Source: Candidatus Saccharimonadota bacterium (GTDB lineage Bacteria; Patescibacteriota; Saccharimonadia; Saccharimonadales; Saccharimonadaceae). Taken from it: a stretch of DNA of 64,000 bases. The translations under genes and the position numbers were made by a program. The stretch covers positions 1 to 64,000 of the forward strand of contig JAGCBP010000015.1 in assembly GCA_017652105.1 (NCBI GenBank), written 5' to 3'. Of the stretch, positions 1 through 64,000 are shown in pieces; within the stretch, counting starts at the first letter, position 1, and each line of letters starts with the position of its first letter. Below the pieces are notes generated by a model. It did no database searches and had not been told where the DNA came from. It saw only the letters and a program-made list of their open reading frames with translations.

Positions 1-1
1 C

Positions 2-793
2 CTCTACAATACCAGCAACGGGTACTGGTGGTCTAGTACAGCAAGCTATTATAACACCGGTCGCTACATCCTGTACTACGATGGGAGTAGCCTGGATACC
101 CGCAACGGCGATCGCAGCCTCGGGTTCTATGTCCGCTGCATCAAACAAGGGCCTACCATGCAAAACTTTACCGCTGCTGAAGCTGCTGCAATGACAAATG
201 GTGAAACTAATACTTTGATGGATTCTCGTGATGGCCAAAAATATTCCGTAGCTAAGATTGGTAATCTCGTTTGGATGACTAAAAACCTAAACCTTTCTGG
301 CGGCACTACTCTCACTCCTGCAGACTCTAACGTGTCTTCAAACTATACCCTCCCAGCTTCCTCTACTTCTGGTTTTTCAGACAATAATGCCTATGTCTAC
401 AATAGCGGTAGTACTACGTGCGGAGATGGTTCTCCATGCTATTCCTACTATTCCTATGTAGCCGCTACTGCCGGCACCAATCCATCAAGCGGAGCCGCCA
501 CATCAGACATCTGTCCAAAAGGCTGGAGACTACCTACTCAAGCAGAATTTACCACATTAAGAAGCACCTACAATACCGGAGCTAAATTAACTGCCAGTCC
601 TTTCCTAGCTGTTTACGGCGGCAACTACTACTATTCCTCCTTCTACAATGGCGGCTCACTCGGCAGCTACTGGTCCTCTACAGCCTACAGTTCGTCGAGC
701 GCCTACACCCTGTACTTCAATAGTAGCAATGCCGATGTCGTCGACGGCAATAAGAGGTACGGGTTTAGCGTCCGTTGTGTTAAGACTTCCTAG
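2..793 (+). CDS. FISUMP-domain surface protein, 3' part (N-terminus outside window)
   Basis: The frame is open to the left edge, so only the last 263 residues are visible and the ATG at 158 is internal. It holds the end of one FISUMP (Fibrobacter succinogenes major paralogous) domain, with a YWWSSTA motif and the closing FYVRCIK, followed by a complete second domain: VAKIGNLVWMTKNL, then ICPKGWRLPTQAEF, then YWSSTA, closing with SVRCVK. FISUMP domains have a C-type-lectin-like fold and occur in extracellular proteins; several tandem copies are usual. The protein is probably exported and binds something outside the cell, but no ligand can be inferred. The last 110-130 bp of each domain copy are richer in G and C than the rest of the gene. 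Confidence 0.85.
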   Translation, partial: LYNTSNGYWWSSTASYYNTGRYILYYDGSSLDTRNGDRSLGFYVRCIKQGPTMQNFTAAEAAAMTNGETNTLMDSRDGQKYSVAKIGNLVWMTKNLNLSGGTTLTPADSNVSSNYTLPASSTSGFSDNNAYVYNSGSTTCGDGSPCYSYYSYVAATAGTNPSSGAATSDICPKGWRLPTQAEFTTLRSTYNTGAKLTASPFLAVYGGNYYYSSFYNGGSLGSYWSSTAYSSSSAYTLYFNSSNADVVDGNKRYGFSVRCVKTS

Positions 794-845
794 TACCCTC
801 CGAGAGCCCACCGGAGCCACTTGGCGGCTGCGTTAAGTCCTAGAG

Positions 846-1259
846 TTAGCGGGCGGACCTGGCGGCTTTGTCGGCGAGCTCGTTGAGCTCTGTGCCAGCG
901 TGGCCTTTTTCCCAGATTAGTTTGACGTCGTTTGCTTGGTAGAGTTCGTAGAGTTCTTGAACGAGGTCGAGATTTTTGATTTCGCCTTTTTTCTTGGTCC
1001 AATTGTTTTTTTCCCAAGTAGGTGCCCATTTGGTGAGGACATTGATCCAAAATTCGGAATCGGTGTGGATTTCGACTGAGTCGTGGTTTGCCGCGGCGTA
1101 CTCGATAGCCTCTTTTATAGCAGTGGCTTCCATTCTAATATTGGTGGTGTGTTTTTCGGCGCCGGTTCTGATGGGCTGTTTAGTTTCGGCATCGATCACC
1201 GCCCAGCCACCGGGGCCGGGATTAGGGTGTGCACTGCCATCGGTCCAGAGAACTCTCAT
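846..1259 (-). CDS. rnhA: Ribonuclease HI
   Basis: 137 residues, the normal length of a bacterial RNase HI, which cleaves the RNA strand of RNA:DNA hybrids. The catalytic acidic set is visible: Asp7 in WTDGSAHPNPGPGGW, Glu44 in IRMEATAIKEA, Asp67 in IHTDSEFW, and the C-terminal KGHAG...NELADKAAR with the conserved His and Asp. It starts 2 nt after the stop of tyrS on the same strand; a GAGGT just inside the end of tyrS can serve as RBS, so the two are probably co-transcribed. A second, unrelated RNase H (type 2, fused to YraN) lies at 58032. Confidence 0.93.
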   Translation of the reverse strand: MRVLWTDGSAHPNPGPGGWAVIDAETKQPIRTGAEKHTTNIRMEATAIKEAIEYAAANHDSVEIHTDSEFWINVLTKWAPTWEKNNWTKKKGEIKNLDLVQELYELYQANDVKLIWEKGHAGTELNELADKAARSAR

Positions 1260-1261
1260 CT

Positions 1262-2527
1262 TTACCTCACGATGGCGAATCTATTTTTGCCTTTTTTGAT
1301 GATGGCGACTTGGTTGACATCAATTTCTGTGGTGACTTTGGTGCCGTTAATCGAGACGGCATTTCCCGCGATAAATTCGCGGGCTTTTTTCTTGGAATCG
1401 GCGAGTTTGGTATCCACTAAGATGTCTACGAGATTAGCACCTCGAGCTACAACTGGGAGATAGGCGGAAAATTCGGTGAGTTCACTCTCAGAAAATTCAG
1501 CAAAATCGGTGTCTCTACTAAAGAGAGTCTCGGATAGATTCTCGATAGCTTCGGCGGCAGCGGCACCGTGGACTACGGTGGTGGCACCTTTTGCTAGAGC
1601 CTTCTGGGCTAGCCTCAACTCTGGGTGTGCTTGATGTTCGGACAGAATTTGGTCGATTTCGGCTGGCTCATAGAGAGTATAAATTTTGAGCAGAGATGCC
1701 ACAGCTTCATCTGGCTGATTCATCCAGAATTGATAAAAATCGTAAATCGAAGTGTAATTGCCGGAGCCGTTGTCAGAGCTTGCGAGCCAGATGGCGTTGC
1801 CCTCGGATTTGCCGAATTTTTTGCCGGTGATAGGATCGATGACAAGTGGGGTAGACCAAACATCGGCCTCGGCATCCTCTAATCTTTTGATGAGGTGGAT
1901 ACCAGAGGTGCAGTTGCCGTATTGATCGGCGCCACAGAGCTGCAGAGATACACCGTATTCTCGATACAAATGAAGGAAATCGTAGCCTTGAATCAAAGTA
2001 TAGGAAAATTCGGCATAAGAGATGCCGGAGCCGCCATCGCCGATGCGGTTTTGGACAAATTGGCGGTCGAGAAGCTGAGTCATGGAGAAGTTTTTGCCAA
2101 TTTTGCGCAAAAAGTCTAGATAATTGATGTCTTTAAACCAATCGTAATTATCTACCATAGTAAGGCCGGGAGTGGTGTGGTCTTTGACTAAACCATCGCC
2201 GGCATTGATGACACGCTCGATTTGCTCTTTGATACATTTCTTGTTGCGGTTGACTTCCTCCTTGGATTTGAGGTCGCGTTCGCCGTTTTCTTTGGGATCG
2301 CCAATTTGGCCGGTGGCGCCGCCGACAAGTAGATATGGCTCGTAGCCGTGGCGGACAAAACAGGCGCACATCATGAGGGCAGCAAGATTGCCGATAGTGA
2401 GGGAATCGGCGGATGGATCAGCGCCCCAATAAAATTTTTTGGACGCTCTTTCATCTAAATCTGATGGGTCTTTGATAGTGGTCTTGGCGGTGAAACCGCG
2501 ATAGATTAGTTCCTCGGATAATTTCAT
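1262..2527 (-). CDS. tyrS: Tyrosyl-tRNA synthetase
   Basis: 421 residues; charges tRNA-Tyr. Class I aaRS features are visible: a HIGH-like site in ADSLTIGNLAAL, the KFGKS form of the KMSKS loop in TGKKFGKSEGNAIWL, and a C-terminal S4-like RNA-binding domain (KKAREFIAGNAVSINGTKV). The longest open frame begins 18 nt upstream at 2545, but those codons are the promoter itself (TGGTATAAT) and the ATG at 2527 is 6 nt behind it, so 2527 is chosen and the mRNA is probably leaderless. rpmA lies upstream on the same strand, separated by a terminator. Confidence 0.95.
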   Translation of the reverse strand: MKLSEELIYRGFTAKTTIKDPSDLDERASKKFYWGADPSADSLTIGNLAALMMCACFVRHGYEPYLLVGGATGQIGDPKENGERDLKSKEEVNRNKKCIKEQIERVINAGDGLVKDHTTPGLTMVDNYDWFKDINYLDFLRKIGKNFSMTQLLDRQFVQNRIGDGGSGISYAEFSYTLIQGYDFLHLYREYGVSLQLCGADQYGNCTSGIHLIKRLEDAEADVWSTPLVIDPITGKKFGKSEGNAIWLASSDNGSGNYTSIYDFYQFWMNQPDEAVASLLKIYTLYEPAEIDQILSEHQAHPELRLAQKALAKGATTVVHGAAAAEAIENLSETLFSRDTDFAEFSESELTEFSAYLPVVARGANLVDILVDTKLADSKKKAREFIAGNAVSINGTKVTTEIDVNQVAIIKKGKNRFAIVR

Positions 2528-2533
2528 ATCTAT

Positions 2534-2542
2534 ATTATACCA
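2534..2542 (-). promoter_or_regulatory. Extended -10 promoter of tyrS
   Basis: TGGTATAAT on the minus strand; the hexamer occupies 2534-2539 and the ATG follows after 6 nt, which predicts a leaderless mRNA. Confidence 0.8.
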
Positions 2543-2544
2543 CA

Positions 2545-2573
2545 AAAAAATAGCCCCTTTTGGGGCTATTTTT
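2545..2573 (-). terminator. Intrinsic terminator after rpmA
   Basis: AAAAATAGCCCC-TTTT-GGGGCTATTTTT: a perfect stem with a U-tract on the minus strand. It ends rpmA transcription directly before the tyrS promoter. It is nearly symmetric. Confidence 0.88.
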
Positions 2574-2844
2574 ACCGAACTTCTACACGAATCCGAGGCT
2601 GTGACTTACCAGAAAAGTGGGTTTTCTTGGTTTTTACAAAGGCTACTACACCATCTTTGGCAGCGTGAATAGTGAAATTTTTAGACATATAAGTGCCAGG
2701 GCCGGCAATCTTGGTAGAACCAGTTTGGCGCACGATTACTTCACCGTTTTTGACCTTTTGGCCACCAAAACGCTTCACGCCAAGGCGTTGACCAGGGTTG
2801 TTGTGTATATTCTTGGCGGTACCGCCAGCTTTTACGTGTGACAT
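2572..2844 (-). CDS. rpmA: 50S ribosomal protein L27
   Basis: 90 residues. L27 sits at the peptidyl-transferase centre of the large ribosomal subunit. The family signature GQRLGVKRFGGQKV is present. The N-terminus (MSHVKAGGTAKNIHNN) is shorter and less basic than the classic HKKGGGSS start. The ATG directly abuts the TAA of the upstream methylase gene. AAGGAAAG serves as RBS inside the end of that gene, and a TATAAT about 22 nt upstream could be a promoter of its own. Confidence 0.95.
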   Translation of the reverse strand: MSHVKAGGTAKNIHNNPGQRLGVKRFGGQKVKNGEVIVRQTGSTKIAGPGTYMSKNFTIHAAKDGVVAFVKTKKTHFSGKSQPRIRVEVR

Positions 2845-3927
2845 TTAATCTTTCCTTAATATTATTATATCTCTCGCCACGATTTGACCGTCTCTAAAAT
2901 AGAGTAGACCACCTAGCGATTTATTATTAACATTATACCCCATATCTTTAATTTGGTCAAGTATTTCTAACCGAGAATATGTGCTATCCTCTCGCAGCCA
3001 TGCTGGAATCCCCATCACCACCGGCGTATCCTGTTTGATTTGCCCACTCAAATTCTTTAAAAATCCCAAAATAATCCCAGCGCATTCCTGTTTTTGCTCT
3101 TTTAATTCCATTTCGGAAGGAATTTTGTTCATCGGCTTACCCAGATACCCCTCACACGCCACCGCATCAACTTTTGGCCATTGGTGATTTGTGGCATCGC
3201 CAACCTCTAATTCAAAATTTGAAAACTTAAAATATTCCAAATTTCTCCGAGAATATTCCACCATTCTTTCTGAAATATCCGTGCCATAAGCTTTGTAGCC
3301 CATCAGGAGTGCCTCTTGGAGCACTACACCAGTCCCACAGAACGGATCCAAAATCACCGATTTTTCTGGCAGAGGCCCGCAGAGATTAATTAGAATTTGT
3401 GCTAATTTTGGTGGGAGCATCCCTACTTTGGCATCCCGAGCCGGCCGCCCTTGATCGCGCCTAGAATAAGCATCAATATCTTGCACACCAATCACTCGAT
3501 ACCAGTCGCTATTAACTTTAATCAATTCTATCTTGCGGGGATTTTTGCCGGATAGACCATTATGAAGCGAGGTTGCCGTAGCAAGCACTGCTGCGTCCCC
3601 CATCACCGCTCTTACCGAGCGCCCTTGTCGCGTCAGAATCTTTTTTAGTTTCATCGCTTCTAAACTAGCCGATTTTTTCGAAGCCCCTTTAGAATAGTCA
3701 GACACTCCGAGAGTGATCTTGCCTTCTGGAGCTTTCATCAAAAAATCTAAGGGTTTTTCATTTAATTTTTCGGCTAATTTCAGTGTACCACCCAACCGGT
3801 CAATACTCGGCATAGCATCAGCATCAAATAGCGCAAGCTGTGAAGTCACTTTTTTGACTTCACCAAAAAGTGCCTCTAATTCAGCAATTGATAGTTCTGG
3901 TTCACGCCCTAAAATGGCTAGATACAT
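2845..3927 (-). CDS. TRM11/Trm14-like RNA methyltransferase (UPF0020 family)
   Basis: 360 residues. The N-terminus (YLAILGREPELSIAELEALFG) is the THUMP-associated start typical of TRM11-like tRNA guanosine methylases. The C-terminal half is a Rossmann-type SAM-binding domain with VILDPFCGTGVVLQEA (motif I) and GTDISERMVEYSRRN (motif II). The catalytic motif IV, normally (D/N)PPY, reads ACEGYLGKP here, so the usual Pro pair is missing. Most likely it methylates a guanosine in tRNA; the exact position is unknown. It is the first gene of the minus-strand run methylase-rpmA-(terminator)-tyrS-rnhA. Confidence 0.75.
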   Translation of the reverse strand: MYLAILGREPELSIAELEALFGEVKKVTSQLALFDADAMPSIDRLGGTLKLAEKLNEKPLDFLMKAPEGKITLGVSDYSKGASKKSASLEAMKLKKILTRQGRSVRAVMGDAAVLATATSLHNGLSGKNPRKIELIKVNSDWYRVIGVQDIDAYSRRDQGRPARDAKVGMLPPKLAQILINLCGPLPEKSVILDPFCGTGVVLQEALLMGYKAYGTDISERMVEYSRRNLEYFKFSNFELEVGDATNHQWPKVDAVACEGYLGKPMNKIPSEMELKEQKQECAGIILGFLKNLSGQIKQDTPVVMGIPAWLREDSTYSRLEILDQIKDMGYNVNNKSLGGLLYFRDGQIVARDIIILRKD

Positions 3928-3937
3928 TATATGATAT

Positions 3938-3946
3938 ATTATAACA
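3938..3946 (-). promoter_or_regulatory. Promoter of the TRM11-like gene
   Basis: TGTTATAAT on the minus strand with a 10-nt gap to ATG 3927, so at most a few leader bases. Confidence 0.6.
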
Positions 3947-4031
3947 TGTTTACTATCTTAAACGGCAAAAATCAACGAAGAAGTTAATTTCTCTAAAAGT
4001 TTTTGCCGACAATAGTAGATGAATTTTTTTG

Positions 4032-4040
4032 TGCTATAAT
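4032..4040 (+). promoter_or_regulatory. Extended -10 promoter of the 4047 gene
   Basis: TGCTATAAT, hexamer 4035-4040, 6 nt before ATG 4047. It shows that the in-frame codons from 4029 are promoter rather than protein. Confidence 0.8.
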
Positions 4041-4046
4041 TTATAT

Positions 4047-5120
4047 ATGGCTAAAAAGAAAAAGGGGTTTAAATTCCCATGGCGTACGATTATTTCGATT
4101 GCGACTTTTGGCTTGGTGGGCTATGTGGTCTATCAGAACTGGGATGGGTTTGTTGAGACTTACAACGATCTGAACCGGGCGAATATCGTGATTATTTTGC
4201 TTTTGGTGCCGGAACAGCTATTTATGTATTATGCGTGTGGGCAAATTTTTTTCTCGTATCTAGAGAAAAAGTGCAAAATGATTTTTGGCTGGAAAGAAAA
4301 ATTAAAGATTTCGACAGAAATGAACTTTGTGAATCGGGCAGTGCCGGCCGGTGCAGTAGGAGGGCTGGCGTATTTAACTTATAGGTTGAAACCGTTTGGG
4401 GTGAATACTGGGCAGGCGAGCTTTCTATATATTTTTCGGTTTGCGGTGACAACGGTGGTAAATTATGTGCAGGCCCTGGTAGCGATTTTGATTCTCTATG
4501 CGCTAGGTTCGGTGCCGGAGGAGGCAACATGGATTATTTGGGTGTCGCTGCTGATGAATATGGGGGTGTTTATTATACTCGGTTTGATTGTTTATGTGGC
4601 GAGTAGCAAAAAACGGATTGAATGGTTTGCAAAATTGGTAGGAAAATTGATGGCTTTTGTAGTCAAGACAGTAACTTTTGGGCACAAAAGAAGCCTGTTT
4701 AGGCGAGAAAAAATTCAGGATTATTTCCTGAGTATCCATGATTGTGTGGTAATTGTAAAAAGAGACAAAAAATCGATGATTTTGCCAACGGTGTGGGGAT
4801 TTGTCTATAGTCTTTGCGAGATTGGCGTGTATTGGATAGTGGCGTGCGCGATGGGACGGCCGGAAATTTTGCCGGTGATTATGGTGGGCGAGGCGATCGG
4901 TTCAGTGTTTGATGGAATTGTGCCATATGGACCATATGAGCTGGGTATGGCGGGGGTGATGGGGATTTTGCTAGGTGGGACAGAGGAAGCGATTGCAATT
5001 TCTTTGACAGTGACGGTGATGGCAAGAGCGCTGTCACTCATATTTACGATTGCGTCGGGGTATTGGCCTTATCAGCAAGCGATTAGAGGCAAAAAAGATG
5101 GACAACCTGACACCAACTGA
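4047..5120 (+). CDS. Flippase-like polytopic membrane protein (LPG_synthase_TM/UPF0104 family)
   Basis: 357 residues with a basic N-terminus (MAKKKKGFKF) and about seven or eight hydrophobic segments. Family marks are the loop with NRAVPAGAVGGLAYL around residues 97-112 and PYGPYELGMAGV near residue 295, which match the lysylphosphatidylglycerol synthase transmembrane region (also found in AglD/MprF-type proteins). No soluble LPG-synthase catalytic domain is attached. Members are proposed to move or modify lipids or polyprenyl-linked sugars across the membrane; the substrate here is unknown. The start is set by the promoter 6 nt upstream. The 3' end overlaps the start of xseA by 23 nt. Confidence 0.75.
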   Translation: MAKKKKGFKFPWRTIISIATFGLVGYVVYQNWDGFVETYNDLNRANIVIILLLVPEQLFMYYACGQIFFSYLEKKCKMIFGWKEKLKISTEMNFVNRAVPAGAVGGLAYLTYRLKPFGVNTGQASFLYIFRFAVTTVVNYVQALVAILILYALGSVPEEATWIIWVSLLMNMGVFIILGLIVYVASSKKRIEWFAKLVGKLMAFVVKTVTFGHKRSLFRREKIQDYFLSIHDCVVIVKRDKKSMILPTVWGFVYSLCEIGVYWIVACAMGRPEILPVIMVGEAIGSVFDGIVPYGPYELGMAGVMGILLGGTEEAIAISLTVTVMARALSLIFTIASGYWPYQQAIRGKKDGQPDTN

Positions 5121-6120
5121 TTTTATTGCACTGGTCAATCAGACATTGGAATATGCGTATTCATCGGTGGTGATAGTGGGGGAAGTTTCTGAGTTTAAAG
5201 TGAATCAGGGGAAATGGGTATTTTTTAATATTAAGGACAAAGAAACTAGTGTACCGTGTTTTATGACTTTGTGGCAACTTTCGGTGCCGCTGGAGGATGG
5301 AATGAAAGTGGCGGTGAGAGGAATGCCGAAATTAACTAAGTGGGGTAAATTTTCTTTTACAGTGACTAAAGTGGCGCCGGTGGGTGAAGGTTCGCTAAAG
5401 AAAGCTTTCGAAATGCTGAAAAAGAAATTGGCAGATGAGGGCTTGTTTGATCTGGCTAGAAAAAGAGCTTTGCCGGAAGATTTGAATAAAATTGGGGTGA
5501 TTTCCTCGACGGATGCGGCGGGATATAAAGATTTCGTAAAAATTATTAATGCCAGGTGGGGTGGACTAAAAGTTTTGACCGCGCACACTCAGGTACAAGG
5601 AATTGATGCGCCGGAGCAAATGATACGGGCTCTAAAATATTTTAATGAGCGAACGGATGTGCAGGCGATTGTGCTGATTCGCGGTGGTGGAAGCAAGGAT
5701 GATCTTTCGTGTTTTAATGATGAAGCCTTGGTGAGAGCGGTGGCGAGTTCAAAAATTCCGGTGGTGTGCGGAATTGGGCATGAAATAGATGAATCTTTGT
5801 GCGATCTAGCGTGCGATGTGAGGGCTTCTACGCCATCAAACGCAGCGGAACTTTTGACTCGGGATAGAAAAACGGAAAAGCTCAATGAAAAAATGCAGCT
5901 TATTCGGCAGAGAATAGACTCGGCAATTCGGATTTTGGAGTCGGAGATAGCCCAGAAAAAACGGATGCTTGATATTTTGAATCCGGAAAAAGTTTTGAAG
6001 CAGGGCTATGCGATTTTGGGAGGCGAGTTGAAGGTTGGTAATGTTGTAAAAATCACAACGTTTGATAAGATAGTGGAAGCGGAAGTAAAAAAGTTAATGG
6101 ACAAAAGTCTAGAAAGGTAA
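5098..6120 (+). CDS. xseA: Exodeoxyribonuclease VII large subunit (short form)
   Basis: 340 residues, shorter than the usual 400-450, mainly in the C-terminal coiled coil. An N-terminal OB-fold (VVIVGEVSEFKVNQGKWVFF) is followed by the ExoVII core: IGVISSTDAAGYKDF, AIVLIRGGGSKDDLSCFNDE, VVCGIGHEIDESLCDL and ASTPSNAAEL. With XseB it degrades single-stranded DNA from both ends. ATG 5098 is chosen because GAGGCAAAAAAG precedes it and the OB-fold starts right after; the 16 upstream in-frame codons belong to the preceding gene. xseB follows after 3 nt. Confidence 0.92.
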   Translation: MDNLTPTDFIALVNQTLEYAYSSVVIVGEVSEFKVNQGKWVFFNIKDKETSVPCFMTLWQLSVPLEDGMKVAVRGMPKLTKWGKFSFTVTKVAPVGEGSLKKAFEMLKKKLADEGLFDLARKRALPEDLNKIGVISSTDAAGYKDFVKIINARWGGLKVLTAHTQVQGIDAPEQMIRALKYFNERTDVQAIVLIRGGGSKDDLSCFNDEALVRAVASSKIPVVCGIGHEIDESLCDLACDVRASTPSNAAELLTRDRKTEKLNEKMQLIRQRIDSAIRILESEIAQKKRMLDILNPEKVLKQGYAILGGELKVGNVVKITTFDKIVEAEVKKLMDKSLER

Positions 6121-6123
6121 AAA

Positions 6124-6321
6124 ATGGCGGAAAAAAATTTAAATCAAAAGATTAAAGAATTAGACCAAAAGGTAGAATGGTTTTCCTCGGATGAATTTGA
6201 ACTTGAAAAAGCAGTAGATGAATACAAAAAAGCTTTGGCTCTAGCGGAAGAAATTGAAGAAGATTTGAAAAGTTTGAAAAATGAAATTGAAGTTTTGAAC
6301 GAAGATTTTACTAAAGAATAA
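6124..6321 (+). CDS. xseB: Exodeoxyribonuclease VII small subunit
   Basis: 65 residues, almost entirely helical and charged, with the XseB pattern of an N-terminal helix, LEKAVDEYKKALALAEEIEEDL and a final coiled coil. It assembles as several copies around XseA. It lies 3 nt behind xseA and its end overlaps the promoter region of the next gene, so xseA-xseB form a translationally coupled pair. Confidence 0.9.
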   Translation: MAEKNLNQKIKELDQKVEWFSSDEFELEKAVDEYKKALALAEEIEEDLKSLKNEIEVLNEDFTKE

Positions 6322-6325
6322 TTTG

Positions 6326-6334
6326 TGATATAAT
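6326..6334 (+). promoter_or_regulatory. Extended -10 promoter of the 6341 gene
   Basis: TGATATAAT, hexamer 6329-6334, 6 nt before ATG 6341. Confidence 0.8.
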
Positions 6335-6340
6335 GTGTTT

Positions 6341-7204
6341 ATGGATAATAAACAGCCAATTAATTCTGGTCAACCATATACGGCAGCGTTTTCGCAGCCG
6401 ATTACTTCGCCTCAAGGTGCTGACATGAGCCAGCCGATGGGGCCAACACAAATGGCACAGCCGATGCAGGCGCAGCCAGATATTCAACAGAATCCGGTAA
6501 CTGGACAGCCGATGATTATGCAGGCGCCGGCGCCGATTCCGGAGTCTAAAAAAGACGTAAAATCTTTGATTAAGACTATTGCGATTATTGCTTTGTCGCT
6601 TTTGTCTTTGACTTTTATTGGGTTATTTATTTGGATGTTTACACAATATGATGCGGCGCGGACGAATGTGGATGGGCAGATTGCGGATGCGGTAGTGGAA
6701 GCGGTGGACGATAACACGATGAAACTTGAAAACGAGTTTGCTGAGCGAGAAAAGTATCCATTTATGACTTTTGCTGGTCCGGTGGATTATGGTGCGCTTA
6801 CCTTTGAATATCCAAAAACTTGGAGTGTATATGTGCCAATGAATGCGGCAAATGGTGGAGATTTCGAAGCGTACTTTAATCCAGTGCAAGTGGATGCGGT
6901 GAACAATGAAAACGTAGATTCGCTAAGACTCGCAATTAAAGACGTGCCGTTTGACAGTGTTACAGCTCAATACCAAGGTAGCCTTGAAGGTGAAACTCCA
7001 AATATGCGGCTTGATGCTGTAACGATTGGCCAAGAAAATAATATCAACGCGAATCGTTATACTGGTAAAATTCCGGGCACAGAATTTAATGGTTTTGTGG
7101 TGGTTTTCAAGATTCGTGATAAGACTGTGGTATTGCAAACTGATTCGGTGTTGTTTGAGGGAGATTTTAATACATTACTTGCTTCTATTCGCTTTAATGC
7201 GTGA
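6341..7204 (+). CDS. Single-pass membrane protein with Pro/Gln/Met-rich N-terminus, unknown function
   Basis: 287 residues. Residues 1-70 are rich in Gln, Pro and Met and should be disordered and cytoplasmic. A membrane helix follows at about 79-101 (TIAIIALSLLSLTFIGLFIW), then an extracellular domain of about 180 residues. The layout, with a disordered N-terminus, one helix and a small outer domain, recurs in this window (genes at 14272, 22608, 38357, 41569). I do not recognise the outer domain. The start is fixed by TATAAT ending 6 nt upstream. Confidence 0.7.
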   Translation: MDNKQPINSGQPYTAAFSQPITSPQGADMSQPMGPTQMAQPMQAQPDIQQNPVTGQPMIMQAPAPIPESKKDVKSLIKTIAIIALSLLSLTFIGLFIWMFTQYDAARTNVDGQIADAVVEAVDDNTMKLENEFAEREKYPFMTFAGPVDYGALTFEYPKTWSVYVPMNAANGGDFEAYFNPVQVDAVNNENVDSLRLAIKDVPFDSVTAQYQGSLEGETPNMRLDAVTIGQENNINANRYTGKIPGTEFNGFVVVFKIRDKTVVLQTDSVLFEGDFNTLLASIRFNA

Positions 7205-7210
7205 TATAAT
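7202..7210 (+). promoter_or_regulatory. Extended -10 promoter of the 7219 gene
   Basis: TGATATAAT, hexamer 7205-7210, overlapping the stop of the preceding gene; 8-nt gap to ATG 7219. Confidence 0.65.
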
Positions 7211-7218
7211 AGAAGTAT

Positions 7219-7899
7219 ATGTTGGAGGTAGATGGAGCGGCAGTGGTGGCGCAGGAGCTCAAGCGCCCGCTTTTGGAACTGAGACAACTTGCGCTCGGGT
7301 TTGATGGAAATGGGGTGGATGATGAAAAAATCCGCTTGGAAATGGTGAAAGTGGCGGACCAAGCGATGCGGCAGGTAGATGATTTGACTAAAATTCGCAG
7401 GCTCAATGATGGTGGATTTGAAATGGGGCCGGTGGCGGTGCGAGCGCTTTGCGATGATGTGATGAAAGAAATTGCTAAACTCTACACTGGGCAAAGATGC
7501 GAAGTAGTAGTAAAATATTCTAACCGATCTAGACTAGTAAATGCTAATCCAGAGCTTTTAAAAAGTGTAGTGTTTAATTTGGTACTAGATGCGACAAAAT
7601 ATATAGATGTAGATGCGAGAGCCGAGTTAAAAGTACGCGAGTCTAAAGGTAAAGTAGAAATTAATGTGCGAGATTTTGGGCCGGCGCTGCCGATGGATGT
7701 TTGGCGAGAAGTGCAAGGTAATTTGCGAGCACCGCGAGAAATTGCGATGCGGCCGGGTTCATCGGCTTTGGGATTATATATTGCTTCGAAGTTTTCTAAA
7801 TATATGAATGCAGAAGTAGGCGCGGTGAGGCATAATGATGGAGTGAGTTTTTTTGTGAAATTGCCAGTAACTAGACAAATGTCTATGTGGGGAGCTTGA
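7219..7899 (+). CDS. Degenerate sensor histidine kinase (no phospho-acceptor His)
   Basis: 226 residues with no sensor or membrane segment. The dimerisation motif reads AQELKRPLLELRQL where kinases have HELRTPL, so the phospho-acceptor His is Gln12. The N-box is NLVLDATKY (usually NL..NA..Y), the G1 box is RDFGPALP (DxGxGxP, weakened) and the G2 box is SALGLYIASKF. The fold of a HATPase domain is clear, but catalysis is doubtful. It is followed without a gap (TGATG overlap) by a receiver-domain protein, so the two probably act together, perhaps as a signalling scaffold. Confidence 0.7.
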   Translation: MLEVDGAAVVAQELKRPLLELRQLALGFDGNGVDDEKIRLEMVKVADQAMRQVDDLTKIRRLNDGGFEMGPVAVRALCDDVMKEIAKLYTGQRCEVVVKYSNRSRLVNANPELLKSVVFNLVLDATKYIDVDARAELKVRESKGKVEINVRDFGPALPMDVWREVQGNLRAPREIAMRPGSSALGLYIASKFSKYMNAEVGAVRHNDGVSFFVKLPVTRQMSMWGA

Positions 7900-8249
7900 T
7901 GATTTTGGTCGTAACTAGCGATGAAGTAATTGGTGGATGTGTTTTGAGAGCTCTAAACAAAAATGGATTTGAGGGATGTTGGTCTAATAATGCAATTTCG
8001 GCAATAGAATATGTAGGTGAGACGGTGCCGGATTTGGTGTTTTTAGATATTTTACTAACTGGGCCGGATGGTTTTACATTTCTGAATGAGATGGCTTCGT
8101 ATGCGGATACTTTTGCGGTGCCGGTAGTGTTGATGGGTGAAAAAGATTTTTCTGAATTTGATTTTTCGGCTTATTCGGTGGTAGGTTTTTTGGATAAAAA
8201 GACTATGCGGCCGGAGGAGGTGGTAGAATATGCCAAAAAATACGCCTAA
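7899..8249 (+). CDS. Stand-alone response-regulator receiver protein
   Basis: 116 residues, a receiver domain only. The phospho-acceptor is Asp50 in PDLVFLDILLTGPDG, and a Lys follows in GFLDKK near residue 105. The acidic pocket is reduced (VVTSDEV instead of VDDE). There is no DNA-binding domain. The ATG at 7899 overlaps the stop of the degenerate kinase (TGATG). The ATG at 7887 is less likely because the receiver core begins MILVV. The 3' end overlaps recO by 20 nt. Confidence 0.75.
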   Translation: MILVVTSDEVIGGCVLRALNKNGFEGCWSNNAISAIEYVGETVPDLVFLDILLTGPDGFTFLNEMASYADTFAVPVVLMGEKDFSEFDFSAYSVVGFLDKKTMRPEEVVEYAKKYA

Positions 8250-8913
8250 AGATTTAAAAACAAAAGCTTTGGTGCTTCGGCGGACTAATTATTCTGAGGC
8301 GGATAGAATTTTGAATTTGATTACGCCGGAGGGGAAAGTTTCGGTGATAGCGAAGGGAGTGAGAAAGCCAAAATCTAAATTGGCGGGTTCGGTGGAGATG
8401 TTTACGCTTTTTGAGGCAAATTTGCATTTTGGCAGAAGTGAAATGGGGGTTCTGACTGGCGCTTCGATGGTTCGGTTTTATGGGGGGATTTTGAAAGATT
8501 TAGATCGGATGAGTCTGGCTACTTTTGTGTTAAAAGAAATTAGTAAGGTTTCGGAAAATTTGGAGGCGCCGGAATTTTTTGAAATTGCAAATGAATGTTT
8601 GGCGGCGCTTGATGAGGGGATGGCAAATGAGGTAGTGGAAGCATGGTTTTTGCTAAATTTGGCAAAAGCCATGGGCGAGCAAGTGAATTTACTGACCGAT
8701 ACGGATGGTGAGGATTTGGCGGCGGATGAGTGCTACGATTGGGATGCCAACGAAAGAACATTCTTTAAGAATCCGAATGGTAAATATGATGCGAATGCGA
8801 TTAAAGCGGTGAGGATAATGTGGGGAATGAATCTTGAGGCGGTACGGCGAATTAAAGATTTTGGGGGATATGCGGCGAGAGTTTTGGAGATAGCCAAAGC
8901 GTGCTATAATTAG
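8230..8913 (+). CDS. recO: DNA repair protein RecO
   Basis: 227 residues. The N-terminal OB-fold (KALVLRRTNYSEADRILNLITPEGKVSVIAKGVRK split over residues 10-45) with KSKLAGSVEMFTLFE is typical of RecO, which loads RecA at gaps with RecR. The Cys4 zinc module found in many RecO proteins is missing: only single Cys residues are seen in the C-terminal helical part. It begins inside the receiver gene (20-nt overlap). The last codons contain the glyS promoter. Confidence 0.88.
   Translation: MPKNTPKDLKTKALVLRRTNYSEADRILNLITPEGKVSVIAKGVRKPKSKLAGSVEMFTLFEANLHFGRSEMGVLTGASMVRFYGGILKDLDRMSLATFVLKEISKVSENLEAPEFFEIANECLAALDEGMANEVVEAWFLLNLAKAMGEQVNLLTDTDGEDLAADECYDWDANERTFFKNPNGKYDANAIKAVRIMWGMNLEAVRRIKDFGGYAARVLEIAKACYN
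8902..8910 (+). promoter_or_regulatory. Extended -10 promoter of glyS
   Basis: TGCTATAAT, hexamer 8905-8910, inside the last codons of recO and 6 nt before ATG 8917. Confidence 0.8.
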
Positions 8914-8916
8914 TAC

Positions 8917-10260
8917 ATGAGTAAATTAGATGATATTGTGAGTTTATGTAAAAGGCGGGGATTTGTTTTTCCGGGTTCGGAAGTTTATGGTGGATTTGCT
9001 GGGACTTGGGATTTTGGGCCGCTAGGTGTGATTTTAAAGAAAAAAATTATGGATGCTTGGTGGGAATTCTTTGTGGAATCGCGAGATGATATGTATGGGG
9101 TGGATGCAGCAATTTTGATGAATCCTTTGGTTTGGAAGGCTTCTGGACATACAGCGACTTTTGCAGATCCGTTGGTAGAATGTAAAGAATGTAAATCACG
9201 ATTTCGGGCGGACAAAATCGCGGATGGTGTAAACGAATCGGTAACATCTGAGGAATTTTGGGATTTGCATGTAAAATGTCCGGTGTGCGGTAAAGAAAAT
9301 TGGGGTCCGATTCGGAAGTTTAATATGATGTTTGCTACGCATGTGGGAGCGGTGTTGCCGGATGATGATGCCGAACTTTCAGAAAAATCAATTGCTTATC
9401 TTCGCCCAGAAACCGCACAAGGAATTTTTACAAATTATAAAAATGTAGTAGATACTTTTTATCCATCATTGCCGTTTGGTTTGGCTCAGCAAGGTAAGGC
9501 GTTTAGAAATGAAATTTCGCCGCGCGATTTTATTCTGAGAGACCGTGAATGTTCACAAATGGAAATTGAATATTTTGTGAAACCAGACACTTGGGAAGAA
9601 AACTTTGAAATGTTGAGAAGTTTGCAACATGAGTTTTTGGAAAAAGTCATCGGGCTTAATGTTTCGTCTATTCATGAGCTTGAGGTGGCGCCGGAGGATA
9701 GAGCACATTACTCAAAACGGACAATTGATTTTATGTTTGATTATCCGAATGGAACTGAGGAATTGATGGGGTTAGCCTATCGGACGGATTTTGACCTTTC
9801 GAATATTGCGCGTGAGTCTGGTAAAAATATGGAATACCGAGATAAAATAACCGGTGAAGTGTTTGTGCCACATGTAATTGAACCGTCGATTGGAGTGGAA
9901 AGGTTGTTTTTGGCGGTGCTGGCTAATGCCTACACTGAAGATACAGTAAATGATGAAAAACGAGTAGTTTTGAAATTGCCAGAAAATTTGGCACCGTATA
10001 AGTTTTGCGTATCGCCACTTTTGAAGAATAAGCCGGAACTAGTTGAAAAAGCGAGGGAAGTTTATGATTTGCTTCGCGCTAAATATGGCAATGTAACTTG
10101 GGATGATTCGGGGAATATTGGCAAAAGATATCGCAAACAAGATGAAATTGGTACACCAAAATGCGTGGTAATTGATTTTGATACATTAGAAGACGAAAGT
10201 GTCACGGTGCGGGACCGTGACACAACCGAGCAAGTTCGGGTAAAAATTACTGAACTTTAG
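8917..10260 (+). CDS. glyS: Glycyl-tRNA synthetase, single-chain (alpha2) type
   Basis: 447 residues. This is the homodimeric class II enzyme of eukaryotes, archaea and many Gram-positives, not the alpha2beta2 form. Visible: RRGFVFPGSEVYGGFAGTWD at the start, class II motif 2 in AFRNEISPRDFILRDRE, motif 3 in PSIGVERLFLAVL, and an anticodon-binding domain ending TVRDRDTTEQV. A Cys pair set (CKECKS, CPVCGK) around residues 89-125 could bind zinc. Leaderless start. The cognate tRNA-Gly(UCC) is at 15326. A strong inverted repeat lies at 10199-10223 in the coding region. Confidence 0.95.
   Translation: MSKLDDIVSLCKRRGFVFPGSEVYGGFAGTWDFGPLGVILKKKIMDAWWEFFVESRDDMYGVDAAILMNPLVWKASGHTATFADPLVECKECKSRFRADKIADGVNESVTSEEFWDLHVKCPVCGKENWGPIRKFNMMFATHVGAVLPDDDAELSEKSIAYLRPETAQGIFTNYKNVVDTFYPSLPFGLAQQGKAFRNEISPRDFILRDRECSQMEIEYFVKPDTWEENFEMLRSLQHEFLEKVIGLNVSSIHELEVAPEDRAHYSKRTIDFMFDYPNGTEELMGLAYRTDFDLSNIARESGKNMEYRDKITGEVFVPHVIEPSIGVERLFLAVLANAYTEDTVNDEKRVVLKLPENLAPYKFCVSPLLKNKPELVEKAREVYDLLRAKYGNVTWDDSGNIGKRYRKQDEIGTPKCVVIDFDTLEDESVTVRDRDTTEQVRVKITEL
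10199..10223 (+). repeat. Perfect inverted repeat inside the 3' end of glyS
   Basis: GTGTCACGGT-GCGGG-ACCGTGACAC: 10-bp arms, 5-nt loop. It codes for the conserved TVRDRDT segment, so the amino acids are constrained, but the codons chosen make a perfect hairpin. There is no T-run behind it, so it is not a classical terminator. Confidence 0.85.
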
Positions 10261-10261
10261 A

Positions 10262-10789
10262 CTATTTCTTGTATCTTGCGATAGCGTCTTTGATGACTTG
10301 CTTGGCTTCGTCGAGGTTGCCGAATTTTTCAACTTTGGTGGTGCCTGGTTTTTTGAGGTCTTTGTAATGGTTGAAATGGAATTCAATTTGCTCGAGAGTC
10401 CTCTTTGGTAAATCTGCGAGAGTTTGATATTTGTCACCATTGTTGCGGTCATCTTCTGGAACGCAAATGATTTTGTCATCAACTTCGCCATCATCAACAA
10501 ACTTCATGACACCAAGAATTCTAGCTTTCATCCAAATGCCAGTAGTAAGAGGTTGATCGGTAATCACGAGGGCATCTAACTCATCGCCATCTTCATCTAT
10601 AGTTTGAGGAATAAAACCGTAATTGCAAGGTTTGGCAAAAGCAATTGGCTCAACGCGGTCGAGCATGAAACAAGCATGTTCACGATCCCATTCGATTTTG
10701 TGATTAGAACCGGTAGGGATTTCGATCACGACATTTAGTTCGCCTTTTTCATAATCGCCTGGTTCTAAAATTTTATTAAAATCTGCCAT
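10262..10789 (-). CDS. ppa: Inorganic pyrophosphatase (family I)
   Basis: 175 residues, normal family I length. The signature with metal-binding Asp residues is present (DEDGDELDALVI), as are the ELNVVIEIPTGSNHKIEWD N-terminal strand and CVPEDDRNN. It removes pyrophosphate made by aminoacyl-tRNA and nucleic acid synthesis. It converges on glyS with 1 nt between the stops and no terminator is visible between them. It has a short leader: TGCTATAAT at 10816-10824 and an AAGGAG RBS before the ATG. Confidence 0.95.
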   Translation of the reverse strand: MADFNKILEPGDYEKGELNVVIEIPTGSNHKIEWDREHACFMLDRVEPIAFAKPCNYGFIPQTIDEDGDELDALVITDQPLTTGIWMKARILGVMKFVDDGEVDDKIICVPEDDRNNGDKYQTLADLPKRTLEQIEFHFNHYKDLKKPGTTKVEKFGNLDEAKQVIKDAIARYKK

Positions 10790-10815
10790 TTTAACTCCTT
10801 TTATTTTATGTAAAT

Positions 10816-10824
10816 ATTATAGCA
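10816..10824 (-). promoter_or_regulatory. Extended -10 promoter of ppa
   Basis: TGCTATAAT on the minus strand. The predicted 5' leader is about 20 nt and carries AAGGAG, so this gene is led, unlike most neighbours. Confidence 0.7.
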
Positions 10825-10852
10825 CTATTTTTTATTATTTTTAAAAAATGTA

Positions 10853-10861
10853 TGATATAAT
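10853..10861 (+). promoter_or_regulatory. Extended -10 promoter of the PfkB-aldolase gene
   Basis: TATGATATAAT; hexamer 10856-10861, 6 nt before ATG 10868. Confidence 0.8.
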
Positions 10862-10867
10862 GGGCTT

Positions 10868-12724
10868 ATGCATATATTGGTAGTGGGCAATGTCTTAAAA
10901 GATGTATATTTAAATCTCGATTCTCGGACAGAGAACTTTGAACGGGATGGGGATGGAAAAGAATGGCTGGATTTTAGTTTTGATGCATCGAAACATCGGT
11001 ATTTTGCAAGAACGAGTAGCTTCGGTGGGGCGGCAATTACTCTTGAAGTTTTGCAAAAAATGGGATTGACTTCGGATATTACAGATACAAGTTTTCATTT
11101 TGACGCAGATGGGCCGGTAATGAACGGGCCGACTGGTATGTATAGATATATCATGACTTCGGATAACGGGGTGTCTTATTTGGTGCCGAGTACGGAACAA
11201 AAAACTATGTTTACTACGCCGACGGAATCGGTGGATTATGTTTATGTAGATAGGTCGGCGTGTATCACTCCGGCGGTGGCAGATAAAATTATTGCTTATC
11301 TTGATTATTATCGTAAAACTAAGTTGGTTTTGTATTTGAGAAAATCAGAATATGATAATTTGGCAGGTCTGGTGAGGCATGCGGATTTGATTTTCCTTGA
11401 AGATGATGAAGGCGAATATTATGGCAGAGGCGAAATTTTGGGTGATTATCCGGATGAAAAGGTGATTCGGATTTCGGAAAAATATTTGGGCTATCTGGAC
11501 TTTAAGGAAAATATTTCGGTTTCGAGGATTGATCGATTGACGCATCTTTCGGCATATTCGATTATTGCGGCGACTGTCCTGGGTGGTTTTATACTTGGTA
11601 AAACCGTGGAATATGCGCTTAAGATGGCGAGAATTAACGTGGAAAATGCGACACTTGATTCGACCTTGTCTTTGGAGGAACTAGAAAATATCGCGACTTC
11701 CACATCGGAAAGTAATTTGGAACTGATTGCGGCGACTTTGATGCAGCCAGATAAAGGAATCTTGGCGGCGGATGAGTCGGGTGGTTCGATTAAGAAAAAA
11801 TTCGAGGCTTTGGGGATTGCTGATACTGAAGAAAACCGACATGATTATCGGGAGATTTTGCTTTCTACGCCAAGGATAGAAAGATATCTTAATGGAGTGA
11901 TTTTGTTTGACGAAACGGCTAGAGATACGATGCCAGATGGAGTATCGGTGCCGGAATATTTGACTGGGCTAGGTATAGTGCCGGGGATTAAAGTAGACAA
12001 AGGGCTAGAGACAATTAAGGATATTCCTGAGGCTCACCCAGAGGAAACGATTACTAAAGGACTTGATGATTTGCCGGCGAGACTACGCGAATACTATCAG
12101 ATGGGGCTGAGATTTTCTAAGTGGCGGGCAGCTTTTAAGATCAGAATGAATCGCGAGGGCGAGGTGATTACTCCGACTACGGCGGCGATAGTAGAAAATT
12201 GCCGGATTTTGGCGGAATATGCTTACGCATCACAATCGGCGGGGTTGGTGCCAATAGTGGAACCAGAAGTAGAATATGAGGGTAATTACGATATAGATAC
12301 TTCAGCTAGGATTACCGGAAAAGTGTTGGCTACTTTGTTTAGAGAACTTGATAAGCACGGTGTAAATTTGAAAGCCTGTATTTTGAAATGTAATATGGTG
12401 ATGGCTGGCAAACAATATATTGAGCCTTCATCTGCTGATGAGGTGGGTAGAGCGACTGCTAAGGTGCTAAGGATGTATGTACCTTTGGAAATGGCTGGGG
12501 TGGTATTTCTCTCTGGCGGACAAGAGCCAGAGCAGGCAACTTCGAATTTGTATGCAATCATGGAAAGGCAACCGTTTGCGTGGCCGGTATCTTTTTCCTT
12601 CTCAAGAGCTTTGCAAAATCCAGCGTTGGAAGCATGGGCAGGAGATAATGCTAACAGAGAGGCCGCTCAGAACGCCCTTCTGGATAGATTAGTTGAAAAT
12701 ACTAGAGTTCTATATAACCCCTAG
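10868..12724 (+). CDS. Fusion: PfkB/ribokinase-like domain + class I fructose-bisphosphate aldolase
   Basis: 618 residues in two domains. Residues 1 to about 280 look like a PfkB carbohydrate kinase (ILVVGNVLKDVYLNLD start, SSFGGAAITLEVLQKMGL), but the catalytic DTxGAGD loop is replaced by SAYSIIAATVLGGFILG, so kinase activity is doubtful. Residues from about 285 are a class I aldolase: GILAADESGGSIKKKFE, KWRAAFKI, LVPIVEPEVE, the Schiff-base Lys in ILKCNMVMAG (about residue 506), VVFLSGGQEPEQ and SRALQNPAL. The aldolase splits fructose-1,6-bisphosphate into triose phosphates; tpiA follows 0.8 kb downstream. The 3' end overlaps the convergent phosphomannomutase-like gene by 15 bp. Confidence 0.85.
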   Translation: MHILVVGNVLKDVYLNLDSRTENFERDGDGKEWLDFSFDASKHRYFARTSSFGGAAITLEVLQKMGLTSDITDTSFHFDADGPVMNGPTGMYRYIMTSDNGVSYLVPSTEQKTMFTTPTESVDYVYVDRSACITPAVADKIIAYLDYYRKTKLVLYLRKSEYDNLAGLVRHADLIFLEDDEGEYYGRGEILGDYPDEKVIRISEKYLGYLDFKENISVSRIDRLTHLSAYSIIAATVLGGFILGKTVEYALKMARINVENATLDSTLSLEELENIATSTSESNLELIAATLMQPDKGILAADESGGSIKKKFEALGIADTEENRHDYREILLSTPRIERYLNGVILFDETARDTMPDGVSVPEYLTGLGIVPGIKVDKGLETIKDIPEAHPEETITKGLDDLPARLREYYQMGLRFSKWRAAFKIRMNREGEVITPTTAAIVENCRILAEYAYASQSAGLVPIVEPEVEYEGNYDIDTSARITGKVLATLFRELDKHGVNLKACILKCNMVMAGKQYIEPSSADEVGRATAKVLRMYVPLEMAGVVFLSGGQEPEQATSNLYAIMERQPFAWPVSFSFSRALQNPALEAWAGDNANREAAQNALLDRLVENTRVLYNP

Positions 12725-13474
12725 GATGCCTTTTAAGGCGTAGGCGGTATCTTCGTGACTTCGGACTGTGATGGTTTTGATACCCATCTCTACGACTGGG
12801 TAATCGTTGCCACCAGGCTGAGTCATGTCGCCAAAATAGAGAATGTCCTCTTTTGTCACATTTAACTCGGTCAAGAGGTGAGTCATGCCGAATTTTTTGT
12901 TCATGCCAGGGGTGATAGCGTTGATAGAAGTAGTCCCACCGATTTCGTAATCAAATTCAGGGGCGTATTCTTTGCATTTTGCAACGATTTTTTCGCGTTT
13001 TTTGCAATCTGGGTCCCATTGATATTTATCCTTAGTAGAGGCTTTTTGGCCTAATGCAGAAAAAGTGACCTGAGAAAGGCGATTTTCGATGATTTCATCG
13101 CCAGGTTGGAGCCGATTTTCCTCCCAAAAACCGAGCTCGCGGGCGCATTTTTCGATAGTTTCGCTAATTTTAGCTACTTGCTCATCTGTTAGTGGGTAAT
13201 CGTAAACTAGTTCCCAGTCGTTTTTTTCTGTATTAAATTTGTAATATTGCGTTCCTTGGGCCACAAAGAGGTGTAGGTGGCTTAGTTCCTCCGGAGTAGG
13301 GTCTTTTAGCCTGTTGACAATTTGAACCAAGAATTGGTCGAATTTTTGGCCAGAAATCGGACAAATCTCGAAATGATGAAGGCATTTTTTGAGTAAATCA
13401 GCGATTTCATCATTGATAGGGGTTTTGGCGATATTTAAGGTTTGATCGATGTCGAATGCAAGTACTTTTTTCAT
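12710..13474 (-). CDS. Phosphomannomutase-like HAD-IIB phosphatase/mutase
   Basis: 254 residues, the size of eukaryotic-type phosphomannomutase (PMM). HAD motif I is AFDIDQTLN (Asp8, Asp10). Motif IV is YFGDMTQPGGNDYPV, which strongly resembles PMM (FGDxTxxGGNDYxI). The cap region has IGGTTSINAITPGMNKKFG. PMM interconverts mannose-6- and mannose-1-phosphate for sugar-nucleotide synthesis; a plain sugar phosphatase is the alternative. It is transcribed divergently from tpiA through a shared 18-bp palindrome. Confidence 0.75.
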   Translation of the reverse strand: MKKVLAFDIDQTLNIAKTPINDEIADLLKKCLHHFEICPISGQKFDQFLVQIVNRLKDPTPEELSHLHLFVAQGTQYYKFNTEKNDWELVYDYPLTDEQVAKISETIEKCARELGFWEENRLQPGDEIIENRLSQVTFSALGQKASTKDKYQWDPDCKKREKIVAKCKEYAPEFDYEIGGTTSINAITPGMNKKFGMTHLLTELNVTKEDILYFGDMTQPGGNDYPVVEMGIKTITVRSHEDTAYALKGILGVI

Positions 13475-13480
13475 AGTTTT

Positions 13481-13498
13481 ATTATATCATGATATAAT
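13481..13498. promoter_or_regulatory. Palindromic divergent promoter (PMM-like gene / tpiA)
   Basis: ATTATATCATGATATAAT is a perfect 18-bp palindrome holding two extended -10 elements, one per strand (13481-13486 and 13493-13498). Each is exactly 6 nt from its ATG (13474 minus, 13505 plus). Both mRNAs should be leaderless, and the two RNA polymerases cannot bind at the same time. Confidence 0.85.
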
Positions 13499-13504
13499 CG
13501 TAGT

Positions 13505-14272
13505 ATGAAAACTTATATTGTGGGCAACTGGAAGCTTAATTTTACTGTAGGTGAAGCTTCGATATATCTACATAAATTACAGAAAAAAATCGCTAATTAC
13601 AGAGATGTAGAGGTGGTGGTGGCGCCAACGGCTTTGTGCCTTCAGCCGCTTTCTTTGCAACTGGATAGGTCTAAAATAAAACTTTCGGCACAGAATGCGT
13701 TTTATCAGGATTTTGGGGCGTTTACAGGGGAGATTTCGTTTGCTGAGCTGAATGGTCTGGTAAATTATTGTATTATAGGGCACTCAGAGAGAAGATATAT
13801 CTTTCATGAGGATGACAAGATGATAGCCAAAAAAGCGGCGGCTGCGCTTAGGAACAAGATTCGGCCAATTCTTTGTATCGGGGAAACAGAGAGCGAGAGA
13901 GCATTTGGAGAAACTGCCGATGTAATTCGAGATCAACTTTTGGGTGGCTTATCAGAGGTGGGAGAGGATGAGATTTCGAAAGTTTTGATTGCGTATGAGC
14001 CGGTGTGGGCGATTTCTTCAACAAAAGATGCTAAGATTGCTACCCCTGATGAAATTGCTGAGGTGGTAAAAATGATAAGAGATAACCTCAAAGACACTTA
14101 TGGGGCGAAAATTGCGGAAGAGGTACCGGTACTCTTTGGGGGAAGCGTAAAACCAACCAATGCGGGGGCGTATCTGACTGTACCGGGTGTAAATGGGCTT
14201 CTCATCGGTGGGGCGAGCTTGATATTAGACCAGTTTACTGATATAATAGAGATAGCAAAGAGAGTGAAATAA
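13505..14272 (+). CDS. tpiA: Triose-phosphate isomerase
   Basis: 255 residues. All catalytic pieces are present: VGNWKLN (Lys), CIIGHSERR (His), AYEPVWAI (Glu) and the phosphate-binding LFGGSVKP and LLIGGASL. It interconverts dihydroxyacetone phosphate and glyceraldehyde-3-phosphate, directly after the aldolase step encoded at 10868. The stop overlaps the start of the next gene (TAATG), so translation is coupled. Confidence 0.96.
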   Translation: MKTYIVGNWKLNFTVGEASIYLHKLQKKIANYRDVEVVVAPTALCLQPLSLQLDRSKIKLSAQNAFYQDFGAFTGEISFAELNGLVNYCIIGHSERRYIFHEDDKMIAKKAAAALRNKIRPILCIGETESERAFGETADVIRDQLLGGLSEVGEDEISKVLIAYEPVWAISSTKDAKIATPDEIAEVVKMIRDNLKDTYGAKIAEEVPVLFGGSVKPTNAGAYLTVPGVNGLLIGGASLILDQFTDIIEIAKRVK

Positions 14273-14934
14273 TGAAAAAACGCTATATTGATTTTGTGCC
14301 AGCAAGAGGCAAAGCGGCTTCTGGGCCGGCGGCAAAACCGGCGGCTAGGCCGGTAGCTAAGCCTGCGGCTAAATCTGTAGCTAGGCCGGCGGCTAGGCCG
14401 GTGGCGGCAAAACCGGCGGTGAAACCAGCGCCAAAGAAAATCACTCGGAGAATTACTCCTCCTGAGGATGATTTTGAGGTTGAGGAAATATTTGCTGAGA
14501 GAAAGCAACCAGTAGGTGTATCACCAAGTAAAGGGGTGAAATTTGGCGTAATTGAGGAATATCAGCCGAAATTCGTGCGAGCGACAGAGGTCAAAAAACG
14601 GCCGCTAGGGGCACCAGCTAGCAAAAAACCAGCTCAAAAGCCGGCGGCGAAGGCTGCTTCCAAACCTGTAGCAAAGCCAGCTTATAAGCCAGCACCTCTT
14701 GGGCAGAGGACGACTTTTCTCAATACTAATAAGATAGAAAAAAGACCACTTTCCAAGAATGTTTATACTAAGACTCCGACGATAGTACCAAAAGAGGAAA
14801 AACAAGAAAAACCGGTCAAAATTATTGAAAAACCAGACAAAGATTCTAAGGCTGGATTAGTGATTGCGATAATTTTAACAATTATTCTAGGGGCGGCGGC
14901 GGGAACAGTGGCGTTCTTGCTTTTGCCAAAATAG
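14272..14934 (+). CDS. Ala/Pro/Lys-rich tail-anchored membrane protein, unknown function
   Basis: 220 residues. Residues 12-60 and 115-145 are low-complexity repeats of AKPAARPVAKPA type, between them an acidic patch (PPEDDFEVEEIF). A single hydrophobic segment at the very C-terminus (about 194-216, AGLVIAIILTIILGAAAGTV) should anchor it with the long basic part in the cytoplasm. Such tails may bind nucleic acid or the envelope; the sequence does not say. It overlaps tpiA by one base. Confidence 0.65.
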   Translation: MKKRYIDFVPARGKAASGPAAKPAARPVAKPAAKSVARPAARPVAAKPAVKPAPKKITRRITPPEDDFEVEEIFAERKQPVGVSPSKGVKFGVIEEYQPKFVRATEVKKRPLGAPASKKPAQKPAAKAASKPVAKPAYKPAPLGQRTTFLNTNKIEKRPLSKNVYTKTPTIVPKEEKQEKPVKIIEKPDKDSKAGLVIAIILTIILGAAAGTVAFLLLPK

Positions 14935-14941
14935 GAGGAAA

Positions 14942-15214
14942 ATGATACAAAAAAATCCATTTCTCAAGTATGTGATGAAGGATCAAAAAGAGGATGTTTT
15001 TCACTCTTCGGCTTATGCAAAGGCGCAAAATGGTGCAAATATGGGGGCGGCATCTACAGAGAGCTATCAGGTGAGAGTAAATATTAATCAAAATCGGCAG
15101 GCGGTGAGGGGGTATGGAGATTCAGAGATAATGACTGGTGTGAGAAGTCAGGGACCAAGAGCAAAGACTTATACGCCACCGGTAAAAAACCCTAGTATTT
15201 CTACGAAAAGATGA
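14942..15214 (+). CDS. Small unknown protein
   Basis: 90 residues, polar, basic, no membrane segment or signal peptide. A clear RBS (AGGAGG) lies 4 nt before the ATG and the gene follows the tail-anchored protein after 7 nt, so it is expressed with it. I do not recognise it; the Gln/Asn/Ser-rich middle suggests a partly disordered protein. The stop lies just before the tRNA-His promoter. Confidence 0.6.
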   Translation: MIQKNPFLKYVMKDQKEDVFHSSAYAKAQNGANMGAASTESYQVRVNINQNRQAVRGYGDSEIMTGVRSQGPRAKTYTPPVKNPSISTKR

Positions 15215-15220
15215 TATAAT
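15212..15220 (+). promoter_or_regulatory. Promoter of tRNA-His
   Basis: TGATATAAT, hexamer 15215-15220, 9 nt before G-1 of the tRNA: a primary transcript with almost no 5' leader. Confidence 0.7.
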
Positions 15221-15229
15221 AATAGATAT

Positions 15230-15307
15230 GGTGGGATTAGCTCAGATGGTTAGAGCGTCTGATTGTGGTCCAGAAGGTCACCGGTTCGATCCCGGTATCC
15301 CACCCCA
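15230..15307 (+). tRNA. tRNA-His (anticodon GUG)
   Basis: Acceptor stem GTGGGAT/ATCCCAC, D-loop TAGCTCAGATGGTTAGAGC, anticodon loop TTGTGGT (GUG) and T-arm CCGGTTCGATCCCGG. It encodes the extra G-1 required in tRNA-His, facing C73, and the 3' CCA. The anticodon stem is TCTGA/CCAGA, so pair 31-39 is an A-C mismatch. Confidence 0.95.
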
Positions 15308-15313
15308 GTACAT

Positions 15314-15319
15314 TATAAT
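15314..15319 (+). promoter_or_regulatory. -10 element of tRNA-Gly
   Basis: TATAAT followed by exactly 6 nt and then base 1 of the tRNA. The same 6-nt spacing is seen at leaderless protein genes. Confidence 0.7.
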
Positions 15320-15325
15320 GATTAT

Positions 15326-15400
15326 GCGGGTATAGTACAACGGCTAGTATGCGAGTTTTCCAAACTCGAGATGAGATTTCGACTATCTCTACCCGCACCA
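15326..15400 (+). tRNA. tRNA-Gly (anticodon UCC)
   Basis: Acceptor GCGGGTA/TACCCGC, anticodon stem CGAGT/ACTCG with loop TTTCCAA (UCC), T-arm region TTTCGACTATC, A73 and an encoded CCA. It reads GGA/GGN codons. Confidence 0.93.
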
Positions 15401-15425
15401 TTTTTGTTGAAAAATGTTATAACCA

Positions 15426-15454
15426 TTGACATTTTGAGTAAAGTGTGATATAAT
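15426..15454 (+). promoter_or_regulatory. TTGACA-N17-TATAAT promoter of the 15514 gene
   Basis: -35 at 15426-15431, 17-nt spacer ending AAGTGTGA, -10 at 15449-15454. The leader is about 53 nt with the motif TTGTAGTTTAA at 15462-15472 and an RBS GGGAGGTGA. Confidence 0.85.
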
Positions 15455-15513
15455 GAGGGTATTGTAGTTTAACAGTGCCATTTTTTAAAGAATAAATTTA
15501 GGGAGGTGAAAAT

Positions 15514-16299
15514 ATGGCAAAAAGAGTAGAAGTAGAAGCTAGGAAGGCGCAGATTTTGGCTGAAAAGGCTGAGAAACTGGAGAAAAAGGCGATCGAGGAG
15601 ACAGAAAAGGCTCTCAATGACGCTGCAGACAAACTGAAAGAGGCTGAGGAAAAAAAGCAGGCCGAAGCTACGATCAAGGAAGCTGTTGAAGAAGTCAAAG
15701 CTGAAAAAGCTGAGGAAGCCAAGAAGGCTGAGGAAGCCAAGAAGGCTGAGGAAGCTTCGGAGAAAGCTTTTGACGAAATGAATTCGGCTGAGCTTGAGGA
15801 AATCTTGACAAAGGCCAAAGAGAAGAAGGCGAGAGCAGAAGTGAAACTTCAGGAGCATACTGATCGTCTCAAGGAGGCTTCCGAGAACATTGTTTCTCTG
15901 GAGGAGAAGCTTGAGGCAAAGAAGAAAGCTGAAGAAGAAGCTCGTATCAGGGCTGAGGAGGAGGCTAAGAGATTAGCTGAATCAAAGCGGAAGGCTGATG
16001 CGCAGGCAGGAGCGGTTGTCGCTGGTGGAGAATCTGTTTCCAAACATCCTGCTGATGAAGAGGACGACTTTGAGATCTGTGATAATGGTCTTTGGATCCC
16101 GACCTCTATGAGACCTGCAAAATGTTATAAGTGGTGGAACTATCGCAAACACGAGTGGACCCCTACCAGGAATATACACGTGGCGCAGGCTTCATCTGAT
16201 GTTTGGGACGTAGTATTCTACTGGGTCAATAAGGGTGAACTGGTTCGCCCTCTTAACTCGGCAGAGATCGAAAAATATGTTCCAGACATCTACTGGTAA
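15514..16299 (+). CDS. Coiled-coil protein with Trp-rich C-terminal domain, unknown function
   Basis: 261 residues. Residues 1-165 are a continuous Ala/Glu/Lys coiled coil with a tandem 15-nt repeat (coding AEEAKK) near residues 67-80. The last 75 residues are different: Trp- and Tyr-rich (GLWIPTSMRP, CYKWWNYRKHEW, VWDVVFYW), likely a small folded domain. There is no signal peptide. The gene is monocistronic: strong promoter, leader, excellent RBS (GGAGGTGA, 5 nt) and a terminator directly after the stop. Codon use (more AAG, GAG, GCT) differs from the leaderless neighbours. Confidence 0.7.
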   Translation: MAKRVEVEARKAQILAEKAEKLEKKAIEETEKALNDAADKLKEAEEKKQAEATIKEAVEEVKAEKAEEAKKAEEAKKAEEASEKAFDEMNSAELEEILTKAKEKKARAEVKLQEHTDRLKEASENIVSLEEKLEAKKKAEEEARIRAEEEAKRLAESKRKADAQAGAVVAGGESVSKHPADEEDDFEICDNGLWIPTSMRPAKCYKWWNYRKHEWTPTRNIHVAQASSDVWDVVFYWVNKGELVRPLNSAEIEKYVPDIYW

Positions 16300-16318
16300 A
16301 AAAACTACTTGCACTTTA

Positions 16319-16348
16319 GAAAACCCCGATTTTATATCGGGGTTTTTC
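16319..16348 (+). terminator. Intrinsic terminator of the 15514 gene
   Basis: AAAACCCCGAT-TTTAT-ATCGGGGTTTTT: an 11-bp stem followed by a T-run. Confidence 0.9.
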
Positions 16349-16369
16349 TATGGATTAGTGCTATTGCCA

Positions 16370-16391
16370 TAAGCGTTAAAATATGCTTATT
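16370..16391. repeat. Inverted repeat upstream of the 16604 promoter
   Basis: ATAAGC...GCTTAT arms flank an AT-rich centre immediately upstream of the -35 box at 16395. It is a possible operator, without further support. Confidence 0.35.
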
Positions 16392-16394
16392 ATA

Positions 16395-16423
16395 TTGACA
16401 AAAATGGTTATGTGTGATATAAT
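16395..16423 (+). promoter_or_regulatory. Consensus promoter of the 16604-18548 operon
   Basis: TTGACA (16395-16400), 17-nt spacer ending TGTGTGA, TATAAT (16418-16423): the best -35/-10 match in the window. It drives a leader of about 174 nt. Confidence 0.88.
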
Positions 16424-16429
16424 GGAATT

Positions 16430-16603
16430 AGTCTGAGTTTTGGGTAAAGTTTTTTGCAGAACTTCGAAGACCCTTAACAACCGAATCATCTCAGGTTTCA
16501 ATAGAAACCTGTTGCCTATATATTGGTACCGATGAGGTGCCGCGTCCCTGTAACTGATAAATAATGGGGGCGTGAGCCCCCACCTTGTATAAGGAGGTAC
16601 GAT
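16430..16603 (+). promoter_or_regulatory. Structured 5' leader RNA, candidate cis-regulatory element
   Basis: The leader of about 174 nt folds by eye into: a closed domain CTGAG(16433)/CTCAG(16490) with inner GGGT/ACCC and AAGTT/AACTT; a hairpin CAGGTTTC-AATA-GAAACCTG (16492-16511); and GGGGGC-GTGA-GCCCCC (16566-16581) with a GNRA-type loop. CCTT at 16583-16586 can pair with AAGG of the RBS AAGGAGGT (16591-16598). This is the arrangement of a leader that controls access to the RBS. It matches no riboswitch that I recognise. Confidence 0.6.
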
Positions 16604-17293
16604 ATGTTTGCTTCGTTTTTTGCTTTGGTTACTGCTGTAATAGTGGCGGTATTATCATCGATAATCTCGAGGCTTTTGAAAGAAAAAATAGCGATGGCTA
16701 TAGGTTTCGGAGTGTTTTTTACTCTGTTTACTTGGCTGATCAGTAGGTTTTCCTCAAAAGTTTCGCCGGAGATAGCAATGCTACTCTTGGCTCTCGGAGT
16801 GATAATGGTGGTAGTACTGATAGTCCGCTGGTTTATTGGAGGAAGCACGATAAAAGAGGCAATCACTTTTATAGTGTTGGATCTTTTATTGATGCTAACA
16901 AATCTCCAGGCGGCGACTAGGATTTATGATCTTAGCTCTAAATCTGGAGTGAGAGGGGTAGTAGTGTCGATACCGAAGATCTTTTTCCTGTTATCAATCG
17001 CATTTTTCATACTCGATATGATACAGTTTAAAGACCATTTGAGGAAGGCTACTCCTGAAGAGTTGGATGAGGATTTGGATTTTTACGATGATCCTTTGAA
17101 GAGCTTTAAGGAAGTCTACACTCCTTTCGAAGATTACTTGGAAGATGAAGAAGAGAAAGAAGAAACCGAAGGAGATTCTGATGACTCTGAAGGGTCGGAA
17201 GAATCAGAAGACGAGTACGATCCGATCGATTTTGGATTGCTGAGTGAGTACGATGAGAAAGGAGGGATCAACGATGCTCAATATGCCAGCTAA
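16604..17293 (+). CDS. Polytopic membrane protein with acidic cytoplasmic tail, unknown function
   Basis: 229 residues. About five hydrophobic segments (near 3-23, 30-48, 57-78, 84-100 and 118-138) are followed by a very acidic tail (about 165-215) with runs of Glu, Asp and Ser. The RBS AAGGAGG is 6 nt before the ATG. It shares an mRNA with the next gene (20-nt overlap). No family is recognised. Codon use resembles the 15514, 27188 and 28405 genes, suggesting a common, possibly acquired, origin. Confidence 0.65.
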   Translation: MFASFFALVTAVIVAVLSSIISRLLKEKIAMAIGFGVFFTLFTWLISRFSSKVSPEIAMLLLALGVIMVVVLIVRWFIGGSTIKEAITFIVLDLLLMLTNLQAATRIYDLSSKSGVRGVVVSIPKIFFLLSIAFFILDMIQFKDHLRKATPEELDEDLDFYDDPLKSFKEVYTPFEDYLEDEEEKEETEGDSDDSEGSEESEDEYDPIDFGLLSEYDEKGGINDAQYAS

Positions 17294-18548
17294 AATTAAA
17301 TATCTGATCGTTGGCGTAGTAACGTTGGCGCTTGCGGCGGGCATAATTGCCTATGATGTCATCAAAGCAAAGCCGGCAGAAGTGGCGGCTGCACCAACAG
17401 AGGAAGCCACGGTAGTGGCGAAAGCAGAACCTGTTGTAGTAAAAGAAGAGCCGGCCCCGGCTCCTGTAGTAGAAGCGCCGGCACCGGTAACTCCGAGTTG
17501 GCATTTTTATAATCTGGATCTCCAGAACAATGCTACGACAGACGACGACTACAACTTTGGTCCGCCGCCTCAGGTATCTGAGGCTAGCAACTTGGACCAG
17601 GAACTTCGCTCAAGAATGAGAGAAGATCCGGTACTGGGAGCAGCGGTGATGGCATGGGCGGACAGCGTTTTGGGTACATCTTATCTTGGAAGATTCTTCG
17701 ATGAATGCAATGAAGAGTGGGATGCGGCTATGAATAAAGCAGCACACGCTTGGACCCAGGACAAAGAAGAATACGACAAGACGCTTGATGCATTTTTCCA
17801 GCATTTGGATAGAGCATCAATGGAAGTCAGGGATAAGAAAGGGCTCAAAGATCAGATGTACATGAATCCGGACACGAAAGACGGAATTCCGGAAATTATT
17901 ATTCTGGAAACCGACAATCATGAAGGAAAATTTTTGGTATACACCTTTACTATAAAGGGGTCGACTAAGAAAGAGATCATGTACAGACTGGACTGCGGGT
18001 TCCAGCCTACGAATGTGGCTGGAACCATGAAAAAAGTCACCGTCAAACAGAAAGTCGTTGGTGGCGGTGGTAAGATTAATTTCATACCTGTGATTTCTGG
18101 CGGTGGCGGAAAATCTGGTGGCGGAGGATCTGATCCTAATCCACCGGGTCCGAAACCACCAAAGCCTACGCCGCCCACACCGAAGCCTATTAAGGATCCT
18201 ACAAAGGGAACCCCTGTGCTTCCGAATGATGATAAAGGGCCGGGACCTAACACTAATACGGGACCGGGTGGACAGTATTCGTCCAGAGATTTACCGGGTA
18301 ACTCCAATGATCTGACACCGGAGGAGTACCAAAAGATAATTAAGCAGATGGAAGATGCTAACAGTGGCAGTAGAGAGGGAGGTGATCCTAATACACCATC
18401 TACTCCCACACCGGCGGACACAACACCCGATAACAATGGAGATACTGGCAACGGAAATGGCGGCATAGATGAACCTACGCCGGTAGCGCCGGGACCAGTT
18501 GACAACGATCCGCCTGGAGAGGCTTGGGACGGCCCTCCAGACGCATAG
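17274..18548 (+). CDS. Membrane-anchored extracellular protein with Pro/Gly-rich C-terminus
   Basis: 424 residues. An N-terminal membrane anchor (IKYLIVGVVTLALAAGIIAY), an Ala/Pro/Glu/Val-rich spacer (about 35-80), a folded middle domain of about 180 residues and then a long Gly/Pro/Asn/Asp-rich tail (GGGGKSGGGGSD onwards) ending PPGEAWDGPPDA. The PGExWDG motif also occurs in the secreted protein at 61015-61626. ATG 17274 is preferred over 17244 because AAAGGAGGG lies 7-8 nt before it. Function unknown; probably a cell-surface component with a flexible stalk. Confidence 0.65.
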   Translation: MLNMPAKIKYLIVGVVTLALAAGIIAYDVIKAKPAEVAAAPTEEATVVAKAEPVVVKEEPAPAPVVEAPAPVTPSWHFYNLDLQNNATTDDDYNFGPPPQVSEASNLDQELRSRMREDPVLGAAVMAWADSVLGTSYLGRFFDECNEEWDAAMNKAAHAWTQDKEEYDKTLDAFFQHLDRASMEVRDKKGLKDQMYMNPDTKDGIPEIIILETDNHEGKFLVYTFTIKGSTKKEIMYRLDCGFQPTNVAGTMKKVTVKQKVVGGGGKINFIPVISGGGGKSGGGGSDPNPPGPKPPKPTPPTPKPIKDPTKGTPVLPNDDKGPGPNTNTGPGGQYSSRDLPGNSNDLTPEEYQKIIKQMEDANSGSREGGDPNTPSTPTPADTTPDNNGDTGNGNGGIDEPTPVAPGPVDNDPPGEAWDGPPDA

Positions 18549-18570
18549 GAAATATATAGGCAAACGATAG

Positions 18571-18634
18571 AACCCAGTAAGTCAAGGATGACTTAAGCAC
18601 TTTTTCACCCAGCGACAAGGATGTCGCTGGGTTC
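18571..18634 (+). terminator. Probable terminator region with alternative hairpins
   Basis: AGTCA-AGGA-TGACT is followed by CCCAGCGAC-AAGGAT-GTCGCTGGG (18608-18631). CTGGGTTC (18627-18634) can instead pair with GAACCCAG (18570-18577). The T-run after the last stem is weak. From 18635 to 18792 only AT-rich sequence and the RBS of the next gene are seen. Confidence 0.55.
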
Positions 18635-18792
18635 TATCCAAGCTTTTGGATGAGGATTTGAAATTTGAGATGATTCGGTTGTTTCGAACTCTAGAGGAAT
18701 TTTAACAATTCGGCTAGCAATTTGGAAGTAATAAGGTGTTTTTGAATTTTTGCATCAAAACTCTAATTTATTAATGAAAGGATTTATTAATT

Positions 18793-20025
18793 ATGAATAA
18801 ATTTACTAAATCTGTGATGGCAGTTTCTGCTGCAGCTATTGTGGCTACTGCATCACTTACTCCAGCTTTTGTAAGCGCTTGGGGTGACTCTAACAATGGT
18901 CGTAAGAGTTATACCATTGCTGAAATTAATGCTGGTAAATTAGGTAACAAAATTACCTTTAACTCTATCTCTGATGGTAAAATCGGTGATGAGAAAAATT
19001 TCGTAGGCGCTAAACTTACTAACGGTAACGCTAGTGTTTATAATGCTAACGAAATCAACGTAGAAGATGGTCAAACTTATACTATCCGTCTTTACGTTCA
19101 CAACAACAACGCTCAAGGTACCAAAGCTGTAGCTAAAGATGTTTCTGTAAACTTCTCTTTGCCTACTGCTGTTGCTAAAGAGCAAACCGTGATTGGTTAT
19201 CTTAACTCTTCAAACGCTGACCCAACTCGTTACTGGGATGAGGTAACTTTGAAGTCTTCTGATGACTTTTACATGGAATATGTAAATGGCTCTGCTAAAT
19301 ATACCAACACTCAAGGTACATTTGCTTTGTCTGATACTATTATTAACGATAATGTAAAAATTGGTTACAAATCTATGAATGGTGAAATCCCTGGCTGTTT
19401 TGAATATGACGGCGAGGTGACTATTCAAGTAAAAGTTCACAAATCTGTAACCGCTAAACTCGCTAAAACTGTACGTATCAAAGGTTCTGGTGCTAACTTT
19501 ACCGAAACTGTTGATGCTAAGGTTGGCGATGAAGTAGAATTTCAGATCGAATATGTAAACCTTCTCCAAGATCAGGTGAAGGATGTAATGATTCGTGACG
19601 TTCTTCCTACTAACATGGAATATGTTGAGGGTTCTACCTATCTTTATAATTCTAACCATAAAGATGGTTTGCTTCTCAAAGAAAACACTGTTACTACTTC
19701 TGGTTTGAACATTGGTAGCTACAATTCTAAGGGTAACGCTTACGTTCGCTTTACTGCGAAGGTAATTGACAAAACCTTGGCTTGTGGTAAAAACCAACTT
19801 GTTAACTGGGCTTCTTCTACAGTTTCCTCTAAGGTAACTAAAGATGATGCTTCTGTGATGGTGGCTAAGACCTGTGAAAAGGAAGATCCAACTCCAAAGA
19901 AGGATGAGGGTACTCCTACTTCTATCGTTTCTACCGGTCCTGAAGGTATCGTAATCGGTGCTCTTGGTGCTGGTGGTCTTACTACTCTCGTAGGTTACGC
20001 TATTGTTAGCCGGAGAAAATTCTAA
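18793..20025 (+). CDS. Abundant secreted surface protein with DUF11-like domain
   Basis: 410 residues. The signal peptide MNKFTKSVMAVSAAAIVATA ends near VSAWG. A domain at about 240-330 (VGDEVEFQIEYVN, MIRDVLPTNMEYVEGSTYLY) matches the DUF11/conserved-repeat pattern of bacterial surface proteins. The C-terminus reads SIVSTGPEG, a hydrophobic stretch (IVIGALGAGGLTTLVGYAIV) and SRRKF: the layout of a sortase sorting signal, but without a true LPxTG. Codon use is strongly biased (GGT, GCT, CGT, AAC, ACC), as in highly expressed genes. Probably a main surface or S-layer-like protein. RBS GAAAGG; strong terminator after it. Confidence 0.75.
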   Translation: MNKFTKSVMAVSAAAIVATASLTPAFVSAWGDSNNGRKSYTIAEINAGKLGNKITFNSISDGKIGDEKNFVGAKLTNGNASVYNANEINVEDGQTYTIRLYVHNNNAQGTKAVAKDVSVNFSLPTAVAKEQTVIGYLNSSNADPTRYWDEVTLKSSDDFYMEYVNGSAKYTNTQGTFALSDTIINDNVKIGYKSMNGEIPGCFEYDGEVTIQVKVHKSVTAKLAKTVRIKGSGANFTETVDAKVGDEVEFQIEYVNLLQDQVKDVMIRDVLPTNMEYVEGSTYLYNSNHKDGLLLKENTVTTSGLNIGSYNSKGNAYVRFTAKVIDKTLACGKNQLVNWASSTVSSKVTKDDASVMVAKTCEKEDPTPKKDEGTPTSIVSTGPEGIVIGALGAGGLTTLVGYAIVSRRKF

Positions 20026-20067
20026 GTTCATTGGCCGCTTCGAGCTTAAAGAACTCAGATGATTAAA

Positions 20068-20111
20068 CGAGCCTGGTGCCGTCTTTTATGATGGTACCGG
20101 GCTCGTTTTTT
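20068..20111 (+). terminator. Intrinsic terminator of the surface-protein gene
   Basis: CGAGCCTGGTGCCGTC pairs with TGGTACCGGGCTCG around a short loop, followed by TTTTTT. Confidence 0.88.
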
Positions 20112-20112
20112 G

Positions 20113-20121
20113 TGTTATAAT
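20113..20121 (+). promoter_or_regulatory. Extended -10 promoter of the 20128 operon
   Basis: TGTTATAAT, hexamer 20116-20121, 6 nt before ATG 20128, directly behind a terminator. Confidence 0.8.
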
Positions 20122-20127
20122 AAAAAT

Positions 20128-21525
20128 ATGGATAAGCTTAAAAAGAAAGCTTTGTGGGGGTTGGTTTTTGTTTTGGGCTTTTTAGTGATTTTTGCTCAGC
20201 CGGCCGCGGCGTTGTCGGATTGGCTGATAGATAAATACAGTAACTACCAAGTCTATTTTTATAATGCGGAGCAGAAAAATTGTATTGAACGTGGTGAAGG
20301 TGGTGGGGGTGGTCCACTAATTGGTGCGGACCGAGCAGAAAAAATTTGGCGATATATTGCGGGACTAGGAATTGATGGACTCTCGAATAAGCCGGAGGCG
20401 ATTGCGGGGATAGTGGGAAATATGCAAGCTGAGTCTAGTTTTAGACCATTCGTGCGCAATTCCGGCGGGTGCTTTGGTCTAATTCAATGGTGTAGTCCAG
20501 ATCCGCTTTTCCCATACTTAGAGGCGGAAATTCCTAATTATACTCAATATTTTCATGGGAGTTCGACTCCTGAACCGCCTAACTTGACGGAAGATATTAT
20601 TGATACGGCAATTAGAGTAGAGCTTAATTATTTGTTTAATGTGCCGCATGGGAATTCGGCGGATTTATATATATCGAGATTGAGCTTACCAACCAATAAA
20701 GATGGGGTGGCCGGAGCAAGAGCTTATGCGGATTTATTTTTAGTAACCGTAGAAAGGGCGGTCAATGGAAGTGATGATATCGAAGACCCGGCGGTGAGGA
20801 ATTTGGCTGGAAATAAAAAATACCAGAATGCTTCGGGTAGGCGAAATGCTGCCGAGCAGCTGTATAATCAATTCAAGGATATAACTGGTTCTGGCTCTGG
20901 AGAGGGGTCTGGCGGTGAATCTGGTACGGTGGGGGGAAATGAAGCTCCACTACCGTATTGTGACGAAGAAGGCGAAGATGAGGAACCGGGCGATTACTCG
21001 GATTTGATATTTTATTTACAATGTGATGCTAGGTGGGGAAATTTAAACTATGGGCCAGGCGGAATTCATGGTAATGATGGGGCGGATAGCACGATTTGCA
21101 AAACTGGTTGCGGGCCAACATCTTTTGCGGTGATTGCGGCGAATCTCAAAAGAAATAGTAGTATTACACCAGATAAGACTGCAGATTTGGCGGGTAAAGC
21201 TGGGATGCATGTACCAGGCTCGGGGAGTAGTTGGGGTATCACTAGCTACCTTGCGGGTAAATATGGTTTAACTGCCGTAAAAATTGGCGGTTCAATAGCG
21301 GCGATTAATGAGTATCTAAGTCGTGGCTATATGATACATACTTCGGGAAGAGGAGCACCGCCGTTTTCGACAGGTGGGCATTATATTGCAATTGTAAAAG
21401 CAGAAGATGGTAAGTGGCTAGTGGCTGATTCTGGTAGTCGTATAAATGGTCCTAGCAAACGGTATGATCCTGCTACAGTAATGGCAGGAATGAATGCTAA
21501 TAATGTATGGGCGGTAAAAAGATGA
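20128..21525 (+). CDS. Secreted phage-tail-lysozyme + C39-like peptidase protein
   Basis: 465 residues. Signal peptide or anchor at about 10-28. Residues 70-250 contain AIAGIVGNMQAESSFRP and GGCFGLIQWC, typical of the phage tail lysozyme domain (catalytic Glu in QAESSF). After a Gly/Ser linker, residues 300-465 look like a C39-type papain fold: GCGPTSFAVIAANL (Cys), GGHYIAIVKAEDGKW (His) and VADSGS. It probably cuts peptidoglycan and acts outside the cell, on the host envelope or its own wall. First gene of a run ending in a VirB6-like protein, so a lytic factor for a secretion machine is plausible. Confidence 0.75.
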   Translation: MDKLKKKALWGLVFVLGFLVIFAQPAAALSDWLIDKYSNYQVYFYNAEQKNCIERGEGGGGGPLIGADRAEKIWRYIAGLGIDGLSNKPEAIAGIVGNMQAESSFRPFVRNSGGCFGLIQWCSPDPLFPYLEAEIPNYTQYFHGSSTPEPPNLTEDIIDTAIRVELNYLFNVPHGNSADLYISRLSLPTNKDGVAGARAYADLFLVTVERAVNGSDDIEDPAVRNLAGNKKYQNASGRRNAAEQLYNQFKDITGSGSGEGSGGESGTVGGNEAPLPYCDEEGEDEEPGDYSDLIFYLQCDARWGNLNYGPGGIHGNDGADSTICKTGCGPTSFAVIAANLKRNSSITPDKTADLAGKAGMHVPGSGSSWGITSYLAGKYGLTAVKIGGSIAAINEYLSRGYMIHTSGRGAPPFSTGGHYIAIVKAEDGKWLVADSGSRINGPSKRYDPATVMAGMNANNVWAVKR

Positions 21526-22106
21526 AAAAGAAACTATTAATAGTGGCCGGTGTAGTATCTGTTTTGGTGTTAATCGGTTTAGGAGTATGGGTGGTAATTT
21601 CTAATAATTCGTCGGAGGAGGCGGAACCAGAATATACTGACGGGCAAATAGTGGGCGAAATGAGAGATAAATTTATGGTGTTTGAAAATTTAGACTTTTT
21701 GACGATGGCGTATAATATTAAATTTTCAACAACCGTAGCAGAAGACATAGAGAACTATGCTTTTACTGCTTCGGAAATGCAATATTCTGGTGAAAATAAT
21801 TCAAAGAATGGTGATAATAAAGTCTATTACGATGCGACGATAAATGTAGGGGATTTGGTAAATTACGATGTATTTACTTCTGATTTTACAGTTTCAATTT
21901 CGGACGGACGAAAATATAGAGTGATAACCAAAACAGATTCTTTGGATGAAAATTACACATATTTATATGTGGCAATTTTGAGAGATGGCGGTGATGAAAT
22001 TTTTGTGGATTCTCATGGCGACGAAAAAGATTTGACGGATTTTTTGGAATTTGTAAAATCAAAGATGGGAAATCTAAAAATAGTGTATAATAAAGTCAAT
22101 GAGTGA
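21522..22106 (+). CDS. Membrane-anchored unknown protein
   Basis: 194 residues: N-terminal anchor (KKKLLIVAGVVSVLVLIGLGVWVV) and an extracellular acidic domain. The ATG at 21522 overlaps the preceding stop (ATGA), which supports this start over 21507. It lies in the run 20128-27039 of exported proteins. No family recognised. Confidence 0.6.
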   Translation: MKKKLLIVAGVVSVLVLIGLGVWVVISNNSSEEAEPEYTDGQIVGEMRDKFMVFENLDFLTMAYNIKFSTTVAEDIENYAFTASEMQYSGENNSKNGDNKVYYDATINVGDLVNYDVFTSDFTVSISDGRKYRVITKTDSLDENYTYLYVAILRDGGDEIFVDSHGDEKDLTDFLEFVKSKMGNLKIVYNKVNE

Positions 22107-22557
22107 CAAAAATAGAAGGCAATTATTTACTTGGCTTGGTGTTGGGTCGGTGGTAATTTTTATTTTGTTGGTGGTTTTGATTGCATTGATTAATTCTGAT
22201 GGAGGGATTCCAAAGGATGCCTATGTGGCAGATGAGGGTTTGATGGTGGGGGAAATCCAGAATGCGGAAGTTCTAGAAAAAGTGCGGGTGGTTCTAGAAA
22301 AAGAGCCGGTTCTTAGCAAACTGCCTTTAACCGTGGAATTCTATACGGACGATTATAGTTCGTATACGAAATATACGATCAGCTACGCGTTTGATTTTAG
22401 TAAAGACAGGGGGTTTTATTTGATTATGAAAGATTATACAGGAGCAGGGATAGGTGCGGCACTTAGAAAATTAAATGAAATGGGGATGGATACAATTGGA
22501 CTAGAGCTAAAATATGAGAATCTGGAAGACGAATCTTTGAGTCCAAGAGCAGAATAA
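22099..22557 (+). CDS. Membrane-anchored unknown protein
   Basis: 152 residues. Anchor at about 10-32 (FTWLGVGSVVIFILLVVLIALI), then a small extracellular domain of about 115 residues with a Tyr-rich segment (YTDDYSSYTKYTISYAF). It overlaps the preceding gene by 8 nt, so translation is coupled. Possibly related in plan to the 21522 product: both have a short stalk after the anchor and an alpha/beta-looking outer domain. Function unknown. Confidence 0.6.
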   Translation: MSDKNRRQLFTWLGVGSVVIFILLVVLIALINSDGGIPKDAYVADEGLMVGEIQNAEVLEKVRVVLEKEPVLSKLPLTVEFYTDDYSSYTKYTISYAFDFSKDRGFYLIMKDYTGAGIGAALRKLNEMGMDTIGLELKYENLEDESLSPRAE

Positions 22558-22592
22558 TCTTTGCTATTTTTTGGCTATTTTGATTGTGCTTA

Positions 22593-22601
22593 TGGTATAA
22601 T
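22593..22601 (+). promoter_or_regulatory. Extended -10 promoter of the 22608 gene
   Basis: TGGTATAAT, hexamer 22596-22601, 6 nt before ATG 22608. Confidence 0.8.
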
Positions 22602-22607
22602 GGTTTT

Positions 22608-23516
22608 ATGAATCCGTCATACAATAGTGGTGGGATATATAGCAGTGGCGTGACGCCGCCGGTTACTCCGAGCGCGCCGATTTCTACGCCGCCGAGTTCA
22701 ATGCAAATTGGCGGAAGTTCTAGAAAACCGCGGAAAGGGATTGTGATCGGTGCAATTTTGATTGTGGTGGCGCTAGTTCTGGGGATTTTGGCGGTGGTGA
22801 TGATGCCGAAGGGTGGTGGTAATAGCGGAAATGCTGGTAATAATGTAGCATTTAATAGATTAATTAATTATGTGGTTAGCGGTGATGAATTGACTTCTAA
22901 AGTTACTGATGAATATGATTATGGGTACGATTATTATTTCTTAGAAATCTTGGATAGCGATGATGACAACGCAAAAGTCGAGGTTTATGATACTACTGGA
23001 AAGTTGCTAAGGGATTTTGTAAATAGTTATGATAAAGAAAATGAGAATTTGGATATGATGGTAAAATCTACTCAGAGTTTGTTTGATTTTATAGATGTAG
23101 TTTATCGTAAGGAAGAAAATAATGGTGAAAACATATTGTCGAGTTGGATAGTAAATGGGCAGGATATTGCTAAACAAGAGGCAATGAATTACTATAATTT
23201 ATCAACTGATAATGACAATGTATATATTAATGAGTTTTTGGAGTATTATGAAATTTGGGTAGATGCGGTGCTCGAAAAAATAGATTTTTATAATGGATTA
23301 GGTTGTATTGCAGATAATCAATTGGACTATGAATGCATGGTTTCCAAGAATACTGCGGAGACGCAAAATAGGATGAATGAGATTTCGAGGAAAGTGACTG
23401 AAGCTTATGATGAAATGCTGTATTATTTTGATTTGGCGAGAAATTTTGTGGCCGGAGTTTTTAGTATTAATAATACCTTGAACAACAATGGAATGATGGG
23501 GGTTGACGATGAATAG
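22608..23516 (+). CDS. Single-pass membrane protein with helical outer domain, unknown function
   Basis: 302 residues. Ser/Pro/Gly-rich cytoplasmic N-terminus (1-45), one helix at about 46-68 (GIVIGAILIVVALVLGILAVV), then about 230 extracellular residues, acidic and probably helical, with a Cys pair in GLGCIADNQLDYECM. The start is fixed by the promoter. The end overlaps the start of the giant membrane protein (ATGAATAG), so the two are coupled and likely work in the same envelope complex. Confidence 0.6.
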   Translation: MNPSYNSGGIYSSGVTPPVTPSAPISTPPSSMQIGGSSRKPRKGIVIGAILIVVALVLGILAVVMMPKGGGNSGNAGNNVAFNRLINYVVSGDELTSKVTDEYDYGYDYYFLEILDSDDDNAKVEVYDTTGKLLRDFVNSYDKENENLDMMVKSTQSLFDFIDVVYRKEENNGENILSSWIVNGQDIAKQEAMNYYNLSTDNDNVYINEFLEYYEIWVDAVLEKIDFYNGLGCIADNQLDYECMVSKNTAETQNRMNEISRKVTEAYDEMLYYFDLARNFVAGVFSINNTLNNNGMMGVDDE

Positions 23517-26500
23517 AACTAAAATTAGACAAAAGTTAGCGTTGTTGGGCTTGTTTTGTGGAATACTATGTTCTGTTGTTGCATCGGGAGGTGGAGTTTC
23601 GGCTGTAGATAAAAATTCGATTGTATCAAAGGGTGCACTTGAGGGGCTTAAAACTTGTCTTGGTTCGGGGGCTTTTGGAGCTAGCTGGCAGGCTTCAAAT
23701 TTGAAAAAAGGTTTTATAATCAATAATGGCAGTAGTGATGCGGTTAAATTTCCGTACGGATGGAGCGATGCGAAAAATAATAACGCGTCTTGTAAAGAAA
23801 TAATGTTTGGTGGATATGGAGGTTCAGCGCTTATTCCAAGTAATATATTACAATCCAATGATGCTAAGGAAATAGCGCAGTTTTTTGCGGGAAATAGTCT
23901 TGACGGAAGTGGTGGGGTTGGTTATACGGCTACGGCAATTGGTTCAGAGACTGATGGTCAAGGTCATCAATTAAAATTAAAGTTAGTTTCAACTAAAGAT
24001 CAGTGTAACGGTAATACCCCGGCCATGTCTTTAAATGGCACACTTGTTAGTGAAATCGTTTTTCCTGTTATAGCAAAAACTGCTTCTGGTAATTCTATAA
24101 CAATAGGTTCAAGTGACTATAATGTGCCGGCTCCTGGCTCAAGGGGAGTAACGGAATTCTTGACTACTTGTAGCGTTATGCCGATAGTGGTAAAAGATGT
24201 GGGTACGACTTCTAAACCTAGTTATCTTATTTCTTCTGAAAGTGGTAGTGGTGAAAAAACTATAAAGACAAAGATAGACAAAAAACAGGGGGCGATATAC
24301 ACTAATGTATCAAGTAATATAAAAATTAGCCTGGGAAAGCCAAAAGCTATTTTTGAGCCAAATCAATTAGCGGTGGATGTTGGAGGAGGCGGATTTGCTA
24401 ATGATTACAAAATGCAATGGGATAGTAATAGAGTTAATGATCTTTACGTTGGATTTAATACTAAAAATGGAGCCGGATATAGCGTTTCTGGGCTAGTTGA
24501 TTATAATAGCTTGGCATTATCTAGGCAGGAAACCTATGATTTGTATAAATATTATTTGAAAGATGTATTTAAAGCTTCAATAATATGCGAAGGCGAATCG
24601 AATTATGATATGTATAAAAATGAAACGCCGATTAACTGGAAAGCTGGTGCCCAATGTAGACTTTATAATACTGGTTCTGCCGCGAAACCTAAAAATGTAT
24701 ATGGTGTAAATCATTCGTACCACCTAAATAAGGAAATAACTCTTGATGATATCGTGATTACATTGGCGAGCTTAGGCGATTTGAGCAGTCTCGAAGGGAG
24801 TAATGAGGGTGGAATTATTGGTGGACCAAGTATACCAACGCCGACGCCACAGCCGACGCCGAATCCGAGTGAGCCGGGGGCGACTGCGGATTTTGACTGT
24901 GATAGTATTGTGAAGGAAGGGGATGGAACTACTCCTGGTAAACTCGGTGCTATGCAGTGGATATTATGCCCATCTTTAAATAATATGGCTTATACCGCTA
25001 ATTGGATAGATAACATAACCCAGAATATGTTGGAGGTAAAAACAGATAGGTATAGCACCAATAGTGGGACTTTTAAGGGCTGGGAAATGGTGAGGAACAT
25101 AGCAAATGTTGCGATGATTGTGTTTTTGTTGGTCATTATATTCTCGCAAATTACTGGTTATGGCATTGATAACTATGGTATTAAAAAGATGCTACCACGA
25201 TTAATCACAATGGCATTAATTATAAATATAAGTTTTTATATCTGCGAAGTGGTAATAGATCTTTCAAATATTTCTGGGGTGGGACTTAGGGATTTATTTG
25301 CTTCTTTCGGAGAAGAAATTAGCTCTGGTGTTGGGGAAGATGGGACGGGAGCGGTGACGGCCGGATTAGTGGGGATATTCGGTGCTTTTGCAAGTAGTGG
25401 TCCTGCGATAGCGGCTGGAGCGGCAGCTGCTAGTCTTGGTTGGGTAGCAATAGTGATAGCTGCGGTCGTGTTAGTCTTGATTATAGTTGTAGCATTAGTG
25501 ACGCTGTGGTTGATGTTGGGGTTAAGAGAAATAATTGTGGTAGCATGCGTAGTGCTGTCTCCGTTAGCATTTGCAAGTTTTATACTTCCGAATACGCAAA
25601 ATTTGTTCAAAAAATGGTGGGATCTCTTTAAGGCAGCAATTATCGTTTATCCGATTTGTGGGGCGGTTGCAGGAATTTCCTATTTCTTGAGAGGTATATC
25701 AGGAGATGGAGATATGGGAATGTCGGTTGCGGGTAAGATAATATTATTTATATTACCATATCTTGTATTTTTCTTACTACCAATGCTCCTCAAAAATGCA
25801 TTATCTGCGCTTGGAAAATTGGGCGGAGCGCTTTCATCAATGGGGCAAACTATTCGGAATGGAGGTAAAGCAATTGGTCAAGCTGGAGTTAAGGGCGTGC
25901 AGAATTCGCAGAGGTATAAGGACTGGGCTAGTGATAGAGTGAGAAGGTTGCAACAACAGAGAGCCGATAGAATTATGCAGAGATATGGTGATGGTAAGAG
26001 CTTGGAACAACGGATTGCGGATGCTAAGGTAAGAGCTAATGATACCAATGCAACTTCAGGAGAACGGAGATCTGCGCAAAGAGAGTTGCAGAGAGCAGAG
26101 GCTGAACAGAGGAGATTCTATGAGGCGCAGACAACCCATTATGATATGCAAAGTGAACAGGCTTTGGCTGGAACCGCTCCAGAAGTGCTGGCTACTAGAG
26201 CGGAATCTAGGCAAGAAGCCCTGGAACTTAAGAATTACAGTGATCAGTTTAGTACTTTTACTTCAGGAGAGATTATGGATGAAATAAATAATGCGGCAGT
26301 TGCTTATGGTGAGGATAGGAGCGACAGTAATAGGATTCGGCTTCAGGCTGCTATGGCTGAAGTTGAGAAACGAAAGATGATGAGCAGAGTGATGAATAAT
26401 AAGGATAATGCATTGACAAAGCTTGACTTTTCTACAAATAATAGTGAAGATATGAAGCTTCTAAATCAATTTACTGGTTCGAGCGATATTACAGCTAGCC

Positions 26501-27039
26501 AGTTTGGTAAGCAAATGGCTAAATTTGATGGCGATAAGAATAATGTCCATACTTTGAATATGGATAATTTTGCAGCTGGTACGAATAGTACTGTTAATTT
26601 GAAAAATGCAATTCATGGTAAGGAAGCATCACTTGTTGGGGCAACTGATGATTCTCTTGAATATATTAAAAATCATGGTAGGAATGCTGCTACTGCTGAT
26701 GCCCTTCTTAATGCTGCGGTTGCTTCTAATGATCAGAAAGAGCTTACACACATTAACGAAATGCTTGCAGATCCGGGTCTAGATTCGAATACGATTAATC
26801 TTTCTGGTAAACAACTTGCGAATCTTAATGAAACCACTTTGGAAGCTCTTTATAAGCGTGCAATGACTGATTCCGTGTTACAACAAAAGATTGCTACGGC
26901 ATATAACGATATTAAGAAAAGCCCTGAACTTGCTGCAACTCTTAAGGATACCCCAAGTAGTAGAAAGATCGCTAGTATTGCCGGTTTAAATAACGATAAT
27001 AATAGTGGACAAGGGTTTAATCATGGGGAAGGGATATAA
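23509..27039 (+). CDS. Very large VirB6/TrbL-like membrane protein (secretion machine candidate)
   Basis: 1176 residues. Signal peptide at about 9-30; a secreted or lumenal N-terminal part to about 490; then five or more membrane segments at about 530-775 (NIANVAMIVFLLVIIFSQITG, ALIINISFYICEVVIDLSN, AGKIILFILPYLVFFLLPML and others); then about 390 hydrophilic, coiled-coil residues rich in Arg, Gln and Ala. The membrane part with the preceding KMLPRLI loop resembles VirB6/TrbL-type channel proteins of type IV secretion systems, as I know them from CPR genomes; this is recognition by pattern, not by search. ATG 23509 overlaps the preceding stop; a TTG at 23503 is an alternative. Confidence 0.55.
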   Translation: MNRTKIRQKLALLGLFCGILCSVVASGGGVSAVDKNSIVSKGALEGLKTCLGSGAFGASWQASNLKKGFIINNGSSDAVKFPYGWSDAKNNNASCKEIMFGGYGGSALIPSNILQSNDAKEIAQFFAGNSLDGSGGVGYTATAIGSETDGQGHQLKLKLVSTKDQCNGNTPAMSLNGTLVSEIVFPVIAKTASGNSITIGSSDYNVPAPGSRGVTEFLTTCSVMPIVVKDVGTTSKPSYLISSESGSGEKTIKTKIDKKQGAIYTNVSSNIKISLGKPKAIFEPNQLAVDVGGGGFANDYKMQWDSNRVNDLYVGFNTKNGAGYSVSGLVDYNSLALSRQETYDLYKYYLKDVFKASIICEGESNYDMYKNETPINWKAGAQCRLYNTGSAAKPKNVYGVNHSYHLNKEITLDDIVITLASLGDLSSLEGSNEGGIIGGPSIPTPTPQPTPNPSEPGATADFDCDSIVKEGDGTTPGKLGAMQWILCPSLNNMAYTANWIDNITQNMLEVKTDRYSTNSGTFKGWEMVRNIANVAMIVFLLVIIFSQITGYGIDNYGIKKMLPRLITMALIINISFYICEVVIDLSNISGVGLRDLFASFGEEISSGVGEDGTGAVTAGLVGIFGAFASSGPAIAAGAAAASLGWVAIVIAAVVLVLIIVVALVTLWLMLGLREIIVVACVVLSPLAFASFILPNTQNLFKKWWDLFKAAIIVYPICGAVAGISYFLRGISGDGDMGMSVAGKIILFILPYLVFFLLPMLLKNALSALGKLGGALSSMGQTIRNGGKAIGQAGVKGVQNSQRYKDWASDRVRRLQQQRADRIMQRYGDGKSLEQRIADAKVRANDTNATSGERRSAQRELQRAEAEQRRFYEAQTTHYDMQSEQALAGTAPEVLATRAESRQEALELKNYSDQFSTFTSGEIMDEINNAAVAYGEDRSDSNRIRLQAAMAEVEKRKMMSRVMNNKDNALTKLDFSTNNSEDMKLLNQFTGSSDITASQFGKQMAKFDGDKNNVHTLNMDNFAAGTNSTVNLKNAIHGKEASLVGATDDSLEYIKNHGRNAATADALLNAAVASNDQKELTHINEMLADPGLDSNTINLSGKQLANLNETTLEALYKRAMTDSVLQQKIATAYNDIKKSPELAATLKDTPSSRKIASIAGLNNDNNSGQGFNHGEGI

Positions 27040-27057
27040 AGTCCAGGGAATTTAAGC

Positions 27058-27086
27058 TTGACTTTTTTAATGGAGTGTGGTATAAT
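27058..27086 (+). promoter_or_regulatory. TTGACT-N17-TATAAT promoter of the 27188 gene
   Basis: -35 TTGACT 27058-27063, -10 TATAAT 27081-27086. AAGCTTGACTTTTTTA around the -35 is identical to the promoter of the 28405 gene. The leader of about 95 nt has a first GGAGGTG (27106) and TAGTTTAA at 27133-27140. Confidence 0.85.
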
Positions 27087-27187
27087 TAAAGGATAAAAGA
27101 GTTTTGGAGGTGTTTTACCTAATCAGAACTAGTAGTTTAAAAAGCTAAAGAAGAAGGTTTGGTGTTTATATTTTTTGGAGGTGGATT

Positions 27188-28243
27188 ATGAGAAAGAAAG
27201 AAGAAGGTTATGGAAGTGCTATAAAGGCATGTGTAGCTATGGGAGTAATCCTTATGATAGGAGTTGCATTGACGTTGTTGACAGGATGTGGAGAAAAAGA
27301 ATCTTCGGTTACTACAGAAGCGCCTGTATCAGAAATTGAAGAAACTGAGCCTGAATTGCCGGATATGGCAGCTTCAGCAATAGAGGAGGATGATGTGGCA
27401 ATGACTGAAAATTTTTCTCTGGAAGCTGGGGCAGGAGCTATTGGAGACGGTGCTGCAACTGAGGTCGCAGAAGCTGATTCAGCTGATGTACCGGATGATG
27501 CAGTGCTTGTAGACGCTCCTATCGATGATCCAAACGAGTTGTTTCGAGTTTCGGAAGAATGGGCGAAGGAAAAAGAGGGCTTGTATGCGAAGATCGGCGA
27601 CAATTTTTATAGTCTAATGAATCAATTACCTACCAATGTCATGAACTATGGTATTGGCTGGATACTTGCTCCCGACAATTACGATTTGGCGTCGTATAAT
27701 AACGATGAGGTGAAAGTTTATCTTGATGATGTAAAGGAATTAGATGAATATGTTCCGTCTGCTACTAGAGATGGGATCGTAACTTCTGGAGACTTTTCAC
27801 CTTTAAAAATACCAAGAGGGGCTCAGTTAGCGATTTTTGGTAAATCAATAAACACTCGATTTTTTAAGATGGATTTTGTAGGATATACAATACCGGCCTT
27901 TCAGGCTGATACAGCTATGAAATATTATCCAGTTGTAAATCATATGATGCCGAATAATATTTTAATCAATCATCCTGGGGTTTTTACTCTCGATGGTGAA
28001 TCGGTTGAAGATGTGAGAAACTTGGAATACGGTAAAGAATATCTTTATGAGTGTTACTTAGGCACTGATTATCGGGAATTAAAAGTAGTGGCAAACGCTA
28101 GATGCTATACTGCGCAAGGAGATGCAATATCGCTTGCGGTTGAGCCTAGTAAGTTAGGGTATTTTGTAGTAGATAGTTCAGAGTTGGATCCTGGATTTTA
28201 TATTTGCCAAGGTTGTGAAGCAGTATTTGAAATCGTTGAATAA
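27188..28243 (+). CDS. Predicted lipoprotein, unknown function
   Basis: 351 residues. Lipoprotein signal with lipobox LLTGC after a hydrophobic core (AMGVILMIGVALTLL), a Glu/Asp/Ala-rich linker to about residue 115, then a domain of about 230 residues with several Cys near the end (CYLG, ARCYTAQG, YICQGCE). RBS TGGAGGTGG. It is monocistronic with a strong terminator. The promoter, leader and codon use link it to the 15514, 16604, 28405 and 33898 genes. No family recognised. Confidence 0.65.
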   Translation: MRKKEEGYGSAIKACVAMGVILMIGVALTLLTGCGEKESSVTTEAPVSEIEETEPELPDMAASAIEEDDVAMTENFSLEAGAGAIGDGAATEVAEADSADVPDDAVLVDAPIDDPNELFRVSEEWAKEKEGLYAKIGDNFYSLMNQLPTNVMNYGIGWILAPDNYDLASYNNDEVKVYLDDVKELDEYVPSATRDGIVTSGDFSPLKIPRGAQLAIFGKSINTRFFKMDFVGYTIPAFQADTAMKYYPVVNHMMPNNILINHPGVFTLDGESVEDVRNLEYGKEYLYECYLGTDYRELKVVANARCYTAQGDAISLAVEPSKLGYFVVDSSELDPGFYICQGCEAVFEIVE

Positions 28244-28258
28244 TCTTCTTTAGCTAAT

Positions 28259-28290
28259 GCGCTCGTTTTTAAAACGGGCGCATTTTTTTT
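28259..28290 (+). terminator. Intrinsic terminator of the lipoprotein gene
   Basis: GCGCTCGTTTT-TA-AAAACGGGCGC followed by ATTTTTTTT. Confidence 0.9.
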
Positions 28291-28319
28291 GTGGTAAAGG
28301 TTCGAAATAATGAATAAGC

Positions 28320-28348
28320 TTGACTTTTTTAGTGCGATATGATATAAT
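28320..28348 (+). promoter_or_regulatory. TTGACT-N17-TATAAT promoter of the 28405 gene
   Basis: -35 28320-28325, -10 28343-28348; leader of about 50 nt with TTGTAGTTTAA at 28373-28383, identical to the motif before the 15514 gene. Confidence 0.85.
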
Positions 28349-28404
28349 GATAAGATAGTAGTGTCATAACACTTGTAGTTTAAAAGGTCATGGAGGTGAG
28401 ATGA

Positions 28405-28824
28405 ATGAAAAAGATATGCGGCTTGACGGGTGCAATATTAGTGTTTTGTGCAGTTGTTACTGTATGGTCTACATATGTGGATGCAGCAGATTTATCCAGT
28501 AGAAGGGGGTTTTACGTCAAAAAAGACGGAGAAATTTTACCTATTGAGAGTTTGTCCTACAATAAGATGGATAAAGAACCGATGTGTATCAGTAAGAAGG
28601 ATGATGAAATTCTGGAGTATGCGGGAATTTTTATAGCCTTAAAGTTGTATAAATATCCTGAAGAAACGGGTGTGCACAAAACCCCGGAATATGTCCTAAG
28701 CGCAAAAAAATTGAATAATAAGTTCGATCGTAGCGGTAGATGCATAAGCATTGATCTGTCTAGTGTGAAGTCAGGAGTTTATCTAATAGGGGACACCCCC
28801 GTGAAAATCGTTGAAGACGAATGA
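28405..28824 (+). CDS. Small secreted protein, unknown function
   Basis: 139 residues. Signal peptide (KKICGLTGAILVFCAVVTVW, cleavage near VDAAD), then a compact domain of about 110 residues with two Cys (PMCISKK, GRCISIDL) that could form a disulphide. RBS GGAGGTGA. It is flanked by terminators on both sides, so it forms its own transcription unit. Its promoter and leader are near-copies of those of the lipoprotein gene at 27188. No family recognised. Confidence 0.65.
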   Translation: MKKICGLTGAILVFCAVVTVWSTYVDAADLSSRRGFYVKKDGEILPIESLSYNKMDKEPMCISKKDDEILEYAGIFIALKLYKYPEETGVHKTPEYVLSAKKLNNKFDRSGRCISIDLSSVKSGVYLIGDTPVKIVEDE

Positions 28825-28833
28825 CCTTGAAGT

Positions 28834-28862
28834 AACGCGCTCTGATATAGAGCGCGTTTTTT
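28834..28862 (+). terminator. Intrinsic terminator of the 28405 gene
   Basis: AACGCGCTC-TGATATA-GAGCGCGTTTTTT, a perfect stem followed by a T-run and directly by the murB promoter. Confidence 0.9.
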
Positions 28863-28863
28863 G

Positions 28864-28872
28864 TGGTATAAT
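28864..28872 (+). promoter_or_regulatory. Extended -10 promoter of murB
   Basis: TGGTATAAT, hexamer 28867-28872, 6 nt before ATG 28879. Confidence 0.8.
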
Positions 28873-28878
28873 GAGGGT

Positions 28879-29904
28879 ATGAAATCATACGAGAATATTT
28901 TTATTTCGTCACTTACTACCATGAGAATTGGGGGGATTTGTCGCCATGTGTTAGAAATTGAGACAGATAAAGATATTCCGGAGGCGTACGGATTTGCGAG
29001 CGCTTATTGGTATCCTACCTATATTGTAAGTGGGGGAGCCAACACGATTGGGCGAGATGAGGGGTTGGATGGGGTGATTTTGCTTAATCGGTTGCGTGGT
29101 TTTGATGATAAAGATGGGGTTCTCACGATTGCGGCGGGGGAAAATTGGGATAATATTGTCGATTATGCTTGCTCAAAAGGCTATACTGGGATTGAGGCGC
29201 TTTCTCGGATTCCGGGGCTTGTGGGGGCGGCGCCAGCGCAAAATATTGGAGCGTACGGACAGGATGTGTCGCAAGTTCTTAAATCCGCTACGGCATATGA
29301 TACGGCTACCAATAGAATGGTGGTACTCGAGAAAAAAGATTTTCAATTTGGATATCGTAAAAGCATCATGAACACTACGGCGAAGGGTAGGTTTTTTATC
29401 ACCTCGGTGACTTTGGAGCTGAAAAAGGGGCAGATGCAGCGGCCGTTTTATAATTCGATGGAAAAATATATTGAGGATAATGGGTGTACGGATTTTTCGC
29501 CTTCTGGAATTAGAGAAATTGTGTCGGCGATACGTAAAGATAAATTGCCGGATCCGAGAGAAAAAGCATCGAGCGGTTCGTTTTTTAAGAATGTGTATCT
29601 GGATGCGCGCGAGGCGGAAAAGGCTGAGGAAAAAGGCATCCCGGTGCGGCGAGGTCAGGATGGAAATAAGATTAATTCGGCGTGGCTGATTGAGCAATGT
29701 GGGTTCAAAGGGCAACTTCTATACGGAATGCGGGTGAATGCGGCGGCGCCTTTGGTTCTGATTAATGAGTCGGCGGGGACTTACGCGAACTTGGCGCGGG
29801 CGAGGGGGCAAATTACCTCGACAGTTTATGATAAATTTGGCTATTGGCTAGAACAAGAGCCGGTAGAAATTATTAATACGAAAAATCGAGGCGCTGCGAG
29901 ATGA
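28879..29904 (+). CDS. murB: UDP-N-acetylenolpyruvoylglucosamine reductase
   Basis: 341 residues. FAD-binding MurB of the E. coli-like (type I) kind: TTMRIGGICRHVLEI, YIVSGGANTIGRDEG, the IPGLVGAAPAQNIGAYGQ core, FGYRKSIM, and GSFFKN with the proton-donor Ser region. It reduces UDP-GlcNAc-enolpyruvate to UDP-MurNAc in peptidoglycan precursor synthesis. murC is at 49948, so the cytoplasmic wall pathway is spread over the window. Leaderless start. The stop overlaps folD by 4 nt. Confidence 0.94.
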   Translation: MKSYENIFISSLTTMRIGGICRHVLEIETDKDIPEAYGFASAYWYPTYIVSGGANTIGRDEGLDGVILLNRLRGFDDKDGVLTIAAGENWDNIVDYACSKGYTGIEALSRIPGLVGAAPAQNIGAYGQDVSQVLKSATAYDTATNRMVVLEKKDFQFGYRKSIMNTTAKGRFFITSVTLELKKGQMQRPFYNSMEKYIEDNGCTDFSPSGIREIVSAIRKDKLPDPREKASSGSFFKNVYLDAREAEKAEEKGIPVRRGQDGNKINSAWLIEQCGFKGQLLYGMRVNAAAPLVLINESAGTYANLARARGQITSTVYDKFGYWLEQEPVEIINTKNRGAAR

Positions 29905-30704
29905 GCCGCTCTAGAGGTCCGAAAATTTTAAATGGGCGGGAATTGGCTGAGTTTATTAAAGAACGGCAGGCTTCGGTGGTGCGTGGTTTAAAGCGGAAGC
30001 CGCAACTTTTGATCATCCGAGATTCGGACAATCCGGTGATCGTGAAATATGTAGAATTAAAAAAACGATATGGTGAGGATATCGGGATTTCGGTGATTGA
30101 CTATTTGGCGGAAAATTCGGATGACATTAAAAAACGGATTTTGGCGGCAAATGAAGACGATGAAATCGATGGGATAATTTTGCAACTACCGATTCTCGAA
30201 AAAGAGCAGACCGATGAGCTGGTGGATTTGATTGCACCAGAAAAAGATGTTGATGGATTGGGCGCTCAGGCGGGATTTGATTCGGCAACGGCAACGGCGA
30301 TTTTGTGGCTGCTTAGTGGCTATGATATTGGGCTAGATAATCGGCGAGTGGCTCTCGTTGGGCGAGGAAAATTGGTGGGGGCGCCGCTTTTTGAAATATT
30401 TTCAAAGTCGGGGGTGGATGTGGAAATGTTCCACCGGGGTTCGGATTTGTCGCGGCTAAAGGATTTTGATGTGATTATTTCTGCGACTGGGGTGCCGGGG
30501 TTGATTACTGATGAAATGGTGTCTGCTGGCGCGGTGGTAGTGGATGCTGGGACAGCGAGCGAAAATGGGGTTTTGAAAGGCGATGTGTCGGACGCAGTGC
30601 GAGCTCGTGATGATTTGCTCGCGATTACGCCTCTTACTGGCGGGGTGGGGCCGCTCACGATTACGTGTCTTTTTGAGCATGTGCTCAATGCGGCTTTAGC
30701 ATAA
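29901..30704 (+). CDS. folD: Bifunctional methylenetetrahydrofolate dehydrogenase/cyclohydrolase
   Basis: 267 residues. FolD marks: VKYVELKKRYGEDIGI (catalytic Tyr/Lys region), DGIILQLPI, PEKDVDGLG, VGRGKLVGAP (nucleotide loop) and TPLTGGVGPLT. It interconverts methylene-, methenyl- and formyl-tetrahydrofolate for one-carbon supply. It overlaps murB by 4 nt. Its last codons (coding LA then stop) coincide with the first bases of intergenic element A. Confidence 0.93.
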   Translation: MSRSRGPKILNGRELAEFIKERQASVVRGLKRKPQLLIIRDSDNPVIVKYVELKKRYGEDIGISVIDYLAENSDDIKKRILAANEDDEIDGIILQLPILEKEQTDELVDLIAPEKDVDGLGAQAGFDSATATAILWLLSGYDIGLDNRRVALVGRGKLVGAPLFEIFSKSGVDVEMFHRGSDLSRLKDFDVIISATGVPGLITDEMVSAGAVVVDAGTASENGVLKGDVSDAVRARDDLLAITPLTGGVGPLTITCLFEHVLNAALA

Positions 30705-30748
30705 GCGAGGGGTAGGGGGTTGATTTTTGATTTTTTCTGTGCTAGTAA
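30693..30748 (+). promoter_or_regulatory. Element A: G-rich promoter module
   Basis: TTTAGCATAAGC, then GGGGTAGGGGGTTGA, -35 TTGATT (30720-30725), exactly 17 nt, and -10-like TAGTAA (30743-30748) preceded by TGTGC. Two further copies are at 37970 and 39394. Confidence 0.7.
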
Positions 30749-30809
30749 TGAGGCAGGAAATAGGTGCGGGCGTAGTTTAAAATAAACGTGGAAGGAGAAA
30801 GGAGGTTGT

Positions 30810-30881
30810 ATGCAGATAGAACTGGAAGAAATGAAAGTAACTATTAAGCTAAAAATTACTCCCGCTAAGAAGCGAGAGTAA
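30810..30881 (+). CDS. Element A small ORF, 23-residue peptide
   Basis: 24 codons including the stop. It begins MQIELEEMKV and ends ITPAKKRE: alternating hydrophobic residues, then a Pro followed by a basic tail. The RBS is very strong (GGAGAAAGGAGG, 5 nt before the ATG). The other two copies of the element (38143, 39499) also carry ORFs of exactly 72 nt with a Pro/basic tail but with different sequence. The last codons form the terminator hairpin of a predicted antisense RNA. It may be a type I toxin-like or other regulatory peptide. Confidence 0.6.
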   Translation: MQIELEEMKVTIKLKITPAKKRE

Positions 30882-30889
30882 CCAACCAT
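30851..30889 (-). ncRNA. Element A predicted antisense RNA (about 39 nt)
   Basis: Minus-strand promoter: TTGACT (30919-30924), exactly 17 nt, TAGGAT (30896-30901). Start near 30889. The RNA ends in UUACUCUCGCU-UCUU-AGCGGGAGUAA-UUUUU (hairpin 30856-30881, U-run 30851-30855). On this strand the stem has a U-G pair where the plus strand would have a C-A mismatch, so the structure belongs to the minus strand. It overlaps the end of the 23-codon ORF. Confidence 0.6.
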
Positions 30890-30895
30890 AATTTA

Positions 30896-30924
30896 ATCCT
30901 ACCATACACAGCTGTATAAGTCAA
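30896..30924 (-). promoter_or_regulatory. Element A convergent promoter
   Basis: TTGACT-N17-TAGGAT on the minus strand, with TGG before the -10. Its spacer holds ACAGCTGT. The rest of the region to recA (30925-31013) contains only the recA promoter and RBS. Confidence 0.65.
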
Positions 30925-30978
30925 CGCCTATTTCCTATTTAAGTATAACCCTTTTGATTTGTAAAGTCAATAGAGCTA

Positions 30979-30987
30979 TGCTATAAT
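30979..30987 (+). promoter_or_regulatory. Extended -10 promoter of recA
   Basis: TGCTATAAT, hexamer 30982-30987, with a leader of about 20 nt carrying GCGAGGT as RBS. Confidence 0.75.
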
Positions 30988-31013
30988 AATATTAATTATA
31001 AAGCGAGGTAAAT

Positions 31014-32042
31014 ATGGCAAAAAAAGATGTAGATAAGGGTGCGGAAAATAAAAATTCTAAAGATGATGGCAAAAGTGAGGCTTTGAAACTGGCGATTGCG
31101 CAGATTACTAAGCAGTTTGGCGATGGGTCGATTATGAAGCTGGGCGAAACGCCAAAAATGGATGTACAGCTTTTGCCTTCTGGATCTTTGTCGTTAGATT
31201 TGGCGCTGGGTGGTGGTTGGCCAAAGGGGCGAATTATTGAAATTTACGGGCCAGAATCTTCTGGTAAGACTACTTTGGCACTACATGCAATTGCGGAAGT
31301 ACAAAAACAGGGTGGCCAGGCGGCGTTTATCGATGCGGAGCACGCGTTAGATCCGGCATATGCTAAGAAAATTGGTGTGGATACGGGGAATCTCTTGATT
31401 TCTCAGCCGGATAATGGTGAGCAGGCTTTGGAAATTTGCGAAACTTTGGTAAGGTCTAATGCGGTGGATCTTATTGTAGTAGACTCGGTGGCGGCTTTGG
31501 TGCCACAAGCAGAGATTGATGGTGATATGGGCGATGCGCAAATGGGGCTCCAAGCACGGTTGATGTCTCAGGCGATGAGAAAACTTACGGGGATTATTTC
31601 TAAATCTCGCGCGACAGTGATATTTATCAATCAAATTCGGATGAAAATCGGGGTGATGTTTGGTAATCCGGAAACTACTACCGGCGGCAATGCGTTGAAA
31701 TTTTATGCTTCGGTAAGAGTAGATATTCGGAGGATTGGGCAAATTAAAGATGGTGATAATATCGCCGGCAACCGGACTAAGATTAAAGTAGTAAAAAATA
31801 AAATTGCCGCGCCATTTAGAACAGCGGAATTTGATATTATGTATAACGAGGGGATTTCTAAGACTGGCGATGTGCTAGATCTAGCGGTGGCTAATGGAAT
31901 TTTGGAAAAATCTGGTGCATTTATCAAATACAATGGCGAAACCCTTGGGCAGGGGCGAGAAACTGTGAAAAAATTGTTTGTAGAGAAGCCGGAATTGATG
32001 GCCGAAATCGAAGGCAAAGTACGCGAGCAATTAGGGATTTAA
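31014..32042 (+). CDS. recA: Recombinase RecA
   Basis: 342 residues. Walker [13 protein letters not shown], Walker [11 protein letters not shown], the MAW-type region [20 protein letters not shown], and loop L2 [14 protein letters not shown]. It forms the DNA strand-exchange filament. It has a led mRNA with RBS, unlike most other single genes here. The modulator gene recX follows after a NUDIX gene, a partly conserved recA-recX arrangement. RecO (8230), RadA (55038) and RuvA/RuvC (56 kb) complete the recombination set seen in the window. Confidence 0.97.
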
Positions 32043-32055
32043 GTTTAGGAGCTTT

Positions 32056-32622
32056 ATGCATAAGGACGAGATGTGGCAGCTTTATTATCCAAACGGTGAG
32101 CCGATTTCTGGCGCCGGATGGGATTCGGCGCGAGACAATCCGGAAGCTCCGGATACGGAAATTGTGGGGGTGGCAGTGGTGTTTGTATTTCGAGTGAACA
32201 AAGAGGGAGTGCTGGAGCTTTTGTGGCAAAAACGCGCGGCGGAAGTTTCGAGATTTCCGGGGTATTATGATATTTCTGCAGGTGGGCACATTAATCTTGG
32301 CGAGTCTTTGACCGAGGCGGCAGTGAGAGAAGCCCGCGAGGAAATTGGTATAAAAATTACCCCAGATGAGCTCGGCCTTGTGACAATGCGAGGATTTAAT
32401 AAAAATCGGCTGGCGTGGGTGTATGCAGTGGATTGGAGTGAGCGCTCGGAAGTATTTCATTTTGATGACAAAGAAGTGGAGGAAGTGCAATGGGTGCCGT
32501 TTGAAATAACCTATGATTTTGTAAAAAAATACGCCAAGCCGAGTCTCAAAAAAGATGAATTAACTTTTGAAGCTTTGAAAGTGTGGTTCTTGCAGCATGG
32601 ATATTTGCAATCTGAAGGGTGA
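32056..32622 (+). CDS. NUDIX hydrolase
   Basis: 188 residues. A complete Nudix box is seen around residues 75-98: GGHINLGESLTEAAVREARE then EIGI. The N-terminal part (DEMWQLYYPNGE) and the general layout resemble IPP-isomerase-like Nudix proteins of the YfcD type, but the isomerase catalytic Cys is not evident. The likely role is hydrolysis of a nucleoside-diphosphate derivative. It lies 13 nt behind recA and overlaps recX by 26 nt. Confidence 0.85.
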   Translation: MHKDEMWQLYYPNGEPISGAGWDSARDNPEAPDTEIVGVAVVFVFRVNKEGVLELLWQKRAAEVSRFPGYYDISAGGHINLGESLTEAAVREAREEIGIKITPDELGLVTMRGFNKNRLAWVYAVDWSERSEVFHFDDKEVEEVQWVPFEITYDFVKKYAKPSLKKDELTFEALKVWFLQHGYLQSEG

Positions 32623-33241
32623 TTTCAAAATTACGGATTTGAAACAGGGGGTGAAAAATCCAGACCGAGTGAATGTGTATGTGAACGATCAGTTTGCTTT
32701 TTCTTTGGATGTGGCGCAGGTGGTGGATTTGGGGGTGAAAAAAGGGTTGGTGATTTCTGAGGATAAGCTTCTAGAACTTAAGAAAGCTTCAGAATTTGGA
32801 AAGTTGTATCAGAGAACTTTGGAATGGGTTTTGATGCGGCCGCACTCAGAGAGGGAATGCAGAGATTATTTGAAGAAGAAAATTTTTGAAAAAAAGTTAG
32901 ATAAAGAATATGTTGATTTGATTATTGAAAAATTACGAGCAAAAAAGTATCTGGATGATTATAGGTTTGCGGAGTGGTATGCAGAGAATCGGTTTTATAA
33001 AAAAGGGGTTTCTCTGAAGCGGTTGAAAATGGAATTGATGAAAAAAGGTATTGCTAAAGACATTATTGATGAAGCGTTGAGTAAAACTTCGAGAAATGAT
33101 GAGGAAGAGATTTTGAAAATTATCGCCAAAAAGCGTTCTAGATATTCGGATGATGAAAAACTTATTGCTTATCTATGTCGGCAGGGTTTTCAATATGGCT
33201 TGGTGCAGGAGATGGTTGCTCGGTCTTCCGAAATGGATTGA
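32597..33241 (+). CDS. recX: Regulatory protein RecX
   Basis: 214 residues, mostly three-helix repeats. Typical RecX pieces: LEWVLMRPHSERECRDYLKKK, YLDDYRFAEWYAENRFYKKG and GVSLKRLKMELMKKGI. It binds RecA filaments and inhibits their growth. It overlaps the NUDIX gene at the start. The last 80 bp are antisense to the PRC-barrel gene that runs from the other side. Confidence 0.88.
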   Translation: MDICNLKGDFKITDLKQGVKNPDRVNVYVNDQFAFSLDVAQVVDLGVKKGLVISEDKLLELKKASEFGKLYQRTLEWVLMRPHSERECRDYLKKKIFEKKLDKEYVDLIIEKLRAKKYLDDYRFAEWYAENRFYKKGVSLKRLKMELMKKGIAKDIIDEALSKTSRNDEEEILKIIAKKRSRYSDDEKLIAYLCRQGFQYGLVQEMVARSSEMD

Positions 33242-33773
33242 CAAAATTTGGGACAAAATCTTCCTTTAAGGCACGCTCTTTGATGACTTTTTCTTCATCT
33301 CGCACGATGATTTTGTAATCGGTGATTTCGACAATTTCGGAACGAGGAATAATGAGCTCCGGATCTAAGAAACTCTTGATAGTAGGGCGTTTGACAATGA
33401 GTTGCTGAATAGTGAAATTATCGTTGGTGACAGCATAATCTAAGACCTTGCCGAGTTTGGAACCTTTTTTGGTCTCAACTTTGAGGCCGATAGGGTTGAA
33501 ATTCAATTCGATGGCTTTTTGGATTTTGACTATATCACTATCGGAAACTAGCTCATCGCGGGAATCTATCACCATGCCAAAATTGGAATATTCGCGAATA
33601 CTTTTGGTATCCAGAACATTGCCGCCTTCATCATTTACGGCACCATAAACTCGAAAAGCGATGATTTTGAGAGTGTCAGGATCTACAATGGCGCTAGAAA
33701 TAGTAGCAATACGACCAGAATCTTGAACACTTAGAACAGGGGTGTTTAAGAGTTTTGACTGGTTAACTAACAT
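33162..33773 (-). CDS. PRC-barrel domain protein
   Basis: 203 residues with two PRC-barrel-like repeats: residues 1-80 (SKLLNTPVLSVQDSGRIATI) and 92-165 (NPIGLKVETKKGSKLGKVLDY), followed by a Pro-rich tail. PRC-barrels occur in RimM and in photosynthetic reaction centre H subunits and bind RNA or proteins. The cellular role of this cytoplasmic form is not known. Leaderless promoter at 33780. It overlaps the end of recX by 80 bp on the opposite strand. Confidence 0.75.
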   Translation of the reverse strand: MLVNQSKLLNTPVLSVQDSGRIATISSAIVDPDTLKIIAFRVYGAVNDEGGNVLDTKSIREYSNFGMVIDSRDELVSDSDIVKIQKAIELNFNPIGLKVETKKGSKLGKVLDYAVTNDNFTIQQLIVKRPTIKSFLDPELIIPRSEIVEITDYKIIVRDEEKVIKERALKEDFVPNFVNPFRKTEQPSPAPSHIENPADIDKQ

Positions 33774-33779
33774 ATTTTC

Positions 33780-33788
33780 ATTATAGCA
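33780..33788 (-). promoter_or_regulatory. Extended -10 promoter of the PRC-barrel gene
   Basis: TGCTATAAT on the minus strand, hexamer 33780-33785, 6 nt before ATG 33773. Confidence 0.8.
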
Positions 33789-33808
33789 TATTTTTTAGCA
33801 TAAACATC

Positions 33809-33837
33809 TTGACTTTTTTGGTGAAGTGTGATATAAT
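33809..33837 (+). promoter_or_regulatory. TTGACT-N17-TATAAT promoter of the alarmone synthetase gene
   Basis: -35 33809-33814 within CTTGACTTTTTT (shared with the 27188 and 28405 genes), -10 33832-33837 in TGTGATATAAT; leader of about 55 nt. Confidence 0.85.
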
Positions 33838-33897
33838 TAAGAGATGAGTTAATAAAAACTCAAGTAACTTTATAATTCCATTAAGGGGGTGAAAAAA

Positions 33898-34587
33898 TTG
33901 GAACAGCAGCACGAGTTTTTGCAGTACGAATTTGATAGGTATGTGTTGGAGTGCCGGTCGGCACTGGATCTTGCGATGGTTCGAATTGAAAATGCTCGCA
34001 GGATGATTGCGGCAGATCCATCTAGGTATGATCCGTTTGATCGGATTGAGGGTAGGATCAAAACTTTTGATTCGGTGGTCAAGAAGTGTGGCAGGAAAAA
34101 ATATGGTCTCACGATTAATGACATCAAGCAGAACGTGAAAGACATCGCGGGAATTCGAGTAATCACGATTTTCCGTGATGAAATTTATCAGGTGGCCGAT
34201 CTGATTGCAAAAATCCCGGGACTCAACATAGTTTCTAGAGAGGACTACGTTGATGATCCGAAAGAAAATGGATATGCGAGTTTGCATCTGGAAGTGCAGG
34301 TAGAAATTTACTCTCCGGGTGAGGGGAGTAAATTAATACCGATCGAGGTGCAAATACGCGACAAGTCCATGAACTTGTGGGCTTCGGTGGAACATATCGT
34401 AAAGTATAAGAAAAAGGATCATGACCCGAAGGCTGAGGAGTATTTTAAGAAAATGGCTGAAATCTTGACTGAGTTTGATGAAGTGGCTATGCGGCTGCGC
34501 GACTACGATAATGTGGTTGATAGCAACATAGCGGCTTCTAAATCAAAGATCAAGACAATGCCTACCAAAAAGGCTGCTGCAAAATAA
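33898..34587 (+). CDS. Small alarmone synthetase (RelA/SpoT nucleotidyltransferase domain)
   Basis: 229 residues. The (p)ppGpp synthetase domain is clear: RIEGRIKTFDSVVKK, VKDIAGIRVITIF (catalytic Asp region), DPKENGYASLHLEVQV and IEVQIRDKSMNLWASVEH. There is no hydrolase, TGS or ACT domain, so it is a RelQ/YjbM-like stand-alone synthetase. Start: TTG 33898 lies 6 nt behind AAGGGGGTGA, matching the RBS spacing of sister leaders. GTG 33889 would lie inside the RBS. The C-terminus (KKAAAK) is basic. A terminator follows. Confidence 0.85.
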   Translation: MEQQHEFLQYEFDRYVLECRSALDLAMVRIENARRMIAADPSRYDPFDRIEGRIKTFDSVVKKCGRKKYGLTINDIKQNVKDIAGIRVITIFRDEIYQVADLIAKIPGLNIVSREDYVDDPKENGYASLHLEVQVEIYSPGEGSKLIPIEVQIRDKSMNLWASVEHIVKYKKKDHDPKAEEYFKKMAEILTEFDEVAMRLRDYDNVVDSNIAASKSKIKTMPTKKAAAK

Positions 34588-34607
34588 CCGTTTGCGGTAC
34601 ATTAAAA

Positions 34608-34636
34608 AAGTCTCGACTTCTAGTCGGGACTTTTTC
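34608..34636 (+). terminator. Intrinsic terminator of the alarmone synthetase gene
   Basis: AAGTCTCGACT-TC-TAGTCGGGACTT followed by TTT; the T-U/G wobble fits plus-strand RNA. It can also serve rpsO from the other side. Confidence 0.85.
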
Positions 34637-34653
34637 TTGTTTTAGACTATTTG

Positions 34654-34920
34654 TTATTTCCTGAGGCCTAATTTGGCAACGGTCTTCTTGTATAGCTCAA
34701 AATCGGTATCCTCGAGGTATTTTAGCAATTTTTTGCGCTTGCCTACCATTTGAATTAAACCTCTTTTGGCCATAAAGTCATGTTTGTTATTCTTGACATG
34801 CTCGGTCACCTCTTTGATGCGAGCAGTGAGAATAGCCACTTGAACTTCAGGAGAACCAACGTCTTTTTTGCTTCTAGCAACGCTGGCAATAGCCTTGTCT
34901 TTATTCTCTTTTGTGATCAT
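34654..34920 (-). CDS. rpsO: 30S ribosomal protein S15
   Basis: 88 residues, normal length. S15 pattern: GSPEVQVAILTARIKEVTEH, NKHDFMAKRGLIQMVGKRKK, and the LLKYLEDTDFELY end. It binds 16S rRNA helix 22. ATG 34920 is chosen because TGCTATAAT ends 7 nt before it; upstream in-frame codons to 34956 are promoter. It is divergent from truB. In many bacteria truB, rpsO and pnp are neighbours, and here too they are together. Confidence 0.96.
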   Translation of the reverse strand: MITKENKDKAIASVARSKKDVGSPEVQVAILTARIKEVTEHVKNNKHDFMAKRGLIQMVGKRKKLLKYLEDTDFELYKKTVAKLGLRK

Positions 34921-34927
34921 GCCTCTT

Positions 34928-34953
34928 ATTATAGCACAAAAATATGGTATAAT
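34928..34953. promoter_or_regulatory. Divergent promoters of rpsO and truB
   Basis: Minus-strand TATAAT at 34928-34933 (TGC in front, 7-nt gap to ATG 34920) and plus-strand TATAAT at 34948-34953 (TGG in front, 6-nt gap to GTG 34960). Confidence 0.8.
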
Positions 34954-34959
34954 CAAGGG

Positions 34960-35685
34960 GTGGACTTAAAAAACTTGGAAGATAGAATTATTTTGATTGA
35001 TAAGCCGGCGGGGATGAGTTCTTTTGGTGTGGTGGCTCGGGTGAGGAGGAAACTTAAAGATGAGTTTGGGCATAAGGTAAAAGTGGGACATACCGGGACT
35101 CTAGATCCATTTGCGACAGGGCTTCTGATTTTGTTATCGGGGAAAAATACTAAAAGGTCTAATGAATTTTTGAAGTTAGATAAAGTTTATGAAGCAACAA
35201 TTAAGTTGGGGTTTGTGTCATCTACCGGAGATCCGGAAGGGGAGATTCAACCATTTCCAACTCGGGTCGCGTCCGGTCGGCCCGTCGCCACGGGCGACCG
35301 GCGCTCATCCTCGCGCTGCCGCGCTCCGGAAGCCCCTCGTTTGGAAATGATTGAATCTCTGCTTCATAATTTCGTTGGGGAGATTGAGCAAAAGCCACCT
35401 AAGTTTAGCGCAATTAAAATCAATGGGCAGCGGGCGTATAAGTTGGCGCGATCTGGTAAGGATTTTGAGGTGCCAACTCGAAAGGTGACTATATATAATA
35501 TAGAAATTTTGGAATATAAATATCCGATTTTGAAAATTAGATGTCACGTGTCGTCGGGGACTTATATAAGGACTCTTGCGGAAGATATTGGCGAGGCGCT
35601 AGGAGTGGGAGCATATTGCTTGGAACTTCGACGGCTAAAAATCGGCGAGTGGGATGTAGCGGATGCCGAAAAGTTAGAATTGTGA
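34960..35685 (+). CDS. truB: tRNA pseudouridine-55 synthase TruB, with GC-rich repeat insertion
   Basis: 241 residues. Catalytic motif KVGHTGTLDPFATGLL (Asp), PPKFSAIKINGQRAYKLAR and SSGTYIRTLAEDIG are all present. It makes pseudouridine 55 in the tRNA T-loop. GTG 34960 is the start: it is exactly 6 nt behind TATAAT, and the TruB fold begins IILIDKPAGMSS. Residues about 102-125 (RVASGRPVATGDRR and the following Ser/Arg-rich stretch) come from a GC-rich 70-bp palindromic repeat that also sits in lepA. It falls in the loop after STGDPEGEI, where length variation is tolerated. Confidence 0.93.
   Translation: MDLKNLEDRIILIDKPAGMSSFGVVARVRRKLKDEFGHKVKVGHTGTLDPFATGLLILLSGKNTKRSNEFLKLDKVYEATIKLGFVSSTGDPEGEIQPFPTRVASGRPVATGDRRSSSRCRAPEAPRLEMIESLLHNFVGEIEQKPPKFSAIKINGQRAYKLARSGKDFEVPTRKVTIYNIEILEYKYPILKIRCHVSSGTYIRTLAEDIGEALGVGAYCLELRRLKIGEWDVADAEKLEL
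35262..35331 (-). repeat. GC-rich palindromic repeat inside truB
   Basis: About 70 bp, roughly 80% G+C in AT-rich surroundings. The reverse complement matches 40209-40277 in lepA at all but about 8 positions. Core hairpin: CCGGTCGGCCCGT-CGCC-ACGGGCGACCGG (35273-35301) with one bulge. Confidence 0.9.
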
Positions 35686-35691
35686 TATAAT
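35683..35691 (+). promoter_or_regulatory. Extended -10 promoter of pnp
   Basis: TGATATAAT, hexamer 35686-35691, overlapping the truB stop; the leader is about 95 nt. Confidence 0.75.
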
Positions 35692-35713
35692 AGGGATATA
35701 ATATTAATAATGT

Positions 35714-35775
35714 GGAGAAGACGGCAGAGATGAGGCCGCTACATGATTAACGGATTCGTCTCTGAGGTTTTCTCC
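35714..35775 (+). promoter_or_regulatory. Long hairpin in the pnp leader
   Basis: GGAGAA (35714)/TTCTCC (35770), CAGAGA (35725)/TCTCTG (35759) and an inner GGCCG/CGG make a stem of about 60 nt that ends shortly before the RBS (GAAAGGA). It could be a target for pnp autocontrol. Confidence 0.65.
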
Positions 35776-35792
35776 AAGTAGAAAGGATTTTT

Positions 35793-37967
35793 ATGGAAAT
35801 AATTAACCCTAATGGTAAGAAAACCATGAGAGTATCTTGCGACTTTTTAGGGCGAGAACTGACATTAGAGGTGAATAGAGTCGGTTTTCGGACTACTTCC
35901 TCGGTTTTGGTGACTTATGGGGATACCGTGGTGCTAGGCTCGGTGGTGGTAGGGACAAAGCCGGTGGTGCAAGACTTTTTCCCTCTATCGATTGACTACG
36001 AAGAGAAATTTTATGCGGCGGGGAAGATTTCGGCTTCTCGGTTTATTAAAAGAGAGGGTAAGCCGGCGGATGAAGCGATTTTGGTTGGTCGTTTGATTGA
36101 CCGCCCGATTCGGCCGCTTTTCCCGAAGGGTTATCGGCAGGAAATTCAGGTGGTTTGTACAGTTCTATCAATGGATCCATCCTTTAGGCCGGATTGTGTA
36201 GCGATGATTGCGGCATCCTCGGCTCTAATGAATGCGGGCGTGCCATTTGATGGGCCAATTGCCGGAATTCGGATTGGTAGAATCGGTGGTGAGTTTAAAG
36301 GATTTTTGTCGCCAGAGGAGCGTGAGCAATCTCCACTTGATCTTGTGGTAGCTTGTAAAGATGGCAAAGTCGTGATGGTGGAAGCTGGCGCAAAAGAGGT
36401 GCCAGAAGATACAATTATTGAGGCGATGCACTGGGCGGTGGAAAATGTGCAGCCGGTCTTGGATTTGCAACGGCAACTTGCTAAACAAGTAAATGCGCCA
36501 GAGCAAGAATATGAATTGGTTTTGCCGTCCGAGGAAGTAGTTGCTGAAGTAGCTAAATGGACCGATGGTAAATTTGGCTCTAAGATTCGTGGTAACGTGA
36601 TGGAAAGAGCGCACCTGCTTGATGACATGAAATACGCGATGCATGATGAATTTGCTTTGTCTAAGGGTGAAGGTGAGACTGATAACGAAAAAGTAGAATG
36701 GTATGATGAAAATTTGCGCGATGTGTACGATCAGGCCTTTGAGCTAGCGGTACACAAAGAAGTACGTAGGGGAATTCTTGAGGAAGGTGTACGCCCGGAT
36801 GGTCGTAAACTCACTGAAGTACGTCCTTTGTCTTCACAGGTTGGTATTTTGCCAAGAGTACACGGCTCGTCTCTCTTTACGCGTGGTGTGACTCAGGCGA
36901 TGAACATTGTAACTCTGGCGCCACTTTCTTATTCTCAAGATGTGGATACGATGGAAGTGACTGATGGCAAGAGGCGCTATATGCATCACTACAATGCACC
37001 ATCTTATACAGTAGGTGAATGTGGTAGACTAGGTAGCCCGGGGCGGCGTGAAGTAGGACACGGCTATTTGGCAGAGAGAGCACTGCTTCCAGTGCTACCT
37101 TCCGAAGAAGAATTTCCATATGCGATTCGCTCGGTGACTGAGATTATGTCGCAAAATGGTTCGACTTCGATGGCAGCGACTTGTTCATCTTGTATGGCTT
37201 TGATGGACGCAGGCGTGCCTTTGAAGCGACCAGTTTCCGGTGTGGCGATGGGGCTAATGGTGGATGTGCCAAAAGGTCAACCGATTGAAGCTTCGGATAT
37301 TGATAAGGCGTATGTTTTGACTGACCTGATGGATGCAGAGGATTTTGCTGGTGATATGGACTTTAAGGTGACTGGTACTACGGAAGGTATTACGGCTTTG
37401 CAGATGGATATGAAAGTGCATGGACTACCGGTGGAGATTCTAGAGAAGGCAATTAAGCAGAGCCACGAAGGTAGGATGTTTATCCTAGATCATATTCTTT
37501 CGGTGATCGCTGAGCCGAGAGCTAAGATTTCGGATTTTGCGCCAAGAATTGAGAAGGTAAAAATTAGCAAAGACAAAATCGGTGCTGTGATTGGTAAAGG
37601 TGGAGAGATGATTAACAAGATTACTTCCGAAACTGGTGCTGGAATAGATATTTCTGAGGATGGACTGGTGACGATTTCGGGTACAAATGCGGAATCGATT
37701 GAAAAAGCGGTGAAGTGGGTGAAAGATTTGACCGAGGAGCCGGAAGTGGGCAAAATCTACGAAGGTACGGTGGTTTCTATTAAAGACTTTGGTGCGTTCG
37801 TAAATATTCTTCCTGGGATTGATGGGATGCTACATATTTCACAAATCGTGGAAGGTAAGCGCTTGAAATCGGTAGAAGAGGTTCTTCATGTGGGCGACCG
37901 CGTAAAGGTGCGTCTGGTGGCGATTGATCACGGTAAACTTAGCCTTTCGATGATAAATGTGAAATAA
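35793..37967 (+). CDS. pnp: Polyribonucleotide nucleotidyltransferase (PNPase)
   Basis: 724 residues, full length. Two RNase PH domains (first with AAGKISASRFIKREGKP and RLIDRPIRPLFPKGY; second with GVRPDGRKLTEVRPLSSQVG, MHHYNAPSYTVGE and the catalytic region NGSTSMAATC), an all-helical linker, a KH domain (VIGKGGEMINKITSETGAGIDIS split over residues 597-620) and a C-terminal S1 domain (YEGTVVSIKDFGAFVNILPG). It degrades RNA from the 3' end with phosphate. A long leader hairpin precedes it. Element B begins 2 nt after its stop. Confidence 0.96.
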   Translation: MEIINPNGKKTMRVSCDFLGRELTLEVNRVGFRTTSSVLVTYGDTVVLGSVVVGTKPVVQDFFPLSIDYEEKFYAAGKISASRFIKREGKPADEAILVGRLIDRPIRPLFPKGYRQEIQVVCTVLSMDPSFRPDCVAMIAASSALMNAGVPFDGPIAGIRIGRIGGEFKGFLSPEEREQSPLDLVVACKDGKVVMVEAGAKEVPEDTIIEAMHWAVENVQPVLDLQRQLAKQVNAPEQEYELVLPSEEVVAEVAKWTDGKFGSKIRGNVMERAHLLDDMKYAMHDEFALSKGEGETDNEKVEWYDENLRDVYDQAFELAVHKEVRRGILEEGVRPDGRKLTEVRPLSSQVGILPRVHGSSLFTRGVTQAMNIVTLAPLSYSQDVDTMEVTDGKRRYMHHYNAPSYTVGECGRLGSPGRREVGHGYLAERALLPVLPSEEEFPYAIRSVTEIMSQNGSTSMAATCSSCMALMDAGVPLKRPVSGVAMGLMVDVPKGQPIEASDIDKAYVLTDLMDAEDFAGDMDFKVTGTTEGITALQMDMKVHGLPVEILEKAIKQSHEGRMFILDHILSVIAEPRAKISDFAPRIEKVKISKDKIGAVIGKGGEMINKITSETGAGIDISEDGLVTISGTNAESIEKAVKWVKDLTEEPEVGKIYEGTVVSIKDFGAFVNILPGIDGMLHISQIVEGKRLKSVEEVLHVGDRVKVRLVAIDHGKLSLSMINVK

Positions 37968-37969
37968 TT

Positions 37970-38021
37970 TAGCATAAGCTGGGGGTAGGGGGTTGAAAAT
38001 GTATATGAGGTGTGCTAGGGT
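37970..38021 (+). promoter_or_regulatory. Element B: G-rich promoter module
   Basis: TTTAGCATAAGC, then TGGGGGTAGGGGGTTGA, -35 TTGAAA (37993-37998), exactly 17 nt, TAGGGT (38016-38021) preceded by TGTGC. The leader of about 115 nt to the small ORF holds hairpins such as TTGGG/CCCAA and GCAGTA-CCC-TACTGC (38070-38084). Confidence 0.7.
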
Positions 38022-38142
38022 AGTGGATGGGTTGGCTTTGGATGGTTTGGCGGGTTGGGTTCTAGCCCAAGCAGTACCCTACTGCGAGGACTCACTAAAC
38101 GGTGATACTAGGTAAGTCAAAGTTGTCCTAGGAAGGAGAGAT

Positions 38143-38214
38143 ATGACACAGTTTGCGTTCATTATCATCAATTTCGGTAAAGACAAGCAGCCGAAGAAAA
38201 ATAAGAAGGATTAG
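38143..38214 (+). CDS. Element B small ORF, 23-residue peptide
   Basis: 24 codons including the stop. It starts MTQFAFIIINFG and ends KDKQPKKNKKD: a hydrophobic first half and a strongly basic tail after a Pro. RBS GGAAGGAGAG. It has the same length and plan as the ORFs at 30810 and 39499. The stop codon lies in a hairpin (AAGAAGG...CCTTCTT, 38203-38232) that is the terminator of the antisense transcript. Confidence 0.6.
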   Translation: MTQFAFIIINFGKDKQPKKNKKD

Positions 38215-38269
38215 CTCAAGCTAAACCTTCTTACCAACCCGAGATAGCTTCCTTAGTGGCTATCTCCAT
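38197..38269 (-). ncRNA. Element B predicted antisense RNA (about 73 nt)
   Basis: Promoter TTGACA (38299-38304), exactly 17 nt, TACAAT (38276-38281) on the minus strand; start near 38269. The RNA has GATAGC/GCTATC (38241-38266) and ends with AAGAAGG-TT-TAGCT-TG-AGCTA-AT-CCTTCTT-ATTTTT. It overlaps the last codons of the small ORF. Confidence 0.6.
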
Positions 38270-38275
38270 ATCTTT

Positions 38276-38304
38276 ATTGTATCTCAAGCGGGATAATATG
38301 TCAA
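38276..38304 (-). promoter_or_regulatory. Element B convergent promoter
   Basis: TTGACA-N17-TACAAT on the minus strand, the strongest of the three convergent promoters. The plus-strand promoter of the next gene (TATAAT 38322) is just behind it, so this is a divergent control region. Confidence 0.7.
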
Positions 38305-38318
38305 ATATTCGAGGAGCA

Positions 38319-38327
38319 TGATATAAT
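38319..38327 (+). promoter_or_regulatory. Extended -10 promoter of the 38357 gene
   Basis: TGATATAAT, hexamer 38322-38327, with a leader of about 23 nt carrying AAAAGGA as RBS and an inverted repeat AATAAG/CTTATT. Confidence 0.75.
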
Positions 38328-38356
38328 AAGTTTAAGCTTATTAAAAGGATATATTT

Positions 38357-39388
38357 ATGGAAAAAGATAATGCAGAAAAAGTAGAAGAAAAACATGACGA
38401 AGTGGATGTGCGCAAAGCATCGGAAGAAAATAAAACGCTAGAAGATGATGCTATGCAAAAAGAGGACGATATATCGGAACCTAAATCGGCGGAATCGAAG
38501 AAAAAGCACAATGTGTTAGCAATTGTTTTTGCGTTTTTGATGCTAGTATGTGCAGGAGTGGCAGTGTTTTTTGGAATAAAATACTTTGAACCAAAAGAAG
38601 AACCAGAGCCAGTCACGGTAGAGAAAATAGAAAAAGAGGTAAAAGTGGAAATCGTAAAAGAAACGATGGCGGATGATTATAAAGAAGTTGTAGATGTGGT
38701 GAATAGTTTAACAGCTGGGGTTGAGAATGACTGGAACTATACCGAAAATGGCGATGGGCTGACTTATAAGCCTGAGGGAATAAGCACTTATATGCCAATG
38801 AAGTTGGATATAGAAAAGAAAGTGAAAAATTCTAATAATAATGAGGAAAATGCGAAGTTTCTAGAAACTACATTAAAAGAGCAGGGGTTTAGTTCAATTG
38901 GTGTATTGCCATTCCTTGGATCAGCGGGGCCTAGGATTGATGGTTATTACGATGCCACTCGTGATATTGTGTGTGGCATATATGGTGATGCTGATTGGAA
39001 TAGCTACAACAATACATCTTTACAATATCTTGTTTTGGAATGTGCTAAAACGGATTGGGTTTGGCTAACTGAAGCGGACAAAACTTTAGTATCTGAGCTT
39101 GAAACTGCTTACTATGAAAAAGAGGGAAAATATCCAACAGTAATGTATAATTTGAATAATAATATAAAAGATAGCCAATACACTCCGTATCAAACTCTCA
39201 GAATAAGTGTTGGTGGCGCGGCAGGGCTTTTCTACAGAACTAGTCCAGAAGCAAAGTGGCAATTCTTTACGGGGACACAGGCTGTTTTGGATTGTAGTGA
39301 TTATAATACTGAAGATTTGAAGAAAGCATATTTGGGTGAGCCTTGCTATAATTATAATACCCAAACAGATTCTACTGTGCAACTGTAA
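38357..39388 (+). CDS. Single-pass membrane protein with extracellular domain, unknown function
   Basis: 343 residues. Acidic, Lys-rich cytoplasmic N-terminus (1-52), one helix at about 54-76 (LAIVFAFLMLVCAGVAVFFGI), a Glu/Pro/Val stalk (EPKEEPEPVTVEKIEKE) and an extracellular domain of about 240 residues with four Cys (DIVCGIYG, VLECAKTD, VLDCSDYN, GEPCYNYN) that could form two disulphides. No family recognised. The terminal part is rich in Asn and Tyr. It stands between elements B and C. Confidence 0.65.
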   Translation: MEKDNAEKVEEKHDEVDVRKASEENKTLEDDAMQKEDDISEPKSAESKKKHNVLAIVFAFLMLVCAGVAVFFGIKYFEPKEEPEPVTVEKIEKEVKVEIVKETMADDYKEVVDVVNSLTAGVENDWNYTENGDGLTYKPEGISTYMPMKLDIEKKVKNSNNNEENAKFLETTLKEQGFSSIGVLPFLGSAGPRIDGYYDATRDIVCGIYGDADWNSYNNTSLQYLVLECAKTDWVWLTEADKTLVSELETAYYEKEGKYPTVMYNLNNNIKDSQYTPYQTLRISVGGAAGLFYRTSPEAKWQFFTGTQAVLDCSDYNTEDLKKAYLGEPCYNYNTQTDSTVQL

Positions 39389-39393
39389 ACATT

Positions 39394-39446
39394 TTAGCAT
39401 AAGCTGGGGGTAGGGGGTTGAAAGTCTAGATGGGGTGTGCTAGGGT
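39394..39446 (+). promoter_or_regulatory. Element C: G-rich promoter module
   Basis: TTTAGCATAAGC, then TGGGGGTAGGGGGTTGA, -35 TTGAAA (39418-39423), exactly 17 nt, TAGGGT (39441-39446) preceded by TGTGC. Very close to element B over about 55 bp. Confidence 0.7.
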
Positions 39447-39498
39447 AGATGATACGGGGTTGACACTTTAAAAACTTGCGGGGAGAAAGGAGGAGAAT

Positions 39499-39570
39499 AT
39501 GGGTTTAGAAATAAACTTTTTATTTGGACTTGTCCACATAAAAATTATCCGTCCTAGAAAGAACGGATAA
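39499..39570 (+). CDS. Element C small ORF, 23-residue peptide
   Basis: 24 codons including the stop. It starts MGLEINFLFGLVHI and ends KIIRPRKNG: hydrophobic, then basic after a Pro. RBS GGAGAAAGGAGGAG, nearly identical to element A. The stop codon is part of the perfect inverted repeat TTATCCGT/ACGGATAA (39545-39570). Confidence 0.6.
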   Translation: MGLEINFLFGLVHIKIIRPRKNG

Positions 39571-39581
39571 CATAATCTCTT
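39540..39581 (-). ncRNA. Element C predicted antisense RNA (about 42 nt)
   Basis: Promoter TTGACT (39611-39616), exactly 17 nt, TAGAAT (39588-39593) on the minus strand; start near 39581. It ends with TTATCCGT-loop-ACGGATAA followed by TTTTT (39540-39544 on the plus strand as A). Confidence 0.6.
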
Positions 39582-39587
39582 GATTCT

Positions 39588-39616
39588 ATTCTACCGTACA
39601 CTAATTAATTAGTCAA
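39588..39616 (-). promoter_or_regulatory. Element C convergent promoter
   Basis: TTGACT-N17-TAGAAT on the minus strand. The spacer contains the 14-bp palindrome ACTAATTAATTAGT, a possible operator. Confidence 0.65.
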
Positions 39617-39661
39617 CCCCGGTTTGAGATTTGACAAAAATGTTATATAATATATATAGTT

Positions 39662-41512
39662 ATGGAAAAGATCCGGAATTTTTGTATTATTGCGCATATC
39701 GATCATGGCAAATCTACTATTGCTGATCGGATGATGGAAATTACCGGGACGGTTTCGAAACGGGAGATGAAAAGCCAGCTTCTTGATTCGATGGATCTTG
39801 AACGGGAAAAGGGCATCACAATTAAACTAGCACCGGTGACGATGCATTGGAAAGGTTATACATTAAATTTGATTGATACGCCGGGGCATGTGGATTTTTC
39901 TTACGAAGTTTCGCGGAGCTTGCAGGCGGTGGAAACGGCGGTCCTTGTGGTAGATGCAACACAAGGAATTCAAGCGCAGACGCTGGCGAATGTCTATTTA
40001 GCTCTCGAACAAGATTTGACAATTATTCCGGTGATAAATAAAGTAGATTTGCCGGCGGCGGATGTGGAAGGAGTAGCGGCGCAAATCATTAATCTGCTCG
40101 GATGCAAACGCGAGGATATTATCGAGGTGTCGGGCAAGACCGGGTACAATATCGATTTGATTTTGGATAAACTAATTGAGGTGGGAGGAAATGTGTCTGC
40201 TGGGGCATTTCGGAGCGCGGCAGCGCGAGAATTAGCGCCGTCCGCCCGTGGCGACGGGCCGGACGGACGCGGCCCCAGCGGGCACATTCCGCCCACCAGG
40301 GCATTGATTTTTGATTCGTATTTTGATGACTACCGTGGGGTGGTGCTGTATGTGAGAGTGTTTGAGGGGGAGATTGATAAAAATTCCGAGATTTTGATGA
40401 TGGCGGCGGAGACAAAAGGTTTGGCGCTTGAGGTTGGGATTCTTACACCAAAAATGACGCCAAAAGATTCTCTGAAGGCGGGTGAAATTGGTTATATTGT
40501 GACAAATCTCAAAACTACGCGCGAGGCAAAGGTGGGTGATACAGTGACTCTCGTAAAAAATCCGGCTACAGAAGCGCTGCCGGGGTACAAAAATGTGTTG
40601 CCGTTTGTGTACGCTGGGTTTTTCCCGGTGTCTAATGACCAATACAAAGAACTGAAAGAGGCGATTGAGAAATTGGCCTTGTCTGATTCGGCACTGCAAT
40701 ATGCGCCGGAAAATTCGCCAGTATTAGGATTTGGTCTTAGAATCGGGTTTCTTGGGCTCCTTCACATGGATATTATCAAGGAGCGGTTGGAACGGGAGTT
40801 TGGGCTGGATTTAATTGTGACAAATCCTTCGACAAATTACGAAGTTTTATTAAATACCGGCGAAGTGATAGAAATAAAATCAGCTTCGGACCTTCCGGAC
40901 ATGACGGAAATTGCGGAAATTCGCGAGCCGTGGGTGAAGGGCGAAATTATTGTGCCGCGAGAAATGATTGGAAACGTGCTAAATTTGATTAACGAAAAGC
41001 GTGGCCACCAAACGAATTTGTCTTATATCGAAAATCGGGCGGTGATTGATTTTGAAGCGCCGATGGCAAATCTTTTGACGGATTTTTATGATCAACTAAA
41101 ATCGGCAACCTCGGGGTATGCCTCGTTTAATTACGAATTGAATGGTTACAAGGCAGAGGATTTGGTGCGAGTAGATTTTCTGGTGGCGGGAGAAAAGATG
41201 GATGCTTTATCGGTGATGGCGCACAGAACCGAAGCGGAGGCGATTGGGCGGGAAGTGACTAAGAAACTAAAAGAAGTGATACCGCGGCAAAACTTTGAAG
41301 TGGCACTTCAGGCGGCGATTGGAGCGAGAATCATTGCACGGGAAACTATTGGGGCGTATAGAAAAGATGTGCTAGTAAAAATTCATACGGGCGATCGGGA
41401 TAGAAAAGCTAAACTTCTAGAAAAACAGAAGCGTGGTAAAGCTAGGATGAAGAGATTTGGCAAAATTGATATTCCACCGGAAGCGTTTACGGTGATGTTG
41501 AAACGAAATTAG
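39662..41512 (+). CDS. lepA: Elongation factor 4 (LepA), with GC-rich repeat insertion
   Basis: 616 residues. GTPase motifs AHIDHGKSTIADRM, LIDTPGHVDFSYEV and INKVDLP; LepA-specific C-terminal region (DRDRKAKLLEKQKRGKARMK). It acts on stalled ribosomes. Residues about 183-206 (RSAAARELAPSARGDGPDGR and beyond) between the G domain and domain II come from the same GC-rich palindromic repeat as in truB, inserted just before the conserved RALIFDSYFDDYRGV. The promoter is AT-rich (TATATAATATATATAG) with no clean spacing. Confidence 0.95.
   Translation: MEKIRNFCIIAHIDHGKSTIADRMMEITGTVSKREMKSQLLDSMDLEREKGITIKLAPVTMHWKGYTLNLIDTPGHVDFSYEVSRSLQAVETAVLVVDATQGIQAQTLANVYLALEQDLTIIPVINKVDLPAADVEGVAAQIINLLGCKREDIIEVSGKTGYNIDLILDKLIEVGGNVSAGAFRSAAARELAPSARGDGPDGRGPSGHIPPTRALIFDSYFDDYRGVVLYVRVFEGEIDKNSEILMMAAETKGLALEVGILTPKMTPKDSLKAGEIGYIVTNLKTTREAKVGDTVTLVKNPATEALPGYKNVLPFVYAGFFPVSNDQYKELKEAIEKLALSDSALQYAPENSPVLGFGLRIGFLGLLHMDIIKERLEREFGLDLIVTNPSTNYEVLLNTGEVIEIKSASDLPDMTEIAEIREPWVKGEIIVPREMIGNVLNLINEKRGHQTNLSYIENRAVIDFEAPMANLLTDFYDQLKSATSGYASFNYELNGYKAEDLVRVDFLVAGEKMDALSVMAHRTEAEAIGREVTKKLKEVIPRQNFEVALQAAIGARIIARETIGAYRKDVLVKIHTGDRDRKAKLLEKQKRGKARMKRFGKIDIPPEAFTVMLKRN
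40209..40277 (+). repeat. GC-rich palindromic repeat inside lepA
   Basis: About 70 bp; core hairpin CCGTCCGCCCGT-GGCG-ACGGGCCGGACGG (40238-40266) with one bulge. Compared with the truB copy, two stem pairs differ on both sides (G-C to T-A, T-A to C-G), keeping the pairing. Confidence 0.9.
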
Positions 41513-41536
41513 TCCTTGATTTTTTAATTTTTTTTG

Positions 41537-41545
41537 TGCTATAAT
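41537..41545 (+). promoter_or_regulatory. Extended -10 promoter of the 41569 gene
   Basis: TGCTATAAT, hexamer 41540-41545, with a short leader carrying GCGGAG as RBS. Confidence 0.7.
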
Positions 41546-41568
41546 GGTAAACATAAGCGGAGATTTTG

Positions 41569-42552
41569 ATGAAGAGGCGTAAGAAAAAGGAACGGATAAT
41601 TTCAATGCCAACAGAGGAGGATAAATTACGGGCTAAGCTCAAGGCGGCGAGCGCGGATCCTTTGGTGTGGGCAATGAAAAGCGTTGATGAAAAATTTCCG
41701 GATGAAAGAGAAAAAGATATCGAAACTATCGAAGCGGAAGCAGAGATAGAGGAGGACACTGGCCTAGACGACGAGGAGGAAGAAGTAAACGAGACGGAGG
41801 AGATCAAGGCCGAGGGCAAGACTGTGCTTCCGATGGACGATGGCGCCATGACGGTAGAAGTGACTCCGATGCGGCAAAATATGGATGAAGCTCCTAAAAA
41901 AGAGGAGAAACCTGCTATAAGTACACCGACAAAAGTAGCGGTCAAACCGGACGAGCCAAAAACTCAAGTAAAGCTCACCGCGCTTGAAGCTAAACAAAAA
42001 AGAATGACGATAGGGCTCGTGGCATTGATATTTTTGGCGCTTGGCGGAATGACTTTTGGGATTGTAGCGATGATTAATCAAAATCACGCCACTTTGGAAT
42101 TAGCTAATCAAATTGTTAATTCTGGTGGCAGTGAAAACAAAGTGGATGAAAACTTCATCTACGTAAAAGATTGGGGGATGAAAATTAAGATTATTAGCGG
42201 GCTGACCAACGTGAGTTTTGATATTGATAACGACGATTATGGCTCGATTCTGGTGTGGGGGGCAAGGAGAGATTCGGGTGCGAATTACGTGCCGGATTTT
42301 GCAAAACAATCCAAGAATAGCAATGCGATGGGCACGCTGACGAGGGTACCAAGATATGAGCGCTCGGCATCAGGTAGATTAATTTGGTATGACGATTATT
42401 ACAATTACTATTACCAAGGGCCGACCGGCGAGCCGGAAGCCAACGAAGTTGAGATGAGCTGGTGGGTGGAGAGTTATCTTTTGATTAAAGAAATGCTAAC
42501 GAATGCCGACAATTATATAGCGATTGACGACACCACAATTAGTCAGCAATAA
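41569..42552 (+). CDS. Single-pass membrane protein, unknown function
   Basis: 327 residues. Basic start (MKRRKKKER), an acidic disordered cytoplasmic region to about 140, one helix at about 143-166 (IGLVALIFLALGGMTFGIVA), then an extracellular domain of about 160 residues with a Tyr-rich segment (YDDYYNYYYQG). ATG 41569 follows GCGGAG. The plan equals that of the 6341 and 38357 proteins. The next gene has its own promoter inside the last codons. Confidence 0.65.
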   Translation: MKRRKKKERIISMPTEEDKLRAKLKAASADPLVWAMKSVDEKFPDEREKDIETIEAEAEIEEDTGLDDEEEEVNETEEIKAEGKTVLPMDDGAMTVEVTPMRQNMDEAPKKEEKPAISTPTKVAVKPDEPKTQVKLTALEAKQKRMTIGLVALIFLALGGMTFGIVAMINQNHATLELANQIVNSGGSENKVDENFIYVKDWGMKIKIISGLTNVSFDIDNDDYGSILVWGARRDSGANYVPDFAKQSKNSNAMGTLTRVPRYERSASGRLIWYDDYYNYYYQGPTGEPEANEVEMSWWVESYLLIKEMLTNADNYIAIDDTTISQQ

Positions 42553-42555
42553 ATG

Positions 42556-42564
42556 TGCTATAAT
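42556..42564 (+). promoter_or_regulatory. Extended -10 promoter of the 42571 gene
   Basis: TGCTATAAT, hexamer 42559-42564, 6 nt before ATG 42571; only a few nt behind the preceding stop. Confidence 0.8.
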
Positions 42565-42570
42565 ATATAT

Positions 42571-43113
42571 ATGGTAAAAATGAAAAAACTGGTATTTGGT
42601 TTGGTTTTTTCGGTAATTTTGGGGGCTGGCCTAATTGCACCGGTGGTGGCTGAGGGTGAGGAATCTGAGCCGGTAATCACGGATGCGCAGAGAAGCGTAA
42701 TAGTAAATCATTGCGACTCAATTAAGGACGCATTGAAAAGTTTACAAAAGACGGATTCGAGGACAAGAGTATATCTAGGGAGATATTATGAGACGATTTT
42801 GTCTAATTTTATGATGCCACTAAATATACGTTTGGTGGAAAACAGCATTTCTAATACTGGCTTAATTGAAAATCAAACTAATTTTGCGGCTAGAAGGGAC
42901 CGATTTAATAGTGATTTTATTACTTATCAACAGAGCTTGGAAGAAGTTTTGAATGTAAACTGTAAGACAGAGCCAGAGAATTTTTATGAAAAATTGACGG
43001 TAGCGAGAGAAAAGCGGGCGACGGTGAATAGAGATGCGACCAAAATTAGAGGTTTTATTGACGAGCAAGTTAAATTAGTGCAGACGCTAAAAACGGAATT
43101 GGAGAAAGTTTGA
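42571..43113 (+). CDS. Secreted helical protein, unknown function
   Basis: 180 residues. Signal peptide (KKLVFGLVFSVILGAGLIAPVVA, cleavage near VVAEG), then an all-helical, charged domain of about 150 residues with two Cys (NHCDSIKD, NVNCKTEPE). The pattern of long amphipathic helices suggests a coiled-coil-forming extracellular protein. Leaderless start. The stop overlaps the next ATG (TGATG), so both products are made together. Confidence 0.6.
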   Translation: MVKMKKLVFGLVFSVILGAGLIAPVVAEGEESEPVITDAQRSVIVNHCDSIKDALKSLQKTDSRTRVYLGRYYETILSNFMMPLNIRLVENSISNTGLIENQTNFAARRDRFNSDFITYQQSLEEVLNVNCKTEPENFYEKLTVAREKRATVNRDATKIRGFIDEQVKLVQTLKTELEKV

Positions 43114-43475
43114 TGGATAACGATGCTTTAGATAGCCAGAATAGTAATAAAGGCGGGCGAAAATTAATTATTATGGCGGTGATTTCGATTTTTATTACGC
43201 TTTGTCTTACTACGATTTCGCTTGCAATTTATCACTATTCGGGCGATATCTATCTTGATAGGTCGCGGCCGGGATATTTGCCGGACACTGAAGAGGTTAA
43301 GACCGAGGAGGATGATGAAGAGGGCGATTATAATTTTGAAAAAAGTGGGCCTTTGACCTCGGAAGTTTTGGACGAATATTTAGAAAAATTACAAATTGAA
43401 GTGGATGCGGTCAACGCATACCAAGATCCGTTTGGTGCTGAGGCTCTTTCTGATGAGTATTTTGGTATAAAATAG
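43113..43475 (+). CDS. Small membrane-anchored protein, unknown function
   Basis: 120 residues. Short polar N-terminus, one helix at about 19-43 (LIIMAVISIFITLCLTTISLAIY), then an acidic extracellular part with EEDDEEGDYNFE. The ATG overlaps the preceding stop (TGATG). It is probably a partner of the secreted helical protein encoded just upstream. Confidence 0.55.
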   Translation: MDNDALDSQNSNKGGRKLIIMAVISIFITLCLTTISLAIYHYSGDIYLDRSRPGYLPDTEEVKTEEDDEEGDYNFEKSGPLTSEVLDEYLEKLQIEVDAVNAYQDPFGAEALSDEYFGIK

Positions 43476-43485
43476 CAAAAACTTA

Positions 43486-43514
43486 TTGACATAAGCGTTT
43501 CTTGCCAGTATAAT
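43486..43514 (+). promoter_or_regulatory. TTGACA-N17-TATAAT promoter of the 43538 gene
   Basis: -35 43486-43491 within CTTATTGACATAAG (an inverted repeat CTTAT/ATAAG), -10 43509-43514; RBS AGAAAGG. Confidence 0.85.
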
Positions 43515-43537
43515 GGTGGAAAGAAAGGTTGTACTAT

Positions 43538-45271
43538 ATGAGTAAAGAAAAGGGGATTTTAGGTAGAATTTTGTCTGTCGCAGGTGCGATTCTAGTGGTG
43601 GCGGGAGTTTTTGTATTCCAAGGAGTGTCTAGTGCAGATGATTCTACGACTCCAGCGGCTACCGGCGGAGTGGAACTTGAAACTGGCGCGGGGGCTGGTG
43701 AGGCTGGTGGTGAAGCTAGTGGTGAAGCTGGTAGTGAATCTGGTAGCGAAACCGAAAATGCTGGCGCGACAACACCTGAGACTCCAACTACTTATGATTA
43801 TGCGATTAAATATTATACTGTAGATGGCGAGATAGAGACTTTGTTTGATAGCGATTCTTATACTGGTGTAGAGACCGAGTATACTTTTGCAGTGAAAGAT
43901 TCAGTGCCGGTTGGCGAAGGTGATTTTATTGCTTGGAAAGATGCGGATAGTGATGAATACTATACTGCTGCTGATGAGATTAAATTGACTAGCGAAAATC
44001 CGGAGAAAAAATTGATTGCCTATTTTGCGGCGCTAAAGAGCTATGCTCTAGTTTATGATGCGAATGGTGGTAAAGGCGCGCCGGCAGCGCAGGCTTGCGA
44101 ATCTTACCTTCCGACTTGTGATTTTGTGATTTCTAAGGTCGCGCCAACTAGAGATGGTTATGAATTTAAAGGCTGGCAGAAAGAGGATGATGATACGATT
44201 ACCTATGCGCCAGAAGCTTCGATTAGGAGCCATTCAAGCGAGGAGCCTTTGAAGGTGAAGGCTGTATGGGCCGAAATTAGGACCTATACATTGATTTATG
44301 AAGCAAATGGTGGTACTGGTGCGCCAGAAGCTTTGACTTGCAAGAGTGCAAATGGTGGTTGTACATTTGTAGTGTCAGATGTGACGCCGACTCGGAAAGA
44401 TTTTGAATTTTTGGATTGGCAAAAAGGCGCAGAGTCGGTAGGGCCGGGCGCTACGATTACTGTGGCTGAGACTACTACAATTCTAGTAGCAAATTGGAAC
44501 CCAGTAACGGTATTTACAATGGAATATGTAGCGGAGGATGCGTCTAATATTCCGGAACCACAAAAATGCCAGACTACAGTGGGGACTTGTACATTTATCG
44601 TACCTTCTACGGAGCCGGCTAAGGATGGCTATAAGTTTATGGGCTGGAGGTTTGATGGTAAAGAGGATATGCTAGCGAAAGTCGGGGATGAAATTATTGT
44701 TGGAATTGATGGTGATTTGAATTTGAAAATTAAGGCGGTTTGGTCTAGACTATATGCTATATTGAATTCTGGCGAAGTATTTGGTGCAGGTGAGCGTGTG
44801 ATTTTGAGAAGCGTAGCTGAGCAAGGCAATTTCAAAGGTCTGACGATCGATTCTCAGGAAGTGCCAAGTGAGTATTTTTCGGTAGGATTTAGTGGGCCGA
44901 CTTCGGTGATACTTTCGAATGCTTTTGCGCAATCTCTCGTTGTGGGCGAGCATGCGTTTACAATTACTTGGTCTGATGGCGAAGCTTCGGGGATTATTTC
45001 GGTAAATCAAAATGAGGATGGTACTAAGAGGTTTGTGATTGTAGATGCGGATGGCAATACTGCTGCTCCTGGATTAATGTATCGGCCAAGATCTGGTGCG
45101 ATTTCGAAGGAATCTAGCGCGGCTTCTAATGATGCGGCGACCGATAATGGTGAATCTAACATGGATGCGATTAGAACTTTGATTATAATAGCAGTGGTTG
45201 TATTCGTGGTGGCATATGCGATTAATAGATTCTATGTGCGCCATAAGATGGATTTTATTGAAAATTTCTAG
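43538..45271 (+). CDS. Cell-surface protein with InlB/Flg_new-type repeats
   Basis: 577 residues. Signal peptide (ILSVAGAILVVAGVFVFQG), a Gly/Glu/Ala/Thr-rich stalk, then at least three Listeria-Bacteroides (Flg_new) repeats: YALVYDANGGKGAP..., YTLIYEANGGTGAP... and FTMEYVAEDASNIP..., each closing with FxGWxx or LDW. Each carries a Cys pair about 8-9 residues apart (CESYLPTC, CKSANGGC, CQTTVGTC), probably disulphides. A membrane helix near the end (TLIIIAVVVFVVAYAI) anchors it. Likely an adhesin-type protein facing the host. ATG 43538 is chosen for its RBS. Confidence 0.75.
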   Translation: MSKEKGILGRILSVAGAILVVAGVFVFQGVSSADDSTTPAATGGVELETGAGAGEAGGEASGEAGSESGSETENAGATTPETPTTYDYAIKYYTVDGEIETLFDSDSYTGVETEYTFAVKDSVPVGEGDFIAWKDADSDEYYTAADEIKLTSENPEKKLIAYFAALKSYALVYDANGGKGAPAAQACESYLPTCDFVISKVAPTRDGYEFKGWQKEDDDTITYAPEASIRSHSSEEPLKVKAVWAEIRTYTLIYEANGGTGAPEALTCKSANGGCTFVVSDVTPTRKDFEFLDWQKGAESVGPGATITVAETTTILVANWNPVTVFTMEYVAEDASNIPEPQKCQTTVGTCTFIVPSTEPAKDGYKFMGWRFDGKEDMLAKVGDEIIVGIDGDLNLKIKAVWSRLYAILNSGEVFGAGERVILRSVAEQGNFKGLTIDSQEVPSEYFSVGFSGPTSVILSNAFAQSLVVGEHAFTITWSDGEASGIISVNQNEDGTKRFVIVDADGNTAAPGLMYRPRSGAISKESSAASNDAATDNGESNMDAIRTLIIIAVVVFVVAYAINRFYVRHKMDFIENF

Positions 45272-45279
45272 TATTGTAG

Positions 45280-45285
45280 TATAAT
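45280..45285 (+). promoter_or_regulatory. -10 element of galU
   Basis: TATAAT in TAGTATAAT, 9 nt before ATG 45295. Confidence 0.6.
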
Positions 45286-45294
45286 ACTAGTATT

Positions 45295-46125
45295 ATGAAA
45301 ATTTCAAAAGCAATTATTCCGGTGGCGGGATGGGGCACTCGGAGATTACCAATTACTAAGATTATTGAAAAATCGATGTTGCCGGTGGGGAATCGACCTC
45401 TGGTAGATTATTCGGTGCAAGAGTTGATTAAAGCTGGCGTGAAAGATATTTATATGGTGGTTTCTAATGTGGAACCTTGTCAGGTGAGAGCTTTTTATCA
45501 AGATAATTTGGCGCTTAATTTGTATTTGCGTGAACGCGGTAAAGAGGATAAGCTAGAAAAAGCTAAGACTTTGCCGGATGATGTAACAATTCACTATGTG
45601 GCACAAGATCCGTCGTCTAAATATGGTACGGCGGTGCCGGTGGCTTTGGCGGTGGAAGAATACAATATCAATGAGCCAGTATTGGTATTTATGGGTGATG
45701 ATTTTATTTGGAATCCAGGTGGCAAATCCTCGGCGGAGGCTTTGATTGAGTCGGTAAAAGGCGAGGATGAGTCGGCGCTTCTAGCAATTGATCATCCGTA
45801 TGAGGCATTGCTTAACGGCGGGGCTTTGACTATTGAGGATGAAAAGGTGGTAAAAATCACCGAAAAACCTTCTCCTGAGCAAGTAACAGGACTAGCTTCG
45901 GTTTCTAAGTATATTTTGTCGCCATCGATGCTCAAAGAAATTGTAGAATATGTGAATTCTCATGATTTTGGGCCGACTGAACAAGAGTATATGATTACTG
46001 ATCCGTTTGCTTCGTATATTGCTAAAGGCGGTGTAATGCGAGCGGCAAAGACAGATGGTGAATACCTTGACGGCGGTACGGTGGAAGGTTGGGTGCACGC
46101 GAACAACGTAGTGTTAGGCAATTAG
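45295..46125 (+). CDS. galU: UTP-glucose-1-phosphate uridylyltransferase (GalU-like)
   Basis: 276 residues. Nucleotidyltransferase signature KAIIPVAGWGTRRLPITKII with EKSMLPVGNRPLVDYSVQEL, VLVFMGDDFIW (metal site) and ITEKPSPEQV. Family members activate glucose-1-phosphate to UDP-glucose; the GalU branch is the best guess, but the sugar could differ. With the PMM-like enzyme at 12710 it would feed surface glycan synthesis. The stop codon lies inside the CIRCE operator of clpC. Confidence 0.88.
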   Translation: MKISKAIIPVAGWGTRRLPITKIIEKSMLPVGNRPLVDYSVQELIKAGVKDIYMVVSNVEPCQVRAFYQDNLALNLYLRERGKEDKLEKAKTLPDDVTIHYVAQDPSSKYGTAVPVALAVEEYNINEPVLVFMGDDFIWNPGGKSSAEALIESVKGEDESALLAIDHPYEALLNGGALTIEDEKVVKITEKPSPEQVTGLASVSKYILSPSMLKEIVEYVNSHDFGPTEQEYMITDPFASYIAKGGVMRAAKTDGEYLDGGTVEGWVHANNVVLGN

Positions 46126-46148
46126 CACTCTTGACATAAGAGTGCCAG
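46122..46148. promoter_or_regulatory. CIRCE-like operator (HrcA) at clpC
   Basis: TTAGCACTC-N9-GAGTGCCAG matches the CIRCE consensus TTAGCACTC-N9-GAGTGCTAA in 16 of 18 positions. The -35 box TTGACA (46131-46136) fills the 9-nt loop, so a bound repressor would cover the promoter. Confidence 0.85.
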
Positions 46149-46160
46149 ATATGATAAAAT
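46131..46160 (+). promoter_or_regulatory. Promoter of clpC-clpP
   Basis: TTGACA 46131-46136, 18-nt spacer, TGATAAAAT with hexamer 46155-46160; 9-nt gap to ATG 46170. Confidence 0.75.
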
Positions 46161-46169
46161 TAACTTATC

Positions 46170-48641
46170 ATGCAAGCTGAATTTAGTGAAATAATGAGTC
46201 ATTTATCTGAAAACGCTAAGTTTGCGATTCAGAAGGCGGATTTTTATAGTAAAAGATATAATAATGGGTATATGGGGACTGAGCATTTGCTGCTCGGGAT
46301 ACTCTCGATTGATACATCTACGGGGGCGGAAATGCTTCGGCGTGAAGGCGTAACTTTGGATGAGATTGAAAAATCTCTAAATAAAGTAGCGGTGGAAGTG
46401 CCGGGTTCGGATATGGCGATGATGTCTCTTTCGGAAGCGGTAGTTTTGACGCTCAGGATGGCGCAAAATTTTGTGAACGAGGAAGGCTTGTCGGTGATTG
46501 GTACCGAGCATATATTATATAGTTTGCTTTCGCAGCCGAATTCGCGGGCGGCGTTGATTTTGACTGACAAAAATGTAGATATTGAAAAAATCATGAGTGA
46601 TGTGGAAACTTTGGTAGAAAAGCAGACTGAGGATGAAAAGAAAAAAGCTGAAAAAGCTAAATATGTAAAAAATTCTAATTTGAAGTTTCTTAGCCGATAT
46701 GGAAAAGATTTGACTGAGGAAGCTAAGCTCGGTAAACTTGATACGGTGATTGGCCGGGAAAATGAAATCGAAAGAGTGGTGACAGTTTTGTCTCGCCGAA
46801 CTAAGTCTAATCCAGTTTTGATTGGTGAAGCGGGTGTGGGTAAAACGGCAATCGTGGAAGGTTTGGCTACGAGAGTGGCGGAGCAGAATGTGCCAGGAAA
46901 TTTGATTGGCAAAAAAATCTACCAAGTGGATCTTTCTTCGGTGGTAGCGGGGACAAAATTTCGAGGTGAGTTTGAGGAAAGAATTAAAGGTATCATTGAT
47001 GAGGCGGTGTCGGATGATTCGATATTGTTATTTATTGATGAGATACATTTGCTGTGCGGAGCCGGAAATTCGGAAGGTTCGATGGATGCGGCAAATATTT
47101 TGAAACCGGCGCTAGCGCGGAACTCTCTGCATCTAATTGGTGCGACAACTCTTGATGAATATCGGAAAACTATTGAAAAAGACAAAGCTCTTTCGCGGCG
47201 TTTTCAAACCGTGATGGTGGAGGAACCTTCGCCAACAATTACTTTTAGAATTTTGAAAGGAATCAAAAAACATTACGAAAAACATCACGGGGTGGTGATT
47301 CCGGATGGGATTTTGGAAACGGCGATCGTGATGGGGCAGAGGTACATTAATGATAGATTTATGCCGGACAAAGTGATTGATATTATTGATGAAGCTTCGG
47401 CGATTTGCAAAGTTGCGGCGGACAAAAAAGGTGGCAGTAAGTACAAAAAATTGAAAATTCAAAAAACTAGTTTGGAAGAAAAAATTACCGAAGCAGCGGA
47501 AGCAGAAGATTACGAAAAAGCGGCGATGCTCAAAACTGAATTGTCTAGGATAGAGGATGAAATTAAGAAAATGGAAAAGGCTAGCGGTAAGAAACTAGAC
47601 AGGGTGCCGACTTTGACCGAGGAGAATTTGGCAACAGCGGTGTCTCTTAAAACTGGAATTCCGGTATCAAAAGTACATGGTTCGGAAGTGAAAATGTTGC
47701 TAGATTTGGAGTCTCATATCAAAGAATCAATTGTCGGGCAGGATGAAGCGGTGTCGGCGGTGGCAAAGGCAATTCGGCGAGGTAGAAGTGGAATCACAGA
47801 TTCTCGGCGTCCGATTGGTTCGTTTATCTTTATGGGGCCAACTGGTGTAGGTAAAACCGAATTAGCGCGGGTAATTGCAAGAGAAGTGTTTGGCGGAGAA
47901 AATGCGCTTATAAAAATTGATATGAGTGAGTTTGGTGAAAAACATAATGTATCGAGATTAGTGGGTGCGCCAGCGGGATATATTGGTTATGAGGATGGTG
48001 GTAAATTAACTGAAGCGGTGCGGCGAAAACCGTATTCGGTGGTTTTGTTTGATGAAATTGAAAAAGCGCATCCGGATGTGTTTAATATGTTGCTACAAAT
48101 TTTGGAAGATGGAGTTTTGACCGATGGGCAAGGTAATAAAATTAAGTTTAACAATACGATTGTGATTTTGACATCTAACCTTGGATCTTCTGATATGTAC
48201 CGAGAGGCGGAATTAGGATTTGTAGCAAAGGGTGCTAAGGACAAAAAAGCCCTTCAAGAAGAATATGAGGAAAATAAATCCTATGCGATGAAGGCACTCA
48301 AAAAAGTGATGCGGCCAGAACTGATTAATCGCTTGGATTCGATTTTGGTATTTCATGCTTTGACACGAGCTGATGTGGAGAAAATTTTTGACAATTTGAT
48401 AAATGATCTTAAGAAACGATTGGCGGTAAAAGGTATTGGACTCAAAGTTGATGAAGCGGCTAAAAAATATTTGATTGGTAAGGGTTATGATCCAAAGAAT
48501 GGAGCAAGGCCGCTGAGACGTTGTATTGAGAATGAAGTAGAATCACTTTTGTCTGAGGAAATTATTGCCGAAAAACTTAAGAAGGGTGATATTCCGACTT
48601 TGAAACTTATTAGAAATAAATTAAAATTAGTAAAGGAGTAA
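46170..48641 (+). CDS. clpC: ClpC-type AAA+ unfoldase
   Basis: 823 residues. Clp N-domain (two repeats, 1-150; [12 protein letters not shown] and [12 protein letters not shown]), AAA1 with Walker [16 protein letters not shown], a short middle domain with a UVR-like segment ([20 protein letters not shown]), AAA2 with [15 protein letters not shown], and the C-terminal D2-small domain. It unfolds proteins for ClpP, encoded 3 nt downstream. A CIRCE-like site marks it as heat-shock controlled through an HrcA repressor, which is not in this window. Confidence 0.96.
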
Positions 48642-48644
48642 AAT

Positions 48645-49229
48645 ATGACAAAAAATTATTTAGTACCAACGGTGGTGGAAGAAACTAATAAAGGCGAGAG
48701 AGCTTACGATATTTATTCGAGGCTTCTCAATGACCGGATTGTGTTTTTGGGTGAGGATGTAAATTCTCATACGGCAAATTTGGTGGTGGCGCAACTTTTG
48801 TATCTTGCGCACGAAGATCCGAAAAAACCGATTAAACTGTATATTAATTCTCCGGGCGGTTCGGTATATGATGGTTTGGCAATTATTGATACGATGAATT
48901 ATATTGAACCGGATGTGGAAACAATTGGAATTGGTCTGCAGGCGAGCATGGGGGCGATGCTTTTGTCCTCTGGTGCGAAAGGCAAGAGATATTGTTTGCC
49001 AAATAGCAGAATTATGATTCATCAGCCATCATCGGGTACGGAAGGTAAGATTACTGACCAGGAAATTATGCTTAGAGAAGGCGTGTTTCTCAAAAAACGT
49101 TTGGCGGAAATTTTTGCTAAAAATACCGGCAAATCACTCGCTCAAGTCGAGAAAGACATGGATCGAGATAATTGGATGAGTGCGGAAGATGCCAAAAAGT
49201 ACGGCATCATTGATCAAATTATCAAATAG
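48645..49229 (+). CDS. clpP: ATP-dependent Clp protease proteolytic subunit
   Basis: 194 residues, full length. Catalytic triad: Ser in [14 protein letters not shown], His in [10 protein letters not shown], Asp in [14 protein letters not shown]. It forms the tetradecameric protease chamber with ClpC. It lies 3 nt behind clpC with RBS AAAGGAG, one operon under the CIRCE site. Confidence 0.96.
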
Positions 49230-49538
49230 TTATTTGACTGGTCTAGAGATGTTGGCTGGATGGCCATAATCTGGGATGATGAGTGGTTGATTTAGATTGA
49301 GCTCGTGGATTAGGGTGTTTACAATGGTGGCACCGATTCTAAGGCCGGTAAAACTGCCCGGGCCTTGATTGAAATCGATCTCAGTAATGTCTTGAAAATC
49401 TTGGCCATTTTCTATTAATTTGTCGTGAATGAATTTGAGAAGTTTTTCGGCCATATCACGACCAAAATCTTGTTCGTAGGTTTTGTCGTCTAGTTTTAGG
49501 ATTGCAGTGTTGGTGGAAGTGTCTAGATACATTTTCAT
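49230..49538 (-). CDS. tsaB: TsaB-like protein, half length
   Basis: 102 residues, less than half of the usual TsaB (about 230). It keeps the N-terminal ASKHA half: MYLDTSTNTAILKL, and the family signature NQGPGSFTGLRIGATIVNTL. The C-terminal lobe is missing and no continuation is seen in other frames, because clpP follows directly on the other strand. TsaB is the scaffold partner of TsaD in t6A37 tRNA modification. It overlaps tsaE by 4 nt, which supports the assignment. Confidence 0.75.
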   Translation of the reverse strand: MKMYLDTSTNTAILKLDDKTYEQDFGRDMAEKLLKFIHDKLIENGQDFQDITEIDFNQGPGSFTGLRIGATIVNTLIHELNLNQPLIIPDYGHPANISRPVK

Positions 49539-49930
49539 TGGATTTCTACCTCGCGAGAATTGTCGTCGTTATATTTAATATTAATGATAGTGTGATTTTC
49601 TGGTAAAATATCTTTGACGGAATCAGACCACTCGATAACTATAATATTGTTAGGATTTTTGAGGTTTTCTAGTAAGTCTTCTTGCATGATGCCGGGATCT
49701 TCTAGACGGTAAAAATCGTAGTGAATAAGAGTTTTGGTTTTGCCGGCGTAGGATTTGGAAATAGTGAAGCTGGGGCTGGTAACTGGCTCTTTGATATTAA
49801 GCTGTTCGGCGAGACCACGGACAAATGTAGTTTTGCCAGCGCCGACATCACCGATAAGTTCGATTACATTAGAAGTAATGTCGAAATTTTTGCCGAACTC
49901 TAGCATCTCTTGTTCAGAATTAATTTTCAT
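49535..49930 (-). CDS. tsaE: tRNA threonylcarbamoyladenosine biosynthesis protein TsaE
   Basis: 131 residues. P-loop LIGDVGAGKTTFVRGLA, SPSFTISKSY (switch), HYDFYRLEDP and IIVIEWSD are the TsaE marks. This ATPase drives the TsaB-TsaD complex. First gene of the tsaE-tsaB pair, divergent from murC. Confidence 0.92.
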   Translation of the reverse strand: MKINSEQEMLEFGKNFDITSNVIELIGDVGAGKTTFVRGLAEQLNIKEPVTSPSFTISKSYAGKTKTLIHYDFYRLEDPGIMQEDLLENLKNPNNIIVIEWSDSVKDILPENHTIINIKYNDDNSREVEIQ

Positions 49931-49932
49931 TG

Positions 49933-49945
49933 TATAATAATTATA
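49933..49945. promoter_or_regulatory. Divergent promoters of tsaE and murC
   Basis: Plus-strand TATAAT at 49933-49938 and minus-strand TATAAT at 49940-49945, one base apart; each is 9 nt from its start codon (49948 and 49930). Confidence 0.7.
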
Positions 49946-49947
49946 TC

Positions 49948-51171
49948 ATGAAAATTTATATTTCGGGAATATCAGGAACGGGAATGGGGCCGCTGGCGTT
50001 AATGGCTGTGAAGGCTGGACTTGAAGTTTGTGGGTCGGATCTTTCGCGCGGTGCGATTTATGATGAACTAGTTGATGCGGGGATTGAAGTTTTTATCGGT
50101 GAGCAGGATGGGGAATTTTTGAAGTCAAAAATTGCTGAGGGCGTGGAATGGTTTGTGCATACTTCGGCGCTGCCGGCTGATGCGCCGGAGATGTTGGTGG
50201 CGCGTGAGGCAGGAATTAGGATTTCGAAAAGAGATAATTTGACGGAATTTTTGGTGCAAAAATTAGGGCTTAAAATGGTGGCGGTGGCGGGAACGCATGG
50301 TAAGACCACGACCACTTCAATGATTGTTTGGGCGTGTGTTAAGTTGGGTTTGCCGGCTGCTTATATTGTGGGTTCGACTTTGGGGTTTGCGCCATCGGGT
50401 GCTTACTCGGAAGCGGATAAATATTTTATTTATGAAGCAGATGAATATGACCGGAATTTTTTGAAATTTCATCCGTGGCTCTCTGTGATCACTTCGGTTA
50501 GTTATGATCACCCGGATATTTATAAAACGCCGGAGGAATATAGACAAGCTTTTTCTCAATTTGAAGAGCAGAGTGAAAAAGTGATTTTGGAACCGAAGTT
50601 TTTTGATTTTAAATTGGCGGGTGAGGCGAGAAGGTATGATGCGGGAATGGCGTTTGAGGCGGTGAAAGAAATTACTAAAAACGAAGGGATGGAAGTTGCT
50701 GATGAAAAAATCGTGGAAGTTTTGAACGAATTTCCGGGTGTGGGGAGACGGTTTGAAAAACTAGCCGAGGGAATTTATACGGATTATGCACATCATCCGG
50801 AAGAAATAAAAGCAACGATGGATGTAGCGCTCGACCAGATGGAAATCGATGGGCTCAAAGGTGTGGTGGTGGTGTATCAACCACATCAAAACACTCGGCA
50901 ACACGAAGTTTTGGATCTATATTACGATGCGTTTATTGGTGCAGAAAAAGTGTTTTGGTTGTCAACATATCTTACGCGGGAAAATCCGGATTTGCCAATT
51001 TTGCAGCCAGTTGATTTTATTAATCAGCTGAATAATGCAGAAGTGGCAGAGGCGGCGGAGCTTAATGATGATTTATGGGAGCAAATTTGCAAATATCGTG
51101 ATGATGGATATTTGATAATTTTAATGACTGCTGGCCCGGCGGACTCGTGGTTGCGAGAAAAATTAGCATAA
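49948..51171 (+). CDS. murC: UDP-N-acetylmuramate-L-alanine ligase (MurC, short form)
   Basis: 407 residues, shorter than the usual 450-490. N-terminal Rossmann part (YISGISGTGMGPLALMA), the ATP loop VAGTHGKTTTTSMI, FIYEADEYDRNFLKFHP, GVGRRFEKL and the catalytic DYAHHPEEI, then VVVYQPHQNTR. It joins L-Ala to UDP-MurNAc; MurC is preferred over Mpl because no peptide-ligase-specific signs are seen. ATG 49948 is set by the promoter. Together with murB it shows a peptidoglycan precursor pathway. Confidence 0.9.
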   Translation: MKIYISGISGTGMGPLALMAVKAGLEVCGSDLSRGAIYDELVDAGIEVFIGEQDGEFLKSKIAEGVEWFVHTSALPADAPEMLVAREAGIRISKRDNLTEFLVQKLGLKMVAVAGTHGKTTTTSMIVWACVKLGLPAAYIVGSTLGFAPSGAYSEADKYFIYEADEYDRNFLKFHPWLSVITSVSYDHPDIYKTPEEYRQAFSQFEEQSEKVILEPKFFDFKLAGEARRYDAGMAFEAVKEITKNEGMEVADEKIVEVLNEFPGVGRRFEKLAEGIYTDYAHHPEEIKATMDVALDQMEIDGLKGVVVVYQPHQNTRQHEVLDLYYDAFIGAEKVFWLSTYLTRENPDLPILQPVDFINQLNNAEVAEAAELNDDLWEQICKYRDDGYLIILMTAGPADSWLREKLA

Positions 51172-51197
51172 AAATATTGGCAATTCGATTCTGGTTG

Positions 51198-51206
51198 TGG
51201 TAAAAT
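51198..51206 (+). promoter_or_regulatory. Extended -10 promoter of the 51213 gene
   Basis: TGGTAAAAT, hexamer 51201-51206, 6 nt before ATG 51213. Confidence 0.75.
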
Positions 51207-51212
51207 AGGGGT

Positions 51213-51791
51213 ATGGAAGTGGAGTCCAGTGGTGCGGCTGTGGAGAATGCATCAAAAAATAAAACATTATTTATTGTACTTGGTGTTTTTGGTGTTTTGA
51301 TTGTGGGACTCGTGATTGCAATTGCAATAGTGAAAAGTTTGCCAAAAAAAGTGGAAGAAATTGCTGATGATGAGCCGGTGGGCGTAGGGCAAATTAGTTC
51401 TGCTGAAATAAAAGAATATACTGGGTATTATGAGGCAATTTCTGCAGAATTATCAAAAATATATGCAGATGATGAACAGGGTATGTTGGATGTGTACCAA
51501 AGATATATAAATAATACAGAAGATGAAAAAGTTAAGGCGATGCTTGAGATGGATTATTATAATATAGTGATGGCGTATGATACTGATAAGACTAAGGCTG
51601 AAGAAGTGGTTGCAAAAGCAATTGAGATTGATGATGTTCTAAAAACTATAGACTCTGGCGTGTTTGTACTAAATGTGGCTAGTAATTATGGAAATGAAGA
51701 TTTAGTGAGACAGTATGATTCGATATTGAATGAAAGACAAGGTTTGGATGAGACAAACGAAGATAATGAGACTGTGGGGTGTCTATGCTAA
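51213..51791 (+). CDS. Membrane-anchored helical protein, unknown function
   Basis: 192 residues. Anchor at about 19-42 (TLFIVLGVFGVLIVGLVIAIAI), then an acidic, helical extracellular part of about 145 residues in which helices pair in a TPR-like rhythm (DVYQRYINNTED, MDYYNIVMAYDTD). It overlaps the giant secreted protein gene downstream, so the two are co-expressed; perhaps it is its assembly or export partner. Confidence 0.55.
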   Translation: MEVESSGAAVENASKNKTLFIVLGVFGVLIVGLVIAIAIVKSLPKKVEEIADDEPVGVGQISSAEIKEYTGYYEAISAELSKIYADDEQGMLDVYQRYINNTEDEKVKAMLEMDYYNIVMAYDTDKTKAEEVVAKAIEIDDVLKTIDSGVFVLNVASNYGNEDLVRQYDSILNERQGLDETNEDNETVGCLC

Positions 51792-54700
51792 GAAGGACTA
51801 TAAAAGTATCGTTGATTCTTGGCGTATTTATTTTTAGTATATTGGTTTTGCCGGGTAATTGTTTTGCGGATAGCAAATACAATAACAATAAAACTAAATG
51901 TTTGAAAGATGCGGGAACATTAAAAAATATAGAATCGGTTGATTGGGCATGCGGTAAAGCAGCTGATGGAAATCAGAATGGTTGCGCACTTTGGATTGGT
52001 AATGCGGCTAGTGCCACGGTACCAAAAATTTATGTAAAAAGTCTTACCGGAACAGCAACAGTGATGTATTGGGGTACTTGTACGGACCTTACGGATAAGC
52101 CGAGTAATATATTTGTAGAGAATGATAACAATTCGATTGGAGATGATGGTGTTAACCTTCCGTGGGGTATTCAATCTACGTATGCTTTTACACGTCCGGT
52201 GATGAAGAGGTCTGCGACTACTCCGGTTGCTGTGTCTGGTAGAGGTACCACATTGAATATAGCAAATTTTGTGTCTGGGGGTGGGGTAACAAAAACCGAG
52301 ACTGAATGTGGTACAGAATATACAAGAAAGGTAACCGTTTGGCGTTCTCATGGTACAGATCCGAAATCTCGTAGCTCCATGGATCAGGATATAACTGTTG
52401 TGGTGACCGATAAGCCAGGTTGTGGCGAGGATCCGGACACTTGTGCTATACTTGGCGGCACATTTAAAGAGGGGGTTACTAATATAAGTTTGGGGGTTAA
52501 AAATACAGATTTGTATATGAGGTCCGGCGGAAGTGAAGACTGGAAAGTTTCGACAGCTGCTAAGCCAGCCACTGTTTACGCAAAACCAGGAGATAGAATT
52601 GCATGGCACACTTGTTATTATCCAGGGATGCAGGCAAGTAGTGTGCTTAATGCGGAGGTCTCGGAAGTGATAGGAAAACCTAACTTTAATACGCCTCTAC
52701 CGACAAATGAATGTTTGGCGAGTCCAATGCCACTAGTAAAAAAGAAGTTGAAAGATATATTTGGTGCTGCTTGGCAGAACAAGTTTAGCCTTAGTAACCC
52801 GATAGGTTCTCAGGGTAGTAGATCTTCGGAAGGAACGACTGATGATAATAGAAATGCTGATCCATATAAAGAGTTTTTATATGATATAGGTGATACTACG
52901 ATAAGGTGGGCGCACAATGAGTCTAATATACTTTCTGGTAAGGAAGGCGCTGGCGATGTAGGTAGTACCTACACCGAAACTGCCACTACGGGCACTCCGA
53001 CTAAGTTGACAATGCCAGTTACGCCGACTCTTAGTACATCAGAAGAAGTTTATAGTAAATCTAAGGATGGGGCTTGCCATGATGGTGCTAACCAAATAGA
53101 GATAGATAGTAGGTTACAAATATTCTGTCCAGCAATTGGAGTTACATTTAACAGCTCAACTTATCCTGATACCTTGTTATATCCAGATAGACTTGGTTGG
53201 TGGGCGGGAAATGCTGCGGTAAGCCCAGCAATTCCTGCACAATATTGCTGGACCAAGAAGACTGGTGGTGATAAATATTGTGGTGAGTGTCAGGGCGATG
53301 CTAATTGTCTTAGTAATTGTAAAACCTGTAATGGTAAGGACACCTGTGTAGCGGATTGTAATGGAAATGCCGACTGTATAAAAGGCTGTTGTACTTGTAA
53401 AGAAATAGAGAGTGATGGTAAAAAGAATTATGAATGTCTTCAATGCACAAATAAATATGATGGAGATTTTGTGGCGGCGAAAGTAGATGAAACGCCAGCG
53501 GTTAAAAATGCATCGGTGATTGTGCCTTATAATTTCGAAATCCATACCGGTGTGGAACTAGATACTAGCAAAACTTTATTCTCTGGTGAAGTTTTGAATA
53601 TTAAGGAAATCTGGACACAGGTAGAGCCGAGGTATAATGATGCAACAAAAGACTATTATGCTACAAAAGTACCTAGTGGAGCCAAAATAAACCTTGCGGC
53701 TTATGTAACAAAGGATTCTGATGGCGGCTTCTCTGAAGGGGAAATTGGGTCGGCAAATGATCTTTGCAGTACTCTTAACACTGTGATTACGGATGCGAAT
53801 GCTAAATGGAAGCAGTGTAGCAATATAGATACTAGGACTATAGATGATGAGCTAAATAAGGATAATGATCAGGGCGGTGGTGATAGAGATAGGCCTTTTG
53901 GTAATACTACCTATGCGGCTTTTGATGCAAGCGCCGGGGATTATATCTGTGTAGTGAGTGCAGTGTGGCCGTCGGCTTCGAAGGATACGGAAACTAGCAC
54001 GGACTTGAATGTAACTGGTAATGGTAAGTGGCGTTATTCTACTCCATCCTGCCAACAAATTAATAAACGGCCGAGTCTTCAGGTGTGGGGCGGAAGTATC
54101 TATTCTGCAGGTAATATAAACTCTAATCCACCAGCAAAAAATAATGTGTATGGCGAATGGAATTATACAAAGAATACAAATAATAAGCACTTCTTTGGTA
54201 CTTGGGCGGAGCACAGTTTGATTATCGGCAGTGGAACTTCTAATACAATTGCTTCTGGTGCGGCAACAAATGGCAGTCAGGGGGCAACAAAGGCACTTTG
54301 CGAAAATAGGGCACCACTTAGTTTTGCAAATGATGATGGCACTTGTACTACTAGCAAAAATACAGTAGGCAAGTCTGGGATTGGTGCTGGCAGCGAAGGG
54401 GCAAGTAGGGATGAACTAATAAGGTATTGGGGCTATGCGAGCCCTAATTATACTGATGGCACGATTGATTTAGTTGATAGTGGATTGGGGACTCCGATAA
54501 AAAATCAGGTAGGGGTGAATATGCGCTATATCAATAAGAGTGGTAATGTAAATATTTCTGGTAAACTTTCTGAAAGTATGACTTATTTGATTGAATCTTC
54601 CGGTACGGTAACTATTACAGATAGTGTTTTGCATCCAAGCGGAACGAATAATTCACTAGACAAGGTGTCAAAAATAATTATTTATGCAAATAAGATTAAT

Positions 54701-55015
54701 ATTCAATGTCATGTAAAAGAAGTGGATGCAGTTTTGATTACGAAGGTTGGCGGAGTTGTAAACACTTGTTCGGATGAGGCTAGCGTAGCTTCAAAGAAGA
54801 GGTCTACACAACTCAAAATATTTGGTACTGTCATAACTGATGAATTTGTCCCGCACAGAACTTACGGATCGGCAGCTGGTGACAAATCAACTGAGCCAGC
54901 GGAAATTATTGATTATGACTCATCGCTCTTGATGTGGGCTGAGAATTTGTCGCAGTCTGCTCAAACTACTACGCTTCAGACTGCTTATCAAAGAGAATTA
55001 GCGCCTCGATACTAA
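51785..55015 (+). CDS. Giant Cys-rich secreted surface protein
   Basis: 1076 residues. Signal peptide (LRRTIKVSLILGVFIFSILV, cleavage near CFADS). The body is rich in Thr, Ser, Gly and Asn. Around residues 490-560 is a dense Cys cluster (CGECQGDANCLSNCKTC, CVADCNGNADCIKGCCTC, CLQC). The C-terminal 150 residues carry short beta-repeat motifs (INKSGNVNISGKL, VTITDSVLHPSGT), like polymer-forming beta-helices. The function is unknown; likely a large surface structure. ATG 51785 or GTG 51779 are both possible, and both lie inside the end of the preceding gene. Confidence 0.65.
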   Translation: MLRRTIKVSLILGVFIFSILVLPGNCFADSKYNNNKTKCLKDAGTLKNIESVDWACGKAADGNQNGCALWIGNAASATVPKIYVKSLTGTATVMYWGTCTDLTDKPSNIFVENDNNSIGDDGVNLPWGIQSTYAFTRPVMKRSATTPVAVSGRGTTLNIANFVSGGGVTKTETECGTEYTRKVTVWRSHGTDPKSRSSMDQDITVVVTDKPGCGEDPDTCAILGGTFKEGVTNISLGVKNTDLYMRSGGSEDWKVSTAAKPATVYAKPGDRIAWHTCYYPGMQASSVLNAEVSEVIGKPNFNTPLPTNECLASPMPLVKKKLKDIFGAAWQNKFSLSNPIGSQGSRSSEGTTDDNRNADPYKEFLYDIGDTTIRWAHNESNILSGKEGAGDVGSTYTETATTGTPTKLTMPVTPTLSTSEEVYSKSKDGACHDGANQIEIDSRLQIFCPAIGVTFNSSTYPDTLLYPDRLGWWAGNAAVSPAIPAQYCWTKKTGGDKYCGECQGDANCLSNCKTCNGKDTCVADCNGNADCIKGCCTCKEIESDGKKNYECLQCTNKYDGDFVAAKVDETPAVKNASVIVPYNFEIHTGVELDTSKTLFSGEVLNIKEIWTQVEPRYNDATKDYYATKVPSGAKINLAAYVTKDSDGGFSEGEIGSANDLCSTLNTVITDANAKWKQCSNIDTRTIDDELNKDNDQGGGDRDRPFGNTTYAAFDASAGDYICVVSAVWPSASKDTETSTDLNVTGNGKWRYSTPSCQQINKRPSLQVWGGSIYSAGNINSNPPAKNNVYGEWNYTKNTNNKHFFGTWAEHSLIIGSGTSNTIASGAATNGSQGATKALCENRAPLSFANDDGTCTTSKNTVGKSGIGAGSEGASRDELIRYWGYASPNYTDGTIDLVDSGLGTPIKNQVGVNMRYINKSGNVNISGKLSESMTYLIESSGTVTITDSVLHPSGTNNSLDKVSKIIIYANKINIQCHVKEVDAVLITKVGGVVNTCSDEASVASKKRSTQLKIFGTVITDEFVPHRTYGSAAGDKSTEPAEIIDYDSSLLMWAENLSQSAQTTTLQTAYQRELAPRY

Positions 55016-55019
55016 AGAG

Positions 55020-55028
55020 TGATATAAT
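55020..55028 (+). promoter_or_regulatory. Extended -10 promoter of the radA operon
   Basis: TGATATAAT, hexamer 55023-55028, 9 nt before ATG 55038. Confidence 0.7.
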
Positions 55029-55037
55029 ATATATTAT

Positions 55038-56387
55038 ATGAAAGTGAGGAGTCAGTTTGTTTGTCAGCAGTGTGGAACCTCTTATGCTAAGTGGGTAGGG
55101 CAGTGTTCGAATTGTGGTAGCTGGAATTCTTTGGTTGAGCAAATGCCGGAGGTTGCTGCAGAGAAAAAATCGGCGATCGCGAAGGCGGAGCTCTCGGGTA
55201 AAAAGTTGGATTTTGTGAAACTAAAAACCGTAGTGCCATCGGATGCAAAAGCGAGGCTTTTAACTAATTTTAAAGATCTTGATACAGTGCTTGGTGGGGG
55301 GATTTTGATGGGGTCGGTGTCACTACTCGCCGGACAGCCGGGAATTGGCAAATCTACGCTTTTGATGCAGATTTGTGCGAGAATCGCAAAAAACCACGAT
55401 GTATTATATATATCGGGTGAGGAAAGTGCTGGGCAAGTAAAGCTTAGGGCAGAGAGGCTTGGTGCGAATTCGGATAGATTGAATTTTGCTGCTTCTACAT
55501 CCGCCAACGATATTGCAAAAACTATAGAATCGGGTGAATTTGATCTGGTGATTGTAGATTCAATCCAAACTTTGGCGGTGAACGAAATATCCTCGGCGCC
55601 GGGGACTGTATCACAAGTGACTAATGCGGGAAATTTAATTATTCGGGCGGCGAAGGCGACCGATACGGCGGTGGTAATAGTGGGCCATGTGACAAAAGAA
55701 GGGACTTTGGCTGGGCCGAAAGTTTTGGAACATTTGGTGGATGTGGTGCTGAATTTTGAAGGAGATAGATACGGTGGATTTAAAACCGTGCGGGCAGTAA
55801 AAAACCGATTTGGTTCGACTAACGAAGTGGCGATTTTTGAAATGCTGGATTCGGGACTTTCCGAAGTAGAAAATCCTTCGGCGGCCCTTCTAGCTGAGAG
55901 AACTAACACGGATGGTTCGATAATTCTGGCAACACTCAATGGTAATCGGCCGATTTTGGTGGAAATACAAGCGTTAGCTACTAAAACGAATTACGGATAT
56001 CCAAAACGCACAGCAAGTGGTTTTGACCTGAATCGGTTGAATCTTTTGATTGCGGTGCTAGAGAGAAGGACAAAACTAAAATTGTCTGACCAAGATATTT
56101 TTGTGAATGTAGTAGGCGGAATGAAACTTGCTGATGCGGCGGCGGATTTGGCGGTTTGTATGGCGATCGCTTCGGCGGTAGCCGGGCGGAAATTAGGCGA
56201 AGAATACGTGGTATTTGGTGAAGTTGGGTTAGGCGGTGAGATACGCTCGGCTTTTCGGGCGGACCAGAGAATTGCAGAAGCGAAAAAACTCGGTTTTTCT
56301 CATGCGATTGGACCTAGTACTGTCAAAGATAAGTTTGTGATTCCGGCAAAAGACCTGCGTGAAACATTAATTAGGTTTGTAAAATGA
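55038..56387 (+). CDS. radA: DNA repair protein RadA
   Basis: 449 residues. Zinc finger FVCQQCGTSYAKWVGQCSNC, RecA-like ATPase (GQPGIGKSTLLMQI, VIVDSIQTL), the RadA-specific KNRFGSTNE motif, and a Lon-like C-terminal domain (VVGGMKLADAAADLAV). It is a helicase-like branch-migration factor. The stop overlaps the start of ruvC by 4 nt, giving a recombination operon radA-ruvC-ruvA. Confidence 0.95.
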   Translation: MKVRSQFVCQQCGTSYAKWVGQCSNCGSWNSLVEQMPEVAAEKKSAIAKAELSGKKLDFVKLKTVVPSDAKARLLTNFKDLDTVLGGGILMGSVSLLAGQPGIGKSTLLMQICARIAKNHDVLYISGEESAGQVKLRAERLGANSDRLNFAASTSANDIAKTIESGEFDLVIVDSIQTLAVNEISSAPGTVSQVTNAGNLIIRAAKATDTAVVIVGHVTKEGTLAGPKVLEHLVDVVLNFEGDRYGGFKTVRAVKNRFGSTNEVAIFEMLDSGLSEVENPSAALLAERTNTDGSIILATLNGNRPILVEIQALATKTNYGYPKRTASGFDLNRLNLLIAVLERRTKLKLSDQDIFVNVVGGMKLADAAADLAVCMAIASAVAGRKLGEEYVVFGEVGLGGEIRSAFRADQRIAEAKKLGFSHAIGPSTVKDKFVIPAKDLRETLIRFVK

Positions 56388-56908
56388 GAATTTTAGGAAT
56401 AGATCCGGGAATTGGGATTTGCGGATTTGGGCTGATTAAGGCTGAAAGCGGTGATGATTTTAAAACTTTGGATTTTGGCGCGGTAACGACCAAAGTAGAT
56501 GCGCCGATGCCTTCGCGTTTGAAAGAATTATACGATTCTCTGGTGGAAGTTTTTGAACAAACAAAACCAGATATGGTGGCGGTAGAAAAGTTGTTTTTTT
56601 CGAAAAATATTACGACGGGAATAGCGGTGGCGGAAGCTAGAGGGATTGTGCTTTTGGTGGCGGAGCAAAAAGGTGTGCGAGTATTTGAATATACGCCAAA
56701 TGAAATTAAGAAAATTTTGACTGGATACGGGGCGGCTTCGAAAGCGCAAATGCAAGAAATGGTACGGGTGACTTTGGGGCTTTCTAGTAAACCAAAACCG
56801 GATGATGCCGCGGATGCTCTAGCTGTGGCGATTGTTTGTGGATATCTGTATAAAACTGGTGAAACCGGCGGAAGTTATAAATTTTCGAATAATCGTGGTA
56901 AAATGTAA
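56384..56908 (+). CDS. ruvC: Holliday junction resolvase RuvC
   Basis: 174 residues. Catalytic acids: Asp in ILGIDPGIGICGFG, Glu in VAVEKLFFSKN, and the Asp pair in KPDDAADALAVAI. It cuts Holliday junctions held by RuvA-RuvB. It overlaps radA by 4 nt; ruvA follows. Confidence 0.94.
   Translation: MRILGIDPGIGICGFGLIKAESGDDFKTLDFGAVTTKVDAPMPSRLKELYDSLVEVFEQTKPDMVAVEKLFFSKNITTGIAVAEARGIVLLVAEQKGVRVFEYTPNEIKKILTGYGAASKAQMQEMVRVTLGLSSKPKPDDAADALAVAIVCGYLYKTGETGGSYKFSNNRGKM
56896..56904 (+). promoter_or_regulatory. Internal promoter before ruvA
   Basis: TGGTAAAAT, hexamer 56899-56904 at the end of ruvC, 6 nt before ATG 56911. Confidence 0.6.
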
Positions 56909-56910
56909 AT

Positions 56911-57495
56911 ATGATTTCGCATGTAAAAGGTGTTGTGGATGAAAAATTTGGAAACTCTGTAGTGATTGATGTGAACGGAGTGGGATATGAGGTGATGGTG
57001 CCGGTTTTTGATTATGATGAGGCGAGATTGGGCGAGGAAAGAAAATTTTTTACTTATCATGCGGTGAGAGAACAATCTGAAGAGTTGTACGGATTTTCCT
57101 CTTTGACCGCCAAGAGATTGTTTGAACTTTTGATTTCGGTGCAGGGGATTGGGCCGAAGGCGGGAATTGCGATTTTGTCTTTGGCAGAGGCTGAGGAAGT
57201 GAGAAATGCAATTGCAAATGCGGATGCTAGTTTTATTACTAAAGCTTCGGGTGTAGGTAAGAAGTCGGCGGAAAGGGTGATCGTGGATCTTAGAGATAAA
57301 GTAGGGGCGCCATCAAAATATGGTGCGACTGAGGTGAAGGCTGGGGCGGTTGGTGGCGCTTCGAAAGAGCCGGATGAGGCTCTAGATGCCTTGATGGCGC
57401 TGGGATTTACTTTGAAAGAAGCTACGGAAGCTTTGAAAGATGTAGATACTGCTTTGCCAACGGAAGAACGAATCAAAAAAGCATTGCAAAAATAG
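56911..57495 (+). CDS. ruvA: Holliday junction branch-migration subunit RuvA
   Basis: 194 residues. OB-fold (ISHVKGVVDEKFGNSVVIDV), helix-hairpin-helix motifs (LLISVQGIGPKAGIAILS, ITKASGVGKKSAERVIVDL) and the C-terminal UBA-like domain (ALDALMALGFTLKEATEAL). It binds the four-way junction and recruits RuvB, which is not in the window. It starts 2 nt after ruvC and also has a leaderless-type promoter. Confidence 0.94.
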   Translation: MISHVKGVVDEKFGNSVVIDVNGVGYEVMVPVFDYDEARLGEERKFFTYHAVREQSEELYGFSSLTAKRLFELLISVQGIGPKAGIAILSLAEAEEVRNAIANADASFITKASGVGKKSAERVIVDLRDKVGAPSKYGATEVKAGAVGGASKEPDEALDALMALGFTLKEATEALKDVDTALPTEERIKKALQK

Positions 57496-57503
57496 GTGTA
57501 GTG

Positions 57504-57512
57504 TGATATAAT
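57504..57512 (+). promoter_or_regulatory. Extended -10 promoter of rplS
   Basis: TGATATAAT, hexamer 57507-57512, with a leader of about 25 nt and RBS AAAGG. Confidence 0.75.
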
Positions 57513-57543
57513 TGTATCTAATTGAATTAAATAAAGGTAAAAT

Positions 57544-58032
57544 ATGAGTTTTTCTATTTTAAAACAAATTGGTGACGCTCAGAAAAAGAAAAAGGTTGTG
57601 GATGTGCGTTCTGGTGACACCGTGAAGGTGACTCAGAAAATTAAGGAAGGCGATAAATTCCGGCTTCAGGTATTTGAAGGGGTAGTGATTCGGGTTGATC
57701 GCAAAGAATCTCATACTGCTAGGATTGTAGTTCGTAAGGTGACTTCTGGCGTAGGCGTGGAGAAATCTTTCTTGATTCACTCGCCTTTGGTTGAGAAGAT
57801 TGAGATTACCAAGCGTTCTAAGGTGCGCCGCAATAATCTTTCTTATTTGCGCGCAAGAAGTGGTAAGTCTGCTCGTCTCGCCGGTAAAGATTTTGATAGA
57901 GCCGCAGTAAATGATGTGAAGGTGGAAGAGGAAGCGCCTAAAGAAGAAAAGAATGAGGAAACTCCAGAGACTGAAGCTAAACCAGTTGAAGCTGAGAAAC
58001 CAGCTGAAGAAGCTAAGCCAGCTGAGGCTTAA
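57544..58032 (+). CDS. rplS: 50S ribosomal protein L19 with acidic C-terminal extension
   Basis: 162 residues; L19 itself is about 115. Core: SGDTVKVTQKIKEGDKFRLQ, FEGVVIRVDRK, GVGVEKSFLIHSPLVEKIE, RRNNLSYLRARSGKSARL. The remaining 45 residues are Glu/Pro/Ala/Lys-rich (EEEAPKEEKNEETPETEAKP). Such a low-complexity tail is unusual for L19 and may reach outside the ribosome. The stop overlaps the next ATG (TTAATGG). Confidence 0.93.
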   Translation: MSFSILKQIGDAQKKKKVVDVRSGDTVKVTQKIKEGDKFRLQVFEGVVIRVDRKESHTARIVVRKVTSGVGVEKSFLIHSPLVEKIEITKRSKVRRNNLSYLRARSGKSARLAGKDFDRAAVNDVKVEEEAPKEEKNEETPETEAKPVEAEKPAEEAKPAEA

Positions 58033-59006
58033 TGGCGATTCTAGGAATAGATGAAGTTGGACGCGGACCGCTTGCCGGTCCGCTTGTCGTTGGGGCGGTA
58101 ATTTTGCCGGTTGATGCCGATGGAAGTAGGCCGGAGTGGGTGGAGGAACTGAGAGATTCTAAAAAATTGTCGGTGAAAAAACGGGAAGCTTTGTCTGAAG
58201 TGATTTTGAAAGAAGCCACGGCGTGCGGGCTGGGGTGGGTTGCTGCTTCTGAGATTGATGAAGTGGGGATTTCTCAGGCTTTGGTGCTGGCTACTTCTAG
58301 AGCTGTGAAGTCAGTACAAGGACTTCACGCGGCTTTTTCCCAGATAGTGATTGATGGGAAAGTGAATTTTCTTCGTGAAACTAAACTCTCGGATTTTGTT
58401 TCGACAATGCCAAAAGCGGATGACCTGGTGAAAGAAGTCTCGGCGGCTTCTATTATTGCGAAGGTGGCAAGAGACCATTATATGTATGATCTGGATACTA
58501 AATATCCGGGGTATGGATTTTCTAGTCATGTGGGGTATGGGACAACTAAACATATAGCGGCGATTCGTGAGCTGGGGGTTACGCCTGAACACCGGAAAAG
58601 TTTTGAGCCAATTAAAAGTATGGTGGGGTTTAAACGAGGTGATAAAAGTGTTGGTGCTGTAAAAAACACAACACTTGTAGGCGGTAGAGGCGAGGAGGCG
58701 GTATGTGGGCATTTGGTCTCTTATGGGCATAAGATTCTGGAGCGGAATTTTAAAACTAAATTTTGCGAGATCGACATTGTATCTCTTTGTGATGGCAAAC
58801 TGTATTTTACTGAGGTGAAAACGCGTAAAAATAGTGATTTTGGTGGGGGATTTGGTGCGATTGATAAGAAAAAGTTGGAGAGAATGAAATTTGCTTCTGA
58901 GGTGTTTTTGAAGGCTAGACCTTCGTACCAAAAATATAATCCGCTACTCGCGGCGGCTGCGGTAGATGGTGAGTTTCGAGTTTTGGACTGGTTAGTTATA
59001 CGTTGA
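58032..59006 (+). CDS. Fusion: RNase HII + YraN/UPF0102 nuclease-like domain
   Basis: 324 residues. Residues 1-200 are RNase HII (rnhB): GIDEVGRGPLAGPLVVGAV, LRDSKKLSVKKREAL, IVIDGKVNFL, AASIIAKVARDHYM. Residues from about 215 are a YraN/UPF0102 domain: GGRGEEAVCGHLVSYGHKIL, RNFKTKFCEIDIVSL, LYFTEVKTRKN, with the E...D...ExK nuclease-type core (EID, EVK). In many bacteria rnhB and yraN are neighbours; here they are one chain. Likely role in removing RNA from DNA plus an unknown nucleic-acid function. It overlaps rplS by one base and the convergent ychF by 11 bp. Confidence 0.9.
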   Translation: MAILGIDEVGRGPLAGPLVVGAVILPVDADGSRPEWVEELRDSKKLSVKKREALSEVILKEATACGLGWVAASEIDEVGISQALVLATSRAVKSVQGLHAAFSQIVIDGKVNFLRETKLSDFVSTMPKADDLVKEVSAASIIAKVARDHYMYDLDTKYPGYGFSSHVGYGTTKHIAAIRELGVTPEHRKSFEPIKSMVGFKRGDKSVGAVKNTTLVGGRGEEAVCGHLVSYGHKILERNFKTKFCEIDIVSLCDGKLYFTEVKTRKNSDFGGGFGAIDKKKLERMKFASEVFLKARPSYQKYNPLLAAAAVDGEFRVLDWLVIR

Positions 59007-59985
59007 ATTTGAATTCAACTACATCGCCATCTTGCATGATGTAGGTCTTGCCTTCGGTTCTAAGTTTGCCGGCGGCCTTGACTGCTTGTTCCGAGCCTAA
59101 TTCTTTTAGATCGTTGAAGTTACAAATATTAGCGGCGATAAAACCACGTTCAAAATCAGTGTGAATAGTGCCGGCGGCCTCAGGAGCGGTGGCGCCTTTT
59201 TTGATGGTCCAGGCGCGACATTCTTTTTTGCCGGCGGTAAGGAAAGATTGGAGGCCGAGAGTTTCGTAGGCGGCTTTGATAAGTTCGCCGAGGGCATCAT
59301 CTTTGACGCCGTAGCTTTCGAGAAATTCTTTGCGCTCGTTTCTATCCATGCCGGACATTTCTTCTTCGAGCTTAGCATTGACAAAAATGGCTTTTGATGG
59401 CTTTACTAGATCTTGTAGTTTGGTTTGGAGATCTTTATCGGTGAGGCCGTTTTCGTCGACATTGAACATATAAATCACGGGTTTGTCGGTGAGATAAGGG
59501 ATATTTTCGTCGGCGGGATCTTTTTTGCGCTTAGCCTCGACTTTGGCCTTGGTTTCCTCATCGGCGAGTTGTAATTCTAGATTGATGATGTCGATATCGT
59601 CTTTGGCTTGAGCGACAATGTCGGTGACGAGCTTTTGGTCGGCTCTTAAAATATCGTCGTTTTTGAAAGCGCGGACAACATGGCAGATGGCTTGACACTC
59701 GCGGATGTGGGCGAGGAATTTATTGCCGAGACCTTCGCCCTTTGATGCACCTTGTACTAGTCCGGCAATGTCTACGAATTCGACGGTGGCGGGGACAACT
59801 TTGTCCGTTTCGTACATTTTGGCAAGGACATCTAGGCGTTCATCTGGAACTGGAACGATGCCGACATTTGGCTCGATGGTAGCAAAAGGATAGTTGGCGG
59901 CAAGTGCGCCAGCGTTGGTAAGAGCATTAAATAGTGTAGATTTCCCAACATTTGGGAGACCAACGATTCCGATCTTTAAATTCAT
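58996..59985 (-). CDS. ychF: Ribosome-binding ATPase/GTPase YchF (OLA1 family)
   Basis: 329 residues. G1 GIVGLPNVGKSTLFNALT, FATIEPNVGIVPVPD, G3 DIAGLVQGASKGEGLGNKFL, a G4-like FNVDEN that in this family changes specificity to ATP, and a C-terminal TGS domain (RGFIAANI, TYIMQDGDVVEFKFNV). It is slightly shorter than the usual 363. It binds ribosomes and the proteasome or stress factors in other organisms. Confidence 0.95.
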   Translation of the reverse strand: MNLKIGIVGLPNVGKSTLFNALTNAGALAANYPFATIEPNVGIVPVPDERLDVLAKMYETDKVVPATVEFVDIAGLVQGASKGEGLGNKFLAHIRECQAICHVVRAFKNDDILRADQKLVTDIVAQAKDDIDIINLELQLADEETKAKVEAKRKKDPADENIPYLTDKPVIYMFNVDENGLTDKDLQTKLQDLVKPSKAIFVNAKLEEEMSGMDRNERKEFLESYGVKDDALGELIKAAYETLGLQSFLTAGKKECRAWTIKKGATAPEAAGTIHTDFERGFIAANICNFNDLKELGSEQAVKAAGKLRTEGKTYIMQDGDVVEFKFNV

Positions 59986-59992
59986 ATCTGTT

Positions 59993-60016
59993 ATTATATC
60001 ATATTTTTGATATAAT
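59993..60016. promoter_or_regulatory. Divergent promoters of ychF and the 60023 gene
   Basis: ATTATATCA-TATTTT-TGATATAAT: mirrored extended -10 elements (minus 59993-59998, plus 60011-60016), 7 nt from ATG 59985 and 6 nt from ATG 60023. Confidence 0.8.
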
Positions 60017-60022
60017 GGTAAT

Positions 60023-61009
60023 ATGAAAGAAACTAGTAGGAATGAGAGAAATCATGTTGCTGTGTTTGCTATGTGTAGTTTGCTGCTGCTTGCGGTGGTT
60101 TCTTTTGTGGCGTTGAATTTTGGTACAATTAAAGATGTTCTGGTAGGGATGGGATATCAACCATCTTCTGAGATGGAATCGATTAGGGAGAGCCTAGATT
60201 TGACTACTAAAGGAAGGCTGATTTTTAATGCGGTGAGGCCGGAACTTCAAGAAAAGGAGGAATTTAATAATAGATGCCGAGAAGTGGAAAACGAGAATGC
60301 GATACTAGGCTGCTATACCGATGATAAGGTGTATATTTATAATATTACAGAGAGTGAGCTTGAGGGGATAAGGGAACTGACGGCGGCGCATGAGCTTCTT
60401 CACGCGGTGTATCATCGGATGCCGGCAGAGGATAAGCAAAAATTGAGTGTAATTTTGATGGAAGTTTATGCTGAAAATCAGGATGTTTTGGGAGAGGAAA
60501 TCGGAATTTATCCTGAGGATCAGAGATTGGAAGAATTGTATGTGAGAGAGGGTACCGAGATTGCTGATTTGCCGGATAGTTTGGAAAAACATTATGCGGA
60601 AATTTTTAAGAATCAAGATGCGGTGGCGGGGTATTATAATGGATATATTACAGTATTTCGGGAAATAGAGAAAAAACTGGAGGAATTGCTGGCCAAAGCT
60701 AAGTCAATTGAAGCCGAAATTACTAACAAAACAACCGAATACGAAAAAGAGGCGGCGAGTTTGAATAAGGAAGTGGGTGAATTTAATGAATGTGCAAAAA
60801 CACCAGATTGTTTTTCTTCAAATTATGTGTTTAATAATAGAAGAAATGAGCTACTTAGCAAACAGAATGCGCTAAGTAGTATGTATAACGCTATCAATAA
60901 TTTGATTTCTGATTATAACACGGTGGTGGCGGAATACAACGAAAATGTTTTGCACGGGCAGGCGCTTAATATAACAATAAATTCAAGTACAAAAGTAGAG
61001 GGGTTGTGA
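60023..61009 (+). CDS. Membrane-anchored putative metallopeptidase with HExxH motif
   Basis: 328 residues. Membrane helix at about 14-36 (FAMCSLLLLAVVSFVALNFG); an extracellular domain with LTAAHELLHAVYHRM, a HExxH zinc-peptidase motif near residues 122-126; then a long coiled coil (about 210-260) and a Cys pair in NECAKTPDCF. A third zinc ligand cannot be fixed; the Glu/His-rich stretch EIADLPDSLEKHYAEIF is a candidate. Likely an outer-surface protease or peptidoglycan-acting enzyme. Leaderless start. Confidence 0.6.
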   Translation: MKETSRNERNHVAVFAMCSLLLLAVVSFVALNFGTIKDVLVGMGYQPSSEMESIRESLDLTTKGRLIFNAVRPELQEKEEFNNRCREVENENAILGCYTDDKVYIYNITESELEGIRELTAAHELLHAVYHRMPAEDKQKLSVILMEVYAENQDVLGEEIGIYPEDQRLEELYVREGTEIADLPDSLEKHYAEIFKNQDAVAGYYNGYITVFREIEKKLEELLAKAKSIEAEITNKTTEYEKEAASLNKEVGEFNECAKTPDCFSSNYVFNNRRNELLSKQNALSSMYNAINNLISDYNTVVAEYNENVLHGQALNITINSSTKVEGL

Positions 61010-61014
61010 TTTAA

Positions 61015-61626
61015 TTAGCCGGCGCGGTTAATTTTGGCGTTTTTGGCACGAGTAGCTTTTTTTGTGGCTTCTTCGTAAAGTTTTTCCATTTTGGAAACTT
61101 TGATGATTCTAATAATACACCAAGTAAAAATGCTAGTGAAAACTACGATACCGGTAGAAATTAGAGCTAATTTTTGAATTTTTTCGTTAGTGTGAGGGCG
61201 AGCAGTTTCTGGAACTAGAACAGATGGTTCCCCGGCAGGGGTTTCTTCGGCTGTAGAAGTTTCTTCGGTTGTTTGCGCCTCTTCTGCGGGGATCTCTTCC
61301 TCTGGAGTTTCCTCTGGGGTTTCCTCTGGGGTTTCTTCTGGGGCGACTTCAGGGGTAGATACGGTTGGAGCTGGAGCAGGCGCTGGAGTAGAGACGGGTT
61401 TTTTAGCTGGTGCTGGAGTAGGCTCTGGGGCCGGCGCTGGAGCAGGAGCTGGAGTAGGTTGCTCTGGCTCGGTCGGCGTAGTAGGTTCTACAATAGTTTC
61501 TCCGGCTGGATCTTTGATATTGCCATCCCATTCTTCACCGGGAGCATCCTCGGCGTAAACCGACGAAAAGCTAAAGGCAGAGCCAATCAAAACCACAGTA
61601 AAAAATAATTTGACAATTTTTCTCAT
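61015..61626 (-). CDS. Secreted Pro/Glu-rich stalk protein with C-terminal membrane anchor
   Basis: 203 residues. Signal peptide (VKLFFTVVLIGSAFSFSSVYA), then DAPGEEWDG, a Pro/Ala repeat (PAPAPAPAPEPTPAP), a tandem Glu/Thr/Pro repeat (five-residue ETPEE, coded by near-identical 15-nt units), then a helix at about 155-177 (LALISTGIVVFTSIFTWCII) and a basic tail. It probably forms a rigid stalk outside the membrane. The PGExWDG motif is shared with the protein at 17274. Confidence 0.65.
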   Translation of the reverse strand: MRKIVKLFFTVVLIGSAFSFSSVYAEDAPGEEWDGNIKDPAGETIVEPTTPTEPEQPTPAPAPAPAPEPTPAPAKKPVSTPAPAPAPTVSTPEVAPEETPEETPEETPEEEIPAEEAQTTEETSTAEETPAGEPSVLVPETARPHTNEKIQKLALISTGIVVFTSIFTWCIIRIIKVSKMEKLYEEATKKATRAKNAKINRAG

Positions 61627-61634
61627 TATTATCT

Positions 61635-61643
61635 ATTATATCA
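61635..61643 (-). promoter_or_regulatory. Extended -10 promoter of the 61015-61626 gene
   Basis: TGATATAAT on the minus strand, hexamer 61635-61640, 8 nt before ATG 61626. Confidence 0.7.
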
Positions 61644-61670
61644 CACTTTGCTGAAAAATACAAGAGGTGT

Positions 61671-61676
61671 TATAAT
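61671..61676 (+). promoter_or_regulatory. -10 element of the secreted nuclease gene
   Basis: TGTTATAAT with hexamer 61671-61676, 8 nt before ATG 61685. Confidence 0.7.
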
Positions 61677-61684
61677 ATGTATCA

Positions 61685-62392
61685 ATGAAAATACTGAAGT
61701 GGAGAAGACTAGCGGTGGTGTTTGCTGCATTTGTTGCGGTGGCGATGTGGCTAATTTTTAATCCGGCGAGCTATGAAAAAATCTTTGTGCCGATAGAAAA
61801 TACTGGTGCGGAGGCGGCAATTGGTGCCGATGGACAAAAATTGGCGGTAGATGTTTTGGAGCTTTTGGAAGTGAAAGGGCGGGCACCAAAAACAGGATAT
61901 TCTAGAGAAGAATTTTATACTTCTTGGCCGACTATAGAGGGATGTAGTTTGAGACAACGGATTATTAAGCGGGAATTTGGCGACTCAGCGGTGCTGGATG
62001 GCTGCACGGTGGTGGCTGGTGAGTTCGAGGAGCCATATACGGGGGAATTTTTGAAATTTTCGACTAAGGCGGAAATTTCAAAAGGGATACAAATAGATCA
62101 CGTGGTGGCTCTCTCTGATGCGTGGCAAAAGGGAGCACAATATTTGTCAAAAGAGACAAGATATGAAATTGCGACAGATGCTTTGAATTTGATTGCGGTG
62201 GATAGCAAAGCTAACCAGGGAAAATCGGATGGTGATGCGGCAACTTGGCTGCCTAAAAACAAGAAATTTCGTTGCCAGTATGTGGCGAGGCAAATTTCGG
62301 TAAAATATAAATATAAACTTTGGGTAACTGAGGCTGAGAAAAATGCAATTTCGGAAGTTCTGGCGACTTGTCCGAACCAAACTGTGCTATAA
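61685..62392 (+). CDS. Secreted His-Me finger (HNH-type, DUF1524-like) nuclease
   Basis: 235 residues. N-terminal export segment (RLAVVFAAFVAVAMWLIF). The nuclease core is IQIDHVVALSDAWQKGAQ, followed by LNLIAVDSKANQGKSDGDAA and WLPKNKKFRCQYVARQI: the pattern of the DUF1524 HNH proteins secreted by actinobacteria. Cys pairs (GCSLRQR, GCTVVAG, RCQYV, ATCPNQ) suggest disulphides and extracellular work. Plausibly it degrades host or environmental DNA to supply nucleotides to an organism that cannot make them. Confidence 0.8.
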   Translation: MKILKWRRLAVVFAAFVAVAMWLIFNPASYEKIFVPIENTGAEAAIGADGQKLAVDVLELLEVKGRAPKTGYSREEFYTSWPTIEGCSLRQRIIKREFGDSAVLDGCTVVAGEFEEPYTGEFLKFSTKAEISKGIQIDHVVALSDAWQKGAQYLSKETRYEIATDALNLIAVDSKANQGKSDGDAATWLPKNKKFRCQYVARQISVKYKYKLWVTEAEKNAISEVLATCPNQTVL

Positions 62393-62393
62393 T
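62385..62393 (+). promoter_or_regulatory. Extended -10 promoter of the 62418 operon
   Basis: TGCTATAAT, hexamer 62388-62393, within the end of the nuclease gene; a short leader carries GTGGAGG as RBS. Confidence 0.75.
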
Positions 62394-62417
62394 AAAAATA
62401 TAAAGTGGAGGTATTTA

Positions 62418-63104
62418 ATGAAAAAAGTTATTTGGTCATTGGTGGTTGGTGGAGTTTTGCTAGTTGCGGGTGCATTTTTGCTAGGAAGATATGTTTGGCC
62501 AAATACGGTGTTAGCTGATTTGCCGAAGCCGGAGTTATCTGATGGGCAGAGAGGGCAATTAGGAATTGATAAAAATGTCAATGAATCTACGATTGATAAA
62601 TATCTTGGGCGCCCAGATGCGGTGTACCGAGATATGCGAATGCTAAAGGATCCGGGAAATTATGAGGCAATTGGTGGGGATTCGTATTTGTCTGGGTTTG
62701 TGAATGGATTTGAAGTAGTGCCACTACCTTATATTGTCAATGTAACTGGTTTGCCAGAACAAGTAGGCGATACTTATGTAGGAAAAACTTTGTTTACTAA
62801 TAATAATGGTGTTTATACGCCAAATTATAAAGAATCAATGGAAATTTTGGAGGCGTTATTTCCAAAAGATAAGGTAATATTCTTGATGTGTGGGGGAGGT
62901 GGATATTCTGGGATGATGAAAAATATGTTGGTGGCTCTGGGCTGGGATGCGGATAAAATTTATGATGTAGGCGGGTATTGGTATTATGATGGGGCTAACA
63001 AAGTAGAGGTGAAGCGGGTTAATAGTGATGGCAAGACAGTTTATGATTTTTATAAAGTACCATATCATGATATTAATCTCTATACTTTAACGGAGAACAA
63101 ATGA
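62418..63104 (+). CDS. Exported rhodanese-like protein
   Basis: 228 residues. Export anchor (VIWSLVVGGVLLVAGAFLLG). The domain has the order of a rhodanese: IGGDSYLSGFVNGFEVVPLPYI, then the active-site-like loop VIFLMCGGGGYSGMMKNML with a Cys near residue 155, then KIYDVGGYWYY. The loop is Gly-rich instead of CRxGxR, so sulphur transfer is not certain. ATG 62418 follows GGAGG; earlier in-frame codons belong to the preceding gene and promoter. It overlaps the thioredoxin-like gene by 4 nt. Confidence 0.7.
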   Translation: MKKVIWSLVVGGVLLVAGAFLLGRYVWPNTVLADLPKPELSDGQRGQLGIDKNVNESTIDKYLGRPDAVYRDMRMLKDPGNYEAIGGDSYLSGFVNGFEVVPLPYIVNVTGLPEQVGDTYVGKTLFTNNNGVYTPNYKESMEILEALFPKDKVIFLMCGGGGYSGMMKNMLVALGWDADKIYDVGGYWYYDGANKVEVKRVNSDGKTVYDFYKVPYHDINLYTLTENK

Positions 63105-63592
63105 AAAATTTAAAAGTTTGGCAACTTGTCTTGGGGTTGATTTTGGTGGTAGGGGGCACGGCTTTGTTTGTAGTGGCGGTAAGCGGGGGATTTGGTGACT
63201 CGAAAGCGGTGCTGTCTTCTGAATATATCTGCGGGGATAAATGTGATGGTGAGTATATAGAATTAAACAAAGATGAATACGAAAAATTAGTGGCAGATAA
63301 AAAATCTTTTGTGGTGTTTGTGGATCAGAATGGATGCACGACAGCAGATAGACTAGAGGGGTTTGTAAAAGATTGGTCTAGTGAAAACGGGATAAAAGTG
63401 TACAAAATTATGTTTGAAGACATGAAGGAAACTTCTTTGCATGATTTTATCAAATATTATCCTTCGGTGGCGGTGATATCTAATGGAAAAGTGATAGGAT
63501 TTTTGAGGGCAGACTCTGATGAAGATGCGGGTGCATACAATGAATATGAAGCTTTTAAGAAATGGGTGGAAAAATATTTAAAAAAGTCTTAA
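63101..63592 (+). CDS. Exported thioredoxin-like protein with single active-site Cys
   Basis: 163 residues. Export anchor (WQLVLGLILVVGGTALFVVAV). The fold is thioredoxin-like: SFVVFVDQNGCTTADRLEGF where the CxxC site is reduced to a single Cys, followed by IKVYKIMFEDMK and the cis-Pro-like YYPSVAVISNGKVIG. A further Cys pair lies before the domain (ICGDKCDG). It overlaps the rhodanese-like gene, so the two form an extracytoplasmic thiol/sulphur pair of unknown substrate. Confidence 0.65.
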   Translation: MKNLKVWQLVLGLILVVGGTALFVVAVSGGFGDSKAVLSSEYICGDKCDGEYIELNKDEYEKLVADKKSFVVFVDQNGCTTADRLEGFVKDWSSENGIKVYKIMFEDMKETSLHDFIKYYPSVAVISNGKVIGFLRADSDEDAGAYNEYEAFKKWVEKYLKKS

Positions 63593-63599
63593 AAAAGTG

Positions 63600-63628
63600 T
63601 TGACATAGTGCTTTTGCTTAGTTATAAT
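63600..63628 (+). promoter_or_regulatory. TTGACA-N17-TATAAT promoter of the 63706 gene
   Basis: -35 63600-63605, -10 63623-63628. The leader of about 70 nt has GTTAAA/TTTAAC and a small hairpin CTGC-GTATAT-GCAG abutting the RBS AGGAGGAG. Confidence 0.85.
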
Positions 63629-63705
63629 TAGAAATGTTAAAGGTTATACATTTAACACAAAATATATTAATTTAATTCTGCGTATATGCAGGAGGAGAAA
63701 AAATA

Positions 63706-64000
63706 ATGAAAAAATCAATAATCGCAGCTGGTGCAGCTTCTGTAGCTCTTGCAGCTATGCCAATCGTTAGGGCATTCGCATTGACTTCAGTAACTGATAC
63801 TATTAATGCAACAGTTGGTGCTGGTTGTACTATCTCCGATTCTACGGATCACAATGTAACTATTAGCGTGACTCCTGGTAGTACTGCTACTAGTACTGCT
63901 GCCGAGAGCATTACTGTAGTATGCAACTCAAACGCTTGGAATGTGACCGCTGTAGGTGCTACTGTTGGCGATGACAACACTGCTCTTTACTCTGGTGAAA
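63706..64000 (+). CDS. Secreted surface protein, 5' part (cut by window end)
   Basis: 98 residues visible. Signal peptide KKSIIAAGAASVALAAMPIV, cleavage near AFALT, then a Thr/Ala/Val/Ser-rich start with two Cys (GAGCTISDS, TVVCNSNAWN). Codon use (GCT, GGT, ACT) is like the abundant surface protein at 18793, and the promoter and RBS are strong, so it is probably highly expressed. The first 98 residues resemble in general style the beta-rich subunits of surface layers or pili; nothing more can be said. Confidence 0.65.
   Translation, partial: MKKSIIAAGAASVALAAMPIVRAFALTSVTDTINATVGAGCTISDSTDHNVTISVTPGSTATSTAAESITVVCNSNAWNVTAVGATVGDDNTALYSGE

Follow-up and report, generated by a model that had tools for sequence, protein, structure and literature searches.

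Three short elements, termed A, B and C, in the 64,000-nucleotide stretch of DNA analysed here (the window), which comes from an ultra-small gut member of the Saccharibacteria, are best explained as multi-copy, genus-restricted loci resembling type I toxin-antitoxin systems, with a probability of roughly 0.6 when the step that makes the peptide a toxin is included. Each element carries a G-rich sense promoter, a 23-codon open reading frame (ORF) and a convergent antisense promoter, and the predicted antisense RNA ends at a terminator lying over the last codons of the ORF. The argument for this reading draws on the layout of the elements, the conservation of their peptides, the covariation of their RNA stems and their distribution among related genomes.

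Organization of the elements

Element A spans positions 30695-30936. It begins with a CATAAGC box and G-rich module (30695-30723, plus strand) of sequence TTTAGCATAAGC-GA-GGGGTAGGGGGTTGA, or TTTAGCATAAGC-NN-GGGGTAGGGGGTTGA in its general form, whose last four bases are the start of the -35 hexamer. The sense promoter, TTGATT-N17-TAGTAA with an extended -10 TGTGC, occupies 30720-30748 (plus), with the -35 TTGATT at 30720 and the -10 TAGTAA at 30743. Downstream lies a 5' arm, CAGGAAATAGGTGCGGGCG (30754-30772, plus), whose partner is the 3' arm GTCAACGCCTATTTCCT (30920-30936, plus), a pairing based on covariation in 43 A members. Between the arms stand the Shine-Dalgarno sequence GGAGAAAGGAGG (30794-30805, plus), which is kept in the family alignments, and the ORF MQIELEEMKVTIKLKITPAKKRE (30810-30881, plus), which consists of 23 sense codons and TAA. 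On the minus strand, an antisense promoter, TTGACT-N17-TAGGAT (30896-30924), precedes a terminator hairpin (30854-30883) that covers the final codons and the stop and forms a 13-pair stem (30883-30854) followed by a U-rich tail. The predicted antisense RNA (30849-30889, minus) would be about 40 nt long, its start site being placed from the promoter and the terminator. In these elements, the antisense -35 sits within the 3' arm.

Elements B and C have 23-codon ORFs that differ from that of A, in the same layout. The box of B (37968-37996, plus) and that of C (39393-39421, plus) repeat the box of A exactly, and the number of such boxes expected in the window is 0 from 100 shuffles. In B, the ORF MTQFAFIIINFGKDKQPKKNKKD (38143-38214, plus) has a homologous peptide, MAQFALIILNFSKKNKQPKKNK, at locus L072. 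Its antisense terminator hairpin, AAGAAGG...CCTTCTT followed by a T-run (38203-38232, minus), was read from the sequence and has an equivalent in L072; the antisense promoter, TTGACA-17-TACAAT, lies at 38276-38304 (minus), and both leader and antisense RNA are longer than in A. In C, the ORF MGLEINFLFGLVHIKIIRPRKNG (39499-39570, plus) is flanked by a 5' arm, CGGGGTTGACACTTTAA (39455-39471, plus), and a 3' arm, TTAATTAGTCAACCCCG (39605-39621, plus), which form an inverted repeat, with the antisense terminator hairpin at 39544-39571 (minus) and the antisense promoter, TTGACT-17-TAGAAT, at 39588-39616 (minus). Four copies of a further family, D, lie outside the window (C6:11621, C15:1028, C16:2055 and C17:37219), giving seven elements in this 0.67 Mb genome.

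An earlier reading of this DNA (the sequence-only reading) had described the G-rich module, the TTGATT-N17-TAGTAA promoter, the ribosome-binding site and an ORF of 24 codons, stop included, and had noted the same design at 37970 and 39394. All of these features are found here at the positions given. The complementary arms of A (30754-30772 with 30920-30936) had been overlooked. Between B and C, the window also encodes a 343-residue protein (38357-39388) with one hydrophobic stretch near its N-terminal start, for which a Pfam search gave no family above cut-off.

Conservation and character of the peptides

Comparison of homologous ORFs, an approach already proposed in the sequence-only reading, points to selection at the protein level. 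Over codons 2-14, which largely avoid the antisense overlap, the pN/pS values are 0.34 in A (42 distinct sequences), 0.39 in C (13) and 0.17 in D (19), and third codon positions vary most in the ORFs of all three families. These values indicate that the peptides are real proteins under purifying selection, from which translation of the ORFs is inferred. The ribosome-binding site is strong and peptide length nearly constant, at 22-28 residues. Type I systems have a short ORF, below about 60 codons, that is really translated, and the ORFs here have 22-28 codons.

Type I toxins are usually, though not universally, hydrophobic peptides with a transmembrane helix. No such helix is present in the A, C and D peptides, which instead are positively charged overall (median net charge +2 to +3.5) and strongly amphipathic when treated as beta-strands, with a moment that exceeds the helical one. 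Their GRAVY values are -0.5 in A, -0.6 in D and +0.3 in C. Searches of Pfam, NCBIfam and PDB gave no match to the peptides, and Rfam gave none to element A.

The predicted antisense transcription unit

Counted at -5 kcal/mol or below, a minus-strand terminator is found in all 44 A elements, 18 of 20 C and all 51 D (113/115 in total), with mean energies of -14 to -16 kcal/mol across the families. At the same place on the sense strand, a terminator occurs in 0/44 A, 8/20 C and 2/51 D. Resampling of synonymous codons keeps the terminator in 46% of A, 23% of C and 69% of D sequences with weaker means, and the observed mean was never reached in 12 resampling trials. A sigma-70-type antisense promoter is present in 43/44 A, 16/19 C and 38/51 D elements, against 10-16% of shuffles (16% for A), and its spacer is 17 in nearly all of them. 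The predicted antisense start lies 16 nt from the stop codon in A and C and 44 nt from it in D; the predicted RNA lengths are about 40-45 nt for the former two families and about 85 nt for the latter. The antisense promoter and the hairpin on the last codons, both proposed from the window sequence, are general features of family A.

The composition of the stem points to the strand to which the hairpin belongs. When the A stems of 44 elements are folded as antisense RNA, they contain 48 G.U pairs versus 2 C.A mismatches; folded as sense RNA, they contain 2 versus 43. A single U-G pair had led the sequence-only reading to assign the hairpin to the antisense RNA, and the family-wide count agrees with that assignment. 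The bias toward the antisense strand is smaller in C and weak in D.

The A stem occurs in several registers, and among registers with at least five distinct A sequences, changes on both sides of the stem (compensatory changes) are seen at 19 of 36 pairs. Residue 17 and the C-terminal residues of the A peptide co-vary so that the stem is preserved, as in the swaps ITPRKKGN (ACCC...GGGT), IAPRKKSN (GCTC...GAGC), ISPRKKGN (TCCC...GGGA) and ISPRKKRD (TCTC...GAGA). The tie between peptide sequence and antisense stem makes this a clean natural case of two genes on one stretch of DNA. RNAalifold run on the entire A alignment returned no structure, probably because subgroups differ in stem register and because the closing helix extends over the greater part of the RNA; the A antisense stem was analysed by register group instead.

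A separate observation concerns the leaders of family D (200 nt; for example L214, reverse strand, about 400-565), which are rich in UUCUAG, with 0.93 per leader versus 0.07 in shuffles. This motif complements CUAGAA in the antisense hairpin loops, and the two may possibly form loop-loop contacts.

Pairing of the mRNA ends

Covariation shows that the 5' leader of the predicted A mRNA pairs with its 3' trailer. Two leader-trailer helices in 43 A elements are 82% paired, versus 32-47% when the alignment is slid by 1-3 columns. The closing helix has 95 double-change cells versus a shuffled mean of 34.5 and a covariation score of 0.299 versus 0.171; comparison with shuffles can be inflated by relatedness, which the slid control retains. 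This column-wise analysis replaced a duplex test whose windows took in promoter DNA and which was too blunt, especially for D. In folding models, 3' truncation raises the unpaired fraction of the Shine-Dalgarno sequence from 0.55 to 0.61 in A and from 0.33 to 0.44 in C, suggesting that the closing helix may weakly hide it. A search for a sense terminator found nothing consistent, with candidates modestly above shuffles.

A promoter shared with DNA-uptake genes

The sense promoter box, whose core is also written CATAAGC-NN-GGGGTGGGGGG, extends beyond the peptide elements. With up to three mismatches, about 60 sites occur in 27 of the 174 genomes of the same genus; loci with the box include the window sites together with L005, L095, L061, L064 and L071. 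In this and some related genomes it heads comM (8 loci, including L005), comEC (9) and recA (6, four of them with element A in between). Also under the box are PemK/MazF-like genes (7), CdiA_C-like genes (7), KilA-N/ORF6N, secreted cutinase-like and rpsF genes, and the peptide elements; these tallies are our own counts, with Pfam applied to representatives and sequence likeness to the others. The pattern GTTGN-N14..18-TRTGN(N)TA is present in about half of the elements in A and in D and in a third of those in C, versus 0-2% of shuffles, and the full CATAAGC box in a smaller subset.

Saccharibacteria are naturally competent (PMC10633639). The genes under the box suggest that it is a DNA-uptake promoter class in some species, and that the CATAAGC and G-rich promoter marks a candidate DNA-uptake regulon that includes toxin-like genes. 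The shared promoter makes a Saccharibacteria DNA-uptake regulon directly testable.

Two further observations come from these loci. At L064:1622-3493, a ComEC-type ORF runs in frame into a complete YebC/TACO1 protein; the resulting frame of 624 residues matches PF03772, PF20772 and PF01709 and may reflect either a genuine fusion or the assembly. At L060, L062, L106, L109 and L110, stand-alone CdiA_C-like ORFs lie directly below the box promoter.

Distribution and loss across relatives

The element families are confined to one GTDB genus of gut Saccharibacteria. Wider searching, as proposed in the sequence-only reading, recovered both the box and the peptides: at E <= 0.1 per genome, peptide profiles detect 50 genomes with A, 24 with C and 53 with D among the 174 of the genus, and a strict cut of 1e-4 leaves, by our count from the tables, 36, 9 and 41. 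The best profile E-value goes down to 1e-19. From fetched DNA, 117 unique elements were examined (44 A, 20 C, 51 D and 2 B). When 393 genomes were drawn evenly across 156 genera of the order, confident A and D matches were confined to this genus; a single D match outside it (E 0.006, within a 240-residue frame) looks like chance. The named relatives recognized through RecA are Saccharibacteria, several of them from the gut of sheep, goat, horse or buffalo. Two further peptide types with the same layout were recognized by eye, with one example each: MTITVKLGRLHLKLTIALRRRRHR at L096 and MGREHKLLLVIRLWTKKITVIVKWR at L083.

The flanking sequences of 43 A elements fall into 12 groups, those of 18 C elements into 15 and those of 49 D elements into 33. 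The main site of A is upstream of recA, where about half of its members sit, and the largest downstream-flank group holds 21 elements. Upstream of recA at L245, L246 and the recA loci of two genomes, G176 (L077) and G186 (L082), the ORF and antisense hairpin are both gone and the promoter and the two arms persist, at least as traces; this looks like loss by internal deletion. The sequence-only reading had held that relatives keeping the hairpin and losing the ORF would speak against it; in the relatives examined, the hairpin was lost together with the ORF.

Proposed mechanism and alternative explanations

In the proposed mechanism, the G-rich sense promoter would produce an mRNA of about 200 nt with paired 5' and 3' ends, encoding a cationic, beta-amphipathic peptide of 22-28 residues. 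The convergent sigma-70-type promoter would produce an antisense RNA that ends at the intrinsic terminator above the last codons and measures about 40 nt (families A and C) to some 85 nt (family D). This RNA would pair with the 3' coding end and trailer of the mRNA, and cleavage of the duplex or a block of translation would keep the peptide silent; the complementarity of the predicted RNAs is given by their overlap, and repression is putative. When sense transcription rises or antisense transcription ceases, the peptide would be made and would slow or stop growth, most likely by acting on the membrane or on nucleic acid. Since comEC, comM and recA share the promoter in this genome and some relatives, the peptides are probably expressed there at the times when DNA is taken up and recombined.

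The likeness to type I systems drawn in the sequence-only reading is strengthened as regards architecture (peptide, antisense signals, closing helix and copies) and does not extend to the peptides, which are not hydrophobic helices. Membership in type I is not established, as toxicity and repression are putative and neither a hydrophobic helix nor homology was found. More tentatively, the elements might represent a new class in Patescibacteria: RNA-silenced amphipathic beta-strand peptides, with their last residues set by antisense-terminator pairing, of which a streamlined genome keeps several copies. In some species they would be under a DNA-uptake promoter and be released at competence. If this is true, the released peptides would act to arrest growth, to control incoming DNA or to affect neighbouring cells.

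A possible but doubtful alternative is that the peptide is a useful small protein without toxicity, which in competence might for instance modulate DNA uptake, RecA or the envelope, and that the antisense RNA only sets its dose. The purifying selection is pertinent here, as low pN/pS is equally expected of such a peptide. The promoter common to comEC, comM and recA also suits this role, as do the charged amphipathic beta peptides without membrane helices, and the frequent position of A directly upstream of recA could reflect a recA-linked function. However, a dispensable module would explain better than a common housekeeping role why a genome carries multiple diverged families and copies in unrelated contexts, why presence is patchy, and why relatives have apparently lost the ORF by internal deletion at recA. 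A further alternative is a selfish or repeated RNA element, dispersed in the genome, with an ORF and an antisense RNA that benefit its own propagation and not the cell; many unrelated insertion contexts, multiple copies, patchy distribution and relics with both arms but no ORF agree with such an element. That origin is unlikely, given that inspection by eye showed neither a transposase nor a target duplication or terminal signature at the elements, that searches of phage, plasmid and viral-contig collections with the peptides, of low power for such short queries, gave no match, that the peptide N-terminus is under protein-level selection, and that 21 A elements with related downstream flanks form one large group at a single site.

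The short ORF and strong ribosome-binding site upstream of recA (A) and lepA (C) would also be expected of a leader-peptide attenuator of a downstream gene such as these. This is disfavoured as highly improbable: recA and lepA have promoter-like sites of their own downstream, the ORF contains no run of a regulatory codon, and the conserved hairpin is a terminator of the opposite strand. The attenuator was rejected on the varying downstream context, evident in the numbers of flank groups, and on the lack of any sense terminator at the end of the 44 A ORFs. Convergent terminators are common, and the hairpin might merely stop stray antisense transcription without any regulatory RNA. That idea, scarcely credible, was rejected on account of the antisense promoter, which stands with its 17-nt spacer at a fixed distance upstream in unrelated contexts, and of the stem, which is kept through amino-acid changes in the peptide. 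The type I-like reading remains the preferred one.

Comparison with known systems

In TxpA/RatA, BsrG/SR4 and YonT/SR6 of Bacillus subtilis, a convergent antisense RNA overlaps the 3' end of the toxin mRNA, an arrangement also predicted for the elements described here. The overlap has been reported for SR6 (PMC5848175), and TxpA/RatA and YonT/SR6 work via RNase III (PMC12390103). Compared with the Bacillus systems, the present peptides have at most half the length and are not hydrophobic, the predicted overlap falls on the last codons, and no homology was found.

Type I systems have been described only from Proteobacteria, Firmicutes and Tenericutes, apart from one cyanobacterial locus (PMC12390103, 2025). 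In Microcystis, a cyanobacterium, MsoT1 of the MsoT1/MsoA1 pair is predicted to have two transmembrane helices (PMC12390103). By description, this pair resembles the present elements as a type I-like locus beyond those three phyla and differs from them in its two predicted helices and cyanobacterial host. For Saccharibacteria or Patescibacteria, nothing relevant on type I or antisense systems was found among the open-access papers listed.

The sense promoter has a parallel in the competence regulons of other bacteria, in that one promoter lies upstream of comEC, comM and recA, but in the present genomes peptide loci, PemK-like genes and CdiA_C-like genes lie under it as well. To our knowledge, its sequence is unlike those of competence promoters.

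The closest type I parallel is AapA/IsoA, which the elements most resemble in their closing helix and multi-copy nature. In Helicobacter pylori, this multi-copy system comprises a 30-residue peptide, an 80 nt antisense RNA and a 5'-3' mRNA interaction (PMC6733600). Both have several chromosomal copies, with peptides of 30 residues there and 22-28 here and cis-antisense RNAs of 80 nt there and a predicted 40-85 nt or so here. Both would have an mRNA of about 200 nt with a long-distance 5'-3' interaction, indicated here by covariation in 43 A elements. However, the antisense RNA here is convergent and would end on the last codons, whereas that of AapA/IsoA lies opposite the ORF body; the peptides here are of an amphipathic beta-strand type, occlusion of the ribosome-binding site, which in AapA/IsoA results from the long-distance interaction and is relieved by 3' trimming, is weak in folding models, and no sequence relation was found (Pfam and NCBIfam for the peptides, Rfam for element A). 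A well-conserved counterpart in Saccharibacteria would extend the type I kind to the candidate phyla radiation, and it would raise the question of why reduced genomes of about 0.7 Mb keep such loci, here in seven copies.
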